Assembly: GCA_029059705.1 (NCBI GenBank)
Contig: JAIDVM010000010.1
Location: 1 to 64,000 of the forward strand
Length of the DNA stretch: 64,000 bases
Reading direction: 5' to 3'
Source of the DNA: Clostridia bacterium
GTDB taxonomy: Bacteria; Bacillota; Clostridia; Christensenellales; Borkfalkiaceae
Numbering within the stretch: the stretch's first letter is position 1; every line of letters starts with the position of its first letter. This document shows, piece after piece, positions 1 through 64,000 of the stretch. A program made the position numbers and the translations under genes. Under the pieces are notes generated by a model that saw nothing but the letters and a program-made list of their open reading frames with translations, ran no database searches and was not told where the DNA came from.

Positions 1-31
1 CGCGGGGCGGCTTTTTTATTGTTGTATTACA

Positions 32-3000
32 TTATTTGTTTTCGCCGTCGTCGGTTTTTTCCGCAGGAGCTTCGCCGTTATCTTCGGCGGGGGCGTCCGC
101 AGTTTCCTCGGCGGGCTGTTCCGCAACGTCTGCCGCGGGAGCTTCCGTTTCAACGTTTTCAGCGGGTTCGTCGGTTACTTCCTCGGCGTTAGCTTCTTCG
201 GTAGCCGCTTCGGGCTGTTCCTCGGTTGCAGGTTCGTCGGTTTCGGGTTCTTCCGCAGGTTCTGCGCTGTCTGTGGAAAGGTGGAGCTTTCTGATATAGC
301 GCTGGCGCTTGCGGTAGTTGTTCTTGCTGATTTCCTTTGCGTTCTTGTTGCGGCGGTGCTTCTTAAATACGTCTTTCAAAAGAAGAGATACAAGAGTGAT
401 AAGAATTGCAACCAGCAACACGATTGAGGAAACCAAAAGCCAGATTTCGCCCGCGTTGTCATCGGTGTCGTCGTCGGAGGTATCGTCGTCGTCAACGGTG
501 TTCATTTCGATTTTCTGCTGAACTGCCGAATAATCCGCGAATACCGAAACGCTGTTCATTTCCTTATTGGTATAGGTGAAATAAGCAAGCTTTTCTGCCG
601 AAATATCGTCGGTAACCGAATAATCGTAACCCGTTTCGCCGTCCTTAGCCGTTTCGGAATTGAATGGAACGTAAGCTTCGGAATCGTAAAGGGTGTAAGC
701 GTAGTACTTGGCGGTGTAGCCGTATTTGCTCTGCAATTCAGCAACCTTTGCCGCGCCGACTTTTTCGGTTACGAGGTTTTCGTAAAATTCGAGGTCGGTT
801 CTGCCGATGTCATCTTCAGGAATTTGAACGCCGCTTGTTTTTAAGATGTTGATATATTCTTCTCTAATTTCAAGCTCGCAATCGTTTAAAATGCCCGTAT
901 ATTCGCTTTCGGTTACCGAAATCGCGCTGTAATCGAACGCAACCGCGCCCGTTTGCCATGTGTCGGTATCTTTGTCGTAACCCGTTTCGCCGCGCTCGCC
1001 GCTCCAAAGCTCCAAACGGTATTTAAGCTCTTCGCTGCCAGTGTGAATGAAGAAGTTCACCGTTACCCAGCCGTCTGCGTCAGCCGCCGCGTTGTTTGCA
1101 TCTATTGCAACCGCGTATTCGCCGAAGCTGCCGTTTGCAACCCATCTTGCGATTTTGTCGTCGAAGGGTTTAACTTCAACGTTAGAGGTTACGTAACCTT
1201 CGCCGTCGCTTACAATATAATAATAAGCGCCGTTTTTGAATTCGTAAAGGTTTTTGCCTTCGGAGTTGACGAGGAAGTGCGCTGCTTCCGTGGTCTTGTT
1301 CGCGTCAGCCCAATACTGCTTGTCAAAGTCAAGCTTTTGCAGATTGTCGTAAGTTACGATTGCGCCGTTTTCGTCGTAGAAGTCCTTGTTTTCGTTATCG
1401 GAATACTTGTAAAGCTTTTTGTAATTTCTGAGGTTTGCATAAACCTTGCCGTCTTTACCGTCGTAAAGTCCGTCTTCGCGCAGGGTATAAACGATTGCCG
1501 CCTTGTGTTCCGCTTCGGTCATGCCGTCGAATTTAGCGTTCAAAACGTTGCCTTCGTCGTCATAGTAGTAGGTGTAAGCGGGAGTGGAGTAGCCGAGCAC
1601 CTTGTGCGTGGTATCGTCAACCAGATAAACGTAAGCCGTTGCGTTGCCGCTTACTTTAACCTTAACCGAAACCGCCTCGTAGCTCGAAGCCGCAATGGTT
1701 TTTACAGCGCCTACAAAGCCGTAGTTTGCAACCTTTACTATATCGTCTTTGGAATAGTATTCGGTTTCTTCGCTGAATTTTTCGTCCTCGCCTACGCGTC
1801 TGTAAATCTTGCCGTTTACTTCAAAGGTGTCGGGGCCGCTGTAATCTTCTTCGGCTTCAACGTAATAATTTTTGTAATTATTTTCGTTTGCTTCGGCCTT
1901 GTCCACGTATTCGCGGAGGTTGTTAATTATAATCAAGGGCTGGTAGCAGGTTTTGCCGAACACCGCTTCCCATGCGCCGAGAGTATTCGAAAAGTCCGTT
2001 CCGCCGAATGCCTTTAAAATGTGCTCTCTCGTTACTTCGTTGTAGCTGTCCTGATAGTGCGTCTTGTTTATAAGACCTGCATAGCGGGTGATTTCGCCGT
2101 TATTATTAACGTAGTTGGTGTTTTTGCCGTCGTAGTTCTTTTTGTAAGCGCCGTCGGTTACCGAAGAGCTTGCGCCGTTCACGCCGTCGTAGTTGGCTGC
2201 GTTTACCACGCCGTTTTTAATATCGGAAGTGCCGCTTGCGTTGTCGAACACAACGCCCGAGGTTTCGTCCTTGTCCGCAGTGAACGTGAATTTTTGCGAA
2301 GTGGTGCCCGCGGTGGTGAGGTTGTAAACGTCCTCGTCAACCTTTAAAACCTGCATGTCGGCAAGCGCAACCCAACCGCCGCCGTAGTAATAGCTGTCGA
2401 GATTGGTTTCGCTTATCGAAGTGTTGCCGAACTGGAAGTCGATTTTAAAGCTCTGTTCGGTGGTGGTGTCGTTTGCAACGAAGAAGAAGCATTGCACCCA
2501 ACCGTTGTAAATGTCTTCGTTGTCGGCAACGTCGGTCGTCTTGCCAGTGGTGTCAACCGCAAACGAGGCGGTGTTTTTATCGTCGGCAAGGTCGGTAATA
2601 ACAAGCGTTGCCGCCGTTTTGCCTTTCATGTCAGAGGTTTTAACCCAGAACGAAAGTATAAGGTGTTCGCCGCCCTCAAGCTTAAACGCCGCGTCGTCGG
2701 TAATCGTGGAGGTGTATGCCGCGCTGTAACGGGAGTGCATTAAAAGGATGTTTCCGTTATACTCGGGGAGCCTTGCGTCCTCTGCCGTGAGTTTTTCCGT
2801 AAGCAGATTAGAATAAATCGAACCTGCAAACCCCGTTTCGTTATAGGGGAACGAGCCTATTGTGTCGTCCTTGGTTATAACGGGATTTTTAAGCCCCTTG
2901 GGAAGGGTGTATTCATTACCGTTGTTGTTTTGGGTTATATTAATGCCGCCCGCGGTTTTAATTCCGGTAAGTTCTTTTGCCGAAGCGTAAAGCTTGCCGG

Positions 3001-4624
3001 TTGCCGATTTTTCGGTGGTGAGCGCCGCCGTTACGTTGCTGCCGAAGGCAACAGCCGTTCCGTTGGCAGCCGAAGTGAGGTTGAGAAGGTAGTGGAAGTC
3101 CTGCGAGTTTCTTAACTTGTCCTCGTATCTTCCCAAATCTCTGTTGGTGATTGCTCTGTCGGCTACAAAAACCTTTTCGTCCTTTTCGCTCGTGATGTAG
3201 CAGGTTGTGTCTTTGTCAATCTTTGCCGCGTTGTCGGTGTAGGTGCAGCCCTCGTCGGTGAGGTTTACGTATTTCGTAACCTGAACGTCGTCGAAGAACG
3301 CATAGCCGTTAAGCTTTTCATAATTGTCCGACTGTCCCAAGCCGAGGTTTAAAGTTACGGTGCTTTCGCCAAAGTCGCAGCCCTCAACGTAAACGGTGTA
3401 TTTAATCCAGCCGTTGCTCGAATTATCAAGGTTGGGGTTGTCCTTAAGAATTTTTTCGGTGTTTATCGCCTGAATGCGGAAGGGGTCGACTGTGTTGCCG
3501 CCTACGGATTGCGTAACTTCTATATACGCGCCCCTGTCTTCTTCGTTAAGCTGGCTGTAACCTCTTGCAAATTTAAGGTTGCTCGTCTTAACCCAAACGG
3601 AAATTTCCGCCGCGGTGTTTGCTTCCAGAGTTATCGACTGCGAGGTGTAGTATTGGTGAATACCGTTGTAGTTGCTGTCCGTGGGATAGTTGTGTAGCAT
3701 CAAAACGTTAGAAATATAATTTCTGTCGTTTATATCTTCGCTGTCTTCTTTATCCTTCGTAAAGTAATAATCGTTGCCGTATTCGTCCTCGTGGACTTTA
3801 TAAGTTTCGCCGTCGACTTTAACCGTGCGGTTTTCGCCCTCGCCCGTAATAACGTAGTGGGTGCCGGGGTTTTGAATAAGCTCGGTTCTTACCGAAAGGC
3901 AAACGGTGTAAGCCTCGTCGCGGTAAAATTCCTTGTCGTCGGGGTTTTGGTAAACGAGGGTTTCTTCCTCGCCCAAATACCACGCGCCGTCCTTTTCGAC
4001 GGGCAGCTCATAATAATATTCGCCGTCGTCGCCGTTGCGGTAAACGGGCGTTTCCTTTTCGCCGTCTTTTAAAACGTAGCCGTCGTCCTTTTCGATTATG
4101 CCGAAGTAATCTTCGTATCCGCCGTGTTCCTTAACGATGTTGTCGTCCATTATCTTGTTTGCGGCAAGCAAAGCGGCGTAGGTGTCCTTATAGAAGATGT
4201 CGCGCGACTTCATTCCGTTATAGTCGATATAATCGTCCGCGGAGGAAGAGAGGTCGTCGTTATAATCGAGCTTAGCGGCAAGGGTTGCGTCGGTAAGCGC
4301 GTCCCAAGCCGTTTTGGTGGTGCCGATTATGCCCGATTTTGCGTTGGAGCTGTCGCCGCCCGAAGACCAGGTGCCCGAAACGGGAGTTTTTATTAAATAT
4401 CTCGCCTTGTCTTTTTTAAGCGCCTCTTCCGTGGGCGTGTTAAAGAATTCGAAGTCACCGTTCTTTAAAAGCTGGGTATCTTCCTTTTTGGGTGTGTTAT
4501 CCGTGGAATCGTCGTCGTTGTTTGCGCATGCCGCGGCAAGCCCCGTGCAGGAAACCGCCGTTGCAAGAAGAACGGCAATCAAAGCCTTTCTGGTTTTTTT
4601 GAATTTGTAATGATTTTTTGCCAT
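32..4624 (-). CDS. Giant cell-surface lipoprotein with repeated carbohydrate-binding-like modules and a C-terminal membrane anchor
   Basis: A 1530-residue exported protein. The N-terminus has a basic stretch, a hydrophobic segment and Ala-Ala-Ala-Cys33, a probable though imperfect lipobox. At least three similar beta-rich modules follow (about residues 305-455, 625-790 and 970-1235). They share patterns such as SVWVKTS or SFWVKTSDMKG, then NGW plus a hydrophobic strand, then FFDDVQV or ALADMQV, as in galactose-binding/CBM-like folds. Between them lie Tyr- and Asp-rich segments. Near residue 1395 there is a membrane segment followed by KKHRRNK, then about 110 acidic residues rich in Glu, Ala and Pro. 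This predicts a lipid anchor, an outer body, a membrane crossing and a cytoplasmic tail. The ribosome site AGGTG lies 5 nt before the ATG. Substrate unknown; glycan binding is inferred from module shape only. Confidence 0.7.
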   Translation of the reverse strand: MAKNHYKFKKTRKALIAVLLATAVSCTGLAAACANNDDDSTDNTPKKEDTQLLKNGDFEFFNTPTEEALKKDKARYLIKTPVSGTWSSGGDSSNAKSGIIGTTKTAWDALTDATLAAKLDYNDDLSSSADDYIDYNGMKSRDIFYKDTYAALLAANKIMDDNIVKEHGGYEDYFGIIEKDDGYVLKDGEKETPVYRNGDDGEYYYELPVEKDGAWYLGEEETLVYQNPDDKEFYRDEAYTVCLSVRTELIQNPGTHYVITGEGENRTVKVDGETYKVHEDEYGNDYYFTKDKEDSEDINDRNYISNVLMLHNYPTDSNYNGIHQYYTSQSITLEANTAAEISVWVKTSNLKFARGYSQLNEEDRGAYIEVTQSVGGNTVDPFRIQAINTEKILKDNPNLDNSSNGWIKYTVYVEGCDFGESTVTLNLGLGQSDNYEKLNGYAFFDDVQVTKYVNLTDEGCTYTDNAAKIDKDTTCYITSEKDEKVFVADRAITNRDLGRYEDKLRNSQDFHYLLNLTSAANGTAVAFGSNVTAALTTEKSATGKLYASAKELTGIKTAGGINITQNNNGNEYTLPKGLKNPVITKDDTIGSFPYNETGFAGSIYSNLLTEKLTAEDARLPEYNGNILLMHSRYSAAYTSTITDDAAFKLEGGEHLILSFWVKTSDMKGKTAATLVITDLADDKNTASFAVDTTGKTTDVADNEDIYNGWVQCFFFVANDTTTEQSFKIDFQFGNTSISETNLDSYYYGGGWVALADMQVLKVDEDVYNLTTAGTTSQKFTFTADKDETSGVVFDNASGTSDIKNGVVNAANYDGVNGASSSVTDGAYKKNYDGKNTNYVNNNGEITRYAGLINKTHYQDSYNEVTREHILKAFGGTDFSNTLGAWEAVFGKTCYQPLIIINNLREYVDKAEANENNYKNYYVEAEEDYSGPDTFEVNGKIYRRVGEDEKFSEETEYYSKDDIVKVANYGFVGAVKTIAASSYEAVSVKVKVSGNATAYVYLVDDTTHKVLGYSTPAYTYYYDDEGNVLNAKFDGMTEAEHKAAIVYTLREDGLYDGKDGKVYANLRNYKKLYKYSDNENKDFYDENGAIVTYDNLQKLDFDKQYWADANKTTEAAHFLVNSEGKNLYEFKNGAYYYIVSDGEGYVTSNVEVKPFDDKIARWVANGSFGEYAVAIDANNAAADADGWVTVNFFIHTGSEELKYRLELWSGERGETGYDKDTDTWQTGAVAFDYSAISVTESEYTGILNDCELEIREEYINILKTSGVQIPEDDIGRTDLEFYENLVTEKVGAAKVAELQSKYGYTAKYYAYTLYDSEAYVPFNSETAKDGETGYDYSVTDDISAEKLAYFTYTNKEMNSVSVFADYSAVQQKIEMNTVDDDDTSDDDTDDNAGEIWLLVSSIVLLVAILITLVSLLLKDVFKKHRRNKNAKEISKNNYRKRQRYIRKLHLSTDSAEPAEEPETDEPATEEQPEAATEEANAEEVTDEPAENVETEAPAADVAEQPAEETADAPAEDNGEAPAEKTDDGENK

Positions 4625-4823
4625 AAAACACCTGAGTATATGCGGCGGATTAGCTCTGCCGCTTTTTCTATTTAATATAATCGTACTTTGTTATTTTAAT
4701 ATATTTGCGGTGTTTAGGCAAGCGTTTACGGCTAAAATAGCGCGAAAAATATTTATTATTTTTATATAAATTGCAAAAACTCTGTTTATACGGCGGCGAT
4801 TTGCCGCCAAACGGTGAATTGTA

Positions 4824-5180
4824 TTGAATTTTAACTCTTTTAACGCCGTGCTTGCGGGGCTTTTGACTGGCGCGGTAAACGGACTTTTCGGCGGCGGGGG
4901 CGGTATGGTTGCGGTGCCGCTAATGAAAAACATGCTCGGTTACAGCGAAAAGCGTTCGCACGCAACCGCAATTCTGGTAATCGCCCCAATATGCGCGGCA
5001 AGCGCAATTATTTATATAATAAACGGTTTTTTTGCCGCAAACGTAATTATACCCGCCGCAATAGGTTCGGTTGCGGGCGGGCTTTTGGGGGCGGAGCTTT
5101 TGGATAAGCTGCCCGAATTTATAGTAAATTTCGTGTTTATCGCGGTTATGCTTGCGGCGGGCGTAAGGCTACTTATATGA
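4824..5180 (+). CDS. TSUP (TauE/SafE) permease, N-terminal half protein
   Basis: A 118-residue, very hydrophobic protein resembling the first repeat of TauE/SafE (TSUP) permeases, which move sulfite, sulfoacetate or related anions across the membrane. The Gly-rich loop after the first helix (GLFGGGGGMVAVPLM) is the family signature. Typical members are about 250 residues with two such repeats; here the second repeat is the next gene, whose ATG overlaps this stop codon by 4 nt. The best start is TTG at 4824, with only a weak ACGGTGA upstream. The two products probably assemble as one transporter. Substrate cannot be read from sequence. Confidence 0.75.
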   Translation: MNFNSFNAVLAGLLTGAVNGLFGGGGGMVAVPLMKNMLGYSEKRSHATAILVIAPICAASAIIYIINGFFAANVIIPAAIGSVAGGLLGAELLDKLPEFIVNFVFIAVMLAAGVRLLI

Positions 5181-5551
5181 GTTTTATTTTGTATCTTGTC
5201 GCGGGATTTGTTTCGGGCATGCTCGGCGGCATGGGAATGGGCGGCGGAACGGTTTTAATCCCTGCTTTAACGCTGTTTTTCGGCGTCGAACAGCACGTTG
5301 CCCAGGCGACTAACTTAATAGCTTTTTTGCCGATGGCGGCGTTCAGCTTAAACGTCCACAAAAAGAAAGGGCTTTTAAAAACTGACGGCGTTTGGTGGAT
5401 TGTCGTGCCCGCGCTAATAACTTCGGTTGCGGGCGGTTTTATCGCGGGGATTTTGCCCGCCGGAATTTTAAGAAAGCTTTTCGGTGCGTTTCTTGTTTTT
5501 CTTGCCGTTAAAGGCGCGTTTGCAATAAAAATCACGCCTAAAAAAGGGTAA
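5177..5551 (+). CDS. TSUP (TauE/SafE) permease, C-terminal half protein
   Basis: A 124-residue partner of the preceding half permease, translationally coupled to it through a 4-nt overlap. It repeats the TSUP motif near its N-terminus (GMLGGMGMGGGTVLIPALTLF) and has about four membrane segments. Together the two proteins match the size of one full TauE/SafE transporter. They look like two separate repeats rather than a frameshifted gene, because the junction has its own ATG and both parts keep intact signature loops. Role inferred: export or uptake of a small, possibly sulfur-containing, anion. Confidence 0.75.
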   Translation: MSFILYLVAGFVSGMLGGMGMGGGTVLIPALTLFFGVEQHVAQATNLIAFLPMAAFSLNVHKKKGLLKTDGVWWIVVPALITSVAGGFIAGILPAGILRKLFGAFLVFLAVKGAFAIKITPKKG

Positions 5552-5562
5552 ATTCCGCTTTA

Positions 5563-7077
5563 CTATTCTTTTGACAAAAGTCTTTTGAAAGGGTGGGTGG
5601 AAAACATTTCAAGCGCGTACAGTGCTCCCGCCGTAAACAACAAAAGCACGGGTGTGCATACGAGAATTTGCAGCACGGGCGAAAGCCAGCGGCAAAGCAT
5701 GCCGTTTAAAAACCAGCCGAAAAGGCAGGTAACCGCGGTTACGCCTATGCTTCTTAAAGTGTACTTTAAGAATTTCACCTCGGGGCACTTTTTCTTTAAA
5801 AGCCGCAGGTTGAGCACGGCTGAAATCAAAAAGCTTAACCCGAGCCCCAAAACGTAGGAATAAACTCCCATATACCGCGTTAAAACCACCACCGAAACAA
5901 GCATTGCCGCCGCCCCTAAACAGAAGTATAAAAGGGTGCGTTTTTCGCAGTTCATCGAGTTTAAAACAGTGTTCGTAATCATTCCCAAACACATCGGCAG
6001 CATCATGACTGAGCTAATCGTAACAATCTGCCCGCAAAGTTCGCTGTCGTAGAGGAAAAGGCTTATGGGTTTGCCCAGCGCAAACAGCACGGGGGTGAGA
6101 AGGGTAGATATAAAAATCGTCGCTTTAATGGTTTTTTCCACGTCGTATTTAACGGCTTTTTTGTTTTGTTTGTAATAATTTTCCGAAAGCTCGGGCGCAA
6201 CCACGACGGCTATTGAGCCTATTAACGAGTTGGGTATAAACAGCATGGGAATCGCCATGCCCACGGTTACGCCGTAAAGGGCTACGGCTTCGGAGCTTGT
6301 GTAACCGCAAACGCTCATCAAAAGCGCGGGCAAAATCACGGCTACCGCCGAATTCAAAAGCGAGGTGGAGGTGCGCATGGCGGTAATGGGCGCGGCTGAG
6401 GAAACGAGAGGCTTTAACTGCTTTTTCGGGTTGACGAACCGCCCGCCTTTTTTAAAATACCAGAACAGCGACACCGCAAATGAGAACACGTAAGAAATGA
6501 GTACGGCAAGCGTAGCGCCGTAAGCGCCGTCAACGGGGTCGCTCACCTTCCAGACGAGCAAAATCCCCACGGCAACCATTAAGGCGTCCTCCAAAAGCTC
6601 GATAACGCTGTAAGCCATAAACTGCTTGTTGCCCCAGAACGAACCGCGTATAACCGCGTAAACAGAGGTTAAAACCAGTCCGGGGAGCAAAATTACGAAA
6701 ATCGCAATGCAGCGCTTATCCGAAAATAAAAAGCCGAATATGTTTCTGCCGAAAAACAGCAAAAGCGCGAGGGGAACGGTTATCATCAGCGTGCACAAAA
6801 CGCCCGCCGTAACCGCCGCGTGCTTGCCCTTTAAGTCGCCCTTTGCCGTGCTTTTTGCCATAAGGCGCGAAACGGTTACGGGAACACCGCTCGAAGCAAT
6901 CGTCAAAAACACCGCGAAAACGGTTAAAACGATTTGGTATAAGCCCAGTCCTTCCGCGCCTATAAGGCGGGTTAAAGCTACTTTATAGAAAAAGCTTAAA
7001 CTTTTTTCCACCGTGGAAAAGCCTGTAACCATTGCCGCGGACTTATAAATGTTGTCTTTTTTCTTTTTCTTTCTCAT
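5563..7077 (-). CDS. SpoVB/MurJ-type lipid flippase (polysaccharide biosynthesis family)
   Basis: A 504-residue integral membrane protein of the MVF/MATE superfamily with about 14 helices. The early motif KVALTRLIGAEGLGLYQIV and the overall length fit stage V sporulation protein B, which supports spore cortex formation probably by flipping lipid-linked peptidoglycan precursors. MurJ-like or exopolysaccharide flippases are alternatives within the family. AAGGAAG lies 5 nt before the ATG. The gene runs convergently to the TSUP pair, ending 11 nt from it, and is divergent from the LysM gene. Presence of spoIIA elsewhere in the window makes a sporulation role reasonable. Confidence 0.8.
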   Translation of the reverse strand: MRKKKKKDNIYKSAAMVTGFSTVEKSLSFFYKVALTRLIGAEGLGLYQIVLTVFAVFLTIASSGVPVTVSRLMAKSTAKGDLKGKHAAVTAGVLCTLMITVPLALLLFFGRNIFGFLFSDKRCIAIFVILLPGLVLTSVYAVIRGSFWGNKQFMAYSVIELLEDALMVAVGILLVWKVSDPVDGAYGATLAVLISYVFSFAVSLFWYFKKGGRFVNPKKQLKPLVSSAAPITAMRTSTSLLNSAVAVILPALLMSVCGYTSSEAVALYGVTVGMAIPMLFIPNSLIGSIAVVVAPELSENYYKQNKKAVKYDVEKTIKATIFISTLLTPVLFALGKPISLFLYDSELCGQIVTISSVMMLPMCLGMITNTVLNSMNCEKRTLLYFCLGAAAMLVSVVVLTRYMGVYSYVLGLGLSFLISAVLNLRLLKKKCPEVKFLKYTLRSIGVTAVTCLFGWFLNGMLCRWLSPVLQILVCTPVLLLFTAGALYALEMFSTHPFKRLLSKE

Positions 7078-7171
7078 CGTAACTTCCTTAAATAACTTGT
7101 CTACATTATTCTACAAATTTCTCTTTGGAATTATGAACGAAAAGGCGGTTTTGCCGCGTATAATATTACAA

Positions 7172-7459
7172 ATGTTTACGCTGACCATGCAAAAATGCGG
7201 TTATTTCAGAGTAAAAGAAGGGCAGACTGCCGAAGAAATAGAGCGAGTTCTGCGCGTGCCCGTTTCGGGCGAGGTCTTTTCGGGGAGAATAATCGTTTCC
7301 GAAGGGAATTTTATTCTGCACGTCGCCAAAGCTGGCGAGGGGTATAAGAGTATTGCCGCCCGCTACGGAGTTGACGAGGAGGAGCTTAAACGCGCCAATT
7401 CGTTTAAAGCAATTTACCCGACCTGCCGCGTTTTTGTGCCCGAGCATCAGCCCTTGTAA
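7172..7459 (+). CDS. Small LysM-domain protein
   Basis: The last 45 residues (HVAKAGEGYKSIAARYGVDEEELKRANSF and on to VFVPE) form a LysM domain, a peptidoglycan/chitin-binding fold common in spore and cell-wall proteins. The preceding part resembles a degenerate second LysM. No signal peptide is evident. The frame is open back to 7049, but that would overlap the divergent flippase. Candidate starts are ATG at 7133, 7172 and 7187; none has a good Shine-Dalgarno. ATG 7172 is chosen because TATAAT (7159-7164) ends 7 nt before it, matching other apparently leaderless genes here. The start is uncertain; the domain is clear. Confidence 0.65.
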   Translation: MFTLTMQKCGYFRVKEGQTAEEIERVLRVPVSGEVFSGRIIVSEGNFILHVAKAGEGYKSIAARYGVDEEELKRANSFKAIYPTCRVFVPEHQPL

Positions 7460-7496
7460 AAACGGCGTTGCGTTGCGGGCGAAAATAAAACGTTTT

Positions 7497-7514
7497 GCAT
7501 ATTATGTAATATGC
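7497..7514. promoter_or_regulatory. 18-nt palindrome upstream of the Cys-rich gene
   Basis: GCATATTA-TG-TAATATGC: perfect 8-nt arms with a 2-nt centre, 76 nt before the next start codon. It could be an operator. It also contains CATATTAT, resembling the -10 element of mother-cell sporulation sigma factors E and K, but no clear matching -35 is visible. Function is inferred only. Confidence 0.35.
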
Positions 7515-7589
7515 GGCGCCGCGACTGCGGTTTAAGCGGCTGTTGCGGCGGCGTAAAGTCTTTTAAATTAACTAATAACGGAGGTTAAA

Positions 7590-8252
7590 ATGTCATTTTT
7601 TTCCAACTTTCAATCGGATAAATGCCCCGGAACAATCAGCGGCAATCCCTTAAACGGAATGTGCGAAAAGGTTTGCATACAGGCTCGCAAAATATTCGAC
7701 GCTTGCATAAAGCAAATCCAGCTCGAAAACTACGTGCTCACGCTTGAAGATTCCGTGCCCGCAAATCCTACATACCCCTTGACGTTCGTAAGCGCAAGGT
7801 CAACGCAGTCGTCGGGCGACATAACGTCGATTAACATCGAGCGGCTTGCCGATAAGCCCAACTGCGCGAGAGTGCAGGCAACGATAAGCATACCCGTCGA
7901 GGTTTTATACACCGACGCAAACGGCGTGGAGGGGGTTGCGCACAGCACGATAAGCGTATCCGAAGACGTGCTTTTGTTCGTGCCCGCGCCTTCCATTATG
8001 CCCTATAAGGCAACGGCGGAGGTTTCGGCGGTGTGCGCCGAAGGCACCTTTAACGATGACGGAACGTTTACGGTAAACGCTTGTCTTACCGTAATTTTAA
8101 AAATTTCGATTGACGTCGAAATTCTCGTTCCCAGCTACGGCTACTGCGCTATTCCGCCCGCACAGGACTATTCCCAAGAGGTGTGCGCGGGCTTCTTCGA
8201 ACTGCCTCTTTATCCGCAGGGCAGAAGCTGCAACAATTGCAACAACCACTAA
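7590..8252 (+). CDS. Cysteine-rich protein of unknown function
   Basis: A 220-residue protein with no signal peptide or membrane segment. It has Cys-rich ends (MCEKVCIQARKIFDACIKQ near residue 25 and CNNCNN at the C-terminus) around a beta-rich middle. I recall similar uncharacterised proteins in many Clostridia, but no function. Cysteine-rich, beta-rich, unexported proteins in spore formers are often spore coat or exosporium components; that is inference. A strong GGAGG lies 6 nt before the ATG, an 18-nt palindrome lies upstream, and a terminator follows, so it is monocistronic. Confidence 0.7.
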   Translation: MSFFSNFQSDKCPGTISGNPLNGMCEKVCIQARKIFDACIKQIQLENYVLTLEDSVPANPTYPLTFVSARSTQSSGDITSINIERLADKPNCARVQATISIPVEVLYTDANGVEGVAHSTISVSEDVLLFVPAPSIMPYKATAEVSAVCAEGTFNDDGTFTVNACLTVILKISIDVEILVPSYGYCAIPPAQDYSQEVCAGFFELPLYPQGRSCNNCNNH

Positions 8253-8259
8253 CAAACCT

Positions 8260-8286
8260 GACCTTCCTTTGCGGGAGGTCTTTTTT
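8260..8286 (+). terminator. Intrinsic terminator after the Cys-rich gene
   Basis: GACCTTCC (8260-8267) pairs with GGGAGGTC (8273-8280) around a 5-nt loop, followed by six T. Confidence 0.85.
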
Positions 8287-8319
8287 GTTGCCGTCTTTAA
8301 GAGAAAATTAAGGTTTTCG

Positions 8320-8346
8320 AAGTACTATGTCACGCATAAACGCTAA
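8320..8346 (+). repeat. Short dispersed repeat, copy 1
   Basis: AAGTACTATG-TC-ACGCAT followed by AAAC-GCTAA. A near-identical copy lies at 26397-26424, also intergenic and in the same orientation. Function unknown. Confidence 0.5.
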
Positions 8347-8402
8347 CTTATTAAACAAAAACAAGTAAAAATGTCTATTATTTTATTGTTGCAAAAAAAC
8401 AC

Positions 8403-8431
8403 TTTAAAAACGCTAAAAATCGTGGTAAAAT
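8403..8431 (+). promoter_or_regulatory. Sigma-A-type promoter of the phosphoesterase gene
   Basis: TTTAAA, 17-nt spacer, TAAAAT. The -10 ends 6 nt before the ATG at 8438, so the transcript would start at or next to the start codon. Confidence 0.5.
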
Positions 8432-8437
8432 TAGAAT

Positions 8438-9133
8438 ATGAAAGTTTTTTCGATAAGCGATTTACATCTTTCGGGGCTTGCGGATAAGCCCATGGACGTT
8501 TTCGGCGCGGGGTGGGAAAATCACTTTGAAAAAATTAAAGAGGACTGGAAAGCAAAGGTTTCTGACGAAGATATCGTTTTAATCTGCGGCGACATCAGCT
8601 GGGGCACCGACCTCGAAGAGGGGCTTTACGATTTAAAATCGCTTGCCTGCCTTCCCGGTAAAAAGGTGTTTATACGCGGCAACCACGATTATTGGTGGAA
8701 CGGCATTACAAAGCTCCGCCGCGCCGCGCCCGACGAAAGCTTTTATTTTTTGCAAAATGACTGCGTAAAATTCGAAAACGTGGTAATTTGCGGTTCGCGC
8801 GGGTGGACTTGCCCCGGCAGCGCCGACTTTACCGAAAACGATTTAAGGCTTTATAAACGCGAGGCGGAACGGTTTAAGCTTTGCTTTAACGAGGTGGAAA
8901 AGGTGCGCGCCGAGGGCGACAAGCTGCTCGTCATGATTCATTACCCGCCCTTTTCGTTAAAGTCGCCCGAAACCGAGTTTACGAAATTATTCGAAGAACA
9001 CGGCGCCGACAAGGTAATTTTCGGGCATTTGCACGGCGAAGTTTATTTTCCGTTCAGAACGGTTCGCGGCGGCGCCGAATATATTTTGACTTCGTGCGAC
9101 AAAGTGGGATTTACTTTGCAAAGAATTTTATAA
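8438..9133 (+). CDS. Metallophosphoesterase (calcineurin-like)
   Basis: A 231-residue cytoplasmic protein with the full calcineurin-like metal-binding series: SDLHL near the N-terminus, CGDISWG near residue 50, RGNHDYWW near residue 80, MIHYPP near 168 and FGHLHGE near 195. These residues bind two metal ions and hydrolyse a phosphoester. The substrate is unknown; relatives act on cyclic nucleotides, nucleotides or phosphoproteins. No Shine-Dalgarno is visible before the ATG. The pyr operon starts about 180 nt downstream with its own promoter, so no functional link is implied. Confidence 0.85.
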   Translation: MKVFSISDLHLSGLADKPMDVFGAGWENHFEKIKEDWKAKVSDEDIVLICGDISWGTDLEEGLYDLKSLACLPGKKVFIRGNHDYWWNGITKLRRAAPDESFYFLQNDCVKFENVVICGSRGWTCPGSADFTENDLRLYKREAERFKLCFNEVEKVRAEGDKLLVMIHYPPFSLKSPETEFTKLFEEHGADKVIFGHLHGEVYFPFRTVRGGAEYILTSCDKVGFTLQRIL

Positions 9134-9171
9134 AGTCATTTTAAACGCTTTACTTTATCGCGCGCGGGTGC

Positions 9172-9177
9172 TATACT
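9172..9177 (+). promoter_or_regulatory. -10 element of the pyr operon promoter
   Basis: TATACT lies just upstream of the pyr leader, placing the transcript start near 9184. The -35 is weak (TTTATC-like about 17 nt upstream). Confidence 0.4.
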
Positions 9178-9187
9178 TTAAAACGAT

Positions 9188-9262
9188 ATGGCTGAAAAGT
9201 TTCGGGCGGCAACGCCCTTTAAGTTTAATAAGGAATTAATAAGCGGTGGGCGCTTTGATTAA
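9188..9262 (+). CDS. Possible pyr leader peptide, 24 codons
   Basis: ATG GCT GAA AAG ... TTT GAT TAA encodes a 24-residue peptide starting MAEKFRAATP whose stop codon sits in the loop of the pyr attenuator. This resembles the layout of the enteric pyrBI leader. There is no Shine-Dalgarno, and the predicted transcript start is only about 4 nt upstream, so it would need leaderless initiation. It may be a chance ORF. Confidence 0.3.
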   Translation: MAEKFRAATPFKFNKELISGGRFD

Positions 9263-9288
9263 GGCGCCTTTGCCGCTCATTTTTTTGT
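9204..9288 (+). promoter_or_regulatory. Transcription attenuator in the pyr leader
   Basis: A terminator stem forms from AGCGG (9242-9246) with CCGCT (9273-9277) and GGCGC (9249-9253) with GCGCC (9264-9268), then a run of T. Upstream, GGGCG-GCAA-CGCCC (9204-9217) is a hairpin whose CGCCC arm can instead pair with GGGCG at 9248-9252 in the terminator. The two states are mutually exclusive. No PyrR binding-loop consensus was recognised, so the sensing mechanism is open. Confidence 0.7.
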
Positions 9289-9312
9289 TTAAAAGATTTG
9301 GGAGTTTAAAAA

Positions 9313-10242
9313 ATGTTTAAACACAAGGACTTACTCGGGTTAAAGGACGTAACGGCGGAGGAAATAACCGAGATTTTGGACGTAGCCGACGAGATGAAAA
9401 AATATCTCTGCGGCAGCGAAAGAAAATCCGACCTTTTGAAGGGGAAAACGCTTGTTACGCTCTTTTATGAAAACAGCACGAGAACGAGAACTTCGTTCGA
9501 ACTCGCGGGCAAGCTTCTGGGCGCAAGCGAAGTGAATATTTCGGTTGCGACAAGCTCGGTGCAAAAGGGCGAAACGCTCATCGACACGGGCGAAACGCTC
9601 GACGCAATGAAAATCGACTTTATTGCAATCCGCCACCCCATGGCGGGCGCGCCAAAGCTTTTGGCGGAGCACGTTAAGGCAAGCGTTTTAAACGGCGGCG
9701 ACGGCATGCACGAGCACCCCACGCAGGCGCTTTTGGACATGCTTACAATCCGCGAAAAGCTTGGCAAAATAGCGGGTTTAAAGGTTGCCATCTTAGGCGA
9801 CATAAAGCACAGCCGCGTTGCTATGAGCAATTTGATAGGGCTTAAAAAGCTCGGCGCGGAGGTTTATTTTTACGCTCCCGCAACCATGGTGCCCAAGGAT
9901 ATCGAAAAATTGGGCGCGAAAATCGCAAAAAGCCGCGAGGAAGCCATTGACGGCGCGGACGCAGTTATGGGGCTGAGAATTCAGCTCGAACGCCAAAACG
10001 GCGGGCTGTTTCCATCGCTTTCGGAATACTCGCGCTTTTACGGCGTGAACGACGCGCTTTTAAAATACGCAAAAAAGGGCGCAATCGTTTTGCACCCCGG
10101 CCCTGTAAACCGCGGAGTGGAGCTGACCCCGCAGGTAATCGACGGCGACAAGAGCGTGATACTCGAACAGGTTACGGGCGGCGTTGCGGTTAGAATGGCG
10201 CTTTTGAAATTGCTTGCTGAATACAGGGAGAACTGCTTATGA
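9313..10242 (+). CDS. pyrB: Aspartate carbamoyltransferase, catalytic chain
   Basis: Condenses carbamoyl phosphate with aspartate, the committed step of pyrimidine synthesis. At 309 residues it has the usual catalytic-chain length. The carbamoyl-phosphate loop FYENSTRTRTSFE (near residue 53), the loop SVQKGETL (near 84), the HP/HEHPTQALLD motif (near 134) and the C-terminal HPGPVNRGVE are all present. No pyrI regulatory-chain gene is adjacent, as is usual in Bacillota. It is first in the operon, behind a terminator-type attenuator, and its stop codon overlaps the pyrC start (ATGA). Confidence 0.97.
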   Translation: MFKHKDLLGLKDVTAEEITEILDVADEMKKYLCGSERKSDLLKGKTLVTLFYENSTRTRTSFELAGKLLGASEVNISVATSSVQKGETLIDTGETLDAMKIDFIAIRHPMAGAPKLLAEHVKASVLNGGDGMHEHPTQALLDMLTIREKLGKIAGLKVAILGDIKHSRVAMSNLIGLKKLGAEVYFYAPATMVPKDIEKLGAKIAKSREEAIDGADAVMGLRIQLERQNGGLFPSLSEYSRFYGVNDALLKYAKKGAIVLHPGPVNRGVELTPQVIDGDKSVILEQVTGGVAVRMALLKLLAEYRENCL

Positions 10243-11510
10243 AAACGATTATAAAGGGCGGCACGCTCGTTTTAAAGGACGGCGAAAAGAAAGCCGATTT
10301 GCTTATCGAAGAGGGCAAAATTGTTAAAATTGCGCAAAAAATAACCGCGCCCGCGGGCTGCAAGGTTATTAATGCCGAGGGCAGGCACGTAATCCCTGGA
10401 ATTATCGACATGCACGTGCACTTGCGCGAGCCGGGGTTCGAGGGCAAGGAAGACATAGAAAGCGGTTGCCGCGCAGCGGTTGCGGGCGGGGTTACGCAGG
10501 TTTGCTGCATGCCCAACACAAAGCCCGTGTGCGACAACGCGGTGGTGGTAAGCTACGTTAAAAACCGCGCAAAGGAAGTGAATTTGTGCAAGGTGCACCC
10601 CATAGGCGCGATAACCGTCGGCGAAAACGGCGAAGCTCTTGCCGAGGCGGGTAAAATGAAAGCTGCGGGCGCTGCTGCGCTGTCCGACGACGGAAGGTCG
10701 GTTGCAAACTCGCACATAATGCGCCTTGCCATGGAATACGCAAACGATTTCAACTTAAAGTGCCTTTGCCATTGCGAGGATACCGCCCTCGTCGACGGCG
10801 GAGTGGTAAACGAGGGCTACAACTCCACCGTGTGCGGCTTAAAGGGCAGCCCCCGCGCGGCGGAGGACGTTATGATTGCACGCGACATCGCGCTTGCCGA
10901 AAGCTTGAACGTGCCCGTGCATATCTGCCACGTTTCCACTTACAGCGGAATAGACATAATCCGTTCGGCAAAGGCGCGCGGCGTTAAAGTCACCGCCGAA
11001 ACGTGCCCGCATTACTTTATTCTGACGGACGATATAATTACGGGTTACGACACGAACACAAAGGTTAATCCCCCCGTGCGCGAGGAAAAGGACAGGCTTG
11101 CGGTTATAGAAGGGCTTAAAGACGGCACACTCGACTGCATAGTAACCGACCACGCGCCCCATTCCTTAAAGGACAAGCAGGTGGAATATAACCTTGCCGC
11201 ATTCGGAATAAGCGGAATAGAAACGAGCTTTGCTTTGAGCTACACCTATCTCGTAAAATCGGGAATTATGCCGCTTTGCGGGCTTTGCAAAAGAATGAGC
11301 GCCGTTCCCGCGGAAATTTTGGGGCTTGACGGCGGCGAAATAAAGGAAGGCGGTGTTGCCGACCTTGCAATAGTCGATTTAAACGAAAAATACGTAATCG
11401 ACGGCAACAAGTTTGTTTCAAAGGGCAAAAATACGCCGTTCAACGGCTTCGAGGTGTACGGCAAAGTAAAGTGCACCTTGGTTGACGGCGAAGTAAAATA
11501 CGGAGAATAA
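10239..11510 (+). CDS. pyrC: Dihydroorotase
   Basis: Cyclises N-carbamoyl-aspartate to dihydroorotate. This 423-residue amidohydrolase of the class I, Bacillus-like type has the zinc ligands DMHVHLREPG near residue 55 and later His residues in CHCED (near 178) and ICHVSTYSG (near 230), plus the catalytic Asp in VTDHAPH (near 305). The start overlaps pyrB by 4 nt, implying translational coupling; pyrF follows after 6 nt. Confidence 0.96.
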   Translation: MKTIIKGGTLVLKDGEKKADLLIEEGKIVKIAQKITAPAGCKVINAEGRHVIPGIIDMHVHLREPGFEGKEDIESGCRAAVAGGVTQVCCMPNTKPVCDNAVVVSYVKNRAKEVNLCKVHPIGAITVGENGEALAEAGKMKAAGAAALSDDGRSVANSHIMRLAMEYANDFNLKCLCHCEDTALVDGGVVNEGYNSTVCGLKGSPRAAEDVMIARDIALAESLNVPVHICHVSTYSGIDIIRSAKARGVKVTAETCPHYFILTDDIITGYDTNTKVNPPVREEKDRLAVIEGLKDGTLDCIVTDHAPHSLKDKQVEYNLAAFGISGIETSFALSYTYLVKSGIMPLCGLCKRMSAVPAEILGLDGGEIKEGGVADLAIVDLNEKYVIDGNKFVSKGKNTPFNGFEVYGKVKCTLVDGEVKYGE

Positions 11511-11516
11511 GAGAAA

Positions 11517-12431
11517 ATGATAGACAGGCTGATTGAAAGAATTATCGAACTTCAAAACCCCACCTGCGTAGGGCTTGACACGGATTTTAATTATCTTCCC
11601 GAGGAAATGAAGCGCGACGTTTCTACCTTTGAGGAGGTTTCCGAAAGAATTGCCGAATTCAACATGAATATAATCGACAAAATTTCGGATATAGTACCCG
11701 CCGTAAAGGTGCAGGTTGCCTATTACGAAATGTACGGTCACGCGGGCATGCAGGCGTTTGAATACACGCTTAATTATGCCCGCGGAAGAGGGCTTATCGT
11801 AATTGCCGACTGCAAGCGCAACGACATCGGTTCAACCGCGGGATGCTATTCCAAAGCGTATTTGGGCAAAACGGACGTAAACGGCAAAAAAACGCGCGCG
11901 TTCGCGGCGGATATGCTCACGGTAAACGGCTATCTCGGCTACGACGGCATTAAACCCTTCGTCGAAGATATCGCCGCGCACGACAAATCTATTTTCGCGC
12001 TCGTTAAAACTTCGAACCCTTCAAGCGGAGAATTTCAGAATTTAAAGCTTGAAAACGGCAAATTTATTTACGAAAAGATGGGCGAGCTCGTGCAAGAGTG
12101 GGGCAAGACCACCGTCGGCAAATACGGTTATTCCGAAGTCGGCGCGGTTGTCGGCGCAACCCACCCCGAGGAGGCGGCGCGTTTAAGGGCGCAAATGCCC
12201 AACACCTTTTTCCTTATCCCCGGCTACGGCGCGCAGGGCGGCAGCGCGGAAATGCTTAAAGTCTGCTTTGATAACCGCGGGCTCGGCGGGGTTGTCAACT
12301 CCTCGCGCGGGATAATCTGCGCTTATAAAAACCCGCAGTACAGCGGAATGAATTACAGCGAAGCGGCGCGCGCGGCGTGCATAGACATGCAGCAGGATTT
12401 GCTCGGCGCAATAGGTAAAATGGGAAGATGA
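11517..12431 (+). CDS. pyrF: Orotidine 5'-phosphate decarboxylase (long type)
   Basis: Converts OMP to UMP. The 304-residue protein belongs to the longer OMP decarboxylase subfamily rather than the short 240-residue E. coli type. The catalytic cluster is in VIADCKRNDIGSTA near residue 100, where the Lys and Asp residues drive decarboxylation. NPSSGEF and the C-terminal SSRGI bind phosphate. GGAGAATAAGAG precedes the ATG, and the stop overlaps the start of pyrK by 4 nt. Confidence 0.96.
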   Translation: MIDRLIERIIELQNPTCVGLDTDFNYLPEEMKRDVSTFEEVSERIAEFNMNIIDKISDIVPAVKVQVAYYEMYGHAGMQAFEYTLNYARGRGLIVIADCKRNDIGSTAGCYSKAYLGKTDVNGKKTRAFAADMLTVNGYLGYDGIKPFVEDIAAHDKSIFALVKTSNPSSGEFQNLKLENGKFIYEKMGELVQEWGKTTVGKYGYSEVGAVVGATHPEEAARLRAQMPNTFFLIPGYGAQGGSAEMLKVCFDNRGLGGVVNSSRGIICAYKNPQYSGMNYSEAARAACIDMQQDLLGAIGKMGR

Positions 12432-13186
12432 AAGATTATTTAAGCACGGTTAAATCGAACGCGGCAATTGCCGAAAATATTTATATGCTCACGCTTATTT
12501 TACCAGAAACGGCGGAAGTAAGGGGCGGGCAGTTCGTAAATCTGGAAACGGGCGACGGCTCGCAGCTTTTAAGGCGCCCTCTCGGCGTATGCAAGGTTGA
12601 GGGAAAGGAAATTTCCGTGTGCTATCAGGTTAAGGGTGCGGGCACAAAAAAGCTGACCGAAGCTCAGGCGGGGCAAACCTTAAAGGTTTTAATGCCCCTC
12701 GGCAACGGCTTTAACCTTGAAAATTACAAAAATATCGCGGTAATCGGCGGCGGCGTGGGGATTTTTCCGTTAATCGCAACCATTCGCGAAAACGCAAAAA
12801 AGAAAAATTTCCACTCTTACATAGGTTTTAGGAATAAGGCGGCTGTGTGCCTTTTGGACGAGCTTGAAAAGAGCAAAAGCTTAACCGTAACCACCGACGA
12901 CGGCAGCTACGGCAAAAAGGGCAACGCGGTTGAAGCTTATCTTGCGGAAGCGGGCAAAAACGGCGAGGACGCGATAATCGCGTGCGGTCCGCCCGTTATG
13001 CTTAAAATCTTAAAGCAGAAATTAAAGGAAAATAATATTACCGTGCCGTGCTACGTTTCCTTGGAGGAGCGCATGGGCTGCGGCATCGGCGCGTGCCTTG
13101 TGTGCGTTTGCAAGGGCGCAAGCGGCAAAAACAAGCGGGTGTGTAAGGACGGCCCCGTGTTCGATATAAACGCCGTCGAGTTATAA
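12428..13186 (+). CDS. pyrK: Dihydroorotate dehydrogenase electron-transfer subunit
   Basis: An FAD- and [2Fe-2S]-containing subunit that passes electrons from PyrD to NAD+ in type 1B dihydroorotate dehydrogenase. At 252 residues it shows the FAD-binding RRPLGVCKV (near 52), the NAD-binding GGGVGIFPL (near 107) and the C-terminal iron-sulfur motif ERMGCGIGACLVCVC with a later Cys in KRVCKDGP. It pairs with pyrD two genes downstream. Confidence 0.95.
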   Translation: MKDYLSTVKSNAAIAENIYMLTLILPETAEVRGGQFVNLETGDGSQLLRRPLGVCKVEGKEISVCYQVKGAGTKKLTEAQAGQTLKVLMPLGNGFNLENYKNIAVIGGGVGIFPLIATIRENAKKKNFHSYIGFRNKAAVCLLDELEKSKSLTVTTDDGSYGKKGNAVEAYLAEAGKNGEDAIIACGPPVMLKILKQKLKENNITVPCYVSLEERMGCGIGACLVCVCKGASGKNKRVCKDGPVFDINAVEL

Positions 13187-13188
13187 AA

Positions 13189-13650
13189 ATGTCGCAGCAG
13201 AAAGAATTTGTTGTAACGCGCAAAAAGTCGGCGCAGTATATGTGCGTTTTGCCCGTGCTTGCGGGGGCGTATCTCGTAATCCGCGGCGCAATTCTTGCGG
13301 TCAATGAAAACGCTTTTTACGTTTCATTGTCGGTTGTCGGCGCTTTTTTAATAATTTTCGGCTTGATGGTCTTTCTTTCGGACGCGTTAAGGAACAAAAA
13401 AACTCCAAAGATAATAATTGCTTACGAAAACGGGATTTTGCATTTTCCCGATTTCGATTGCACGGCGGACAAAATTGTGGAAGTAAGGGGAGAGGGACAC
13501 CTTTATCACGGAATAAGACACCGCTGGGGCAAAATCCGCATAGTGTTAGAGGACAGAACCGTAGAGTACGATTACGTTGACGAAGTGGAAATTGCATGCG
13601 AAAGATTAATCGAACTTATGCATGCAAGTAAAAATACGATTAAAGGTTAA
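13189..13650 (+). CDS. Two-helix membrane protein with PH-like domain, embedded in the pyr operon
   Basis: A 153-residue protein with two adjacent membrane helices (about residues 18-38 and 43-65) and a soluble C-terminal half rich in alternating beta strands, as in bacterial PH-like/YcxB-type membrane proteins. It sits 2 nt after pyrK and 3 nt before pyrD, so it is co-transcribed with them. No pyrimidine role is known to me. A second protein of the same layout lies between pyrD and pyrE. Confidence 0.6.
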   Translation: MSQQKEFVVTRKKSAQYMCVLPVLAGAYLVIRGAILAVNENAFYVSLSVVGAFLIIFGLMVFLSDALRNKKTPKIIIAYENGILHFPDFDCTADKIVEVRGEGHLYHGIRHRWGKIRIVLEDRTVEYDYVDEVEIACERLIELMHASKNTIKG

Positions 13651-13653
13651 ATT

Positions 13654-14565
13654 ATGGCTAATTTAGAGGTGGAAATTTGCGGGGTTAAGCTTAAAAATCC
13701 CGTAATCGCCGCAAGCGGAACTTACGGCTTCGGCAGAGAATTCAACGAAATTTACGACATTTCCCAAATAGGCGGAATAAGCACCAAGGGGCTTACGTTA
13801 GAACCGCGCGAGGGCAACCCCGTGCCGAGAATTGCCGAGGGCAAAAGCGTAATTTTAAACGCCGTGGGCTTGCAAAACCCCGGTGTGGAAAAGTTTATCG
13901 AAGCCGACTTGGGCTTTTTAAAATCAAAAAAAATATGCGTTATCGCCAACGTTGCGGGGCGCACTTTGGAGGACTACGGCAAAATCTGCAAGCGGCTTGA
14001 CGGACTTGTGGATTTTATCGAGCTCAATATTTCGTGCCCCAACGTAAAGGCGGGCGGCATGGCGTTCGGCATAAAGCCCGAAAGCATAAAGGAAGTAACC
14101 AAAACCGCCAAAGCCTCGCTTTCTAAAACCCCGCTTATCGTCAAGCTTTCGCCCAACGTCGAAAGTATTGTAACAAACGCGCAGGCGGCGCAGAGCGGCG
14201 GCGCTGATTGCATTTCGCTAATCAACACGCTCACGGGAATGGTTATAGACATAGAAAAGCGCAAGCCGCTTATTGCCAACAATACGGGCGGCGTTTCGGG
14301 CGCGGGCATAAAGCCCGTTGCCGTAAGAATGGTTTACGAGGCGGCGCACGCCGTCAATATACCCGTAATAGGCATGGGCGGAATAGCATGCGCCGAGGAC
14401 GCAATCGAATTTTTAATGGCGGGCGCAAGGGCGGTGCAGGTGGGCACGGCAAACTTCACAAATCCCAACGCAATGCCGCAGATTATAAGCGGCTTAAACG
14501 CTTGGCTCGAAGGGCATAAAATCGCCGATATAAACGAAATAACCGGCACGGCAACCTTAAACTGA
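13654..14565 (+). CDS. pyrD: Dihydroorotate dehydrogenase B, catalytic subunit
   Basis: An FMN enzyme that oxidises dihydroorotate to orotate. The 303-residue protein has the type 1B layout: NPVIAASGTYGFGREF near residue 16, the FMN/orotate contact NAVGLQNPG near 69, and the active-site region ELNISCPNV near 130 with the catalytic Cys. C-terminal GMGGI and AGARAVQVGTA bind the FMN phosphate. With PyrK in the same operon, NAD+ is the expected acceptor. Confidence 0.96.
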   Translation: MANLEVEICGVKLKNPVIAASGTYGFGREFNEIYDISQIGGISTKGLTLEPREGNPVPRIAEGKSVILNAVGLQNPGVEKFIEADLGFLKSKKICVIANVAGRTLEDYGKICKRLDGLVDFIELNISCPNVKAGGMAFGIKPESIKEVTKTAKASLSKTPLIVKLSPNVESIVTNAQAAQSGGADCISLINTLTGMVIDIEKRKPLIANNTGGVSGAGIKPVAVRMVYEAAHAVNIPVIGMGGIACAEDAIEFLMAGARAVQVGTANFTNPNAMPQIISGLNAWLEGHKIADINEITGTATLN

Positions 14566-14610
14566 AAACGCGCAAAACCTCAACATATTGCGGGGGCAAT
14601 CTTATAAATC

Positions 14611-15084
14611 ATGGAAAACAGAATAAACGAATTCGAAATTAAAAATTCAAAATGGATTTTTTATATCAGCATGGTTTTGTTTGTTCTCGAGCTGTGCGCG
14701 GCGGTTGTTTTAACCGTGCTCTATTGCGTTGAAATGATAGGGGACAGTATGTTTTTCGCGCTTATAATTGTGGTTGCCGTTTTTTTCTTCCCTACAGTCT
14801 TTATGTTGTACGGTTATTTTAAAGAAAGGTTTGCTTTTAAAAACGAAACGTTTATCTGCGTTAAATTAATCAAAAGGACGCAGGCGGTTAAAACCGAGGA
14901 TTTGGACCGCGTTGAAATTTCAATTAGCCTTTGCCGCGGTTTTGTGCTTTCGCACATAAAAATGTATAATAAAGAGGGCAAAGTTGCCCTAAGTTTTTTA
15001 GACGACGGCACGGCGTTTAAGAACGGATTGTTTATGTCGGTTTTGGTGCAAAGAAATATTCCCGTAAAAGAAATCAGAAAATAA
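14611..15084 (+). CDS. Second two-helix membrane protein with PH-like domain in the pyr operon
   Basis: A 157-residue protein with two strong membrane segments (about residues 15-38 and 44-68) and a C-terminal beta-rich domain containing a KTEDLDRVEIS strand, similar in layout to YcxB/PH-like proteins. It lies 45 nt after pyrD and 16 nt before pyrE, on the same strand. Its resemblance to the protein at 13189-13650 is in architecture; sequence identity appears low. Function unknown. Confidence 0.55.
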   Translation: MENRINEFEIKNSKWIFYISMVLFVLELCAAVVLTVLYCVEMIGDSMFFALIIVVAVFFFPTVFMLYGYFKERFAFKNETFICVKLIKRTQAVKTEDLDRVEISISLCRGFVLSHIKMYNKEGKVALSFLDDGTAFKNGLFMSVLVQRNIPVKEIRK

Positions 15085-15100
15085 TAGTAAGGAGTAAAAA

Positions 15101-15763
15101 ATGTCTTTGACTTACAAGCAGCAGTTTATTAAATTCATGGTGGAAAACGGCGTTTTGAAATTCGGCGAATTCACGCTTAAAAGCGGGAGAAAAGCGCCCT
15201 ATTTCATAAACACGGGCAATTACAAATCGGGTGCGCAGCTTTCCCGCCTCGGCGATTATTACGCGCAATGCATTGCGGATAATAAAATAGAGGCGGAAAC
15301 GCTTGTCGGGCCCGCTTACAAGGGCATACCGCTTGCCGTAACAACGGCAGTTTCGCTTTTTAAAAACCACGGGCAGGATTTGAATTACTGCTTCGACAGA
15401 AAGGAAGTAAAAGACCACGGCGAGGGCGGGCTTTTCGTCGGCAAACAGCTTGAAAACGGCGAAAAGATTATAATAATCGAGGACGTAATGACCTCGGGCA
15501 AGGCGCTTAGGGAAATTTTGCCCAAGCTTAAACAGACGGCAAACGTTGAAATCGCGGGCATGGTCATTTCAGTCGACCGTATGGAAAAGGGGCTTGAAAG
15601 CGGGCTTTCCGCCGTTCAGGAGGTTTATAAGGAATTCGGCGTAAAGGTTTATTCCATAGTAACCATGGCGGACATAATAGAAGCCATCGAAACGGGCGTT
15701 ATCGATGGCAAGGAATATCTTGATAAGATGAAGGAATACCGCAAAACCTACGGCGTGGGTTAA
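15101..15763 (+). CDS. pyrE: Orotate phosphoribosyltransferase
   Basis: Adds ribose-5-phosphate from PRPP to orotate, giving OMP. At 220 residues it has FTLKSGRKAPYF near residue 25 (substrate contact), the flexible loop DRKEVKDHGEGG near 103, and the PRPP-binding motif IIIEDVMTSGKA near 125. AAGGAG lies 7 nt before the ATG. It is the last gene of the pyr operon. Its stop overlaps, tail to tail, the end of the deacetylase gene on the other strand. Confidence 0.96.
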   Translation: MSLTYKQQFIKFMVENGVLKFGEFTLKSGRKAPYFINTGNYKSGAQLSRLGDYYAQCIADNKIEAETLVGPAYKGIPLAVTTAVSLFKNHGQDLNYCFDRKEVKDHGEGGLFVGKQLENGEKIIIIEDVMTSGKALREILPKLKQTANVEIAGMVISVDRMEKGLESGLSAVQEVYKEFGVKVYSIVTMADIIEAIETGVIDGKEYLDKMKEYRKTYGVG

Positions 15764-16446
15764 AACGTTTTAAAGGCGTAACCCTTTTCGCGGTAATATT
15801 TTATTATGCTTTTAAGGGCTTTTGCTGTGGTTGTTTTTGTGGTTGAATCGTGCGCCAAAAGCACAACTCTGTTTCGGTCGGCGGGGGTGGTAACCGCCGC
15901 CGTGTAAAGCTGTTCGGGCGTGGGAGCGGTTAATTCCGCGTCGCGGGTGGAAGCGTTCCAGTCCACGTAGCGCATTCCAAAGTTCGTTACCGCCGAAATA
16001 AGTTTTTCGTTCAGCCCGAAGCTTCCGCCGGGGAAGCGGTAAACGTTTGCCCTTTTACCCGTAACGCTTTCGATTATGTCATTGCATTTTTCAATGTCGT
16101 TTAAAAGACTTTCGGGCGAGGCGTAAATTTCTTTGTATACATGCGAATAGGAGTGTACGGCAACGGTGTGACCTTCGTCGGCGGCTCGCTTTAAAAGATT
16201 TTTGCGCGTTTCGGCGTTTTTACCGATTATAAAAAATGTGGCTTTAACGTTTTCTTCCTTTAAAACGTCCAAAATTTTCGGCGTTACCTTGTCGCTTGGA
16301 CCGTCGTCAAAGGTAAGATAAATTTCCTTTTGGCAGGCTTCTTCGGCAAATGTCACGTTGTTTCCCAAAACGAACGTGCCGTAAAAAATGAATATCATAG
16401 CGCACATCAAAAGCGCGGCGCACACGGCGGTGAAATTTTTATTCAT
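15760..16446 (-). CDS. Polysaccharide deacetylase (NodB/CE4 family), exported
   Basis: A 228-residue protein with an N-terminal membrane segment (residues 7-27) and a NodB domain: LTFDDGPS near 45 (catalytic Asp and metal Asp), HSYSH near 97 (metal His pair), RFPGGSF near 137 and LLAHD near 198. Such enzymes remove N-acetyl groups from cell-wall glycans; in spore formers some (PdaA) make cortex muramic lactam. Which substrate applies here is not evident. No strong Shine-Dalgarno precedes the start. Confidence 0.88.
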   Translation of the reverse strand: MNKNFTAVCAALLMCAMIFIFYGTFVLGNNVTFAEEACQKEIYLTFDDGPSDKVTPKILDVLKEENVKATFFIIGKNAETRKNLLKRAADEGHTVAVHSYSHVYKEIYASPESLLNDIEKCNDIIESVTGKRANVYRFPGGSFGLNEKLISAVTNFGMRYVDWNASTRDAELTAPTPEQLYTAAVTTPADRNRVVLLAHDSTTKTTTAKALKSIIKYYREKGYAFKTF

Positions 16447-16487
16447 ACCGCAAGTTTGCGCAATTTCAAAAATTTTACAATTATATT

Positions 16488-17165
16488 TTAAAAAAGATTG
16501 ATATTGATAACCGTATCCAAAACGGCAATTTGCAGCTTTCGCAAATCTTTTGAATAAACGTAACCGTTTGCCGTATCGTCAGTCAAAGCTTTCAGTCGGC
16601 TTAGTTCGTTTGAAAAACAGTTATTCGTGTTGGTTGAAGCAAGTCCGTCAAGCCCGCTTTTTATGTTTTTAAGCACGCTTTTGGCTTTTTCCTGTCCGTA
16701 TTCGCCCGTGTCCAAAAAATTTGCACATTCATATGCGATTTTCGAAAGCGAGTGAAGGGTGTTAAGGTTGCCCTCGTAAAGTTTTGCGTATTTTTTTGCG
16801 GCTGCGGACTGCAAGCGGTATTCGTTCGTCTTTATTTCCAGCACGCGGCAGCCGAAGGCGCGGTTTTGCAATTCGGCGCAAACCTTGTCGGCGTCTTTTT
16901 TTTCATAGTAGCATGAAATCGTAACGTAATAAACGCCGTTATATTCAAGAATATATCCCGCGCCGCCGAAATCTCTTACCGCCGAGGAAATGGAGCTTGC
17001 CGAAAGCGAGTTGTCCTCCATAGAGTATAAAACAAAGTAGTAACTGTTTTTAAAATGAATTTTGCCTGCATTGCACGATACCGCGCAAACGATAATCAAT
17101 ATAGTAACCGCAAAAACGGCGGTAACTGCAATAAAAAACGGAGATTTAAGGCGAGGGAATTTCAT
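16488..17165 (-). CDS. Membrane-anchored SPOR-like protein
   Basis: A 225-residue protein with one N-terminal membrane helix (about residues 10-30). The next 75 residues (YYFVLYSMEDN ... GAGYILEYNGVYYVTISCYYEKKDADKVCAEL) follow the SPOR pattern, a small fold that binds denuded peptidoglycan in septa and spore walls. The remaining C-terminal helices are unassigned. It lies upstream of the deacetylase on the same strand, with a 41-nt gap, so the two may be co-expressed in wall remodelling. No Shine-Dalgarno is visible before the ATG. Confidence 0.6.
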   Translation of the reverse strand: MKFPRLKSPFFIAVTAVFAVTILIIVCAVSCNAGKIHFKNSYYFVLYSMEDNSLSASSISSAVRDFGGAGYILEYNGVYYVTISCYYEKKDADKVCAELQNRAFGCRVLEIKTNEYRLQSAAAKKYAKLYEGNLNTLHSLSKIAYECANFLDTGEYGQEKAKSVLKNIKSGLDGLASTNTNNCFSNELSRLKALTDDTANGYVYSKDLRKLQIAVLDTVININLF

Positions 17166-17224
17166 AATAATATAATATTTTGAAAAATCCCGTTTTATGT
17201 TTTGTGAAATGGGCGCTAAATCGC

Positions 17225-17252
17225 TTGCATTTTGTTTTTAATTTGCTATAAT
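17225..17252 (+). promoter_or_regulatory. Promoter of tRNA-Thr
   Basis: TTGCAT, 16-nt spacer, TATAAT, about 30 nt before the tRNA. Confidence 0.7.
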
Positions 17253-17283
17253 TAAAAAGTCAATTGAAGAAAAATATGAAAAT

Positions 17284-17359
17284 GCTACTGTGGCTCAGTT
17301 GGTAGAGCAGCTGATTCGTAATCAGCAGGTCGCCGGTTCAAGTCCGGCCAGTAGCTCCA
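17284..17359 (+). tRNA. tRNA-Thr (CGT)
   Basis: A 76-nt cloverleaf. Acceptor GCTACTG pairs with CAGTAGC. The anticodon stem GCTGA/TCAGC encloses loop TTCGTAA, anticodon CGT. T stem GCCGG/CCGGC is perfect and CCA is encoded. It reads codon ACG. Confidence 0.96.
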
Positions 17360-17362
17360 TAG

Positions 17363-17395
17363 CCCCGCCGTTGCAAAAGCAACGGCGGGGTTTTT
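17363..17395 (+). terminator. Terminator after tRNA-Thr
   Basis: CCCCGCCGTTGC, loop AAAA, GCAACGGCGGGG, then five T: a perfect 12-bp stem. Confidence 0.95.
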
Positions 17396-17421
17396 GTTGC
17401 CATAAATGTATTTTTGTAACC

Positions 17422-17456
17422 AAAATTTGTAATTTATAACAAAAATTACAAATTTT
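17422..17456. promoter_or_regulatory. Perfect 14-bp inverted repeat upstream of adhE
   Basis: AAAATTTGTAATTT, 7-nt centre ATAACAA, AAATTACAAATTTT. It ends 20 nt before the -35 of the adhE promoter. The inner TTGTAATTTATAACAA partly resembles a Rex redox-repressor site (TTGTTAA-N4-TTAACAA), and adhE is a classic Rex target, but the position upstream of -35 suits an activator better. Regulator unassigned. Confidence 0.5.
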
Positions 17457-17476
17457 AAAATTAATCTTTCGTTTTG

Positions 17477-17505
17477 TTGCTCTTATTTTTATAATTTGAT
17501 ATAAT
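17477..17505 (+). promoter_or_regulatory. Promoter of adhE
   Basis: TTGCTC, 17-nt spacer, TATAAT. The transcript should start near 17512, leaving a 5' leader of about 70 nt. Confidence 0.6.
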
Positions 17506-17582
17506 TTTATCGATAAAAAAAGAGCGAATTAAACTTCCATACGAAAGGGTATAATATAAATAGTATGGAAAAGGAGATTACG

Positions 17583-20192
17583 ATGGAGTTTAAATTAAAT
17601 TACGGAATAGTGGACAGCGTGGAAAAACTCGAACGCGAAATCGAGAGAGTAAGAAGCGCCCAGCGGAAATTTGCTTCGTTTTCGCAGGAGCAGGTGGATA
17701 AAATCTTTTTCGCCTGCGCGGTTGCGGCAAACAAAGCAAGAATACCGCTTGCAAAGCTCGCCGTTGAAGAAACGGGCATGGGCGTGGTTGAAGATAAGGT
17801 AATCAAAAACCACTACGCGGCGGAATACATTTACAACGCTTATAAAGACGTTAAAACGTGCGGAGTAATAGAGGAAGACCCCGTTTACGGCGTGACAAAA
17901 GTGGCGGAGCCTATCGGCGTAATTGGTGCGGTTATTCCCACCACAAACCCTACGTCTACGGCGATTTTTAAAACTCTTATAAGCTTAAAAACCCGCAACG
18001 GCTGCATAATCAGCCCTCACCCCCGCGCAAAGAATTCAACGATAGCGGCGGCAAAAACCGTTTACGAAGCGGCGGTGGCGGCGGGCGCGCCCGAAGGCAT
18101 TATAAGCTGGATAGACGTTCCCAATCTCGACATGACCAACCTTTTAATGAAGGAGGTTGACATAATTCTCGCAACCGGCGGCCCCGGCATGGTTAAGGCG
18201 GCTTATTCCAGCGGCAAGCCCGCAATCGGCGTTGGTGCGGGCAATACTCCCGCAATAATCGACGACAGCGCGGATTTATTGCTTGCGGTCAACTCGATTA
18301 TTCATTCCAAAACGTTCGATAACGGCATGATTTGCGCTTCCGAGCAGTCGGTAATCGTCCTCGACAAGGTTTATAGCACGGTTAAAAAGGAATTTGCTTA
18401 CCGCGGTTGCCATTTTTTGAAGGACGACGAGCTTGAAAAAGTAAGAAAGACCATCATAATCAACGGCTCGCTCAACGCCAAAATAGTTGGACAAAGCGCC
18501 TATAAAATAGCAAAGCTTGCGGGCGTAGAAGTTCCCGAAAACACCAAAATTTTAATAGGCGAAGTCGATTCCGTGGAGCTTTCCGAAGAGTTCGCCCACG
18601 AAAAGCTTTCGCCTGTGCTTGCAATGTACCGCGCAAAGAATTTTGAGGACGCTCTTAAAAAGGCTGAACGCCTCGTTGCGGACGGCGGCTACGGTCACAC
18701 CTCGTCGCTCTATGTCAATGTAACCACTTCAAAAGAGAAGATTGCGGAATTTTCCGAAAGAATGAAAACCTGCCGTATTCTCGTAAACACCCCGTCGTCG
18801 CAGGGCGGCATAGGCGACTTATACAACTTTAAGCTTGCTCCGTCGCTCACGCTCGGCTGCGGAAGCTGGGGCGGCAACTCGGTTTCGGAAAACGTAGGCG
18901 TAAAACATCTTTTAAACGTAAAAACCGTGGCGGAAAGGAGAGAAAATATGTTGTGGTTCAGAGCGCCCCAAAAGGTATATTTAAAGAAAGGCTGTCTGCC
19001 CGTAGCGCTAAACGAATTAAAGCAGGTTATGGGCAAAAAGAGGGCGTTTATAGTAACCGACGCGTTCCTCTATAAAAACGGTTTCACCAAGTGCATAACC
19101 GACAAGCTCGACGAAATGGGCATTTCGCACAGCACCTTCTTCGACGTAGCACCCGACCCCACGCTTGCATGCGCGGTAGAAGGCACAAAACAGATGAAAG
19201 CGTTCGAGCCCGATACGATAATCGCGCTCGGCGGCGGTTCGGCTATGGACGCGGCGAAAATCATGTGGGTAATGTACGAGCACCCCGAGGTTGACTTCCT
19301 CGATATGGCAATGCGCTTTGCCGACATAAGAAAGCGCGTTTACACCTTCCCAAAAATGGGCGAAAAGGCTTACTTTATCGCAATTCCCACCTCTGCGGGC
19401 ACGGGCTCCGAGGTTACGCCTTTTGCGGTAATAACCGACGAAAAGACGGGCGTTAAATATCCCCTTGCGGACTACGAGCTTCTTCCCAACATGGCGATAA
19501 TCGACACCGATTTGCACATGTCCGCGCCCAAGGGCTTAACCGCTGCATCGGGTATAGACGCGGTTACCCACGCGCTCGAAGCGTATGCGTCGATTATGGC
19601 AACCGACTACACCGACGGGCTTGCATTGCAGGCGCTTAAAGTAATATTCAAATATCTGCCCGAAGCATACGACAACGGTCAGACGGCTGTAGTTGCAAGG
19701 GAGAAGATGGCAAACGCGGCAACTATGGCGGGCATGGCTTTTGCAAACGCGTTCCTCGGCGTGTGCCACTCCATGGCGCACAAGCTTGGCGCGTTCCATC
19801 ATTTGCCCCACGGCGTTGCAAACGCTTTGATGATTAACGAAGTAATAAGGTTTAACTCTGCCGAAGTTCCCACCAAAATGGGCACGTTCAGCCAGTACGC
19901 TTATCCGCACACGCTTGCAAGATATGCCGAAGTTGCCGAAGGCTTGGGGCTTGGCGGCAAAACCGACAAGGAAAAGGTTGAAAACCTTATTAAAGCTATA
20001 GATAAGCTCAAAGAAAAGGTAGGCATCAAAAAGACCATAAAGGATTACGGCATAGACGAAAAAGATTTCCTTGAAAGGCTTGACGACATGGTGGAGCAGG
20101 CGTTCGACGACCAGTGCACGGGCGCTAACCCCAGATATCCTTTAATGAGCGAAATCAAGCAGATGTATTTAAACGCTTACTACGGAAAATAA
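17583..20192 (+). CDS. adhE: Bifunctional acetaldehyde-CoA/alcohol dehydrogenase
   Basis: Reduces acetyl-CoA to acetaldehyde and then ethanol, regenerating two NAD+ in fermentation. At 869 residues it has the full fused length. The N-terminal aldehyde dehydrogenase half carries the catalytic Cys in NGMICASEQS near residue 245. The C-terminal iron-dependent alcohol dehydrogenase half has GGGSAMDAAK near 545 and the metal ligands in IDAVTHALEAY and CHSMAHKLGAFHHLPHG near 655-745. AAGGAG spaces correctly to ATG 17583, so the upstream in-frame ATG at 17565 is less likely. AdhE proteins usually form filaments called spirosomes. Confidence 0.96.
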   Translation: MEFKLNYGIVDSVEKLEREIERVRSAQRKFASFSQEQVDKIFFACAVAANKARIPLAKLAVEETGMGVVEDKVIKNHYAAEYIYNAYKDVKTCGVIEEDPVYGVTKVAEPIGVIGAVIPTTNPTSTAIFKTLISLKTRNGCIISPHPRAKNSTIAAAKTVYEAAVAAGAPEGIISWIDVPNLDMTNLLMKEVDIILATGGPGMVKAAYSSGKPAIGVGAGNTPAIIDDSADLLLAVNSIIHSKTFDNGMICASEQSVIVLDKVYSTVKKEFAYRGCHFLKDDELEKVRKTIIINGSLNAKIVGQSAYKIAKLAGVEVPENTKILIGEVDSVELSEEFAHEKLSPVLAMYRAKNFEDALKKAERLVADGGYGHTSSLYVNVTTSKEKIAEFSERMKTCRILVNTPSSQGGIGDLYNFKLAPSLTLGCGSWGGNSVSENVGVKHLLNVKTVAERRENMLWFRAPQKVYLKKGCLPVALNELKQVMGKKRAFIVTDAFLYKNGFTKCITDKLDEMGISHSTFFDVAPDPTLACAVEGTKQMKAFEPDTIIALGGGSAMDAAKIMWVMYEHPEVDFLDMAMRFADIRKRVYTFPKMGEKAYFIAIPTSAGTGSEVTPFAVITDEKTGVKYPLADYELLPNMAIIDTDLHMSAPKGLTAASGIDAVTHALEAYASIMATDYTDGLALQALKVIFKYLPEAYDNGQTAVVAREKMANAATMAGMAFANAFLGVCHSMAHKLGAFHHLPHGVANALMINEVIRFNSAEVPTKMGTFSQYAYPHTLARYAEVAEGLGLGGKTDKEKVENLIKAIDKLKEKVGIKKTIKDYGIDEKDFLERLDDMVEQAFDDQCTGANPRYPLMSEIKQMYLNAYYGK

Positions 20193-20202
20193 GGAGGAAA
20201 AT

Positions 20203-20952
20203 ATGAACAAGACAAATTTGGTTTTTGAAAGGGCAGACAAAAAGATTTACCGCGACGGCGATAAGCTCGTAAAGGTTTTCGACGGTAATTATTCCAAGGC
20301 GAATATCTTAAACGAAGCTTTAAACCATGCAAGGATTGAAGAAACGGATTTAACCGTTCCCAAGCTGCAGGCGGTGCAGGTGGTTGACGGCAAGTGGGCG
20401 ATAATTCTCGATTATATCGAAGGAACCACTTTGCAGGAGCTTATGGACAAAAACCCCGCAAAAGAGGATGAATATTTAAATCTTTTCGTCGATTTGCAGC
20501 GCACGGTGCTTTCGAAGAAAGTGCCCATGCTCAACAAGCTTAAAGACAAAATGCAGGCAAAAATTTCGGCTGCCGACCTCGACGCAACCGCGCGTTACGA
20601 CTTGCACACCCGCCTCGATTCCATGCCCAAGCACGTAAATCTTTGCCACGGCGACTTTAACCCCACAAACGTAATTATAACTAAGGACGGCACGCCTTAT
20701 ATTATCGACTGGGCGCACGCAACGCAGGGCAACGCCTCGGCGGACGTGGCTCGCAGTTACCTTCTTTTCTACCTTGCGGGCAAAAAGGAGCTGGGCGACA
20801 AATACTTAAAGCTTTATTGCAAAAAGAGCGACACGGCAATCCAGTACGTTCAGCGCTGGATACCCATTGTAGCGGCGTCGCGCCTTTGCAAAGCTCCCGA
20901 AAGCGAAAGGGAATTTTTGCACGGCTGGATAGACGTGGTGGACTACGAATAA
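20203..20952 (+). CDS. Phosphotransferase of the aminoglycoside/choline kinase fold
   Basis: A 249-residue cytoplasmic protein with the kinase catalytic loop LCHGDFNPTNVII near residue 146 and the metal-binding IDWAHA near 168. Family members phosphorylate small molecules such as choline, sugars, amino-sugars or aminoglycosides. The substrate cannot be told from sequence and no resistance claim is warranted. AAGGAGG precedes the ATG, which is 10 nt after adhE, so the two are probably co-transcribed. Confidence 0.8.
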   Translation: MNKTNLVFERADKKIYRDGDKLVKVFDGNYSKANILNEALNHARIEETDLTVPKLQAVQVVDGKWAIILDYIEGTTLQELMDKNPAKEDEYLNLFVDLQRTVLSKKVPMLNKLKDKMQAKISAADLDATARYDLHTRLDSMPKHVNLCHGDFNPTNVIITKDGTPYIIDWAHATQGNASADVARSYLLFYLAGKKELGDKYLKLYCKKSDTAIQYVQRWIPIVAASRLCKAPESEREFLHGWIDVVDYE

Positions 20953-20982
20953 GCCAAAATACGTTTTTTGCCGCAAATTTGC

Positions 20983-21011
20983 TTGCCTTAAACGTAATAA
21001 TGTGTTAAAAT
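20983..21011 (+). promoter_or_regulatory. Promoter of the ABC-F leader
   Basis: TTGCCT, 17-nt spacer, TAAAAT. Transcription would begin near 21018, giving a leader of about 210 nt before the ABC-F start codon. Confidence 0.6.
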
Positions 21012-21040
21012 AATTTCAGATTGAATTTGAGGTGTGAGGA

Positions 21041-21061
21041 GTGATTATATTTTCTTGCTGA
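21041..21061 (+). CDS. Possible leader peptide of the ABC-F gene (MIIFSC)
   Basis: GTG ATT ATA TTT TCT TGC TGA with GAGGTG (21029-21034) 6 nt upstream. Its last codons overlap the 5' arm of a hairpin (TTTCTTGC 21051-21058 with GCAAGAAA 21114-21121). Leaders of this size control other antibiotic-response ABC-F genes by ribosome stalling. Confidence 0.4.
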   Translation: MIIFSC

Positions 21062-21207
21062 ATTTTATATCGTAAGCCGTCGGCATTTTTGCGCCCTTTA
21101 GGCTTGCGTAATTGCAAGAAAGTTTAATCCGTCAATCTCTCGAATACAGATTTATATATTTGAGCATTTATTGAGTTATGAGATAACTTTCTCATAACTC
21201 TTTTTTT
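21051..21207 (+). promoter_or_regulatory. Structured leader and transcription attenuator before the ABC-F gene
   Basis: Nested stems: 21051-21058 with 21114-21121, 21071-21078 with 21101-21108, and 21139-21146 with 21157-21164. A perfect 11-bp terminator follows, GAGTTATGAGA (21173-21183) with TCTCATAACTC (21190-21200), then seven T. It ends just before the GAGGAGG ribosome site of the ABC-F gene. Confidence 0.75.
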
Positions 21208-21228
21208 GCGTTGAGGAGGTGTTTTTAT

Positions 21229-22689
21229 ATGTCGATAATCAAAGTTGAAAATCTTACTTTTTCATATCCGTCGAGCTACGTCAACGTGTTCGAAAACGTT
21301 AATTTTCAAATCGACACGGAATGGAAGCTTGGCTTTATAGGCAGAAACGGCAGAGGCAAAACGACCTTTTTAAAGCTTTTGCAAGGAAAATACGATTACG
21401 GCGGCAAAATTGTTTCGTCCGTTCAGTTCGATTATTTTCCGTATTCCGTGCGCGAAAAGGAAAGCTTGACTCAAGACGTTTTGCATGAAGTTTGTCCCGC
21501 GGCGGAAGAGTGGCAGTTCATGCGCGAATTTTCATGCTTGGACGTTGATTGCGGAGTACTGTACCGACCTTTTAACACGCTGTCCAACGGCGAACAAACC
21601 AAAGTTCTGCTTGCCGCGCTGTTTTTAAACGAGGGGCGTTTTTTGCTGATTGACGAGCCGACCAACCATTTGGATACCGAGGCGCGCGAAGTTCTGGCGG
21701 CTTATTTGCGCAGAAAAAAGAGCTTTATTCTGGTTTCGCACGACAGATGCTTTTTAGACGGCTGCGTAGACCATATTCTTTCGATTAACCGCGCGGATAT
21801 TGAAGTTCAAAGCGGCAATTTCAGCTCTTTTATGGAAAATTTCGAACGCAGACAAGAGTTTGAACGCCGACAAAACGACCGTTTGCAGACGGATATTCAA
21901 CGCCTGCAAAAAACGGCAAAGCGCACCGCGGGCTGGGCGGACGCCGTAGAAGCTTCTAAAATCGGCGCCGTCGATAAAGGTTACGTCGGGCATAAATCGG
22001 CAAAAATGATGAAGCGCGCAAAGGTGGTTGAAGCGCGGCGGCAAATGGAAATAGAGCAAAAATCAAATCTGCTTGTAAATACCGAAAACGAAAGCAGCCT
22101 TAAAATTTCGCCGCTGCCCTACCGCAGCGAACGGCTTGCCGCGGTTTCTTCGGTCAGCCCGATTTACGGCGGAAAAAGCGTTTGCCCGCCCGTAACTTTT
22201 GAAATAACGCGCGGCGAAAGGATTGCGCTCGAGGGCAAAAACGGCAGCGGCAAAAGCAGCCTTTTAAAGCTGCTGTGCGGGCAAAAGATAGAGCATACGG
22301 GAGTAATTGAGGTTGGGTCGAACCTTATTATTTCTTACGTTCCGCAGGATACTTCGCACTTGCGGGGAACTTTAACGGATTTTGCCGCCTTGCACGGCGT
22401 GGACGAAAGCTTGTTTAAAGCCGTTCTCAACAAAATGGGGTTTGACAAACGGCAATTCGAAAAGGATATTTCAAGCTTTTCCGACGGGCAAAAGAAAAAG
22501 ACTTTAATTGCCAAAAGTCTTTGTGAAAGGGCGCATTTATACGTTTGGGACGAGCCGCTGAATTTCATTGACGTTTACACGCGTATTCAGATTGAAAATT
22601 TATTGACGGAATTTCAACCAACAATGATTTTCGTCGAGCACGACAAAGCCTTTCAAAACAAAATCGCCACAAAAATTTTAAAGATATAA
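21229..22689 (+). CDS. ABC-F ATPase, Lsa/Vga-like ribosome-protection type
   Basis: A 486-residue protein with two ATP-binding domains and no membrane segment. Walker A is GRNGRGKTT near residue 38 and GKNGSGKSS near 340. Signature LSNGEQ occurs in domain 1 and a degenerate FSDGQKKK in domain 2; Walker B LLIDEPTNHLD and VWDEPLNFID follow. The linker near residues 200-285 is basic and helical. Size and opening (WKLGFIGRNGRGKTTFLKLL) resemble Lsa-type proteins, which displace lincosamide, streptogramin A and pleuromutilin antibiotics from the ribosome. GAGGAGG fixes ATG 21229; the upstream in-frame TTG lies in the ribosome site. Spectrum unproven. Confidence 0.8.
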   Translation: MSIIKVENLTFSYPSSYVNVFENVNFQIDTEWKLGFIGRNGRGKTTFLKLLQGKYDYGGKIVSSVQFDYFPYSVREKESLTQDVLHEVCPAAEEWQFMREFSCLDVDCGVLYRPFNTLSNGEQTKVLLAALFLNEGRFLLIDEPTNHLDTEAREVLAAYLRRKKSFILVSHDRCFLDGCVDHILSINRADIEVQSGNFSSFMENFERRQEFERRQNDRLQTDIQRLQKTAKRTAGWADAVEASKIGAVDKGYVGHKSAKMMKRAKVVEARRQMEIEQKSNLLVNTENESSLKISPLPYRSERLAAVSSVSPIYGGKSVCPPVTFEITRGERIALEGKNGSGKSSLLKLLCGQKIEHTGVIEVGSNLIISYVPQDTSHLRGTLTDFAALHGVDESLFKAVLNKMGFDKRQFEKDISSFSDGQKKKTLIAKSLCERAHLYVWDEPLNFIDVYTRIQIENLLTEFQPTMIFVEHDKAFQNKIATKILKI

Positions 22690-22713
22690 TGTTTTTGCGG
22701 TTTTATAAAACCA

Positions 22714-22742
22714 TTGACTTGCGCCGCCGATTAAATTATAAT
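22714..22742 (+). promoter_or_regulatory. Promoter of the small membrane protein at 22777
   Basis: TTGACT, 17-nt spacer, TATAAT. Confidence 0.65.
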
Positions 22743-22776
22743 AATTTTGAATTTACAAAGGAATAAGGAAAAAATT

Positions 22777-23214
22777 ATGAATACGGAACAAAACACGCCT
22801 AAAAAACATGGCTTTTTAAAGTTTGTAATTGCACTCATTGTTATTGCCGCCGCTATTTTTGGAGTGATTAAATTAGTAAACTATTTAATAAATCCTGATA
22901 ATAAAGACAATGCGCCTTTAAGCAGAGTTGCAACAAATAGCGATATAAACATAGACTTATCAGAAGAATTTTCTTTAAGTGTAAATTATAAAGTTACTCC
23001 CAAAGTCGATATATCAAATTTGCAAATTACTTTTGATTTTTACGACGGTAACAAGCAACTTGTAACAACAAAAATCAAATCTGTTGGAAACGTAACAAAA
23101 AATATAACTACAACAGTAACTGTCAGCTTAAGCGAATTTTCATTCATTGAAATTTTTAAAATATCGTTTGTAAGCGCCAAAGTAACAGGCGGAACAGTAA
23201 GTTATTTTGCATAA
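22777..23214 (+). CDS. Small membrane-anchored protein of unknown function
   Basis: A 145-residue protein with one N-terminal helix (about residues 13-33) and an outer domain of alternating beta strands rich in Lys, Thr and Asn, possibly an immunoglobulin-like sandwich. AAGGAATAAGGA precedes ATG 22777; the upstream in-frame TTG lacks a site. It is monocistronic with its own promoter. AT content is higher than in flanking genes, which hints at transfer. I do not recognise a family. Confidence 0.5.
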   Translation: MNTEQNTPKKHGFLKFVIALIVIAAAIFGVIKLVNYLINPDNKDNAPLSRVATNSDINIDLSEEFSLSVNYKVTPKVDISNLQITFDFYDGNKQLVTTKIKSVGNVTKNITTTVTVSLSEFSFIEIFKISFVSAKVTGGTVSYFA

Positions 23215-23277
23215 AAATATTTTTACTGCAAATTTAAAACTACCGCTAAATTTATTGTTTTAATAATTTAATTAGTC

Positions 23278-23305
23278 TTGCCTTATTCAAAATTTTTGTT
23301 ATAAT
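23278..23305 (+). promoter_or_regulatory. Promoter of the PriA-domain-like gene
   Basis: TTGCCT, 16-nt spacer, TATAAT ending 6 nt before the ATG: a leaderless arrangement. Confidence 0.55.
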
Positions 23306-23311
23306 AAGCTT

Positions 23312-23545
23312 ATGAATAAATCATGTTTTGTTGCGGTTGAATTTGTAAACGACCCGAACGTGGTCGGTTATGCTTATTGGTATTTGTGCCCGTATGAAGA
23401 GGTTAAAGAGGGCGATAAGGTAATAGCGCCCCTCGGGCGGCACGACCGCGAGCAGGAGGGCGTGGTGAGAAAGGTTCTGTTTACCGAAGAGCAAAACGCG
23501 CCCTTCCCCATGACTTATATAAAGAGAATAAGAAAACTCGTTTAA
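23312..23545 (+). CDS. 77-residue stand-alone domain resembling the PriA 3'-DNA-end-binding domain
   Basis: The whole protein follows the pattern of the N-terminal domain of primosomal helicase PriA: a VAVEF strand, then VKEGDKVIAPLGRHDREQEGVVRKV, where PriA has a GDRV-VPFG-R-GVV run. No helicase domain follows and the frame ends cleanly before a terminator, so this is not an obvious PriA fragment. The role is unknown; binding DNA ends or another nucleic acid is a guess. No Shine-Dalgarno is seen; the -10 box lies 6 nt before the ATG. Confidence 0.5.
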   Translation: MNKSCFVAVEFVNDPNVVGYAYWYLCPYEEVKEGDKVIAPLGRHDREQEGVVRKVLFTEEQNAPFPMTYIKRIRKLV

Positions 23546-23558
23546 AAATTAAAAAACA

Positions 23559-23588
23559 GCCGTCGACGGCTTATCCGTCGGCGGCTTT
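23559..23588 (+). terminator. Terminator before nfnA
   Basis: GCCGTCGACGG (23559-23569) pairs with CCGTCGGCGGC (23575-23585) with one G-T pair, then a short T run. Confidence 0.75.
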
Positions 23589-23592
23589 GCAT

Positions 23593-23621
23593 TTGACATA
23601 AAACGATTAAAGTGATAAAAT
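23593..23621 (+). promoter_or_regulatory. Strong promoter of nfnAB
   Basis: TTGACA, 17-nt spacer, TAAAAT: a near-consensus sigma-A promoter. Confidence 0.8.
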
Positions 23622-23650
23622 TTAACTACTTTAACGCGGAGGAAAAATCC

Positions 23651-24493
23651 TTGTATAAAATAGTAAAAAAGCGCGAACTGAATTCTACCGTGACGATGAT
23701 GGATATTTTAGCGCCGCTTGTCGCAAAAAAAGCGCAGGCGGGGCAGTTTGTAATTTTGCGCGTGGACGCGGACGGCGAAAGAATACCGCTCACCGTTGCG
23801 GGCTTTGACAGAAAGGCGGGCACGGTTAAAATAATTTTCCAAATCGTCGGCGGCAGCACAATGCGCCTTAACGCAAAGAACGAGGGTGAGCATATCTGCG
23901 ATTTTGTCGGGCCTTTGGGCTGCGAAACTAAGACCGAAGGGCTTAAAAAGGTGTGCATAGTCGGCGGCGGCGTGGGTTGCGCAATTGCCTTGCCCGTGGC
24001 GCAAAAGCTGCACGAACAAGGCGCGGAAGTGCACTCGATAATCGGTTTCAGAAACAAGGATTTGCTTATTTTAGAAGACGAATTTAAGGCTTGCTCAAAT
24101 AAATTAACCGTAATGACCGATGACGGCAGTTACGGAGAAAAGGGTGTTGTAACGCTTCCGTTAAAGGAAGCCATAGTGCGCGGCGAAAATTACGACAATG
24201 TAATAGCTATCGGCCCGCTTGTAATGATGAAATTCGTTGTGGCGACCACAAAGCCTTTTAAAGTGCCTACAACCGTTTCGATGAACCCCATAATGATAGA
24301 CGGCACGGGAATGTGCGGCGGCTGCCGCTTAACCGTAGGCGGCAAAACAAAGTTTGCATGCGTCGACGGCCCCGATTTTGACGGCTTCGAAGTGGATTTC
24401 AACGAGGCAATGGAGCGCGCAAACGCTTATGCCGAGTTTGAAAAAAGAGAGAGGGAAGCGTGCTGCAACCTCTTTAAAAAGGAGGTTAAATAA
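23651..24493 (+). CDS. nfnA: NfnA: bifurcating NADH-dependent ferredoxin-NADP+ oxidoreductase, small subunit
   Basis: An FAD/[2Fe-2S] subunit of the complex that couples NADPH, NAD+ and ferredoxin by electron bifurcation. This 280-residue protein of the ferredoxin-NADP reductase fold has the FAD site RIPLTVAGF near residue 40, nucleotide site GGGVGCAIALP near 102, and an iron-sulfur motif GTGMCGGCRL with a further Cys in FACVDGP near 218-237. The start is TTG 23651 with GGAGG 7 nt upstream; the longer reading from GTG 23612 begins inside the promoter. It overlaps nfnB by 1 nt. A sulfide dehydrogenase-like annotation is the alternative, but the pairing supports Nfn. Confidence 0.85.
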   Translation: MYKIVKKRELNSTVTMMDILAPLVAKKAQAGQFVILRVDADGERIPLTVAGFDRKAGTVKIIFQIVGGSTMRLNAKNEGEHICDFVGPLGCETKTEGLKKVCIVGGGVGCAIALPVAQKLHEQGAEVHSIIGFRNKDLLILEDEFKACSNKLTVMTDDGSYGEKGVVTLPLKEAIVRGENYDNVIAIGPLVMMKFVVATTKPFKVPTTVSMNPIMIDGTGMCGGCRLTVGGKTKFACVDGPDFDGFEVDFNEAMERANAYAEFEKREREACCNLFKKEVK

Positions 24494-25926
24494 TGGCAAT
24501 TCAACCTAAAAAGCACGAAATGCCCGTTCAGGAGGCTTCCTTACGCGCAAGAAATTTTAACGAAGTTGCGCTCGGTTACGACGAAAAAACCGCCGTTGCC
24601 GAAGCGCAGCGTTGTTTAAACTGCAAAAACCGCCCTTGCGTTGAGGGCTGCCCCGTAAATATTTCCATTCCCGATTTCATTATGAAAGTTAAGGGCGGCG
24701 ATTTCGAGGGCGCTTACGAAGTAATTTCAAAAAGCTCGTCGCTTCCTGCGGTATGCGGCAGAGTTTGCCCGCAGGAAACGCAATGCGAAAGCAAGTGCAC
24801 GCTGGGGATTAAGTTCGAGCCCGTAGGCATAGGCAGGCTTGAACGCTTCGTTGCCGACAGACACAACGCACTCGGCGACGGCGAAATAACTTTACCCGCG
24901 GAAAACGGCCACAGGGTTGCCGTAATCGGTTCGGGGCCTTCGGGCTTGACTTGCGCGGGTGATTTGGCTAAAAAAGGCTATAAAGTAACCGTTTTCGAGG
25001 CGTTGCACCTTGCGGGCGGCGTGCTCGTTTACGGCATACCTGAATTCCGTCTGCCCAAAGAAATAGTTAAAAAAGAGGTGGAAACGCTTAAAAAACTCGG
25101 CGTGGACGTTGAAACGAACGTGGTTATAGGAAAAACCATAACAATTGACGAACTGTTTGAGGACGGTTACGAGGCTGTTTTTGTGGGCAGCGGCGCGGGA
25201 CTTCCCCGCTTTATGGGCATTAACGGCGAAAGCTTGAAAGGCGTTTATTCCGCAAACGAGTTTTTAACGCGCGCAAACCTTATGAAGGCTTATAAAAAAG
25301 ATTCGCAAACGCCCATTATGCGCGCGAAAAACGTGGCGGTAGTCGGCGGCGGCAACGTTGCAATGGACGCAGCGCGCACCGCGTTAAGGCTGGGCGCGGA
25401 AAACGTTTATATAATTTACCGCCGTTCTATGGACGAACTGCCCGCAAGAAAGGAAGAAGTGGAGCACGCGCAGGAAGAGGGCATAAAGTTTGAAATTTTA
25501 AGAAACCCCGTCGAAATTCTGGGCTTTGAAAATCCCGACGACAACCGCGACCCCAAAAACGGATTTGTAACGGGCGTTAAGGTTATTAAATGCGAGCTTG
25601 GCGAACCCGACGAAAAGGGCAGGCGGCGCCCCGTGGAAATTGCGGGCAGCGAATACGTTATTCCCGTAGACTGCATAATTATGGCAATAGGCACAAACCC
25701 CAATCCGCTGATTAAAAACACTACGGCGGGGCTTGAAGTCAACCGCCACGGCGGAATTATTGTCGAAGAGGAAACGGGCAAAACTTCAAAGCAGGGCGTT
25801 TATGCCGGCGGCGACGCGGTAACGGGCGCGGCAACCGTTATTCTTGCAATGGGAGCTGGAAAGACGGCGGCCAAGGCGATTGACGAATATCTTTCGGGCG
25901 GCGTCATTTCGGGCGCGGACGAATAA
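24493..25926 (+). CDS. nfnB: NfnB: large subunit, glutamate-synthase-small-chain family
   Basis: At 477 residues it matches NfnB in size. The N-terminus binds two [4Fe-4S] clusters (CLNCKNRPCVEGCP near residue 37, CGRVCPQETQCESKC near 86). The first FAD site is VAVIGSGPSGLTCAGDLAKKG near 138 and the NADPH site VAVVGGGNVAMDAARTAL near 280; the C-terminal GDAVTGAATVILAMGAGK completes the FAD site. Homologous proteins serve as the glutamate synthase small subunit, but no large subunit gene is near, while nfnA is directly coupled. It supplies NADPH for biosynthesis. Confidence 0.85.
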   Translation: MAIQPKKHEMPVQEASLRARNFNEVALGYDEKTAVAEAQRCLNCKNRPCVEGCPVNISIPDFIMKVKGGDFEGAYEVISKSSSLPAVCGRVCPQETQCESKCTLGIKFEPVGIGRLERFVADRHNALGDGEITLPAENGHRVAVIGSGPSGLTCAGDLAKKGYKVTVFEALHLAGGVLVYGIPEFRLPKEIVKKEVETLKKLGVDVETNVVIGKTITIDELFEDGYEAVFVGSGAGLPRFMGINGESLKGVYSANEFLTRANLMKAYKKDSQTPIMRAKNVAVVGGGNVAMDAARTALRLGAENVYIIYRRSMDELPARKEEVEHAQEEGIKFEILRNPVEILGFENPDDNRDPKNGFVTGVKVIKCELGEPDEKGRRRPVEIAGSEYVIPVDCIIMAIGTNPNPLIKNTTAGLEVNRHGGIIVEEETGKTSKQGVYAGGDAVTGAATVILAMGAGKTAAKAIDEYLSGGVISGADE

Positions 25927-25983
25927 ACTTAAAGGTTTGCGAATAACTTTTAAAAAAATAACAACAATAAGGATATGGTAATT

Positions 25984-26388
25984 ATGGAAGAAATTTCCGA
26001 AGCTTTTGAACAAACGGAAAACATTAACGTTTATAACGACGGCGTAAAAACCGTTTACGCGGCGGGCAGCGACAATTACGAAACGATTATGTCGTGCTGG
26101 AAAAAAACGATTGGCGGCGCGCACGACATGCCCGCTTTGGGCGTAAGTTTAAACCACCTTACGGTAAAGGAGCTCGAAAAAAATCTGTGGGTTGAATTCG
26201 ACTTCGGCAAGGCGCTCGTATGCAACGAAATGCCCTTTGAAAAGCTTTTAGTTCAGGTGGGAAAGGAGTATTACGGCTTTAATTTAATACGCTACAATTC
26301 CGCCCGCGGCTACGACGGCAGATGCTTTTATTTGGACCTTGACGGCAAAAATATGAACGATTTTTACGACTTGTTGGCTGATTTATAA
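25984..26388 (+). CDS. Hypothetical protein, 134 residues
   Basis: A soluble, mixed alpha/beta protein without signal or membrane segment. It follows nfnB by 57 nt on the same strand. AAGGA lies 12 nt before ATG 25984; an in-frame ATG at 25975 sits too close to that site. The pattern KNLWVEFDFGKALVCNEMPFEKLLVQV is not one I recognise. Function unknown. Confidence 0.55.
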   Translation: MEEISEAFEQTENINVYNDGVKTVYAAGSDNYETIMSCWKKTIGGAHDMPALGVSLNHLTVKELEKNLWVEFDFGKALVCNEMPFEKLLVQVGKEYYGFNLIRYNSARGYDGRCFYLDLDGKNMNDFYDLLADL

Positions 26389-26396
26389 GCTTTGCA

Positions 26397-26424
26397 AAGT
26401 ACTATGCTACGCATTAACTGCTAA
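26397..26424 (+). repeat. Short dispersed repeat, copy 2
   Basis: AAGTACTATG-CT-ACGCAT followed by TAACTGCTAA; matches 8320-8346 with few changes. It fills most of the gap between two genes. Confidence 0.5.
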
Positions 26425-26440
26425 AATTGGAGAAAATACA

Positions 26441-26857
26441 ATGAAAAACGTACAAAAGACTGTCGGTTTGATGGCCGACAAGCAAAAGGTTTGCTATATA
26501 TCCTATATAGACGAAAGCGGATTTCCGCAAACTCGGGCAATGCTTAAACCGCGCGAAAGGGACGGAATAAACACGTTTTATTTTTCAACGAATACCTCGT
26601 CCAAAAAAGTGAGCTGTTTTTTGAAAAACCCCAACGCCTGCGTTTACTTTGTAGACAAAAGGTTTTACCGCGGCGTCTGTCTTTCGGGCACGATAGAGGT
26701 TTTGCAAACAGCCGAAGCAAAGGAAAGGCTTTGGCGCGTCGGCGACAAAATGTATTATCCTTTGGGCGTGACCGACCCCGATTACTGCGTGTTAAAATTT
26801 ACCGCGGTTAAAGGCAGATATTATTCTTCCTTCAAAAGCGAGGAATTTGAAATTTAA
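26441..26857 (+). CDS. Pyridoxamine 5'-phosphate oxidase-like flavoprotein
   Basis: A 138-residue protein of the split-barrel FMN-binding fold. Conserved features include VCYISYIDESGFPQTRAM near residue 18 and FYFSTNTSSKKVSCFLKNPNACVYF near 52, typical of this family. Members bind FMN, heme or F420 and act as small oxidoreductases or stress proteins; the specific reaction is unknown. GGAGAA lies 6 nt before the ATG. A convergent terminator follows. Confidence 0.8.
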   Translation: MKNVQKTVGLMADKQKVCYISYIDESGFPQTRAMLKPRERDGINTFYFSTNTSSKKVSCFLKNPNACVYFVDKRFYRGVCLSGTIEVLQTAEAKERLWRVGDKMYYPLGVTDPDYCVLKFTAVKGRYYSSFKSEEFEI

Positions 26858-26869
26858 ATAAAAATAAAA

Positions 26870-26899
26870 AAGCGGGTTGCAAGACCCGCTTAAATTTTT
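26870..26899. terminator. Convergent (bidirectional) terminator
   Basis: AAGCGGGT (26870-26877), loop, ACCCGCTT (26884-26891), T-rich on the plus strand and A-rich upstream, so it serves genes from both sides. Confidence 0.8.
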
Positions 26900-26904
26900 G
26901 TTAT

Positions 26905-27162
26905 TTATTTGTTTTCAACCGATTTTTTGTATGCCGCAATCGCCTTCGAAAGCTGGTCGGGGCAGGAGGTGTTGTTGCGGCACTTCACGCCCGATAAAAG
27001 AGCGGCAACCTCGTCGATGTCTTTTCCTTCGACAAGCCGCGAAACGCCCTGCAAATTTCCGCTGCAGCCGCCTATGAATTTAACGCCGTGCAGCTTGTTG
27101 TTTTTGTCGACTTCAAAAAGAATTTGTCTTGAGCACGTGCCCGAAGTAAAATAAGTAAACAT
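26905..27162 (-). CDS. TSCPD-domain protein
   Basis: An 85-residue protein with the TSCPD-like motif at its C-terminal half (CRNNTSCPDQLSKAI) and Cys residues at GTCS and GGCSGN. Similar small proteins are widespread in anaerobes, and the domain also occurs at the end of vitamin B12-dependent ribonucleotide reductases, where it may bind metal. Function as a stand-alone protein is unknown. AAGGAG precedes the ATG; it follows the DUF4364 gene by 12 nt, so they form an operon. Confidence 0.8.
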   Translation of the reverse strand: MFTYFTSGTCSRQILFEVDKNNKLHGVKFIGGCSGNLQGVSRLVEGKDIDEVAALLSGVKCRNNTSCPDQLSKAIAAYKKSVENK

Positions 27163-27174
27163 CAGTAAAACTCC

Positions 27175-27699
27175 TTAATCGCAAAGATTTTCGTATACCA
27201 CCGCATAAACGTCGGCGGCTTTTTCTTCCCATTTTTTATAAATAGCTTTTGCGGTTTTTTTGTCGGGAACAACGAATTTAAGTTCCAAAATAGGTTGAAC
27301 GGGGGCTAAAATTTTCAAAACGACGGTAAAGGTGCCGTCCATGTTCTGAAAGTAGTCCGAGCGGCACTCCTGACGGTTGCGGTATCTTGCGCTGTTCTTT
27401 TTAACAAACTGCGAAATTTCTTCCCTTACGCTTTTGGGAATGTTGATATAAAAGTTCGCAAGCGTTTCTCTGCCGTCGGGTGTAATCGTGTAAAGCGTGT
27501 CGTCGTCCTCGTTTACTACGCAAATAAAATTGTCGTCCTTTAACTTGTGAATGACGTTTACGCAGTCCATGTAGCCCATCCAGCTGTTGGAGGTGGAGCA
27601 CATGTCCACGATAGTGCGTTCCGAAAGGGCGCTCTCCATCTTATCGAAGACGAAAAGAATTATTAATTTGTTGGTGGAGGTTTCGCCCGTGTTCAACAT
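27175..27699 (-). CDS. DUF4364-type winged-helix protein
   Basis: A 174-residue protein with an N-terminal winged helix (residues 8-75, ending DDTLYTITPDGRETLANF) and a C-terminal alpha/beta domain, fitting the DUF4364 family of probable regulators in Clostridia. ATG 27699 is chosen because the -10 box (27740-27745) lies upstream and the extra N-terminal residues of the longer frame are AT-driven and poorly protein-like. Target unknown. Confidence 0.7.
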   Translation of the reverse strand: MLNTGETSTNKLIILFVFDKMESALSERTIVDMCSTSNSWMGYMDCVNVIHKLKDDNFICVVNEDDDTLYTITPDGRETLANFYINIPKSVREEISQFVKKNSARYRNRQECRSDYFQNMDGTFTVVLKILAPVQPILELKFVVPDKKTAKAIYKKWEEKAADVYAVVYENLCD

Positions 27700-27739
27700 A
27701 ATAAAATAAAATCTTCTAAAAATTGCAAAATGTGAAATC

Positions 27740-27768
27740 ATTATACTTAATAATTTCCGAAAAATCAA
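27740..27768 (-). promoter_or_regulatory. Promoter of the DUF4364-TSCPD operon
   Basis: On the minus strand: TTGATT, 17-nt spacer, TATAAT. Confidence 0.6.
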
Positions 27769-27848
27769 GATATTTGTCTCAAAATAATTTAATTTTGATT
27801 TAAACTGTGTTATAATAAAAAAAATAATAAATTTACGGGAAACGGAAA

Positions 27849-28595
27849 ATGAACACAAGAGAACAGATTTTATCGTTTTTAGACTGTTGCAACGAGCTTT
27901 TTAAATGCAAATTTATTATGGCAACAACCAAAATAAAGGATATTTTAAAGTGCATAGTAAACTGCCCCGAGCTTTACAGGCTTTTCGAGGCGGTTACGCA
28001 AAACTTTAACTATCCCGAAGTAAAAGAGCAATGCCTTGTTAGTACCAACGACGGCGTTTATCCGCGCAGCTACATAATTTTGCCCCAAACGGTGGGCAAC
28101 CGTCTTGCGTTCATCTTTTGCCTTTTGGTGGAATTTGACAAAGGGACTTTGAGCTTTAACGACTTTTTGCGCAAATATTACCCCGAGGACGGAAGTTATT
28201 TCGCAAGCCACCGCGCGTTTTGCAATAACATAATTAAACCCTTGCAGGACGCCGTTTCGCAGGTTTTTGCGGAAGAGCTTGCCGCACCCGCGGAACAAAA
28301 CGCGCCCCAAACGCGCCCCGACGCGGGCAAGGCGCAGCTCATATCTGCAATTCTGCTTTCGATTTCCGAAGAAATCGAGTTTGTGCGCCAAAGCGGAATA
28401 AAAGCCGACGACAAGGGCGACGGCATAAAGATTTTAACGGCGCTCGCGCAAGCGGTAAGGGCTGAGGACGGCGACTTAATTGAAGCTTTAACCTACGGTT
28501 ACGATTATTTCGTGCTGTATCACAACTGCGTGTCAGGCGGCGTTGCGGCGCTTGTTCAGTCGGTGGCAAATTTTAAAGAATTGATTTCGGTATGA
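27849..28595 (+). CDS. Hypothetical protein, 248 residues
   Basis: A soluble, largely helical protein with an N-terminal region rich in Cys (residues 13-40). The middle has EQNAPQTRPDAGKAQ, a probable linker, and the rest is helical. No motif I recognise. It overlaps the start of the NUDIX gene by 4 nt, implying co-translation. The upstream intergenic region is shared with the divergent DUF4364 operon. Confidence 0.6.
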   Translation: MNTREQILSFLDCCNELFKCKFIMATTKIKDILKCIVNCPELYRLFEAVTQNFNYPEVKEQCLVSTNDGVYPRSYIILPQTVGNRLAFIFCLLVEFDKGTLSFNDFLRKYYPEDGSYFASHRAFCNNIIKPLQDAVSQVFAEELAAPAEQNAPQTRPDAGKAQLISAILLSISEEIEFVRQSGIKADDKGDGIKILTALAQAVRAEDGDLIEALTYGYDYFVLYHNCVSGGVAALVQSVANFKELISV

Positions 28596-29122
28596 GTTTT
28601 ATTGAAAAGAAAATAAGCGGCAAACGTATTTACGAAGGAAAAATTTTAAATCTCGAGGTGGACGAAGTGGTGCTGCCCGACGGTTCGGTTTCCTCCCGCG
28701 AGTGCGTCCGTCACCACGGCGGGGCTGCGGTTTTGTGCGTTTTGGACGGCAAAGTGCTGCTCGTAAAACAGTTCCGTTATTTATACGGAAAAGAAATTTA
28801 CGAAATCCCCGCGGGCAAGCTTGAAAAAGGCGAAAACCCGAAAGATGCTGCCGCAAGGGAGCTGAGGGAAGAAACGGGCTACGTTGCAAACGATTTAAAG
28901 CCTTTTTTAAAAATTTTTCCAACTCCCGGCTATACCGACGAAATTATTCACGTTTATCTCGCAAAATGCTGCGGTTTAGGCAGTCAACAGCTTGATAAGG
29001 GCGAGTTTTTAAACGTAAACCTCATAAAAATAGAAGAAGTTCTTAAAATGATAGAAAGCGGTGAAATCTGCGATTCAAAAACCGTTTCGGCAATTTACAA
29101 ATATCTTTACGAAAATAAGTAA
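28592..29122 (+). CDS. NUDIX hydrolase, ADP-ribose pyrophosphatase-like
   Basis: A 176-residue enzyme with a complete Nudix box GKLEKGENPKDAAARELREETGY near residue 72, where the Glu residues bind catalytic metal. The preceding VVLPDGSVSSRECVRHHGGAAVL and trailing FPTPGYTDE match ADP-ribose pyrophosphatases, which split ADP-ribose to AMP and ribose-5-phosphate. Its start overlaps the hypothetical gene before it; a terminator follows. Confidence 0.9.
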   Translation: MSFIEKKISGKRIYEGKILNLEVDEVVLPDGSVSSRECVRHHGGAAVLCVLDGKVLLVKQFRYLYGKEIYEIPAGKLEKGENPKDAAARELREETGYVANDLKPFLKIFPTPGYTDEIIHVYLAKCCGLGSQQLDKGEFLNVNLIKIEEVLKMIESGEICDSKTVSAIYKYLYENK

Positions 29123-29128
29123 AATAAT

Positions 29129-29160
29129 CCCCCGCCCAAACAAGAGCGGGGGTGTTTTTT
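29129..29160 (+). terminator. Terminator after the NUDIX gene
   Basis: CCCCCGC (29129-29135) and GCGGGGG (29146-29152), then TGTTTTTT. Confidence 0.85.
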
Positions 29161-29163
29161 GTT

Positions 29164-30075
29164 TTAGCCTTTCTTTTCCTTGCGGCGCTTGTCGTTTATT
29201 AGTTGCAGCGCGGCTTCGTCAATCACTGTTATGCCTTCTTCCTTGGCAATAGAAACCATTTGAGTGAGCGCAGCCTTTAAAAACACGCGCGGGATTTTAG
29301 TCAGCTTTGCGCAGGCTTCGTCGGTGAAGGTGACTTCGGGGTCTATGCGCTTTGCCGCATACTTAACCGAATTAATGTCGCCCTCTTTCGCCTGAATTTT
29401 TTCGGGGAAGGGCTTTTTAAAGGGGGAGCACCAAAAATTAGTGCTGTCGCGGTAACCGTAATCCACGGGCACGGACGGAAAGTCCTTAGCTTTAACGCCG
29501 TCTATAATCGCGTTATAATATTTTTCCTTCATCAAAATTTTATCTATTTTAAGAATAAAATGCGCGCCGAATTTGCTCGTTATGCCGTTAAAATTGCGGT
29601 AGGGCGGTTCGTAACCTTCTAAAAGCCCCGCCTTGTCAAGATAAGCGTCCTCTAAAGAGCTGTCCCAGGTGCACTCGAAAACCTGATAAGCTTCTTTAAC
29701 AATCTGCGGGCGTTCGCCGTCCGCCTCGCCTTTTTCAAGCGTAAAAATGCAGTTTTTCATCTTTTCGGCGGTCGTATCGCCGGGGAAGCCAAGCCTTACC
29801 GCCTCGCGGAAATACTTTTTGTCGTCGGTTATAAAGTTTAACGAAACTTTGCTGCCGCGTAAAATGTTTTGCGCCGTGTTAGAGCTGTTTCTCGCTTCCA
29901 AAATCATTGCGTAATAATCTTTGCCCGCAATGTAATAGGGGAAGCAAAGGGAGTACGCGCCCAAATTTGTCGCTCCGTTTTCCGAAAGCGTGCCCACGAG
30001 TATTGTCGGCATGGGAAAGAATGCGGAAGTCTGATAAAAGTTGTCTACAATCCTCAAATCCTTAAAAGAGCTCAT
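29164..30075 (-). CDS. Flavin reductase-like protein with C-terminal PCP_red-like domain
   Basis: A 303-residue protein. Residues 1-215 follow the flavin reductase/flavoredoxin split-barrel pattern (PMPTILVGTLSENGATNLGAYSLCFPYYI), which binds FMN and passes electrons. Residues about 245-295 (FTDEACAKLTKIPRVFLKAALTQM ... KEEGITVIDEAAL) resemble the small domain found at the end of protochlorophyllide reductase subunit B (PCP_red). GAGG lies 7 nt before the ATG, and a 35-nt inverted repeat lies just upstream. Role unknown; an anaerobic electron-transfer or detoxification flavoprotein is likely. Confidence 0.75.
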   Translation of the reverse strand: MSSFKDLRIVDNFYQTSAFFPMPTILVGTLSENGATNLGAYSLCFPYYIAGKDYYAMILEARNSSNTAQNILRGSKVSLNFITDDKKYFREAVRLGFPGDTTAEKMKNCIFTLEKGEADGERPQIVKEAYQVFECTWDSSLEDAYLDKAGLLEGYEPPYRNFNGITSKFGAHFILKIDKILMKEKYYNAIIDGVKAKDFPSVPVDYGYRDSTNFWCSPFKKPFPEKIQAKEGDINSVKYAAKRIDPEVTFTDEACAKLTKIPRVFLKAALTQMVSIAKEEGITVIDEAALQLINDKRRKEKKG

Positions 30076-30096
30076 AAATTACCTCAAATAATTTTT

Positions 30097-30131
30097 AAAT
30101 AGTTTTGTAAAAGATTTTTACAAAACTATTT
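30097..30131. promoter_or_regulatory. 14-bp perfect inverted repeat upstream of the flavin reductase gene
   Basis: AAATAGTTTTGTAA, 7-nt centre, TTACAAAACTATTT, placed 22-56 nt before the start codon. It lacks a T-tract in the direction of the upstream gene, so an operator is likelier than a terminator. Confidence 0.5.
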
Positions 30132-30158
30132 GTTATTACAATTTCATATTAGTGCGCG

Positions 30159-30824
30159 TCAAATTAACTCTTTCATATATATCTCAGATAATGTATCTTC
30201 TATTCTTTCATATAAAGCATAGTCACTTATGTTGTAGTAAATAGCTCGATAAAATATTTTTATAACAATGCAAACTAAAATTGCACATAACATTAAGGAA
30301 AATAGCAGCATTAACAACAAAATTAAATCTCTATTTGTTTGAAATTTTATTGATGACAATATTATGCTGGTAATAGACATAACTAAAGATAAAATAGAAA
30401 TAATAGTAAAATTTTTTGTTGATTTGCGTTGTAAAAGTCCTCTATAATATTTTATTGCTTCCTGAATTTTTGGGTAAGTGTTTATTTTGTGAGACTTAAG
30501 TATTGGTAATAAAATTTGTATGTCTTTTTTATTTAAATTACTTAGTGCCTTTATAATGTTGATAAAGTGAAAGTAATCTTTGAAGACAAAATTGCATTTT
30601 GCTTTTACTAAGAAATAAATAATTGTATATGCAATAATAATACTTAAACCAGCCAAAATTAAATTAGATAATAATATTACCAACCAATGATTAAAAATAC
30701 TGAATAATATTAAGAAAACTATAATGTAAATTAAGAATAAAGCCGAAAATGAAATAATAACTATTATATCTAATTTTCTATCTATTAATTCATTTTTAAA
30801 ATCACAAATTAATTTATCGTACAT
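30159..30824 (-). CDS. AT-rich four-helix membrane protein of unknown function
   Basis: A 221-residue protein with two pairs of membrane helices (about residues 20-42, 48-72 and 140-162, 168-192) separated by a cytoplasmic helical segment. Codon use is much more AT-rich (Ile, Asn, Lys, Leu as TTA) than in the core genes, pointing to recent acquisition. GGTGA lies 7 nt before the ATG. No family recognised. Confidence 0.5.
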   Translation of the reverse strand: MYDKLICDFKNELIDRKLDIIVIISFSALFLIYIIVFLILFSIFNHWLVILLSNLILAGLSIIIAYTIIYFLVKAKCNFVFKDYFHFINIIKALSNLNKKDIQILLPILKSHKINTYPKIQEAIKYYRGLLQRKSTKNFTIISILSLVMSITSIILSSIKFQTNRDLILLLMLLFSLMLCAILVCIVIKIFYRAIYYNISDYALYERIEDTLSEIYMKELI

Positions 30825-30900
30825 TAAATTTCACCGAAATGCAAAAATTTACTTAAAAAAACTTTACGATGAGAGTAGAATAGTAGTCACCAAAAAATTG

Positions 30901-31560
30901 TTATATTGTCTTTAACGTTTGTTTTACTTTTTCCAAATCCGTTTCGCATAAAAGCGGCAGAATATCCGCAAGCTTTTCGGGCGCAAAATCCCACCATTTC
31001 GTTTGCAATAACAGCTTGATAAGCTCGTCGTCAAACCGCTTTTTAATAAGCCTTGCGGGGTTTCCTCCAACAACGCTGTAAGGCTCCACGTTTTTTGCAA
31101 CAACGGAATATGCCGCTATAATGCTGCCGTCGCCGATTTTTACGCCCGGCATAATAACGCTTTCGCGCCCAATCCACACGTCGTTGCCGATAACCGTATC
31201 GCCCTTGAAGGGAAGCTGCTCCAAATGCGGAGGCGTGTTCTCTTGCCACGCGCCCCCGAAAACGTTAAAGGGATAGGTGGTAACGCTTGAAAGCCTGTGG
31301 TTTGCCGCGCCCATAATAAATTTAACGTTTTGCGCAATTTGACAAAATTTACCGATAATCAGCTTGTCGCCGAATTCGGGATAGTTAAACAAAACGTTGT
31401 TGCGTTCGAATTCCGTTGCCGCAACGTCGTCGTCATAATAAGTATAATCGCCGATAATTATATTCGGCGCTTTAACAACGTTTTTAATAAAACACGAGGT
31501 CTTGTATTCGTTTGGGAAAATTGCGTCGGTGTTCGGCGCTTTAACGTCTTTATTTTTCAT
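30901..31560 (-). CDS. Vat/CatB-type acetyltransferase (left-handed beta-helix)
   Basis: A 219-residue hexapeptide-repeat enzyme. The repeats run through [20 protein letters not shown] and [29 protein letters not shown]. The catalytic His lies in GAANHRLSS near residue 86. The flanking [10 protein letters not shown] and [13 protein letters not shown] closely resemble streptogramin A acetyltransferases (Vat), although relatives acetylate chloramphenicol or unknown xenobiotics. It lies 12 nt downstream of the 88-residue gene and is likely co-transcribed with it. Activity is unproven. Confidence 0.85.
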
Positions 31561-31572
31561 GTAATAAATACC

Positions 31573-31839
31573 TTATTTGCATTGTAATTTTATCAGGCGC
31601 ATCGCTTCTTCCTCGGTCAGCTCTTCGTAGTCGCCGAATGTATAACCGCAGCAATTCATAGTTGCGTCGGAAAGACTTAAACTCATGTTATAGTCGTTTA
31701 TCCACTCGCCGTCTATGTAAAATTCAAAACGGTTGCTTGCACACAAGTTGTTTCCTGTTTCTTCTCTTGCAATATGACCGTTGTGATAATCATAATATAA
31801 ATACTTGGCGGGTACGTTTTTTTCTTCGGGCTTTGACAT
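31573..31839 (-). CDS. Hypothetical protein, 88 residues
   Basis: A small acidic soluble protein containing YYDYHNGHIAREETG and CCGYTFGDYEELTEEEAMRLI. GAGAGG lies 9 nt before the ATG. It is the first gene of a probable two-gene unit with the Vat-like acetyltransferase. No function can be assigned. Confidence 0.5.
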   Translation of the reverse strand: MSKPEEKNVPAKYLYYDYHNGHIAREETGNNLCASNRFEFYIDGEWINDYNMSLSLSDATMNCCGYTFGDYEELTEEEAMRLIKLQCK

Positions 31840-31983
31840 AACTTTTTGCCTCTCAAATTGTCTTATGATATTATAATTTAGTTTATCCTTATTTAATTAT
31901 TTAGTCAAGCGTATAAAATAAACGAACGGTAAAAGAAGCGGTGCGCAAACCGATTTAGCAACAAAACTCTTATACGTCAAAAA

Positions 31984-32008
31984 AGACAGGTAAAAACCTG
32001 TCTTTTTT
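31984..32008. terminator. Bidirectional terminator at the end of the restriction-modification operon
   Basis: AGACAGGT, loop AAAA, ACCTGTCT, flanked by A and T runs on both sides, so it can stop transcripts from either direction. Confidence 0.85.
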
Positions 32009-32045
32009 GCTGGTGGAGTATAAGCAACCTAAAACGAATAATTTA

Positions 32046-32939
32046 TTATTTTTTAGGATACTTTGTTTTCACATCTGAAAGAAATTGTTCCACCATATTT
32101 TCGTGGTTATGTAAAAACCATTGAATATGATTTTTTATATAATCCTTACGATATTCTATATTATTCAAATCATTCGGTACTCTATACATTCGCGTATCAA
32201 TACTATCAAAGCCTGTAAAAGGTTGTTCTAATCGTTCGTGCGCCATAGTAATATAATCACTATTATTATCAAAACCTATAAAGTTTCTATTTAGTTGTTG
32301 ACATACTCTTGCGCTTGTACCAGACCCAACAAAAGGGTCAACAACTAAATCACCAATATTTGATGAGGCTAACACCATACGTTCAATCAATCCTTCTGGT
32401 TTTTGCGTTGGATGAGATTGTCTATTTTGATTGCAATAATGCACATGACTAAACTCCCAAACATTGCCTGGATTAGCTCCACGCATATTATTTACACTTC
32501 GATAAAATTTTTGTGGTATTCTAATATCATCAAGATTAAACGTAAAATTACTGCTTTTTGTAAACATCAAAATGTCATCGTGGCGTGGACTAAATCCTTT
32601 TGTTTTTCCTATGCCTTGCGTATAGTACCAAGTTATCCAACTATTAAATAAAAAACCGAGTTCCTTATCTAATAACTGATAAATATATGAAATATATTTC
32701 ATACCCATAAAGACATAAATGGTGCCCGTCGGTTTTAGTATGCGTTTTGCTTCAAGTAACCATTGTTTTGAAAATTCCAAATATTGTTCAAAATTTAAAT
32801 GATCAGAGTTTATGCCATAATTTTTAGAAAGGTTATAGGGAGGGTCTGTTACAATTAAATCAACTGTTTCACTCTTAATGTTTTTTAAGCCGTCAATTAC
32901 ATCTGTACAGTTTAATTCTATTTTTAATTCTTTATCCAC
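32046..32939 (-). CDS. Type II DNA methyltransferase, beta class (N6-adenine probable)
   Basis: A 297-residue enzyme with catalytic motif DPPY (residues 32-35, TDPPYNLSKNYG) preceding the AdoMet-binding motif FVGSGTSARV (near 203), an order typical of beta-class methyltransferases. DPPY favours N6-adenine. The stretch between (about 90-180) would hold the target-recognition domain. Its start overlaps the restriction gene by 16 nt, so it protects against that enzyme. Target sequence unknown. Confidence 0.88.
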   Translation of the reverse strand: MDKELKIELNCTDVIDGLKNIKSETVDLIVTDPPYNLSKNYGINSDHLNFEQYLEFSKQWLLEAKRILKPTGTIYVFMGMKYISYIYQLLDKELGFLFNSWITWYYTQGIGKTKGFSPRHDDILMFTKSSNFTFNLDDIRIPQKFYRSVNNMRGANPGNVWEFSHVHYCNQNRQSHPTQKPEGLIERMVLASSNIGDLVVDPFVGSGTSARVCQQLNRNFIGFDNNSDYITMAHERLEQPFTGFDSIDTRMYRVPNDLNNIEYRKDYIKNHIQWFLHNHENMVEQFLSDVKTKYPKK

Positions 32940-33688
32940 CCGTGCAACCTCGCTTCTCTAAACCAATCGTCTTCCGTTCGCCTACTACTACGTAAATATT
33001 TTTTATCAAGCATTTGGCAAAATTCCCAAGTAGTGTGATACTGATAATTAACATAATGAATATCTTTAATTTGTATTTGTCCCGTTCCCAAGGCTGGATT
33101 ATAATTTATATCATATTCGGAAATATATTTTAAGTCATAAGCTTGCGCCTCTGTAATTTCCATTATTCCATCAATCATCATTGTTGTTTCATTACGCCGT
33201 GAAAAAACTTTATGCTTTATACTCAATATAATAAATAAGAAATCAGGGTCCTTTATGTATTCTGTACGAATACGACTAAACGAAGTAATATTTGGTCCTT
33301 TCCCCGAATTTGGAATATCTTCGGCGGTAGCTTTTACATCAACGTTTCCAGTGCAAAAATCGCCCTTAACTTTAAACTGTAAAATTATATCTGCAACACC
33401 CAAACGTTGTTGCACTTCAACATTTATTAGATTATATGTATTATTAACATCATCTTTAATATCAGCAAAAACTTCTCCACACCAAGCCTCAACCATAGGT
33501 CCAGCAATCTTATTGATATTTTCAAGAGGCAAACCCATTTTAAGATTAGTATTGATAAAAATACGATTGGTTTTAGTTTTTATGCGTTGGTTTAAAATGT
33601 TTTTAATGCTGGCGCAAATAAAATCTGAATTGTGTTTGTAATTATCAGACTCTACTGGAATTTTGAAAATAGCTTCTTCGTATTTCAT
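32924..33688 (-). CDS. Probable type II restriction endonuclease (PD-D/ExK fold)
   Basis: A 254-residue protein with a plausible nuclease core: Glu91 in NVEVQQRLG, Asp100 in GVADIILQF and Asp117-Val-Lys119 in GNVDVKATA, fitting the D...D-x-K catalytic pattern. It lies directly upstream of and overlapping the methyltransferase. The C-terminus ends RRTEDDWFREARLHGWIKN. I cannot place it in a named restriction-enzyme family. AAGGAA lies 8 nt before the ATG, behind a good promoter. Both genes are AT-rich compared with the core genome. Confidence 0.75.
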   Translation of the reverse strand: MKYEEAIFKIPVESDNYKHNSDFICASIKNILNQRIKTKTNRIFINTNLKMGLPLENINKIAGPMVEAWCGEVFADIKDDVNNTYNLINVEVQQRLGVADIILQFKVKGDFCTGNVDVKATAEDIPNSGKGPNITSFSRIRTEYIKDPDFLFIILSIKHKVFSRRNETTMMIDGIMEITEAQAYDLKYISEYDINYNPALGTGQIQIKDIHYVNYQYHTTWEFCQMLDKKYLRSSRRTEDDWFREARLHGWIKN

Positions 33689-33723
33689 TGGCGGTTTTTC
33701 CTTAAAATAAAAATTACATATTT

Positions 33724-33752
33724 ATCATAACACAAAACTCATTCATTTTCAA
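33724..33752 (-). promoter_or_regulatory. Promoter of the restriction-modification operon
   Basis: On the minus strand: TTGAAA, 17-nt spacer, TATGAT. No controller-protein gene is present. Confidence 0.65.
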
Positions 33753-33810
33753 GCTTATTAGATAGGCAAAATAGCCTTTGGCGTCGTGGCGGGTGCTTGA
33801 TATATTGTCG

Positions 33811-33845
33811 TATAAAAAAAGTACGAACGCAATGGTTCGTACTTT
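33811..33845 (-). terminator. Terminator of the five-tRNA operon
   Basis: AAAGTACGAAC (33818-33828) pairs with GTTCGTACTTT (33835-33845); on the minus strand a run of T follows. Confidence 0.9.
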
Positions 33846-33853
33846 AACTATAG

Positions 33854-33938
33854 TGGTGGGAGGTGGTGGATTCGAACCACCGAAGTCGGAGACGTCAGAT
33901 TTACAGTCTGATGCATTTGGCCACTCTGCAAACCGCCC
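33854..33938 (-). tRNA. tRNA-Tyr (GTA)
   Basis: Type II tRNA with a 13-nt variable arm. Anticodon loop CTGTAAA gives GTA. T stem GGTGG/CCACC is perfect. CCA is encoded. Acceptor GGGCGGT against ACCTCCC leaves a C-T mismatch at pair 4-69. Confidence 0.93.
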
Positions 33939-33974
33939 ATATTAAATTTATACCCCGTCTAAGCGGGGTAATGC

Positions 33975-34050
33975 TGGAGCTGGTGATTGGAATCGAACCC
34001 ACAACCTGCTGATTACAAATCAGCTGCTCTGCCAATTGAGCTACACCAGC
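33975..34050 (-). tRNA. tRNA-Thr (TGT)
   Basis: Acceptor GCTGGTG/CACCAGC, anticodon stem GCTGA/TCAGC, loop TTTGTAA, anticodon TGT; CCA encoded. T stem GTGGG/CCAAT has a G-A mismatch at pair 51-63. Confidence 0.93.
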
Positions 34051-34068
34051 ATTGCTGCCCGTATAGGG

Positions 34069-34144
34069 TGGTGCCTTGGGGTGGAATCGAACCGCCGACA
34101 TACGGATTTTCAGTCCGGCGCTCTACCGACTGAGCTACCAAGGC
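34069..34144 (-). tRNA. tRNA-Phe (GAA)
   Basis: Acceptor GCCTTGG/CCAAGGC, anticodon loop CTGAAAA, anticodon GAA; CCA encoded. T stem GGCGG/CCACC has a C-A mismatch at pair 51-63. Confidence 0.93.
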
Positions 34145-34173
34145 ATTTACGCCTTTCGGCGTTTAAAAAATTT

Positions 34174-34251
34174 TGGCGACCCGAAACGGGCTCGAACCGT
34201 CGACCTCCAGCGTGACAGGCTGGCGCTCTAACCAAACTGAGCTATCGGGCC
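34174..34251 (-). tRNA. tRNA-Asp (GTC)
   Basis: Acceptor GGCCCGA/TCGGGTC with one G-T pair, anticodon stem CCAGC/GCTGG, loop CTGTCAC, anticodon GTC; CCA encoded. Confidence 0.94.
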
Positions 34252-34284
34252 AAAAAGTTTATTTTCCTTATTTAATATAAAGGA

Positions 34285-34361
34285 TGGTGGGCCTTCACGG
34301 ACTCGAACCGCGGACCAATCGGTTATGAGCCGACCGCTCTAACCAACTGAGCTAAAGGCCC
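34285..34361 (-). tRNA. tRNA-Met (CAT), elongator type
   Basis: Acceptor GGGCCTT/AAGGCCC, anticodon loop CTCATAA, anticodon CAT; CCA encoded. The fully paired acceptor excludes initiator tRNA. An Ile(lysidine) identity is less likely from overall similarity to elongator Met. Confidence 0.88.
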
Positions 34362-34398
34362 TTAAAATAAGGAACTGCGTTTTGCACAACGCTTACAT

Positions 34399-34427
34399 AT
34401 AATAATATACCGCAAAAATTTTGTCAA
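34399..34427 (-). promoter_or_regulatory. Promoter of the tRNA operon (Met-Asp-Phe-Thr-Tyr)
   Basis: On the minus strand: TTGACA, 17-nt spacer, TATTAT, about 30 nt before tRNA-Met. Confidence 0.85.
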
Positions 34428-34558
34428 GTAATTTTTAAAGCAATTTTCATAAATTTTTAGCGGCTTCAACAATACAAAACAATTTAAAAATTTACATAAT
34501 TTTACAAATTTTTTAAACGTGAAAGCTGTAATATTTTAAAAAAACCACGGAGAAAAAT

Positions 34559-34870
34559 ATGGTAGTTACGGGATATTCAAAAAATCAAACGTTGTACATA
34601 AGCCTTTCGGGCGAAATGGACGAATGTTCGGCGCAAGCCGCTCGCAATAAATGCGATAAATTAATCGAGGACAACCTCGGCGTAAAAAAAATTGTAATAA
34701 ATCTTTCCGACGTGGCGTTTATGGATTCCACGGGCATCGGTTTTTTAATAGGAAGATACAAAAAAGCCGCAAAGCTTTCGGTGCCGCTTTACATAGCAAA
34801 ACCAAATTTTGCGGCTGACAAAATTCTTAATTTAAGCGGAATATACTCGCTTATACCCAAAGCGGAATAA
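34559..34870 (+). CDS. spoIIAA: Anti-sigma-F factor antagonist SpoIIAA
   Basis: A 103-residue STAS-domain protein. Unphosphorylated, it binds SpoIIAB and frees sigma-F in the forespore. The phosphorylation Ser lies in VAFMDSTGIGFLIG near residue 58, the site targeted by SpoIIAB and reversed by SpoIIE. GGAG lies 8 nt before the ATG. It is first in the classical three-gene spoIIA operon. In Bacillus this operon is driven by sigma-H; I could not find a convincing sigma-H promoter here. Confidence 0.93.
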   Translation: MVVTGYSKNQTLYISLSGEMDECSAQAARNKCDKLIEDNLGVKKIVINLSDVAFMDSTGIGFLIGRYKKAAKLSVPLYIAKPNFAADKILNLSGIYSLIPKAE

Positions 34871-34881
34871 AGGACGATAAT

Positions 34882-35319
34882 ATGACGAAAAATTATTTAA
34901 AACTTCAATTTTATTCACTTCCCCGCAATCAGGCGTTCGCTCGCGACGCCGTTGCCGCGTTCTGTCTTGAATTAAATCCAACGCTTGCCGACTTATCGGA
35001 CGTAAAAACCGCCGTTTCCGAAGCGGTTACGAACTGCACGGTGCACGCCTACAAGGGCAATTTGGGGCTTGTAACCGTGGAGTGCGAAATCGAGGAAGAA
35101 CAATTACATATAAAAATCAGCGACACGGGGCGGGGCATACCCGACGTAAGCAAGGCTATTCAGCCCTTTTTTACGTCTGCGCCGTCGGAAGAGCGCTCGG
35201 GCATGGGCTTTACCATTATGCAAACCTTTATGGACGAATTTAAAGTGAATTCCATTAAAGGCGAGGGCACCGTCGTTTATATGTCAAAAAGTTTTAAAGC
35301 GGAAGTGGAGAATGTTTGA
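34882..35319 (+). CDS. spoIIAB: Anti-sigma-F factor and kinase SpoIIAB
   Basis: A 145-residue GHKL-type kinase that holds sigma-F inactive and phosphorylates SpoIIAA. The ATP site is formed by AVSEAVTNCTVHAY (N box, near residue 46), DTGRGIPD (G1 box, near 83) and SGMGFTIM (G2 box, near 108). It starts 11 nt after spoIIAA and overlaps the sigF start by 8 nt. Confidence 0.94.
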   Translation: MTKNYLKLQFYSLPRNQAFARDAVAAFCLELNPTLADLSDVKTAVSEAVTNCTVHAYKGNLGLVTVECEIEEEQLHIKISDTGRGIPDVSKAIQPFFTSAPSEERSGMGFTIMQTFMDEFKVNSIKGEGTVVYMSKSFKAEVENV

Positions 35320-36037
35320 CGTCGAAGAGACGAACGACCTGATAAGAAGAGCAAAACAAGGTGACGGCGAGGCAAAGGAAAAGCTTTTGCTTGAAAACGG
35401 CAACCTGATAAAGAGCATAGTGCGCCGCTACCTTAACAAAGGTGTGGAATACGACGACTTGTATCAGCTTGCAAGCATGGGGCTTTTAAAGGCGATCAAC
35501 GGCTTTGACGAAAGCTTTAACGTGCGGTTTTCAACCTACGCCGTGCCCATGATTGCGGGTGAAATAAAAAGATTTATGCGCGACGACGGCAGCATAAAGG
35601 TTTCGCGCGCAATGAAAAGCTGCGCAAAACAAATAAACGCTTATATCGAAAAATTTTCGTCTGCGCACGGCAGACAGCCAACCTTAAAGGAAATTTCAAA
35701 AGAGTTCTCTATGCCCGAAAGCGAAGTCGTATTCACAATGGGTTCTACGCGCATGCCCGTTTCGATTTATGCGCAAGGGGAGTATAAGGACGAAAAGGGG
35801 CAGGAGCTTTTGGATAAGCTGCCGGTCGAGGACAGACAGGAAGAAATTATTGAGTCGTTGCAGCTTAAAACGGCAATAGACGGCTTGCCCGAACGCGACA
35901 AAAAAGTTATAATGCTAAGGTATTTCAGGGATATGACGCAAAGCGAGGTTGCAACGATGCTCGGCGTTTCGCAGGTTCAGGTTTCTCGCATAGAAAACAA
36001 AATAATGGAAAATTTCAGAAAATCCTTAACGGGCTGA
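35312..36037 (+). CDS. sigF: RNA polymerase sigma-F factor (SpoIIAC)
   Basis: The first forespore-specific sigma factor. At 241 residues it has region 2 (DLYQLASMGLLKAINGFD ... FSTYAVPMIAGEIKRFMRDDG), region 3 and region 4 (LPERDKKVIMLRYFRDMTQSEVATMLGVSQVQVSRIE). It contains the helix-turn-helix that reads the -35. Start overlaps spoIIAB; a strong terminator follows. Its presence shows the lineage retains the sporulation switch. Confidence 0.95.
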   Translation: MFDVEETNDLIRRAKQGDGEAKEKLLLENGNLIKSIVRRYLNKGVEYDDLYQLASMGLLKAINGFDESFNVRFSTYAVPMIAGEIKRFMRDDGSIKVSRAMKSCAKQINAYIEKFSSAHGRQPTLKEISKEFSMPESEVVFTMGSTRMPVSIYAQGEYKDEKGQELLDKLPVEDRQEEIIESLQLKTAIDGLPERDKKVIMLRYFRDMTQSEVATMLGVSQVQVSRIENKIMENFRKSLTG

Positions 36038-36067
36038 AAGGCGGGTGCAAAACCCGCCTTGTTTTTT
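36038..36067 (+). terminator. Terminator of the spoIIA operon
   Basis: AAGGCGGGT (36038-36046), loop, ACCCGCCTT (36052-36060), then GTTTTTT. Confidence 0.9.
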
Positions 36068-36078
36068 GTTTTAAATCC

Positions 36079-36107
36079 TTGTCAAAAGCCGCGCGCGGTG
36101 GTATAAT
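36079..36107 (+). promoter_or_regulatory. Promoter of the aminotransferase gene
   Basis: TTGTCA, 17-nt spacer, TATAAT. Confidence 0.65.
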
Positions 36108-36137
36108 TGTTTTGATAATTAAGCGAGGTTTAACCGA

Positions 36138-37328
36138 ATGATTAACGAAAAAAACGTGCGGCTCGGCAAGACGCGTTCGTCTATAAGGGAGCTGTTCGAA
36201 TACGGCAAAAAGCGCAAGGCGGAAATAGGGGAAGAGAACGTTTTCGATTTTTCGCTCGGCAATCCCAGCGTTCCCGCGCCGCCCGAAGTAAGCGCGGCTT
36301 TAAAGGAAATAATCGACACCTTCGACCCCGTTTTATTGCACGGCTATACCTCGGCGCAAGGAGATTACTCCGTGCGTAAAACCGTTGCGGAATATATAAA
36401 TTCGCGTTTTAAAACCGTGCTCACCGCCGATTGTATTTATATGACGTGCGGCGCGGCGGCTTCGCTTACCATAACCTTAAACGCACTTTTAAATGCGGGC
36501 GACGAGGTAATAACCTTTGCGCCGTACTTCCCCGAATACAAGGTTTTCACCGAGCACGCGGGCGGAAAACTGATTGCCGTAGAGTGCGAGGACGAAACCT
36601 TTCAGATAGATTTTGAAAAGCTTAAAAAAGCTTTGTCGCCCACAACCAAGGCGGTTATCGTCAACTCTCCCAACAACCCCAGCGGCGTAGTTTATAGCGA
36701 AAAGTCAATGATATTACTGGGGCAACTGCTTGAAGAGCACTCGAAAAAACATAATAATCCCGTTTATTTAATTTCGGACGAGCCTTACCGCGAGCTTGTA
36801 TACGAAAAAAGCGTCAGGGTGCCGTATATCATGGACTTTTACGCAAACAGCGTTGTTTGTTATTCCTATTCCAAAAGCCTTTCTCTCCCCGGCGAGAGAA
36901 TAGGTTATATTGCCGTGAACAACAAAATGAAAAGCTTTGAAGACGTTTACGCGGGCGTGTGCGGTGCGGGGCGCGCGCTGGGCTTCGTCTGCGCGCCAAA
37001 CCTCTTTCAGCAGCTCGTCAAAAAAGCTTGCGGCTTAACCTCGGACGTTTCCGTTTATAAGAAAAACCGCGACGTGCTTTACGCCGCGCTTACCGAATAC
37101 GGCTATAAAGCGGTTAAGCCCGACGGCGCGTTTTATATGTTTGTAAAAGCCTTTGAAGAGGACGCAAAGGCGTTTTGCGAGCGCGCTAAGGATTTTGAAC
37201 TGCTGATAGTCGCCGGCGACGACTTCGGCTGCAAGGGCTATGCGCGAATTTCATATTGCGTTTCGCCCGAAATGCTGCACCGCGCTTTGCCCGCCTTTAA
37301 AAAACTTGCCGAAAGTTATAAAAAATAA
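36138..37328 (+). CDS. PLP-dependent aminotransferase, class I/II (aspartate aminotransferase-like)
   Basis: A 396-residue enzyme. Conserved elements: YTSAQGDYSVRKTVA near residue 75, PNNPSG near 177 (substrate), SDEPYRELVY near 214, and the PLP Lys in SYSKSLSLPGERIGY near 253. Such enzymes move amino groups between amino acids and 2-oxo acids; the substrate is not clear. GAGG lies 9 nt before the ATG. Single gene with its own promoter. Confidence 0.88.
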   Translation: MINEKNVRLGKTRSSIRELFEYGKKRKAEIGEENVFDFSLGNPSVPAPPEVSAALKEIIDTFDPVLLHGYTSAQGDYSVRKTVAEYINSRFKTVLTADCIYMTCGAAASLTITLNALLNAGDEVITFAPYFPEYKVFTEHAGGKLIAVECEDETFQIDFEKLKKALSPTTKAVIVNSPNNPSGVVYSEKSMILLGQLLEEHSKKHNNPVYLISDEPYRELVYEKSVRVPYIMDFYANSVVCYSYSKSLSLPGERIGYIAVNNKMKSFEDVYAGVCGAGRALGFVCAPNLFQQLVKKACGLTSDVSVYKKNRDVLYAALTEYGYKAVKPDGAFYMFVKAFEEDAKAFCERAKDFELLIVAGDDFGCKGYARISYCVSPEMLHRALPAFKKLAESYKK

Positions 37329-37340
37329 CCTTTAAAACAG

Positions 37341-37368
37341 TTGCCGTAAAAAATTTAACTGATATAAT
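37341..37368 (+). promoter_or_regulatory. Promoter of the ferritin gene
   Basis: TTGCCG, 16-nt spacer, TATAAT. AAGGAGG follows before the start. Confidence 0.6.
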
Positions 37369-37397
37369 TTATTTGAAATCTAAGGAGGATTATTTAA

Positions 37398-37916
37398 ATG
37401 ATAAACGAAAAAATCGCAAAGCTCATAAACGAGCAGGTAAACAAGGAGCTCTATTCGGGATATCTCTATCTCGATTTTGCAAACTATTACGCTGACGAAG
37501 GGCTTGACGGCTTTGCGCATTGGTACGAAATTCAGGCGCAGGAAGAGCGCGACCACGCTATGATGATGAGAAGATACTTAATCGATAACGGCGTGCGCGT
37601 AACCTTTGACAAAATCGCAAAGCCCGACAAAACCTTTTCTAAAATAAGCGACCCTCTCGAAGCGGGTTACGAGCATGAAAAATACGTAACCTCGTTAATC
37701 AACGACATTTATTCCGCAGCTTTTGCAATTAAGGACTTTAAAACCATGCAGTTTTTGGATTGGTTCATTAAAGAGCAGGGCGAGGAAGAGAAGAACGCCG
37801 AGGACATGATTAAAAAAATGCAGCTTTTCGGGCACGACGCAAAGGGCTTATACGCGCTCAATCAGGAGCTTGCCGCAAGAGTTTACACCCCGTCGGCAAC
37901 CGGCCCCGCAATGTAA
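37398..37916 (+). CDS. ftnA: Ferritin, non-heme (FtnA-type)
   Basis: A 172-residue four-helix protein that forms a 24-mer iron store and oxidises ferrous iron. The ferroxidase ligands are visible: NKELYSGYLYLDFANYY near residue 14-30, HWYEIQAQEERDHAMMM near 45-60, EEEKNAED near 130, with Glu and His at the expected sites. No heme-ligand Met of bacterioferritin is evident. AAGGAGG lies 9 nt before the ATG. Confidence 0.93.
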   Translation: MINEKIAKLINEQVNKELYSGYLYLDFANYYADEGLDGFAHWYEIQAQEERDHAMMMRRYLIDNGVRVTFDKIAKPDKTFSKISDPLEAGYEHEKYVTSLINDIYSAAFAIKDFKTMQFLDWFIKEQGEEEKNAEDMIKKMQLFGHDAKGLYALNQELAARVYTPSATGPAM

Positions 37917-37943
37917 CCGTTTATTTAAAAACCGCTAAAATCA

Positions 37944-37977
37944 ACGCCCCGCAAGGATAACCTTGCGGGGCGTTTTT
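37944..37977. terminator. Convergent terminator between ferritin and degV
   Basis: A 13-bp perfect stem, ACGCCCCGCAAGG with CCTTGCGGGGCGT, loop ATAA, then five T on the plus strand. Confidence 0.92.
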
Positions 37978-37985
37978 GTTTGAAC

Positions 37986-38831
37986 TTATTTTGCAAAAAA
38001 CGCAACGGCAATCGCGTTGGGGCCGACGTGCGTGCCTATCGTGCTGCCTATCAGATAGGAGGGAACGCTGTCAGTGCTGTTCTTCCAAAGCTTTTCGCTG
38101 TCGTGCAGATATTTTTTTAAATAATCGTCCGAAAGTCCCGAATATCCAAGGGTGTACGGCTTTTCAAAGTCTATTCCGCCGCACTTTTCAACAAGCTGAT
38201 TTAAAAGATTGTTGCCCTTTTTAGAGCCTATCGCCTTGCCCACGAGTTTAACTTCGCCTTTAATAACCGAAACGACAGGCTTAATAGAAAGTATTCCGCC
38301 CGCAACAGCCGCCGCCGCGGAAATTCTGCCGCCCTTTCTCAAATAAGTTAAAGTGTCTAAAAGCGCCAAAACCTGAATTTTATGTTTGCTTTGTTCAAGC
38401 TCTTTAACGATTTCGTCAACCGAAAGTCCGTCTTTTAACAGCCTAACGGCATATTGCAATAAAACCCGCTCGCCGATTGAAGCGTTTAAGCTGTCCACAA
38501 CGCGCACCTTTCCGCCGAATTTTTTTGCGGCTTTCACGGCGCAGGAATACGTGCCCGAAAGCTTTGACGAAATGGTAATTGCTATCACCTCGTCGCCGTT
38601 TTCGGTAAGCTTTTTAAAGTTTTCCTCAAAACGGAACTCGTTAATCTGGCTCGTCTGCGGAAGCTCGTCGCTTTCGATAAGCTTTTCAAAAAATTCCTTG
38701 TGGGTTAAATTTATCCCGTCTAAAAATTCCTCGTTTCCAAACCGCACCTGCATAGGAATAAGGGTAACGCCAAGTTTTTCGGCTTCCGCAAGCTCCAAAT
38801 CCGACGCCGAATCAACCAAAATTTTAATCAT
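37986..38831 (-). CDS. DegV family fatty-acid-binding protein
   Basis: A 281-residue protein of the DegV/FakB fold, which binds a fatty acid and can present it to kinase FakA. It opens IKILVDSASDLELAEAEKLGVTLIPMQVRFG and has the family motif TSQINEFRF near residue 60 and SSKLSGTYSCA near 88. The C-terminal IGTHVGPNAIAVAFF is also typical. No fakA is in the window. A convergent terminator separates it from ferritin. Confidence 0.9.
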   Translation of the reverse strand: MIKILVDSASDLELAEAEKLGVTLIPMQVRFGNEEFLDGINLTHKEFFEKLIESDELPQTSQINEFRFEENFKKLTENGDEVIAITISSKLSGTYSCAVKAAKKFGGKVRVVDSLNASIGERVLLQYAVRLLKDGLSVDEIVKELEQSKHKIQVLALLDTLTYLRKGGRISAAAAVAGGILSIKPVVSVIKGEVKLVGKAIGSKKGNNLLNQLVEKCGGIDFEKPYTLGYSGLSDDYLKKYLHDSEKLWKNSTDSVPSYLIGSTIGTHVGPNAIAVAFFAK

Positions 38832-38949
38832 TGCTTCTCCTTATGTCGTTATTTTCAGTAAATAACGGACTTTTATCAACAATTATAATTATATTTGTTT
38901 TATATTCAACAAGTCAACTAAATATTGTCGATAAAATTAAATTACAAAC

Positions 38950-38972
38950 AAAAAGGCGGCAAAACTGCCGCC
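38950..38972 (-). terminator. Terminator of the lipoprotein gene
   Basis: GGCGGCA (38955-38961), loop, TGCCGCC (38966-38972); T-run on the minus strand. Confidence 0.85.
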
Positions 38973-38992
38973 CGAAAATATTGTAAATTTAA

Positions 38993-39691
38993 TTATTGAT
39001 TATCCGAACTGTAAACGAGCACGTGATTTGCCGTTGGCGCGGGTGCAACCGTCGTGCCATAATCGTAAAATCTGAATTCGGTTGTTAAATCCGAGCCGTC
39101 TTGTCCCATTACAAATCTGTTTAACAATGCATTGTCGCCGTTTCCGTTGAAATAGCATTTAAGCCAGGCGCCGTCTTCGGGCTGCGCTAAATAACAGTTA
39201 TCCTCCGCATTGTAAGTAAATTCCATTTCCTTTATAATGTCAAGGTGGGCGGTGGCGGAAATATAAATTGCTGAAAGTTCGGCAAACGAAGTTATTTTTT
39301 TGCCCGCAATTTGTTCGCACATATCGGTTACGGAGTTTGTCGTTGTATAAGGCGGTTGTTCGGACGGTGACGGTACTTCGTACTCTTTAATAACGAAACT
39401 TTCTCCGTCGCCCTCTGCTACGACCGTATAATCCTCGCTCGTGTTCATAAACATTCTTTTGTTTGCGCCGTCCACAAAAATAGTGTTGTCAACGGGGTAG
39501 AGCGAAAAAGTTACGTTTTCGGCGTTTATCGTGTTGTCAAACGCCTTTTTAATCTGTTCCTTCGTCAGCTCTACGGCTACGGGCGGTTCGGGTGTTGGTG
39601 TGGGTACGTTTCCGCCTCCGCACGCCGCAAAGGCGAGTGAGAGCGCGAGTGCTGCGGAAATTGCCGCAAGTGTTGCAAAAAATTTTTTCAT
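38993..39691 (-). CDS. Small lipoprotein of unknown function
   Basis: A 232-residue secreted lipoprotein. The signal peptide MKKFFATLAAISAALALS leads to a lipobox-like AFAAC near residue 24, followed by a Pro/Thr linker (VPTPTPEPP). The mature part is beta-rich, resembling small lipoproteins of unknown role. GGAGG fixes ATG 39691; the longer frame lacks a site. The promoter is probably the one at 39967-39995, whose transcript meets the structured RNA and terminator (39731-39759) before this gene, so read-through may control expression. Confidence 0.7.
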   Translation of the reverse strand: MKKFFATLAAISAALALSLAFAACGGGNVPTPTPEPPVAVELTKEQIKKAFDNTINAENVTFSLYPVDNTIFVDGANKRMFMNTSEDYTVVAEGDGESFVIKEYEVPSPSEQPPYTTTNSVTDMCEQIAGKKITSFAELSAIYISATAHLDIIKEMEFTYNAEDNCYLAQPEDGAWLKCYFNGNGDNALLNRFVMGQDGSDLTTEFRFYDYGTTVAPAPTANHVLVYSSDNQ

Positions 39692-39730
39692 GGGTTCCTC
39701 CAATAGTTTTATTCGGGGATATTTTTGCGC

Positions 39731-39759
39731 AAAAAAAATGCGCCTCATCAAGAGACGCA
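39731..39759 (-). terminator. Terminator at the end of the structured RNA
   Basis: On the minus strand: TGCGTCTC, loop TTGAT, GAGGCGCA, then eight T. It lies 40 nt before the lipoprotein start. Confidence 0.88.
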
Positions 39760-39961
39760 CCCCGTTAAAGCTATCTCCCGAGAGTCGCTAAACAAAATCT
39801 ATGGGAAAATCCGCGCAAACAAATTGCCGAAATACCAAGATACCGGAAGAATAGCCGTTCGGCTGATTGATAGTATCCTGCTAATCAACAATATTATGCA
39901 TGCGCGAAAAAATCCGCATAAAAAAACGCAGACTTCAACCCATATTCGATTTTGTTTAGCG
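39731..39961 (-). ncRNA. Structured RNA of unknown class, or long structured 5' leader
   Basis: A minus-strand transcript of about 230 nt. Closing stem: 39948-39961 with 39786-39799 (14 bp, perfect), extended by 39939-39944 with 39800-39805 (6 bp) after a 3-nt bulge. Inner stem 39901-39907 with 39811-39817 (7 bp). Hairpins at 39867-39888 and 39853-39864. The loop sequence at 39873-39879 can pair with 39837-39843 (7 bp), a possible pseudoknot. Terminator TGCGTCTC/GAGGCGCA plus eight T ends it (39759-39731). No T-box or familiar riboswitch signature was recognised; raiA and 6S RNA were not excluded. Confidence 0.65.
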
Positions 39962-39966
39962 TTTAA

Positions 39967-39995
39967 ATTTTATCACACCGCAACGCAAATTGCAA
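39967..39995 (-). promoter_or_regulatory. Promoter of the structured RNA
   Basis: On the minus strand: TTGCAA, 17-nt spacer, TAAAAT. The expected start, near 39960, coincides with the first base of the closing stem. Confidence 0.75.
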
Positions 39996-40028
39996 CCGTA
40001 ATTAATGCAATTCACAAATTTCAATGAG

Positions 40029-40057
40029 TTGACATATTTTTTATTTTTAATTACAAT
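40029..40057 (+). promoter_or_regulatory. Promoter of ruvC
   Basis: TTGACA, 17-nt spacer, TACAAT. The -10 ends 7 nt before the ATG, which implies a leaderless mRNA. Confidence 0.8.
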
Positions 40058-40064
40058 AGAAAAG

Positions 40065-40562
40065 ATGATTATTCTGGGTTTAGACCCCGGGCTTGCGACA
40101 ATGGGCTACGGCGTGGTTGAAAAACTTAAAAACGACAATACGGTCGCCGTAGATTACGGCGTGGTGCTCACGCCGAAGGAAGAGAGCCTCCCCGTGCGGC
40201 TTGCCATGCTCGAAGAGGGCGTGAACAAAATTCTTCAAAAGTACAAACCCGAAGAAATAGCGATGGAAGAGCTGTTCTTTTCAAAGAATATAACGACGGG
40301 CATACCCGTTGCGCATGCAAGGGGGGTTATGCTGTTGACGTGCATAAAATATTGCGGCAGACTTTTCGAATACACCCCAAACCAGATAAAGCAGTCTTTA
40401 ACGGGCTACGGCAAAGCGGACAAAATCCAGATGCAGCACGTGGTAACCTCGCTTTTGGGGCTTAAAAAAATTCCCCGCCCCGACGACGCCGCCGACGCGC
40501 TCGCGGTTGCGCTCTGCCACGCGCACACTTCAAGGTTCGGCAAACTTTTCAATATAAAATAA
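40065..40562 (+). CDS. ruvC: Holliday junction resolvase RuvC
   Basis: Nuclease that cuts Holliday junctions during recombination. At 165 residues it has the usual length. Acidic catalytic residues appear in LGLDPGLATMGYG (N-terminus), AMEELFF (near 68) and RPDDAADALAVA (near 140). ATG 40065 is chosen since the family begins MIILGLDPG and the promoter ends 7 nt upstream; no Shine-Dalgarno exists. It heads a ruvC-ruvA-ruvB-queA-tgt cluster. Confidence 0.95.
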   Translation: MIILGLDPGLATMGYGVVEKLKNDNTVAVDYGVVLTPKEESLPVRLAMLEEGVNKILQKYKPEEIAMEELFFSKNITTGIPVAHARGVMLLTCIKYCGRLFEYTPNQIKQSLTGYGKADKIQMQHVVTSLLGLKKIPRPDDAADALAVALCHAHTSRFGKLFNIK

Positions 40563-40571
40563 ATTAATCTT

Positions 40572-40618
40572 CCCCGCGGGGAGAGTGCCCCCCCAGCTTG
40601 CGTAAGGGGCGGACGAGG
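40572..40618 (+). repeat. GC-rich palindromic intergenic element (REP-like)
   Basis: Contains CCCCGCGGGG, then GCCCC ... GGGGC with AGCTTGCGTAA in the loop, then GGACGAGG. The pattern resembles short palindromic repeats found between genes in gut Bacillota. Only one copy was seen in this window. Confidence 0.35.
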
Positions 40619-40624
40619 TTTTTC

Positions 40625-41212
40625 TTGATTGGTTATTTAAAAGGTAAAATTTTATCGCTCGGCGGCGAAACGGCGCTCATCGAAACGGCTTCGGGTATAG
40701 GCTTCGAGGTAATGATTTCGGGCGCGGCTTTCGGCGCGCTTTCGGGCAAAAAAGAGGGCGAGCTTTACACCTATTTGCAGGTAAGCGAAAACGGCACGGC
40801 GCTTTTCGGGTTTTCCTCTTTGGAAGAAAAGGAAATGTTTTTAAAGCTCATTTCCGTTTCGGGCGTGGGGCCCAAAATGGGCATAACCGTGTTAAGCGGC
40901 ATGAACGTGAACGACGTTGCCGCGGCAATAGCAACGAGCGACGTAAAAAGGCTTTCGTCCGTTAAAGGCTTGGGCAAAAAGACGGCGGAGCGCATAATTT
41001 TGGAGCTTAGGGAAAAGGTTTCGCAGATTGCCAAATCGGAAGGGGTAACCGCTTCCGACGTAGTCCGTTCCACGGGCGACGAGGACGCCGTCGTCGCGTT
41101 GATGACGCTCGGCTTCACACGCGCGGAAAGCGAAAAAGCTATTTCACGCGCAAAATCGCGCGGGGCAACCGAAATCGAGGATATTATAAGAATAGCGTTG
41201 CAGGGAATGTAA
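40625..41212 (+). CDS. ruvA: Holliday junction branch-migration protein RuvA
   Basis: Binds the four-way junction and loads RuvB. The 195-residue protein begins MIGYLKGKILSLGGE from TTG 40625, the standard family start. The helix-hairpin-helix motifs are in LISVSGVGPKMGITVLSG and LSSVKGLGKKTAERIILEL (near residues 72 and 110). The C-terminal domain III (near 148-195) contacts RuvB. The further upstream ATG is inside the palindromic element. ruvB follows after 15 nt. Confidence 0.95.
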   Translation: MIGYLKGKILSLGGETALIETASGIGFEVMISGAAFGALSGKKEGELYTYLQVSENGTALFGFSSLEEKEMFLKLISVSGVGPKMGITVLSGMNVNDVAAAIATSDVKRLSSVKGLGKKTAERIILELREKVSQIAKSEGVTASDVVRSTGDEDAVVALMTLGFTRAESEKAISRAKSRGATEIEDIIRIALQGM

Positions 41213-41227
41213 CAATAAAGGTATAAG

Positions 41228-42295
41228 ATGTTTTTTGACGACGACGAAGAAGAATACGGCGCGGACGACAGACTTGTAAAGAGCACTAAGGGCGAATACG
41301 ACTTTGAAGAAAACGTTTTGCGCCCCAAAACTTTAGAAGCCTACGTAGGACAGAGCAAGGTTAAAGAAAACTTAAAGGTTTATATGAACGCCGCAAAGCA
41401 GAGGGGCGAGGTGTTGGAGCATGTGCTTTTATACGGCGCGCCGGGGCTTGGCAAAACAACGCTTGCGCACATTATCGCAAACGAGATGGGCGGCACGCTT
41501 AAATTGACAAGCGCGCCCGCAATAGAGCGCAGCGGCGATTTGGCGGCTATTCTCACCAACTTGAACGACGGCGACGTTTTGTTCATCGACGAAATCCACC
41601 GCTTAAACCACAGCGTTGAAGAAATTTTGTATTCCGCAATGGAGGATTACGCCCTCGACATAATCGTCGGCAAAGGCCCCAGCGCAAGAAATATCCGCTT
41701 TTCGCTTAAAAAGTTTACGCTAATCGGCGCAACCACAAGGGCGGGCATGCTTGCAAACCCTTTGCGCGACAGGTTCGGCATAATCTGCCGTTTGGAAACC
41801 TACACGCCCGACGAGCTTAAAGAGATAGTTTTAAGAAGCGCAAAAACTCTGGGCATACAAATAGACGACAGCGCCGCTTCCGAAATTTCAAAGCGTTCGA
41901 GAGGAACGCCCAGAATTGCAAACAGACTTTTAAAGCGCGTGCGCGACTTTTCCACGATAAACGGAAATTCCGCCGTAACCTTAGAGGACGCGAAATACGC
42001 CCTTAAAAGAATGGAGGTTGACGAGCTTGGTCTTGACGAGGTGGACAGAGCTTTGCTCAGGGCAATGATAGAAAAGTTCGACGGCCGCCCCGTGGGGCTT
42101 GAAACGCTTGCGGCAACCATAAACGAGGACGCGGGCACCATAGAGGACGTTTACGAGCCGTTCCTTTTACAGCTTGGCTTTATTTCGCGCACGCCGCGCG
42201 GCAGAATGATAATGCGCGGCGGTTACGAACACCTCGGCTATAAAATGACGGAAAAGCAGCGCGAACAGGTTTCCCTTTTCGATAAAAACGATTAA
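41228..42295 (+). CDS. ruvB: Holliday junction ATPase RuvB
   Basis: A 355-residue AAA+ motor that pulls DNA through the RuvA-bound junction. Walker A is [13 protein letters not shown] near residue 70, Walker [11 protein letters not shown] near 117, sensor GATTRAG near 164 and the arginine-finger region NPLRDRFG near 176. A C-terminal winged helix ends the protein. queA follows 1 nt later. Confidence 0.96.
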
Positions 42296-42296
42296 T

Positions 42297-44446
<2,150 letters not shown>

Positions 44447-44503
44447 AACGTCGGTTATTTTTGTGAAATTTAGGTGCATTGGAATAATTTTACATCAAAT
44501 TGC

Positions 44504-44532
44504 TTGCCAAATTAGTCAAAAAAAGTTATATT
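44504..44532 (+). promoter_or_regulatory. Promoter of yajC
   Basis: TTGCCA, 17-nt spacer, TATATT. Confidence 0.6.
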
Positions 44533-44565
44533 AATATTAATTGAAATTAAAATATGGAGTTCAAA

Positions 44566-45117
44566 ATGATTTTTTCATTATTAGAGGGCGAAGCTGCTAA
44601 GCCCGCAAACGGCGGCGATTGGTGGACTTACGTCATTCTTGCCGTTGTTGCGGTTGCGTTTATCGTGCTTTTTATCGTATTACCTTCGAGAAAGCGCAAA
44701 AAGCAGGAGAAGGACGCTCAGGACTTAATCAACGCGGTCGGTCCCGGCAACAAGGTTAAAACTATAGGCGGCATTTGCGGCATAGTCGTTGAAGTTGACA
44801 ACGAAGAGAGCACCTTCGTGCTTGAAACGGGCAGCGAAACAACCGGAAAGTGCTATATAAAGTTTGACAGACAAGCTATTTATCAGACGGACGCAAAGGT
44901 TGAAGAGGAAAAGAAACCCGAAACCGAAACAGCTCCCGCGGCGGAACCCGCTACGGAAAATCCCGAAGCTGCGCCCGTTGCCGAAGAGCCTAAGGTTGAA
45001 GAACCTGCTCCCGAACCCGTTCCCGCAGAGGAACCTGCGGCGGAAGTTGCGCCAGAAACCGCTCCCGCGGCACCCAAAAAGAAGGGCGGCAAGAAAAAAT
45101 CCAGCGATAATAATTAA
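44566..45117 (+). CDS. yajC: Preprotein translocase subunit YajC with acidic C-terminal extension
   Basis: YajC accompanies SecDF at the Sec translocon. One membrane helix (about residues 20-38) is followed by the family motif LPSRKRKKQEKDAQDLINAVGPGNKVKTIGGICG. Usual members are near 90-110 residues; this 183-residue one adds about 75 residues rich in Pro, Glu and Ala, closing with Lys-rich KKKGGKKK. A similar tail ends the giant lipoprotein at 32-4624. GGAG fixes ATG 44566 rather than the in-frame ATG at 44554. Confidence 0.9.
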   Translation: MIFSLLEGEAAKPANGGDWWTYVILAVVAVAFIVLFIVLPSRKRKKQEKDAQDLINAVGPGNKVKTIGGICGIVVEVDNEESTFVLETGSETTGKCYIKFDRQAIYQTDAKVEEEKKPETETAPAAEPATENPEAAPVAEEPKVEEPAPEPVPAEEPAAEVAPETAPAAPKKKGGKKKSSDNN

Positions 45118-45126
45118 TAATGTTTA

Positions 45127-45159
45127 AAGCCTCCGCATAGATTAAAGCGGAGGTTTTTA
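45127..45159 (+). terminator. Hairpin before the TIGR04086 gene
   Basis: AAGCCTCCGC (45127-45136) pairs with GCGGAGGTTT (45147-45156), then T. The 3' arm contains the ribosome site GGAGG of the next gene, so the hairpin can end transcription and hide translation start. Confidence 0.7.
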
Positions 45160-45160
45160 T

Positions 45161-45529
45161 ATGCGCACAACAATTTTTCAGATTTTAAAGGCGGTGCTTG
45201 CGGCGGTTTTGTGTTCGCTTGCGTTCGTTCTCGTTTTTACGGTTATTATTCAGTTGTTTACGTTGCCTGCAACGGTCGTCAAGCCCGTAAATCAGGTTTT
45301 TAAGATAATAGCAATTCTTGTCGGCGGGCTGATATTTATCCGCGGTGACAAGGGGCTTGTTAAGGGAGTAATCCACGGCGTTGCTTCCGTTATTATAACC
45401 TTTTTGATTTTCGCGCTGATTTCTCTTTCGTTTTCCATTAGCTGGCTGTTCCTTTTAGACCTTTTACTCGGTGCGGTAGCGGGCGGAATTTCGGGCATAA
45501 TTGCGGTTAATATAAAAAAGAGCGTTTAA
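45161..45529 (+). CDS. TIGR04086-type membrane protein
   Basis: A 122-residue protein with four membrane helices, fitting the TIGR04086 family that commonly lies beside YajC and SCIFF in Clostridia. The sequence has FRIFKIIAILVGGLIFIRG-like loops (KIIAILVGGLIFIRGDKG) and FISGIIAVN near the end. No biochemical role is known. Its ribosome site lies in a terminator-like hairpin. Confidence 0.75.
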   Translation: MRTTIFQILKAVLAAVLCSLAFVLVFTVIIQLFTLPATVVKPVNQVFKIIAILVGGLIFIRGDKGLVKGVIHGVASVIITFLIFALISLSFSISWLFLLDLLLGAVAGGISGIIAVNIKKSV

Positions 45530-45534
45530 ATTGC

Positions 45535-45563
45535 TTGCAATTTCGGTTTGCGTATTTTATAAT
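45535..45563 (+). promoter_or_regulatory. Promoter of scfA
   Basis: TTGCAA, 17-nt spacer, TATAAT; transcript start near 45570. Confidence 0.75.
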
Positions 45564-45598
45564 TGAATAAGAAAGACGACGTAAGGAGAAATCTAATT

Positions 45599-45757
45599 AT
45601 GATAAAGACTGTGGCTAAACCCAACGAAAAGAAGGTTACCGGATGCGGCGAATGCAGAAGCACCTGCCAGTCGGCTTGCAAAACAAGTTGCACGGTAGGC
45701 AACCAAAGCTGCGAAAGAGTTACGCGCGAGCAGAAGCCCGACGGGGAAAACAAGTAA
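45599..45757 (+). CDS. scfA: SCIFF ribosomally made peptide (six Cys in forty-five residues)
   Basis: A 52-residue precursor peptide with six Cys at positions 16, 19, 23, 27, 31 and 38 in the conserved pattern GCGECRSTCQSACKTSCTV. In the studied member a thioether joins a Cys to a Thr five residues later, which here would be Cys27 to Thr32. The family is nearly universal in Clostridia, with a presumed housekeeping rather than antibiotic role. AAGGAG lies about 10 nt before ATG 45599. The maturase gene follows. Confidence 0.95.
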   Translation: MIKTVAKPNEKKVTGCGECRSTCQSACKTSCTVGNQSCERVTREQKPDGENK

Positions 45758-45778
45758 AGATAAATTAAAATTTTAAAC

Positions 45779-45808
45779 AAGGAGCAGAAAATCTCTGCTC
45801 CTTAAATT
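45779..45808 (+). terminator. Hairpin between scfA and scfB
   Basis: AAGGAGCAGA (45779-45788) pairs with TCTGCTCCTT (45794-45803), followed by a modest AAATTT. It probably ends most scfA transcripts, so that the peptide is made in excess over its enzyme. Confidence 0.7.
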
Positions 45809-45816
45809 TCGTTATA

Positions 45817-47145
45817 ATGGTACACGTTTTTAACTATAAGGATAAATTTTATATTTACGATTCGGGCAGCGGCAGCCTGCACGAGTGCGATAAGGACACG
45901 GCTGATTACACAAAAGCAAAGTACGAGGGGGTGGGAACCGTTCCCGCGCTTTCCGCCGAAAAAATTGCCGAAATCGAAAGCGATTTGGCGGCTTTAAAGG
46001 AGCAGGGGCTGTTTTTAAAGGAAGAAATAAAGGCTTATCCCTTAAAATCTCACGAGGTTAAAGCGCTCTGTCTGCATATCTGCCATGACTGTAATTTAAG
46101 GTGCCGCTATTGCTTTGCCGACGAGGGTGCTTATCACAGCGCGCGCGAGTTTATGAGCGAGGAAACGGCAAAAAAGGCGATTGATTTTTTAATTGAAAAC
46201 AGCGGCAAAAGAAAAGTTCTTGAAGTGGACTTTTTCGGCGGCGAGCCTTTAATGTGTTTGCAAACCATAAAAAACGTGGTTGCTTACGCTCGCAAAAAGG
46301 GCGAAAAGGCGGGCAAAAAGTTTTTGTTCACCACCACGACGAACGCGCTTTTGCTTGACGACGACGCAATCGACTTTTTCAACCGCGAAATGGAAAACGT
46401 CGTTTTAAGCTTGGACGGCAGAAAAGAAGTGCACGACGCCATAAGAAAGACGGTAAACGGCAAAGGCAGCTTCGATTACGTTATCGACCACGTTAAAAAA
46501 TTCGTGCGTTCCCGCGGCGACAAAAATTATTACGTGCGCGGCACGTTTACGGCTAAAAATCTCGATTTTTCCGAAGACGTTATATTTTTGGCGGAAAACG
46601 GCTTCGACAGCATTTCGATGGAGCCCGTAGTAACCGAAATAGACGACCTTGCGATAAAGGAAGAGCATCTGCCGCAAATATTAAACGAGTATGAAAGGCT
46701 GTGCGACAGATATCTTGAAAAACATGAAAACGGCGAAGGCTTTAACTTCTTCCACTTCAATATCGATTTGGAGGGCGGGGTTTGCCTTCAAAAAAAGGTT
46801 TCGGCGTGTGGCGCGGGCAACGAGTATTTTTCCGTTGTTCCAAACGGCGATATTTACCCTTGCCACCAGTTTGCGGGCGATAAAGACTTTTTTATGGGCA
46901 ACGTTTACGAAGGAAAATTAAACGAAAACATCCGCAACAAATTCGCTTCTTCGTGTCTTTTTACCCGCGAGGACTGCGGCGACTGCTTTGCAAAATTTAT
47001 TTGCAGCGGCGGCTGTGCGGCAAACAATTATCACTTTGAGGGCGACGTAAACAAGCCTTATAAGGTAACCTGCGAAATGATGAAAAAGCGCATAGAGTGC
47101 GGTATGCACGTTCTTGCGAAGAAAAAAGAACTTAAAAAGAATTGA
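45817..47145 (+). CDS. scfB: SCIFF thioether-forming radical SAM maturase
   Basis: A 442-residue radical SAM/SPASM enzyme that installs the thioether in SCIFF. The AdoMet cluster motif is CNLRCRYCF near residue 92; the SPASM region supplies Cys residues in SACGAGNEYFSV, IYPCHQFAG and REDCGDCFAKFICSGGC (near 330-405). The N-terminal 80 residues form the peptide-binding domain. No Shine-Dalgarno is visible at ATG 45817; the start matches the family opening. It lies 60 nt after scfA. Confidence 0.94.
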   Translation: MVHVFNYKDKFYIYDSGSGSLHECDKDTADYTKAKYEGVGTVPALSAEKIAEIESDLAALKEQGLFLKEEIKAYPLKSHEVKALCLHICHDCNLRCRYCFADEGAYHSAREFMSEETAKKAIDFLIENSGKRKVLEVDFFGGEPLMCLQTIKNVVAYARKKGEKAGKKFLFTTTTNALLLDDDAIDFFNREMENVVLSLDGRKEVHDAIRKTVNGKGSFDYVIDHVKKFVRSRGDKNYYVRGTFTAKNLDFSEDVIFLAENGFDSISMEPVVTEIDDLAIKEEHLPQILNEYERLCDRYLEKHENGEGFNFFHFNIDLEGGVCLQKKVSACGAGNEYFSVVPNGDIYPCHQFAGDKDFFMGNVYEGKLNENIRNKFASSCLFTREDCGDCFAKFICSGGCAANNYHFEGDVNKPYKVTCEMMKKRIECGMHVLAKKKELKKN

Positions 47146-47171
47146 AATCGGCGAAATAGAGATTAAAATTA

Positions 47172-47200
47172 TTGACGGCGGTAAAATTTTTTTATATAAT
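47172..47200 (+). promoter_or_regulatory. Promoter of secD-secF
   Basis: TTGACG, 17-nt spacer, TATAAT. Confidence 0.7.
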
Positions 47201-47279
47201 AAAGTAGTTAGTTTTTAAAGTATTCCCGCAATACGGCTTTAAATACGGAAAAAGCGGTTGTCGGGGAACAGGAGTAAAG

Positions 47280-48833
47280 ATGGGCAAAGTAAAATCGGCG
47301 ATAATAACTGCGTTGTTCGTCGCGGCGGTTGCGGTTTTGGCGTTTTTTGCCACGGTTTCCTTTGGGCTGCCGGGCGGCGTCGATACCTATAATTCTTTCG
47401 TTGCGAATATTCACCTCGGCGCAGACCTTACAGGCAACGCATACGCTACGTTGTATCCCGAAGGCGTTATTTCGACCGCGGATTATCAGCTTGTGGCAAA
47501 CGACGAGGAAAATTCCGACAGTGAAGTTTATGCGGAAAAATATCTTGAACGCGGCGGCGCTTACGTCAGCAAGGACAAGCTGGGTTACACTTATGTAGAC
47601 GGGAATTATGTTGAACCGGCTGAAGGCGACAAAACCGAAAGCGAATTCAAGGCAAGCATAAAGCACGACGCCGAAGTTCTTTTAAAGCGCTTGGGTGACA
47701 AGGGCTATTCGAGCTATTCCGTGCTTGTGGGCGACGAGGGCTTTTCGATAAAGGTTTCGCTTCCTACTAATTTTTCTTACGTGGAATACAAGGAAAGCCA
47801 AAACACTTACAGCTCCGATAACCTCGCCGACCAGATTTCGGCAATAAACGTGCTTTCTTACAGCGGAGAAATCAGTTTGAGGGATTCAAACACATACGAC
47901 GGTTCGAATTCCGTCGTTTCGGTTATCAAGCACGATTTCAAAAGCTTTTTCAGCGGTGCAAGCGCGCTTACCCGCGGCGGTTCTTCATGGATATTAATTA
48001 ACCTTAACGACTACGGTTTTGAAAAGCTTAATGAAGCGCTCGGCAATTACGGCGGCAGCGAAACAACCGCGTATTTCTATATCGGCGAAACCTGCCTCGG
48101 TTTAAGCGTTACTATTGCCGACGGTATTGCGGACAAGACCTTGGCGTTCCAGCCCAGCAATATGACTGCAAGCGCCGTTCAGGACGTTGCAATACTTCTT
48201 AATTCTGCGATAGCGGGCAACGAAATTTCAAACGTTTATAACGACGAAGCCGAAAACTCGGGCACGAACGTAATCGCCACCACGTCAAAGTTCGGCGCAT
48301 ACGCTCCCGTATATCTCTTTGCGGCGCTGCTTGCAATAGTGGTTGCGGCAATAATCGGACCTTCGGTCAAATATAAAAAACTCGGACTTGTAAATGCTTT
48401 ATCCGTGCTTATCTACGCGCTTGCGATGGTGACTGCGATAATGCTCATTGATATACAGGTGACGATAGCGGGCGCGTTTGCCGCAATTCTGGGGCTTGCG
48501 CTGTTGCTGTTCTCAAACATCGTTTCCTTCGAGGCGATTAGAAAAGAAACCTTAACGGGCAGAACAATTCAGGCTTCGGTAAAGCTCGGATATAAAAAGA
48601 CCGTGTTCGCCGTGCTCGATATCCACGTTTTACTTTTGGTAATTGCAGTTATGCTCGCGCTTATAGGCGTCGGCGAGGTTGCGGCGTTCGGGTTCATTTC
48701 GCTTATCGGCGTAATCGCGTCTTACGTGTTGCATTGGTTTACGAGGTTTATGTGGTTCGTAACCTCTTCGCCCGCACGCGATAAATTCAAATTCTGCGGC
48801 TTTGCAAGGGAGGTAGAAGACGATGAAGACTAA
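47280..48833 (+). CDS. secD: Divergent SecD-type translocase subunit
   Basis: A 517-residue protein with an N-terminal helix, a long outer domain (about 35-340) and five membrane helices at the C-terminus, as in SecD. The opening LGADLTGNAY corresponds to the SecD signature LGLDLxGG but is altered. In the fourth helix region GLALLLFSNIVSFEAIRKE takes the place of the usual GMAVDANVIIFERIKE, so the conserved proton-pathway Asp is missing. Identity rests on size, topology, partner gene and locus order after yajC. Confidence 0.8.
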   Translation: MGKVKSAIITALFVAAVAVLAFFATVSFGLPGGVDTYNSFVANIHLGADLTGNAYATLYPEGVISTADYQLVANDEENSDSEVYAEKYLERGGAYVSKDKLGYTYVDGNYVEPAEGDKTESEFKASIKHDAEVLLKRLGDKGYSSYSVLVGDEGFSIKVSLPTNFSYVEYKESQNTYSSDNLADQISAINVLSYSGEISLRDSNTYDGSNSVVSVIKHDFKSFFSGASALTRGGSSWILINLNDYGFEKLNEALGNYGGSETTAYFYIGETCLGLSVTIADGIADKTLAFQPSNMTASAVQDVAILLNSAIAGNEISNVYNDEAENSGTNVIATTSKFGAYAPVYLFAALLAIVVAAIIGPSVKYKKLGLVNALSVLIYALAMVTAIMLIDIQVTIAGAFAAILGLALLLFSNIVSFEAIRKETLTGRTIQASVKLGYKKTVFAVLDIHVLLLVIAVMLALIGVGEVAAFGFISLIGVIASYVLHWFTRFMWFVTSSPARDKFKFCGFAREVEDDED

Positions 48834-49812
48834 TTTAAAGCTTTCCTCCAAAATGCACTTGTTTATCATAGTTTCTTCGGTGCTTATCGCGCTGGGAATT
48901 ATGGTCGGCGTAATTTGCCACTTCGTCGCAAACGGTTATTTCAACTACGGCGGCGACTGGGCAAGCTATAAGGAAGTAACGGTATCCTACGCATACGTTG
49001 ATTATTCCGACGAAAGCGAAGTTATTGAAATCTGCAATAAAAATTTCAGTGATTGCGGACTTAAATATCAGTCGTTGACCACCGGTAAATCCTCCGAGGG
49101 CGGCGAAATAGTTTATACTTTTTCGATTGCAGCCGACGACACGCAATTAAGCAATGCGGTTGTGCTTATTGGCACCGCTTTCAACGGCGCAATCCAAACC
49201 TCGGTTTCGGCTCACACGCAGGAGGCGCTTTTGGGCGGCGCGCTCACAATCGACAGATGCTGTATAGCGCTTGCGTGCATAATAGTAGTTCATTTCTTAT
49301 ATTTCGTAATCCGTTACAAGCTCACCATGGCGCTTGCCGCAGTTTTGGCGGATATCCACAATCTCGGCATTTTCTTGTCGCTTTTGTCGCTGACGAGAAT
49401 ACCCGTTGCGTCGTCGGTGCTTGCGTTTGCGACGCTCACGCTTTTAATAACAGTAATCGGCACGTCGCTTCTGTTTGACAGAATGAGAAGGAACGCGAAA
49501 AACGAGGACTTGAAAAAGCTTTCCGCTTTCGAGCATGCCGACCTCGGCGCAAACGAGTGCCTGACGTTAAATTTAATAATTCCCGCTTGTCTTGCTTCGG
49601 TGGCGGCGTTGCTGTTCGTGCTTCTTTCAATCAGCTCGCTTTCGCCGGTAGTAATTCTCGCGCCGGTGTTTGCCGCGCTTGTAAGCTTTATTTCTTGCGC
49701 ATACGGCACGGTGTTCTTCACACCTTCCGTATATTCCCGCTTTAAGCTTTTGGGCGACAATTATAAATCGCAACATGCGCGCGCAAGCAAAACAAAGGGC
49801 ACAAGCAAATAA
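48823..49812 (+). CDS. secF: Divergent SecF-type translocase subunit
   Basis: A 329-residue protein with the SecF layout: one helix, an outer domain (about 45-145), then five helices. TLLITVIGTSLLFDRMRRN corresponds to the SecF motif GYSINDTVVVFDRIREN; the key Asp is replaced by Gly. ADIHNLGIFL corresponds to LLHDVIIVLG. It overlaps secD by 11 nt and has GGAGG before the ATG. SecDF normally uses the proton gradient to pull exported proteins out; this pair may not conduct protons. Confidence 0.8.
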   Translation: MKTNLKLSSKMHLFIIVSSVLIALGIMVGVICHFVANGYFNYGGDWASYKEVTVSYAYVDYSDESEVIEICNKNFSDCGLKYQSLTTGKSSEGGEIVYTFSIAADDTQLSNAVVLIGTAFNGAIQTSVSAHTQEALLGGALTIDRCCIALACIIVVHFLYFVIRYKLTMALAAVLADIHNLGIFLSLLSLTRIPVASSVLAFATLTLLITVIGTSLLFDRMRRNAKNEDLKKLSAFEHADLGANECLTLNLIIPACLASVAALLFVLLSISSLSPVVILAPVFAALVSFISCAYGTVFFTPSVYSRFKLLGDNYKSQHARASKTKGTSK

Positions 49813-49823
49813 AAAACATTTTT

Positions 49824-49847
49824 AAGGCGGGTTAATCCCGCCTTTTT
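49824..49847 (+). terminator. Terminator after secF
   Basis: AAGGCGGG, loop TTAAT, CCCGCCTT, then TTT. It lies only 10 nt before recJ. Confidence 0.85.
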
Positions 49848-49857
49848 GTCTATAATT

Positions 49858-52170
49858 ATGAAAAGAATACTTCCGGAGTTTGAATTTTCGGACGAACAAC
49901 TTAATATCGTGCGTAAACTCGCTTTGGAATGCGGGTTGTGCGAGGACACCGTAAAAATTTTGTACGGCAGAGGAATATGCGCCAAGGACGACATAATAAA
50001 ATTTATGCATCCTTCAAAAGAGCACTTTATTTCGCCGTACAAAATGAGCGGCATGCGCGAGGCGGTGGAACTCATTAAACGCGCGCGCGACGAGGAGTGG
50101 TCGGTAGTCGTTTACGGCGATTACGACGCCGACGGCGTTTGCGCCGCGACGATACTCGGCAATTCCCTGCGCGATTTCGGCATAGAGCCGTACGTGTGCG
50201 TGCCCGAACGTAAGGACGGTTACGGGCTTTCAGCCGCGCTTATCGACGGTATTTTCGACGAGTATTTTCCTCAACTTTTTATAACGGTGGACTGCGGAAT
50301 TTCATGCGCGGACGAGGTGGATTATATAAAGGAGCTTGGAGCGGAGGTGATAGTAACCGACCATCACGAGCTTCCCGAAAGAATACCCGACTGTATTTGT
50401 ATAAACCCCAAATTCAACGACGGCTATATTTACGACAATCTTTGCGGCGCGGGCGTTGCCTTTAAGGTGGGCTGTGCGCTCAACGGCGAAAGTGCCTATA
50501 AATACCTCGATTTTGCCGCAATCGCCACCGTTGCGGACAGCGTTCCGCTCACGGGCGAAAACCGCGACATAGTTTACGAGGGGTTAAAGCTGATAAATTC
50601 CAACCCCAAGGAATGTTATTCGTATTTTTTGAATAAGAACGATTGCGCAAATTCGCATACGCTTGCTTTTTCCGTTGCGCCGAAAATAAATGCGGCGGGC
50701 AGAATGGGCGACGCTAAGGCTGCGCTTTCGCTTTTTAATTCAACGGACAAATCCGAAATTTTTACGCTTGCGGCAAAGCTTTCGGAGTATAATCTCGAAC
50801 GGCAGAAGTATTGCGACGAGCTGTATTCGAGCGCAAAGGAAATGCTCAAAGCAGACGACGGCGGCTTCGGCAACATAATTATGCTTTACAACGAAAACTG
50901 GAACTCGGGCTTTGTTGGCATTGTTGCTGCAAGGCTTGCCGAAGAGTATTCGCGCCCCGCAATTTTGTTTGTAAAAAACGGCGATATGTTAAAGGGGTCT
51001 GCGCGCTCGGTTGAAAACGTAAACATTTTCGAGGCGTTAAGGCATTGCAACAGATTTATTACGGAATTCGGCGGACACTCGCAGGCGGCGGGCGTAAACG
51101 TTTGTATAGACAATTTTAAAGCCCTTCACGAGGCGCTCGAAGAATACATTTCCCAAAATTACACCGCGCAAGACTTTATTCCTACCGTTTACATAAGCGG
51201 CGTGTTGAAGTCGGCTTATTCCGCACGTTTTGTAAAGGAGCTTGAAATGCTCGAACCCTTCGGCGTGGGGAACAAGCGTCCCGTTTTCGAGCTTGACGAA
51301 GGTGCGCTTGCGGTAAAACCCGTAAAGCCGTTGTCGCCGCATATAAACATAAAGAGCGACAAGCTCGAATTGATGTATTTCGGCGGCAGCAAGTTTGGCT
51401 GTCTTTTGGAAAGCCGTGCGCCCAAAAAGCTAATTTTCGAATACAACGTTTCAAGCTTCAGGGGCAAGGAATACGTAAAGGGCTTTGTGCGCGACGTTAT
51501 TTATTCCGCAGACGCGGGCAAATTTATCGGCGAGGACGCGCTTATGTGCGCCGTAAGTTCGCTGTCGCAGCCGCAAGCGGAATGTGAAATAACCGAAATT
51601 TCAAAAAAGACCGCCGAAGAAGCAATGCAAAATTGCGGCAGCTTCGGCACGGTTTTCGTGTGCTGGAATTATTCTTTAATCGAAAGATTTGCGGGCGCAG
51701 ACAAATTGAATGCGGAATTGTTTTATCCTTCCGCAAAAAACAACGCGACCTTGATTTTGGTTTCGCCCATGCCCGACGCCGATTTAAGCGGCTTTTCCGA
51801 AGTTGTTTTCCTTGAAAATCCCGCGGGCGTCAGGTTGCCTTCTTTAAATAATAAGCAGGTTAAAGTTTGCAAAGTGGAAAACGGCAATAATATGTTTAAA
51901 CCGCTCACGTGCGAAAGGCAGACGCTGTTAAAAATTTTTGCGTGTCTTTCGGCAAACGAAAATGTGGTTGAGGGCGCAACGGCGGAAGAGGTTGCCAAAA
52001 AGAGCAATCTCGGCTTTGATAAAACGCAAATTTTACTCGCTTTAAAAATTTTTGAACAGCTTTCGCTCGTTTCGTTTGATGGCGGCAGACTTAAAGTTAT
52101 AAGAGGCGTTAAAAGCGAGCTTACTAATTCCGAAATTTATAACACGGTTTTGAGGTTGACTACGGAGTAA
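49858..52170 (+). CDS. recJ: Single-strand-specific 5'-3' exonuclease RecJ
   Basis: A 770-residue DHH-family nuclease for recombination and repair. Catalytic motifs: VVYGDYDADGVCAATIL near residue 82, TVDCGISCADE near 145, VTDHHELP near 168, and GFVGIVAARLAEEYSRPAI and GGHSQAAGV near 348-408. The C-terminal extension (about 550-770), with a final winged-helix-like part, is as in other Clostridia. ATG 49858 has no Shine-Dalgarno; the in-frame TTG 49846 lies in the terminator tail. Confidence 0.92.
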   Translation: MKRILPEFEFSDEQLNIVRKLALECGLCEDTVKILYGRGICAKDDIIKFMHPSKEHFISPYKMSGMREAVELIKRARDEEWSVVVYGDYDADGVCAATILGNSLRDFGIEPYVCVPERKDGYGLSAALIDGIFDEYFPQLFITVDCGISCADEVDYIKELGAEVIVTDHHELPERIPDCICINPKFNDGYIYDNLCGAGVAFKVGCALNGESAYKYLDFAAIATVADSVPLTGENRDIVYEGLKLINSNPKECYSYFLNKNDCANSHTLAFSVAPKINAAGRMGDAKAALSLFNSTDKSEIFTLAAKLSEYNLERQKYCDELYSSAKEMLKADDGGFGNIIMLYNENWNSGFVGIVAARLAEEYSRPAILFVKNGDMLKGSARSVENVNIFEALRHCNRFITEFGGHSQAAGVNVCIDNFKALHEALEEYISQNYTAQDFIPTVYISGVLKSAYSARFVKELEMLEPFGVGNKRPVFELDEGALAVKPVKPLSPHINIKSDKLELMYFGGSKFGCLLESRAPKKLIFEYNVSSFRGKEYVKGFVRDVIYSADAGKFIGEDALMCAVSSLSQPQAECEITEISKKTAEEAMQNCGSFGTVFVCWNYSLIERFAGADKLNAELFYPSAKNNATLILVSPMPDADLSGFSEVVFLENPAGVRLPSLNNKQVKVCKVENGNNMFKPLTCERQTLLKIFACLSANENVVEGATAEEVAKKSNLGFDKTQILLALKIFEQLSLVSFDGGRLKVIRGVKSELTNSEIYNTVLRLTTE

Positions 52171-52174
52171 AGGC

Positions 52175-54304
52175 ATGGACGTAATAGAAAAAATTCAAAA
52201 GAATTACAGCGCGGAAGACGGTCAACTGTTGTTGGCTGCCTATAATTATGCCGAGCAGATGCACAGCGGACAAAAACGCGCTTCTGGCGAGCCTTACTTT
52301 TCGCACCCCTGCGCCGTAGCCGAAATTTTAATTGATTTGGGGCTTGATACGCCCACGGTTGCCGCCGCGTTTTTGCACGACGTGGTCGAGGACACGCCCG
52401 CCACCGACGAGGACATTTTAAAGCGCTTCGGCAAGGAAATTATGACGCTTGTCGACGGCGTAACAAAGCTCGATAAAATACATTTTCAAACGCACGAAGA
52501 GGAAGACGCCGAAAATTTCAGAAAGATTTTCGTTGCCATGGCAAACGACGTGCGAGTGATTATAATAAAGCTTGCCGACCGCCTTCATAACATGCGCTCA
52601 CTTAATTATCTTTCAACCGAGCGGCAACAGAGAATTTCGCGCGAAACGCTCGAAATTTTTACGCCGCTTGCGGGCAGGCTGGGTATTTCGCAGATTAAGT
52701 GCGAGCTTGAAGACTTGTGCCTTAAATATCTCGACCCCGAAGCTTATGAGTTTTTGGTTAAAAATATACATCAAAAGCTGGAAGAAAGAAAGTCCTTCGT
52801 CGAGTTTGTCGTAAACGAAATAAAAGAAATATTAAAAGAGAGCGGCATAAAGGGTGAAGTAATAGGCCGCCCCAAGCATTTCTATTCCATTTACCGCAAA
52901 ATGAAAAATCAGGGCAAAAGCCTTGACCAGATTTACGACTTAACCGCCGTGCGCGTAATAGTGGATAAAACGGACGAGTGTTACGAAATTATGGGCAAAA
53001 TCCACATGAAGTGGAAGCCCGTGCCGGGGAGGATTAAGGATTATATTGCCACGCCCAAACGCAACATGTACCAGTCACTCCACACCACGGTAGTAACCAA
53101 CTTCGGGCAGTTTTTCGAAATTCAGATACGCACATACGAAATGCACCGCATGGCTGAATACGGTATTGCCGCGCATTGGAAGTATAAGGAAAACAAGTCG
53201 ATTGAAAACAATTTCGACGCGCGCCTTTCGTGGATTCGCGACGTTATGGACTGGCAGGGCAGCTTAAACGAATCGAAGGAGTTTGTAGACAGCCTTAAAA
53301 ACGACTTGTACGACAACGAGCTTTTGGTATTCACGCCGCACGGCAAGGTTATTTCATTGCCGTTGGAGGCAACCCCCGTCGACTTCGCTTATGCAATTCA
53401 CTCCGAAGTAGGCAACAAGTGCGTGGGTGCAAAGGTAAACGGCAAAATAGTTGCGCTCAATTCTGCATTGAATACGGGCGACGTTGTCGAAATTTTAACG
53501 CAATCCAACGGCAAAGGGCCTTCGTGGGACTGGCTTAAATTCGTAAAGTCGGGTTCCGCCCGCGCGAAAATTCGCCAGTACTTCAAGCGCGAAATGAAGG
53601 AGGACAACGTTAAAACGGGCAGAGCTATGCTCGAAGCCGAGGCAAAGCGCAAGGGCTATGCCTTAAACGATATTTTAACGGAATCGTCTTTTAAAAAGCT
53701 TTCGAACAAGCTTGTTTTCAGTTCGGTGAACGAAATGCTTGCCTCCGTCGGCTACGGCGCGGTTGGCGTAAATCAGGTAATATACAAATTAATCGACTAT
53801 TATAAAAAGGAAATACCCAAACCCGTAGAGGTTGTCGATTCAAGCAAGCTGAAACATACGCCCGCTTCAAGCGTAACCATAAAAGGCATGGGCGGCTTGC
53901 TCGTTAAATTTGCGCATTGCTGCAACCCCGTGCCGGGGGACGACATAGTCGGCTTTGTGTCAAGAGGTAGGGGGGTTATCGTCCACCGCGCCGATTGCAG
54001 CAACCTTTCGGATATCGATAAAAACCGCTTGCAGCCCGCGCAATGGACGGGCGATGTCGGTTCGGAATTCGTTGCGGGCATAAGAATAGTCGCCGACAAT
54101 TACGAGGGCTTAACCGCGGACGTAATTGCCGAGCTTGCGGTTATGCACCTTTCCATGACGCAGATAAACGGCAGAATAAACAAAGATAAGCTTGCCGAAA
54201 TCGACTTGCGCATAAAGCTTAACAAGCGTTCGGATATCGATTTGCTTGTCAACCGCTTAAAGAAAAATAAGCGCATTGTAGACGTTTTCAGGACGACGAA
54301 TTGA
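52175..54304 (+). CDS. relA: Bifunctional (p)ppGpp synthetase/hydrolase, RelA/SpoT family
   Basis: Makes and degrades the stringent-response alarmone. The 709-residue protein has an HD hydrolase domain (FSHPCAVAE, FLHDVVEDTP near residue 68, LADRLHNMRSL near 132), a synthetase domain (GRPKHFYSIYRKM near 232, YQSLHT near 297), a TGS domain (near 375-440) and a C-terminal ACT domain. Both HD and synthetase motifs are intact, so it is probably bifunctional. GGAG lies 7 nt before the ATG; recJ ends 4 nt upstream. Confidence 0.95.
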   Translation: MDVIEKIQKNYSAEDGQLLLAAYNYAEQMHSGQKRASGEPYFSHPCAVAEILIDLGLDTPTVAAAFLHDVVEDTPATDEDILKRFGKEIMTLVDGVTKLDKIHFQTHEEEDAENFRKIFVAMANDVRVIIIKLADRLHNMRSLNYLSTERQQRISRETLEIFTPLAGRLGISQIKCELEDLCLKYLDPEAYEFLVKNIHQKLEERKSFVEFVVNEIKEILKESGIKGEVIGRPKHFYSIYRKMKNQGKSLDQIYDLTAVRVIVDKTDECYEIMGKIHMKWKPVPGRIKDYIATPKRNMYQSLHTTVVTNFGQFFEIQIRTYEMHRMAEYGIAAHWKYKENKSIENNFDARLSWIRDVMDWQGSLNESKEFVDSLKNDLYDNELLVFTPHGKVISLPLEATPVDFAYAIHSEVGNKCVGAKVNGKIVALNSALNTGDVVEILTQSNGKGPSWDWLKFVKSGSARAKIRQYFKREMKEDNVKTGRAMLEAEAKRKGYALNDILTESSFKKLSNKLVFSSVNEMLASVGYGAVGVNQVIYKLIDYYKKEIPKPVEVVDSSKLKHTPASSVTIKGMGGLLVKFAHCCNPVPGDDIVGFVSRGRGVIVHRADCSNLSDIDKNRLQPAQWTGDVGSEFVAGIRIVADNYEGLTADVIAELAVMHLSMTQINGRINKDKLAEIDLRIKLNKRSDIDLLVNRLKKNKRIVDVFRTTN

Positions 54305-54915
54305 TGAAAGTTTTTAAATTAACTTCGTTTGACGCCTGCAACAGCTACGTTGTAACCGCGGACGGCAAAACCGCCGTTGTTATCGACTGCGGTGAGGCGG
54401 GCGTTAATCAAAAGGTTGTAAATATGAACTTAAAGCCCGTTGCCGTTCTGTTGACGCACGGGCATTTTGACCACGTTGGCGGCGCGGGCGAATTTTTTAA
54501 CGCGGGCGTGCCCGTTTATTGCAGCGAAAAGGAAAAGGATTTTATTTTCAGCAAAGCAAACCGCAGTATTTTCGGGGGCGTGTATATTCCCGATTTTGAA
54601 ATTTCCGCAACGCTCGCCGACGGCGAAGAGGCGGAATTTGCAGGCGTAAAATTTAAGGTTTTGCAAACTGCAGGGCACACCGCGGGCAGCGTTTGCTATA
54701 TTGCCGAAAACAATATTTTTTCTGGTGATACGCTGTTTTTCGGCAGTATAGGCAGAACCGATTTGCCCACAGGTAACTATTTCGATTTGGAAAAAAGCGT
54801 AAAAAAGCTTTACGCGCTTAAAGGCGATTACAAAATATTTTGCGGACACGGTGAAGAAACCACGCTCGGTTACGAGCGCAAAAACAACGCGTTCATAAGG
54901 GGGGAAGATGCTTAA
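54304..54915 (+). CDS. Metallo-beta-lactamase fold hydrolase (glyoxalase II-like)
   Basis: A 203-residue enzyme with the zinc motif THGHFDHVGG near residue 45 and later ligands in GHTAGSV near 117, FSGDTLFFG near 137 and CGHGEET near 182. It belongs to the hydroxyacylglutathione-hydrolase-like branch, but the substrate is unknown. It overlaps relA by 1 nt (TGATG) and hemZ by 8 nt, a common gene order in Clostridia. Confidence 0.9.
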   Translation: MKVFKLTSFDACNSYVVTADGKTAVVIDCGEAGVNQKVVNMNLKPVAVLLTHGHFDHVGGAGEFFNAGVPVYCSEKEKDFIFSKANRSIFGGVYIPDFEISATLADGEEAEFAGVKFKVLQTAGHTAGSVCYIAENNIFSGDTLFFGSIGRTDLPTGNYFDLEKSVKKLYALKGDYKIFCGHGEETTLGYERKNNAFIRGEDA

Positions 54916-56269
54916 CACAAACAGTGAATATCTGCGCCCCGAAATTATGGACGTTTTGCGCGCGTTCGGCTGCGAGGAAGAAGATTTCAATCATTATTTT
55001 TCATGCGCGTGCGGAAAGTATTTAAACGTAATAGAATACGGTGGCGAATTTTACGACTTCGAAGAGGATTGCGAGGAAGAGGACGAGCTGGTTTTTAAGC
55101 GCCTTGCAAAGCGTTCGTGCAAGCTCGCTTTTTACAAAGTGCTGTCAAAGGCGAAAAATATTAACTTACCTTGGGGCGCGCTAACGGGTATAAGACCGAC
55201 AAAAATGGCTTATACCGAGCTTGCAGCGGGCAGAGATTTTAAGCCGCTTTTTGAAAAGCTTTGCGTAATTGCCCCCAATATATCATTGATTGAATGCGTT
55301 TTGGCGGCTCAAAAGCCCGTTTATAAAAAGGGCGGGCAGGATTTATATATTTCTTTGCCCTTTTGCCCCACAAAGTGCGAATATTGCTCGTTTATAACCG
55401 CGCCAATCGAAAAAACGCGTGCCTACGTCGAAAAATATATCGATTGTTTAGTGCGCGAAATAGCTTCGGTTAAGCCTTTTTTAAAGGATTTGCACAGCGT
55501 TTATGTTGGCGGCGGCACGCCGTTTGTGCTTTCCGCCGAGCAATTAACCCCCATATATGCCGCAATTAACGATATTTTGCCCAAAAAAGTCGAATACACG
55601 GTAGAGGCGGGCAGACCCGACGTTTTTTCAGAGGACAAGCTTAAACTTTCAAAGGAATACGGCGTTACGCGCATTTGTGTAAACCCGCAGTCCTTTAACG
55701 ACAAAACGCTTGAAAAGATAGGCAGAAAGCACACCGCCGCGCAAACCGTTAAAGCTTACGAAACGGCTAAAAAATTCGGCTTCGATATCAATCTCGATTT
55801 AATTGCGGGGCTTGCCGACGAAACCGTTTTCGACTTTGAAAAGTCGCTCAATACCGCGATTTCGTTAAATCCCGAAAACATCACCGTGCACACGCTTTCG
55901 TTAAAGGCGGGCGCAAAATTAAAGGAAAACGTAAAGCGTTTAAACGTTGCGGGCATTGCCGATATGATAGCCCTTTCCCGCGAAAAGCTGACAAAAGCGG
56001 GCTACCAGCCCTATTACCTTTACCGCCAGAAATATCAGGCGGGCGGGCTTGAAAACGTGGGCTGGACTAAACCCGATAAAGCTTGCGTTTACAATATCGA
56101 CACAATGGAAGAAATTTCCGACAACGTCGCCGTGGGCGCAAACGCAATTTCAAAGCGTTATTTCGGCGAAGAGGAGCGCATCGAAAGGTACGCCTCGCCA
56201 AAAGACATTCCAACTTATATCGAAAAAACGGAAAAAATAATCGAAGAGCGCAACAAGCTTTTCAAATAA
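54908..56269 (+). CDS. hemZ: Radical SAM protein HemZ (coproporphyrinogen dehydrogenase-like)
   Basis: A 453-residue radical SAM enzyme of the HemN/HemZ branch. The AdoMet cluster motif CPTKCEYC lies near residue 152, followed by YVGGGTPFVLSAEQL near 198 and AGRPDV near 236. About 130 N-terminal residues precede the core, as is typical of HemZ rather than HemN. No other heme genes are seen; the true substrate in anaerobes is unsettled. GGGGGGAAG lies just before the ATG. Confidence 0.88.
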   Translation: MLNTNSEYLRPEIMDVLRAFGCEEEDFNHYFSCACGKYLNVIEYGGEFYDFEEDCEEEDELVFKRLAKRSCKLAFYKVLSKAKNINLPWGALTGIRPTKMAYTELAAGRDFKPLFEKLCVIAPNISLIECVLAAQKPVYKKGGQDLYISLPFCPTKCEYCSFITAPIEKTRAYVEKYIDCLVREIASVKPFLKDLHSVYVGGGTPFVLSAEQLTPIYAAINDILPKKVEYTVEAGRPDVFSEDKLKLSKEYGVTRICVNPQSFNDKTLEKIGRKHTAAQTVKAYETAKKFGFDINLDLIAGLADETVFDFEKSLNTAISLNPENITVHTLSLKAGAKLKENVKRLNVAGIADMIALSREKLTKAGYQPYYLYRQKYQAGGLENVGWTKPDKACVYNIDTMEEISDNVAVGANAISKRYFGEEERIERYASPKDIPTYIEKTEKIIEERNKLFK

Positions 56270-56271
56270 AA

Positions 56272-56304
56272 AAAGCGCAGTTAATTCTGCGCTTTAATTT
56301 TTTT
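56272..56304 (+). terminator. Terminator after hemZ
   Basis: AAAGCGCAG (56272-56280), loop TTAATT, CTGCGCTTT (56287-56295), then AATTTTTTT. Confidence 0.9.
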
Positions 56305-56312
56305 GTAACCGT

Positions 56313-56516
56313 TTAATCCTTCAAACCCAAAAGGTAATCGACGGATATCCCGAAAAATTTTGAAATTTTAATCAGCATTTCAATATCGGGTTCTGTTCGT
56401 CCACATTCCCAATCGCATATGCTGCTGTTGGTTGTGCCCAAAGCCTGTGCAAGCTGTTTTTGACTTAAATTATTTTCCTTGCGAAGTGTTTTCAGTTTGG
56501 CTAAATTTTGTTTCAT
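56313..56516 (-). CDS. XRE-family helix-turn-helix repressor
   Basis: A 67-residue protein consisting of a single Cro/CI-type helix-turn-helix (NNLSQKQLAQALGTTNSSICDWECGRTEPDIEML near residues 17-50) and a short C-terminal dimerisation stretch. It is divergent from the 89-residue gene and separated from it by three similar TTCCCTAA-like sites. TATAAT on the minus strand ends 6 nt before its ATG, so it may be leaderless and self-regulated. Confidence 0.85.
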   Translation of the reverse strand: MKQNLAKLKTLRKENNLSQKQLAQALGTTNSSICDWECGRTEPDIEMLIKISKFFGISVDYLLGLKD

Positions 56517-56530
56517 GCTTCAATTATAGT

Positions 56531-56546
56531 AAAATTCCCTAATTTT
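56531..56546. promoter_or_regulatory. Operator candidate O1
   Basis: AAAATT-CCCT-AATTTT, in the promoter region of the XRE gene. Confidence 0.45.
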
Positions 56547-56549
56547 TGC

Positions 56550-56578
56550 TTGACATTCGTTAAAATTCCTAATATAAT
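56550..56578 (+). promoter_or_regulatory. Promoter of the DUF6809-like gene
   Basis: TTGACA, 17-nt spacer, TATAAT. The spacer holds TAAAATTCCTAAT, a second operator-like site (56561-56573). Confidence 0.8.
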
Positions 56579-56587
56579 TAAGCCAAA

Positions 56588-56602
56588 TAGGGAAATTCCC
56601 TA
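56588..56602. promoter_or_regulatory. Operator candidate O3
   Basis: TAGGGAA-A-TTCCCTA, a perfect palindrome located at the expected transcript start of the rightward gene. Confidence 0.55.
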
Positions 56603-56620
56603 AAATTGCGAGGTGAATTT

Positions 56621-56890
56621 ATGAAAAATTCTTTGATTGATTTTATATTTTCGACGGACTGCGGAATGATAGAAAAAATAGAGCTGGGGGAAGAATGTGG
56701 CAATCTCAGCGCGAATGCGTTGGATTTTTATCAAAAAATGAAAGAATTGCTGAACAAAGAGCAAAACGAGTTATTTGAAAAGTTCGTTAATGCAAATATG
56801 CAATATGAGGGAAGGTGCGAAGAAATTTATTTTAACGAGGGCTTTAAAGCGGGCTTTCGCATTGCCGTTGAGTGTTTGTACGATTGCTGA
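56621..56890 (+). CDS. DUF6809-like small protein
   Basis: An 89-residue acidic helical protein (NSLIDFIFSTDCGMIEKIELGEECGN ... NEGFKAGFRIAVECL). This arrangement, a short helical protein ending in GFK.GFR.A.E, resembles small clostridial proteins of the DUF6809 type. GCGAGGTGA precedes ATG 56621. It is under a strong promoter controlled by the divergent XRE repressor. Function unknown. Confidence 0.6.
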   Translation: MKNSLIDFIFSTDCGMIEKIELGEECGNLSANALDFYQKMKELLNKEQNELFEKFVNANMQYEGRCEEIYFNEGFKAGFRIAVECLYDC

Positions 56891-56919
56891 AATTTATTGT
56901 AATTTACCTTTTAAAACGT

Positions 56920-56948
56920 TTGCTTTTTAAATAATAAGGTGTTAAAAT
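56920..56948 (+). promoter_or_regulatory. Promoter of rpsO
   Basis: TTGCTT, 17-nt spacer, TAAAAT. The leader to 57035 contains a GGCG ... CGCC hairpin that might be the S15 feedback site; this is not established. Confidence 0.5.
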
Positions 56949-57035
56949 AATATTCGTTACGGCTACAAGGCGGTGCGAACACTCAACGCCCAAGCTTTGT
57001 TGCCCGCAAATATTTCCATAGGAGGATAAATTGAA

Positions 57036-57290
57036 ATGGAAAAGCAGGAAATTATCGCAAAATACGCATTAAAGGAAGGCGACACCGGTTCGCCCGAAGT
57101 GCAGATTGCTCTTTTAACCGAAAGGATTAACCACCTTAACGAGCACCTTAAAGAGCACATTCACGATAACCATTCCCGCCGCGGTCTTTTAAAGATGGTC
57201 GGTCGCCGTCGCGGTCTTTTAGACTATCTTAAAAGCAAGGATATCGAAAGATACCGTGCTATTATTGCGGCACTCAATTTAAGAAAATAA
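57036..57290 (+). CDS. rpsO: 30S ribosomal protein S15
   Basis: An 84-residue protein that binds 16S rRNA helices 20-22 early in small-subunit assembly. Conserved residues include [17 protein letters not shown] near 15, [26 protein letters not shown] near 41, and the closing Y-R-x-I-x-x-LNLRK. It is a few residues shorter at the N-terminus than E. coli S15. AGGAGGA lies 9 nt before the ATG. pnp follows, the usual order. Confidence 0.96.
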
Positions 57291-57414
57291 TCGAAAAAAT
57301 CGGGCGGGTTGCTTTAACTCGCTCATTTTTCTTTTAATTATTGTCAAAAATTATTGTAAAAAAATCGGCTTGCGGCGGGCGCCGCAGGTTTAGTAGAAGG
57401 AAAGGAGAAAGGAA

Positions 57415-59508
57415 ATGAATTACAAAGAATTTACACTAACAGTCGGCGGTAAAAAGGTTATTATCGAAACCGGAAAATACGCCGAACAGACCAACGGTTC
57501 GTGCCTTGTAAGATGCGGCGACACGGCGGTTATGGTTTCGGTATGTATGTCGGCAAGCCCCCGCGAGGGAATGGATTTCTTCCCCTTGCAGGTGGATTAC
57601 GAAGAGAAGATGTATTCCGTAGGCAAAATCCCCGGCGGATTTAAAAAGCGCGAAGGCAGAGCGAGCGACAAGGCTATTTTAACTTCAAGGCTTATCGACC
57701 GCCCTCTTCGTCCGTTATTCCCCAAGGGGCTTTTCAACGACGTGGTTGTTACCGCGCAGGCGATTTCGGTTGAACCCGACGTTTCGCCCGAACCCCTTGC
57801 AATGATAGGCTCGTCGGTTGCGCTTGCAATTTCGGATATCCCTTGGGCAGGTCCCACGGGCTCGGTTGTGGTAGGTTTGGTTGACGGCAAATACGTAATC
57901 AACCCCGACCTCGCGCAGCGCGCGAAGAGCACGATTCACCTCAATCTCGCGGGCACTAAGGACGCGATTTTGATGATTGAAGCGGGCGCTGACGAAGTTA
58001 CCAACGACGAAATGGTCGGCGCGATTATGTTCGGACACGAAGAAATTAAAAAGATTTGCGCGTTCATCGAAGAAAAAATCGTTCCCGTCGTCGGCAAGCA
58101 AAAGCTTGAAATCGAGCTTTATCACGTTCCCGAAGAGCTTGACAAAGCCGTACGCGAATATGCGAGCGCAAAAATCGACTGGGCTATCGACACGTTCGAC
58201 AGACAGGAAAGAGAAAAGAGACAAAACGAAGCCGAAAAGGAAATTTTGGAGCACTTCGCCGCAATCTATCCCGACAACACGAGAGAGGTTAAGGACAGCG
58301 TTTATTACCTCACCAAGGAAAAGGTTCGCGCAAAGATATTCGACAAGGGTATCCGCCCCGACGGCAGAGGCTTAAAGGACGTTCGCCCCATCTGGTGCGA
58401 AAGAGGCGTTTTGCCCCGCGTTCACGGTTCCGCCGTGTTCACGAGAGGACAAACCCAAACTCTTACAAGCTGCACTCTCGGCATGCTTACCGAAGCGCAG
58501 AAGCTTGAAGGTCTTGACGAGGAAACCTCGAAAAGATATATGCACCATTACAACTTCCCCGGCTACTGCACGGGCGAGGCAAAGGCTCTCCGTTCCCCCG
58601 GCAGACGCGAAATCGGTCACGGCGCGCTTGCGGAACGCGCGCTCATTCCCGTACTTCCCGACGAGGACAGCTTCCCTTACGCAATAAGGGTGGTAAACGA
58701 TATCATGTCGTCAAACGGCTCTTCTTCGATGGCTTCGGTGTGCGGTTCGACCATGGCGCTTATGGACGCAGGCGTTCCCATCAAAGCGCCCGTTGCAGGC
58801 GTTGCCATGGGCTTAATCAAAAATCAGGAAACGGGCGAATTCAAGGTAATGACCGACATTCAGGGACTTGAAGACTTCCTCGGCGACATGGACTTTAAGG
58901 TTGCGGGTACCGTAAACGGCATAACCGCAATTCAGATGGACATTAAAATCAAGGGCATTTCGGAAGAAATCATGCACACGGCAATCAATCAGGCAAACGA
59001 GGGCAGACAGTTCATCCTTTCCAAAATGCTTGAATGCGTTCCCGAAGTTGCGCCCCAGCTTTCCGTTTACGCTCCCAAGATTATCAGCTTTGAAATTGAC
59101 CCCGACAAAATCGGCGACGTTATCGGCAAGCAGGGCTGCGTAATAAAGAAGATTATGGAAGAAACGGGCACCGAAATCGAATTCAACGACGACGACAGCG
59201 GCAGAGGTTATATTTCCTGCGTAGGCCCTATCGAAAACGCGGAAAGAGCAAAGGCGATTGTTTTGGGAATTGCTCACGACCCCGAAATCGGCGACATGTT
59301 CGTCGGCACGGTTGTAAGGCTTATGAAGTTCGGCGCGTTCGTGGAATTTGCCCCCGGCAAGGACGGCATGATTCACATTTCCAAGCTTTCGGACAAGCGC
59401 GTTGACAAGGTGGAGGACGTTGTAAATATTGGCGATACGGTAAAGGTTGAAATTATCGAAATCGGCGACAAGGGCATCAACTTCCGTCTTTTGGAAAAGC
59501 TTTCTTAA
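57415..59508 (+). CDS. pnp: Polynucleotide phosphorylase
   Basis: 3'-5' phosphorolytic exoribonuclease and RNA polymeriser in mRNA decay. The 697-residue protein has two RNase PH domains (KREGRASDKAILTSRLIDRPLRPLF near residue 80; FNFPGYCTGEAKALRSPGRREIGHGALAERAL near 380), then a KH domain (IGDVIGKQGCVIKKI near 565) and an S1 domain (near 620-690). GGAGAAAGGAA precedes the ATG. A TGCGGC/GCCGCA hairpin at 57370-57387 lies in the gap after rpsO and could be a processing site. Confidence 0.97.
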   Translation: MNYKEFTLTVGGKKVIIETGKYAEQTNGSCLVRCGDTAVMVSVCMSASPREGMDFFPLQVDYEEKMYSVGKIPGGFKKREGRASDKAILTSRLIDRPLRPLFPKGLFNDVVVTAQAISVEPDVSPEPLAMIGSSVALAISDIPWAGPTGSVVVGLVDGKYVINPDLAQRAKSTIHLNLAGTKDAILMIEAGADEVTNDEMVGAIMFGHEEIKKICAFIEEKIVPVVGKQKLEIELYHVPEELDKAVREYASAKIDWAIDTFDRQEREKRQNEAEKEILEHFAAIYPDNTREVKDSVYYLTKEKVRAKIFDKGIRPDGRGLKDVRPIWCERGVLPRVHGSAVFTRGQTQTLTSCTLGMLTEAQKLEGLDEETSKRYMHHYNFPGYCTGEAKALRSPGRREIGHGALAERALIPVLPDEDSFPYAIRVVNDIMSSNGSSSMASVCGSTMALMDAGVPIKAPVAGVAMGLIKNQETGEFKVMTDIQGLEDFLGDMDFKVAGTVNGITAIQMDIKIKGISEEIMHTAINQANEGRQFILSKMLECVPEVAPQLSVYAPKIISFEIDPDKIGDVIGKQGCVIKKIMEETGTEIEFNDDDSGRGYISCVGPIENAERAKAIVLGIAHDPEIGDMFVGTVVRLMKFGAFVEFAPGKDGMIHISKLSDKRVDKVEDVVNIGDTVKVEIIEIGDKGINFRLLEKLS

Positions 59509-59610
59509 ATTATAATAAACGTTCGGCGGCAAAGCGAAACGCTTTGCCGCTTGTTTTTTGCACTAAAATAAACAAAAGTTTACAATTTAACAAAACAAGC
59601 GTTTAAACAG

Positions 59611-59639
59611 TTGTAAAAATTTTAAAAATGGTATATAAT
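59611..59639 (+). promoter_or_regulatory. Promoter of uvrB
   Basis: TTGTAA, 17-nt spacer, TATAAT ending 10 nt before the ATG; the leader would be only about 3 nt. No obvious LexA-type box was recognised. Confidence 0.65.
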
Positions 59640-59649
59640 TTTTGTTGGT

Positions 59650-61617
59650 ATGAAGTTTGAATTACATTCAAAATTTAATCCCACGGGCGACCAGCCGCAG
59701 GCAATCGAAAGCCTTACCGAAGGGGTGTTGGACGGTATCCGCACGCAGGTTTTGGTCGGCGTCACGGGCAGCGGCAAAACGTTTACTATGGCAAACGTAA
59801 TTAAAAACGTAAACCGCCCCACGCTCGTAATCGCGCACAACAAAACGCTTGCCGCGCAGCTCTGCAACGAGTTTAAGGAGTTTTTCCCGAATAACCGCGT
59901 GGAATACTTCGTTTCTTACTACGATTATTACCAGCCCGAAAGCTATATCCCGTCAACCGATACTTATATCGAAAAGGATATGAGCTTAAACGACGAAATA
60001 GACAAGCTCAGAAATTCCGCCACAAGCTCGCTCGGCGAGCGTGAGGACGTAATCGTCGTCGCGTCGGTCAGCTGCATTTACGGTTTGGGCGCGCCCGAAG
60101 AATATTTCAGGCTTGCGATTTCGCTCCGCCCTCAAATGGAAATGGAACGCGACGCGCTCGTACGCAAGCTAGTTGAAATCCAGTACGCCCGCCGTGATAT
60201 CGATTTTCAGCGTTCTTCGTTCAGGGTAAGAGGGGATACGGTTGAAATTTTTCCCGCAAGCAATTCCGAAATTGCGATAAGAGTTGAATTTTTCGGCGAC
60301 GAAATAGACAGAATTTGCGAAGAGGACGCCTTAACCGGCAATATTATTTCTGAGCTGAAACACGTTTTAATCTTCCCCGCAAGCCAATATGCTGTCGGCA
60401 ACGATAAAATGCAGTCGGCGCTTTCTATGATAGAGCGCGACATGGCGGACGAGGTAAAAGCCTTCCGCAACGACGGTAAGCTTTTGGAAGCCCAGCGCCT
60501 TGAACAACGTGTGACTTACGATTTGGAAATGATGCGCGAAATAGGCTATTGCAGCGGGGTTGAAAATTACAGCCGCTACTTCGACGGCAGAACCCCCGGC
60601 GAGCCTTCGTTTACGCTTCTGGATTATTTCCCCGCTGGCAAATTTTTGGTGTTTATAGACGAAAGCCACATGACAATCCCGCAGATACGCGCCATGTACC
60701 ACGGCGACCGTTCCCGCAAGGAAAATCTGGTGAATTACGGGTTCCGTTTAAACGCGGCTTACGACAACCGTCCGCTAACGTTCGAAGAATTCGACGCGCG
60801 CGTTCCGCAACTCATATGCGTTTCGGCAACGCCCGCGCCCTACGAAATGGAGCAGGCGGGCAACGTGGTTGAGCAGCTAATCCGCCCCACGGGACTTTTA
60901 GACCCTGAGGTTTCAATCCGTCCCACAAAAACGCAGATTGACGACTTGCTCGGCGAAACGAAAAAAGTAATAGCAAGCGGCGGCAGGGTGCTTGTGACCA
61001 CCATGACGAAGCGCATGGCGGAAAGTCTGACCGACTTTTTAAAGGAACACGGTTTAAAGGTGCGCTATATGCACAGCGACATAGACGCGCTTGAAAGAAT
61101 TGACATAATTAACGGTTTGCGCGGCGGCGAGTTCGACGTTTTATGCGGTATAAACCTTTTGAGGGAAGGGCTTGACTTGCCCGAAGTTAAGCTTGTTGCC
61201 ATTCTCGACGCCGACAAAGAGGGCTTTTTAAGAAGCGAAACTTCGCTCGTCCAAACGATAGGCCGCGCCGCTCGAAACTCCGAGGGCAGAGTAATTATGT
61301 ACGCCGACACAGTTACGGGCAGCATGAAGAGGGCGATAGACGAAACCAACCGCCGCCGTAAAATTCAGTCCGAATACAACGCGGCGCACGGAATAGTGCC
61401 CAAAACAATTATTAAGGAAGTTAAAAATTCGATAGGGATTACCGGCAAACAGAAGGTCGGCGACGAAGTTAAGCTTGCCGATATTCCCGCCGAAATAGAA
61501 AAATTGAAGGCGCTGATGAAGGTTGCTTCGGCGCAGCTGGACTTTGAAAGGGCAATTGAAATTCGCGATACGATATCCGAACTTCGCAAAAAATTATTTA
61601 AAGCAAAAAAGCAATAA
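59650..61617 (+). CDS. uvrB: Excinuclease ABC subunit B
   Basis: Damage-verification helicase of nucleotide excision repair. The 655-residue protein has Walker [13 protein letters not shown] near residue 38, beta-hairpin region [20 protein letters not shown] near 93, DESH box FIDESHMT near 335, helicase motifs near 480-545, and the UvrC-binding domain ([28 protein letters not shown]) at the end. No Shine-Dalgarno is seen. uvrA starts 4 nt after the stop. Confidence 0.96.
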
Positions 61618-61620
61618 GTT

Positions 61621-64000
61621 ATGAAAGAAGAAATTTACGTTAAAGGCGCAAAGGAAAACAACTTAAAAAATATTGACGTTCACATTCCCCGCAACACGCT
61701 TACGGTGTTTACGGGGCTTTCTGGCAGCGGAAAATCCACGCTCGCCTTTGACACGATTTTTGCCGAGGGGCAAAGAAGGTATATCGAAAGTCTTTCGTCG
61801 TACGCCCGCCAGTTTTTGGGGCAGATGGAAAAGCCCGATGTTGAGCTAATCGACGGACTTTCGCCCGCAATTTCAATCGACCAGAAAACCACTTCGCACA
61901 ACCCGCGCTCAACCGTGGGCACGGTAACCGAAATTTACGACTATTTCAGGCTTTTGTTCGCAAGGGTTGGAATTCCCCATTGCCCCAAATGCGGGCTTGA
62001 AATCCGCAAACAGTCGGTTGACGAAATTGCGGACAAGGTTGTGCTCATGCCCGCGGGCAGTAAAATAATGGTGGAAGCGCCCACCGTCCGCGGCAAAAAA
62101 GGCGCGTTCGAAAAGGAACTTGCAGGCTATAAAAAGAGCGGCTACGCAAGGGTAAAAATAGACGGAATAGTTTACGATTTGCAGGAAGAAATCCGTCTTG
62201 AAAAGAACATTCGTCACAGTATTTCCGTCGTTATAGACAGACTTGTGATAAAAGAGGGCGTGTTAAAACGCTTAACCGACAGCCTTGAAAACGCTTTAAG
62301 GCTTGCCGACGGACTTGTAATTATTGAATGCGACGGCGTTGAGCAGTTGTATTCCTCCAAATACGCGTGCCCCGATTGCGGTATATCGATTGAAGAAATC
62401 GAGCCTCGCTTGTTTTCGTTCAATACGCCGTGGGGCGCTTGTCCCGATTGTTCGGGCTTGGGCTTTAAGCAGGCTGTCGACCCCGATTTGATTTGCCCCG
62501 ACAAAACGAAAACCTTGCGCGAGGGCGCTATTAAAATAAGCGGCTGGAATCTCGATTCGTCCGCAATGACGCAGATGTATTTAAACGCGCTTTCAAAGGT
62601 TTACAACTTTTCGCTTGACGTGCCCGTAAAGGATTTGCCCAAAGGCGTCTACGAAATGCTTATGTTCGGCAACGGCGGCGAAAAGATAGAGCTTGAATAT
62701 AACGCTTACCGTTTTTCGGGCAGCTACAAAACCGCATGGGAAGGCTTTGCAACAAACCTTCAGCGCCGTTACAACCAAACCTCTTCCGACAGCGTAAAAT
62801 GGGATATCGAGCGCTATATGCGAACCTCCGATTGCCCCGCGTGCCACGGAAAAAGACTTAAAAAGGAAGCGCTTGCGGTTACCGTCGGCGGCAAAAATAT
62901 CGCCGAGGTGTGCGATATGTCCGTAAACGATTTGTCCGAGTTTACCGATTTCGGCTTTTTCGGCAAGTCGGAGCACCTTATTGCCGACAGTATCATTAAA
63001 GAAATTGACGCCCGCCTCAGCTTTTTGCGCAACGTGGGGCTTGGATATTTAACTCTTGCGCGCAGCGCGGCAACCCTTTCGGGCGGCGAAAGCCAAAGAA
63101 TTCGCCTTGCAACGCAGATAGGCAGCGCGCTTACGGGCGTTTTGTATATTCTCGACGAACCGAGCATAGGCTTGCACCAACGCGACAACGAAAGGCTTTT
63201 GAATTCGCTTTTGGGCCTGCGCGATTTGGGCAACACGCTAATCGTCGTCGAACACGACGAGGACACCATGCGCGCGGCGGATTTTATAGTGGACATAGGC
63301 CCTAAGGCGGGCGTGCACGGCGGCGAAATCGTTGCAAGCGGCACGGTTGAGGATATTATGAACGAACCGCGTTCGATAACGGGCGATTATCTTTCGGGCA
63401 GAAGAAAAATAGCCGTTCCCGAAATCCGCCAAAAGCCCGACGGGAGATGGCTTAAAATAAAAAACTGCGCGCAAAACAATTTAAAACACATAAACGTGCA
63501 AATCCCCGCGGGGCTGATAACCGCGGTTACGGGCGTTTCGGGCAGCGGTAAATCGAGCTTGGTAAACGAAATAGTCGAACCTTGCCTTGCAAACAAGCTT
63601 AACGGCGCGCGGCGGTTGCAGGGGAAGGCTGATGAGTTTGAAGGACTTGAATACTTCGATAAGGTAATCGCGATAGACCAGCAGCCCATAGGCAGAACGC
63701 CGAGGAGCAACCCCGCAACCTATACGGGCGTGTTTACCACAATCCGCGAGCTGTTCGCTGCAACGCCCGACGCAAAAGAGAGGGGATATAAGAGCGGAAG
63801 ATTTTCGTTTAACGTTGCGGGCGGCAGGTGCGAGCATTGTCAGGGCGACGGAATTATACAAATCGAAATGCACTTTTTGCCCGATATTTACGTTCCCTGC
63901 GAGGTGTGCGGCGGAAAGCGCTATAACCGCGAAACGTTAGAGGTTAAGTATAAGGGCAAATCCATTTCCGACGTTTTGGAAATGACGGTGGAGGAAGCTA
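61621..64000 (+). CDS. uvrA: Excinuclease ABC subunit A (5' part, runs off the window)
   Basis: Damage sensor of nucleotide excision repair. The visible 793 residues begin MKEEIYVKGAKENNLKNIDV and include Walker A GLSGSGKSTLAF near 31, first zinc-module Cys residues in CPKCG near 122, a second zinc site CPDCG ... CPDCSG near 250-280, ABC signature LSGGESQRIRLA near 487, Walker B ILDEPSIGLHQ near 510, and the second Walker A GVSGSGKSSLV near 640, then Cys residues of the last zinc module near 740-765. The C-terminus lies beyond 64000. It is coupled to uvrB. Confidence 0.95.
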   Translation, partial: MKEEIYVKGAKENNLKNIDVHIPRNTLTVFTGLSGSGKSTLAFDTIFAEGQRRYIESLSSYARQFLGQMEKPDVELIDGLSPAISIDQKTTSHNPRSTVGTVTEIYDYFRLLFARVGIPHCPKCGLEIRKQSVDEIADKVVLMPAGSKIMVEAPTVRGKKGAFEKELAGYKKSGYARVKIDGIVYDLQEEIRLEKNIRHSISVVIDRLVIKEGVLKRLTDSLENALRLADGLVIIECDGVEQLYSSKYACPDCGISIEEIEPRLFSFNTPWGACPDCSGLGFKQAVDPDLICPDKTKTLREGAIKISGWNLDSSAMTQMYLNALSKVYNFSLDVPVKDLPKGVYEMLMFGNGGEKIELEYNAYRFSGSYKTAWEGFATNLQRRYNQTSSDSVKWDIERYMRTSDCPACHGKRLKKEALAVTVGGKNIAEVCDMSVNDLSEFTDFGFFGKSEHLIADSIIKEIDARLSFLRNVGLGYLTLARSAATLSGGESQRIRLATQIGSALTGVLYILDEPSIGLHQRDNERLLNSLLGLRDLGNTLIVVEHDEDTMRAADFIVDIGPKAGVHGGEIVASGTVEDIMNEPRSITGDYLSGRRKIAVPEIRQKPDGRWLKIKNCAQNNLKHINVQIPAGLITAVTGVSGSGKSSLVNEIVEPCLANKLNGARRLQGKADEFEGLEYFDKVIAIDQQPIGRTPRSNPATYTGVFTTIRELFAATPDAKERGYKSGRFSFNVAGGRCEHCQGDGIIQIEMHFLPDIYVPCEVCGGKRYNRETLEVKYKGKSISDVLEMTVEEA

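Follow-up and report, generated by a model that had tools for sequence, protein, structure and literature searches.

The nearest counterparts, in plan, of the RNA described here are the terminator-controlling leaders of the Bacillota (purine, TPP and T-box), which likewise combine a 5′ leader with an intrinsic terminator and a gene just downstream on the same strand, and in which one strand likewise pairs with either the sensor domain or the terminator. The RNA and its relatives differ from these leaders in that transcription would start on the first base of the closing stem, P1, and that the switching would be done by another strand, a tail segment that we call T; this segment is located 3′ of P1, resembles the 5′ strand of an apical hairpin and would contact that hairpin as a pseudoknot. 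In comparison with known aptamers, no conserved residues were recognised in the family, which also has no Rfam match. The c-di-GMP riboswitches (GEMM-I and GEMM-II) precede genes for surface and secreted proteins, occur in several copies per genome and are terminator-based; in contrast to them, the family is without an Rfam match and is found in this and other element-rich genomes that have no GGDEF domains. 6S RNA is also a long, rod-like RNA with a closing stem, but neither the strict conservation of the P1 sequence nor the T strand nor the occurrence in many copies is a feature of 6S. The raiA motif (ModT) is a conserved structured RNA of about 200 nt found in Bacillota (PMC11706538), a description that fits the family as well; unlike raiA, the family gives no match to RF03072, precedes surface-protein genes and has many copies. 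Finally, surveys of candidate structured RNAs, from human microbiomes (PMC8040213) and from 26 and 50 bacterial genomes (PMC8632094, PMC11109978), describe computational leader-type motifs of a comparable kind. Their main texts mention no motif before lipoproteins or leucine-rich repeat proteins, and an unnamed entry for part of the family in their supplementary tables is possible. Among main texts open without subscription, no description of the family was found. The RNA apparently belongs to a widespread, undescribed family of transcription-attenuating leader RNAs; on the comparative sequence evidence set out below, we consider it probable that it is the 5′ leader of a lipoprotein gene and one of a new family of leaders that attenuate transcription in cis (candidate orphan riboswitches).

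The locus is on the minus strand of a 64,000-nucleotide stretch of the genome of a Clostridia bacterium (the window). The –35 box TTGCAA (39990–39995) is separated by a 17-nt spacer from the –10 hexamer TAAAAT (39967–39972), which is part of an extended –10, TGA-TAAAAT (39967–39975); this is the promoter that a preliminary description of the DNA had named. That description set the start of transcription on the first base of a long stem, at 39961. The arrangement of promoter and stem holds, but the first base is better taken to be G39960, because the –10 of the family sits at a fixed offset before that G; 6 nt separate it from the end of TGA-TAAAAT, so that the extended –10 is followed by a predicted +1 on the first base of P1, as elsewhere in the family. 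The 5′ strand of P1, GCUAAACAAAAUC (39948–39960), pairs with the 3′ strand, GAUUUUGUUUAGC (39787–39799), over 13 bp, or over the 14 bp originally reported if C39961–G39786 is counted. The 6-bp extension of this stem was likewise recovered in the minimum-energy fold, in which UAUGGG (39939–39944) pairs with 39800–39805.

The internal hairpins of the preliminary description were also found. In the minimum-energy fold, the apical hairpin (39837–39879) is formed by AGGAUAC (39873–39879) with GUAUCUU (39837–39843), and its 7-bp stem closes an inner hairpin, GCCGAACGGC (39854–39863). This 7-bp pairing had been proposed as a pseudoknot; it exists, but it is nested in the apical hairpin, and the co-evolving long-range contact is instead that of the tail strand (39770–39779) with the 3′ side of the apical hairpin (39845–39855). 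The strand in question, T, is UCGGGAGAUAGC (39770–39781), and its apical partner, T′, is GCUAUUCUUCC (39845–39855). A second complementarity of T, of which the earlier reading had taken no account, joins 39774–39781 to an 8-nt target, UCUCUUGA (39748–39755), inside the terminator. The latter is the intrinsic terminator GUGCGUCUC-UUGAU-GAGGCGCAU followed by a U run (39731–39760 in all; stem 39752–39760 with 39738–39746, U run 39731–39738). It closes the RNA shortly before the lipoprotein gene, as had been noted: the ATG at 39691 is 39 nt past the terminator end at 39731. The gene (38993–39691, minus strand; MKKFFATLAAISAALALSLAFAACGGG...) has a Shine–Dalgarno sequence at 39696–39703 and encodes a lipobox-bearing protein of 232 aa that matched nothing in Pfam. 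An ORF with a GTG start that runs through the terminator into the lipoprotein is taken as chance, its frame not being kept in two relatives (G010, G004). On the other side, the divergent upstream neighbour is ruvC (40065–40562, plus strand; MIILGLDPGLATMGYGVVEK...), which lies outside the switch.

Two further elements of the locus deserve mention. A terminator-like, U-rich hairpin within the RNA, AAGUCUGCGUUUUUUUAUGCGGAUUUUUU (39907–39935), is predicted to form ahead of a U6 run. With these uridines it lies some 25–54 nt after the predicted start; it is visible in close relatives too, and is confined to the subtype to which the window belongs. If it served as a terminator, it could yield a transcript of about 55 nt. 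The terminator proper may also be enclosed by an outer stem, CGGGG (39760–39764) with CCCCG (39714–39718), spanning 39714–39764. Visual inspection showed similar enclosing complements in a number of relatives (UGCAGGGC/GCCCUGCA, GCGGGC/GCCCGC, CGGGGGU/ACCCCCG), and they stop just 5′ of the ribosome-binding site in the window and in L060, L049, L112, L113 and L043; a second layer of control on mRNA stability or translation is possible.

Folding of the 240-nt minus-strand RNA gave –94.1 kcal/mol, a stability that no dinucleotide shuffle out of 200 equalled (z = –8.7). The structure is assigned to this strand because the fold of the opposite strand is weaker (–62.0 kcal/mol, z = –4.8, for a stretch five bases longer).

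The preliminary description had allowed that the RNA might be one already known from clostridia, with raiA and 6S as examples, and had proposed a search with the Rfam covariance models. That search, made with Rfam 15 at the gathering cut-off over the whole window, returned tRNAs only; up to E = 10 there was nothing credible at the locus, and up to E = 2 nothing relevant in 16 relatives spanning the three subtypes of the family. Identity with 6S can be rejected, as the locus has no match to RF00013 and the true 6S gene of this genome is on another contig (C21, 58.4 bits). Identity with raiA is rejected on the lack of an RF03072 match at the locus or in the relatives; a raiA search of six element-bearing genomes also found no match, although its control likewise matched nowhere. 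The c-di-GMP riboswitches are rejected in the same way, neither the locus nor the relatives matching the Rfam c-di-GMP models. It is true that diverged members of a class can escape Rfam models and that c-di-GMP riboswitches, too, precede surface-protein genes, and so the RNA might be an overlooked relative of raiA, 6S, a c-di-GMP riboswitch or some other catalogued class; with no credible match at these thresholds, the 6S gene accounted for and GGDEF proteins missing from seven of 16 element-bearing genomes, we regard this as very unlikely.

Relatives of the RNA were found in several ways. By DNA search, three further genomes of the genus proved to have homologues, and a search with the terminator pattern added four more; the DNA matches L005–L007, and a weak match in this genome (C3:26624), are not family members. 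Model R1, a covariance model built on the 3′ portion (seven rows, including the window RNA), had matches at E ≤ 0.01 in 42 of the 93 genomes from the genus and, within the order, in 65 of 297, the weaker matches not all being verified, and the flanks of the matches had the same architecture despite very different sequences. A search with an exact pattern that spans P1 and the tail found at least 120 DNA stretches, and the titles listed are almost all of uncultured gut Clostridia. Among the 128 distinct matches listed in these and in five viral stretches, 114 have an upstream P1 partner, a few of these being chance, and 14 do not, some because of contig ends and some as chance matches. The matches L135, L217, L235 and L237–L239 are chance occurrences in other sequence, and L207, which has no P1 partner, looks like another. 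One complete-looking element is at the end of a contig filed as viral (IMGVR_UViG_3300011008_000947; L236), which could be the edge of a prophage or a bacterial contig filed in error. A broader model (R2; 20 rows) matched in 98 of 391 Clostridia genomes, or about a quarter, at E ≤ 1e-3, and finds the window RNA at 3.6e-14, a value to be read with the window sequence being among the rows of R1 and R2. In a phylum-wide sample of 398 genomes at E ≤ 1e-5, a single borderline match outside the class (G1053) was obtained besides this genome, and it reads as unrelated sequence; the other Bacillota sampled gave no verified element. It should be noted that the sampled genomes are mostly metagenome-assembled.

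There are up to 17 copies of the element per genome. This genome has three: that of the window, one at C9:97900–97961 (L255) before a membrane protein gene, and one at C5:2031–2095 (L261) before a lipoprotein with collagen-like GEQGEKG repeats. Tandem pairs a few hundred bases apart, each member with its own promoter and terminator, were seen in L181, L186, L194 and L231, and further pairs in G642 (C2:15469 and 15681) and G622 (C35:4244 and 4455); tandem elements also occur in some known riboswitches. Such multiplicity, together with the inverted repeats (9–18 bp) that border the P1 domain, could be taken to mean that P1 is the inverted repeat of an inverton or a miniature transposon placed before surface genes. 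Variable surface genes do adjoin the elements, and gut bacteria often switch such genes by inversion; invertons near surface genes have been described (PMC11892184). The element of the window is, however, present in only one copy at the DNA level in its genome, which speaks against a transposon or repeat; the promoter is outside the repeats, so that inversion would not switch it; the conserved unit goes past the repeats, from the promoter through T and the terminator; and the interiors are strongly diverged with their pairing kept, the transcribed strand folding the better. We consider a mobile or recombination element extremely improbable.

About 160 elements share the extended –10, P1 from +1, the apical hairpin, the tail strand T and the intrinsic terminator. 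In the 111 non-redundant elements, TATAAT was matched in at least four of six positions at a fixed offset before P1 in 95, the TG of the extended –10 was present in 88, and a –35 matching in at least four of six positions at a spacing of 16–18 nt was present in 84. Because P1 was located without reference to the promoter, the position of the latter is independent support for +1 on the first base of P1. Within P1, G+1 and C+2 are almost invariant; pair 3 may be C–G, U–A, G–C or A–U, pair 5 is A–U or C–G, and pairs 10–12 vary with pairing kept. The window carries the family pattern of GCnAnACAAn, its complement and then an RRC-rich T, in the form GCUAAACAAAAUC / GAUUUUGUUUAGC-GAC. T itself is typically RRCAAUCGGAG followed by AUAC, UUUGCG or AUAGC. 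P1 encloses an interior domain with the apical hairpin, and it is on this domain that three subtypes can be distinguished: a short one (A), a long one (B) and that of the window, which has the extra U-rich hairpin. In four elements (L039, L004, L040, L047) the P1 5′ strand motif UAAACAAAAUC, or a close variant, recurs directly 5′ of the Shine–Dalgarno sequence, past the terminator, and the 3′ strand of P1 could pair with this copy as well.

A test of covariation in relatives had also been proposed at the outset. The consensus folds of four sequences aligned with MAFFT showed almost no covariation, the alignment being wrong inside P1. Covariation of P1 and the terminator was scored on an alignment of 23 sequences, in which 96.7% of the cells are paired, a figure that for P1 is partly circular because P1 was picked by complementarity; the variety of its pair types is free of this circularity. 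Thirteen of the 20 pairs have changed on both sides. The covariation score of 0.49 compares with 0.22 in shuffled alignments (none of 500 reached it) and with at most 0.15 in slid controls. In the terminator stem, all eight pairs have undergone two-sided changes among the relatives.

T is complementary to two sites, the 3′ strand of the apical hairpin and the terminator, through overlapping bases. Its first half pairs with the 5′ strand and loop of the terminator (CAAUCGGAG/CUUCGGUUG, CAAGCGAGAG/CUCUUGCUUG and CAUUGGGAGA/UUUCUUAAUG are examples), and its second half, which resembles the apical hairpin's own 5′ strand, pairs with the apical 3′ strand (GAGAUAC/GUAUCUC, GGCGGU/ACCGCC and, at up to 15 bp, GGAGUUUGCGUUUUU/AAAAACGCAAAUUCC). 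Both complementarities are present in the window RNA, where T–T′ amounts to 10 bp with one bulge (39845–39855); its T does not have the CAA carried by most relatives, which leaves 8 bp with the terminator (39748–39755). Matched changes of T and T′ are seen in relatives (GCUA/UAGC, GCAA/UUGC, ACUA/UAGU).

That both pairings have co-evolved was examined by an alignment-free test, in which the duplex energy of T with its own partner is compared with that for partners exchanged among elements; 112 elements were used after a redundancy cut at 80% similarity, and the partner in the case of T′ was allowed to be anywhere inside P1. The energy of T with its own interior was –15.2 against –12.6 on exchange (z = –12.8, n = 112), and with its own terminator –18.5 against –14.6 (z = –15.8, n = 112), the permutations lessening, though not removing, the effect of shared ancestry. 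With only the 20 strongly diverged elements the values were z = –4.6 for the interior and –7.4 for the terminator. Controls with reversed T and with P1 strands, in which relatedness is kept and no pairing is expected, gave z = –1.6, –1.7 and –1.0. The terminator signal is held by T 1–12 (z = –7.3) and the interior signal by T 7–20 (z = –6.1), there being none for T 1–9 with the interior (–0.6); since T 1–12 and T 7–20 overlap, the partners compete for the middle of T. In type B alone the T:terminator signal is weak (z = –4.3) because the terminator loop is nearly invariant there. Mean energies are –16.7 kcal/mol for T:interior, –18.5 for T:terminator and –15.3 for the terminator hairpin, a spread of about 3 kcal/mol. 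At 240 nt the window RNA is predicted to end in the terminator fold, and in T:terminator pairing once a few 3′ bases are added past the U run. The RNA has the mutually exclusive, co-evolving pairings expected of a riboswitch.

The genes that follow the elements bear on whether the RNA acts in cis. An ORF on the same strand, with a Shine–Dalgarno sequence, begins 53–233 nt after P1 (mostly 63–90) in 136 of 161 elements; the other 25 have no qualifying gene within 260 nt, some being at a contig end, and in some tandems the first element is not directly before an ORF. The window RNA has the leader position expected of a riboswitch, with a terminator and, 39 nt after it, the ATG of a same-strand gene. 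By a crude motif, a lipobox is present in 33% of the downstream proteins that are 100 aa or longer, whereas the neighbouring ORFs on the same DNA stretches, taken as background, have one in 5.1% of cases (p = 1.5e-14). Pfam assigned BspA-type leucine-rich repeats to 28 of 113 downstream products, and zinc ribbons, bacterial Ig domains and further surface repeats to others; apart from the zinc ribbons and surface repeats, scans with Pfam, PHROG and PADLOC pointed to no common function among these 113 proteins. In one relative (G004; L002) the RNA still adjoins ruvC, yet a different gene follows. In L039, L040, L041 and L004 the RNA precedes members of a family of long coiled-coil membrane proteins (M..L..LYALRAGLS...) with no confident Pfam match. 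We read the family as a shared signal that would control surface proteins, which are too varied to indicate one ligand.

The preliminary description saw in the locus an independent unit of about 230 nt. It does have its own promoter and terminator, but a transcript of that length is most readily explained as what a leader yields when transcription terminates early. The alternative is a free-standing non-coding RNA acting in trans, either an sRNA or a structural RNA like raiA/ModT or 6S, for which the downstream gene would be a bystander and the terminator would just end the RNA. Essentially every element has a promoter and a terminator of its own, the U runs of the terminators look strong, tandem copies occur, and the P1 sequence is conserved beyond the needs of pairing, as if for a bound partner. 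All of this would suit an RNA acting in trans; against it stand the near-constant distance to a same-strand gene, with one functional class strongly enriched, the presence in one genome of several diverged copies that each precede a different gene, and the compensatory change that keeps the T:terminator pairing, which would weaken termination. A trans-acting RNA is for these reasons unlikely in our judgement. The riboswitch-like leader that the preliminary description had offered among its options is, in contrast, supported by the covarying stems, the co-evolving terminator/antiterminator pair and the placing of the gene.

From sequence comparison, the mechanism is likely to be that of a transcription attenuator. 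Transcription would start at the first base of P1, and the P1-enclosed domain, T and the terminator would be synthesised in that order, T being one strand with two mutually exclusive partners. In the off state, T would pair with T′ as a pseudoknot, displacing the apical hairpin's own 5′ strand; with T so held, the terminator would be free to fold and a transcript of some 230 nt would result. In the on state, T′ would be occupied or hidden, T would instead bind the terminator across its loop and 5′ half, and the terminator thus blocked would allow the surface-protein gene to be transcribed. We infer that the two states exchange in the cell, in this direction, and that an effector sets the balance between them.

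The effector would most likely be a small molecule or an ion that binds the domain inside P1, with a protein or an RNA as possible alternatives. Candidate sites for binding are P1, whose sequence is stricter than base-pairing requires, and the apical hairpin of type B, which is conserved. No GGDEF proteins are found in this genome or in six of 15 other element-bearing genomes, one of these six with 17 copies of the element; because seven of the 16 genomes tested are without GGDEF, c-di-GMP is unlikely as the common ligand. It may be that the attenuator is run not by a small molecule but by translation of a leader peptide or by a protein or RNA factor acting on T. The terminator/antiterminator anatomy alone names no effector, and the conserved P1 sequence (GCnAnACAA) would suit a protein. 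Leader ORFs with a Shine–Dalgarno sequence are, however, under-represented: they occur in 16 of the 112 elements, whereas shuffled leaders give 25.8 ± 3.8, and this count speaks against a leader-peptide attenuator. No accompanying regulator gene was noticed in an unsystematic look. Control by a peptide or factor is in sum possible, if rather doubtful. That the family is a new class of riboswitch of gut Clostridia, sensing a small molecule, moving T between pseudoknot and antiterminator, and governing a regulon of lipoproteins and BspA-type proteins, is a more specific proposal, on which we would put its being right and its being wrong at about the same weight.

Should the proposed switch operate in this way, a single RNA family would govern many surface and secreted proteins in uncultured gut Clostridia. 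The regulated set would include BspA-like leucine-rich repeat proteins, which are thought to touch the host or neighbouring cells, and the RNA would offer a direct handle on the signal that those bacteria read before they change their surface. Ligand screening could draw on well over a hundred sequences of this new candidate for an orphan riboswitch. Its existence also shows that Rfam still lacks a large, covarying RNA family of common gut bacteria.
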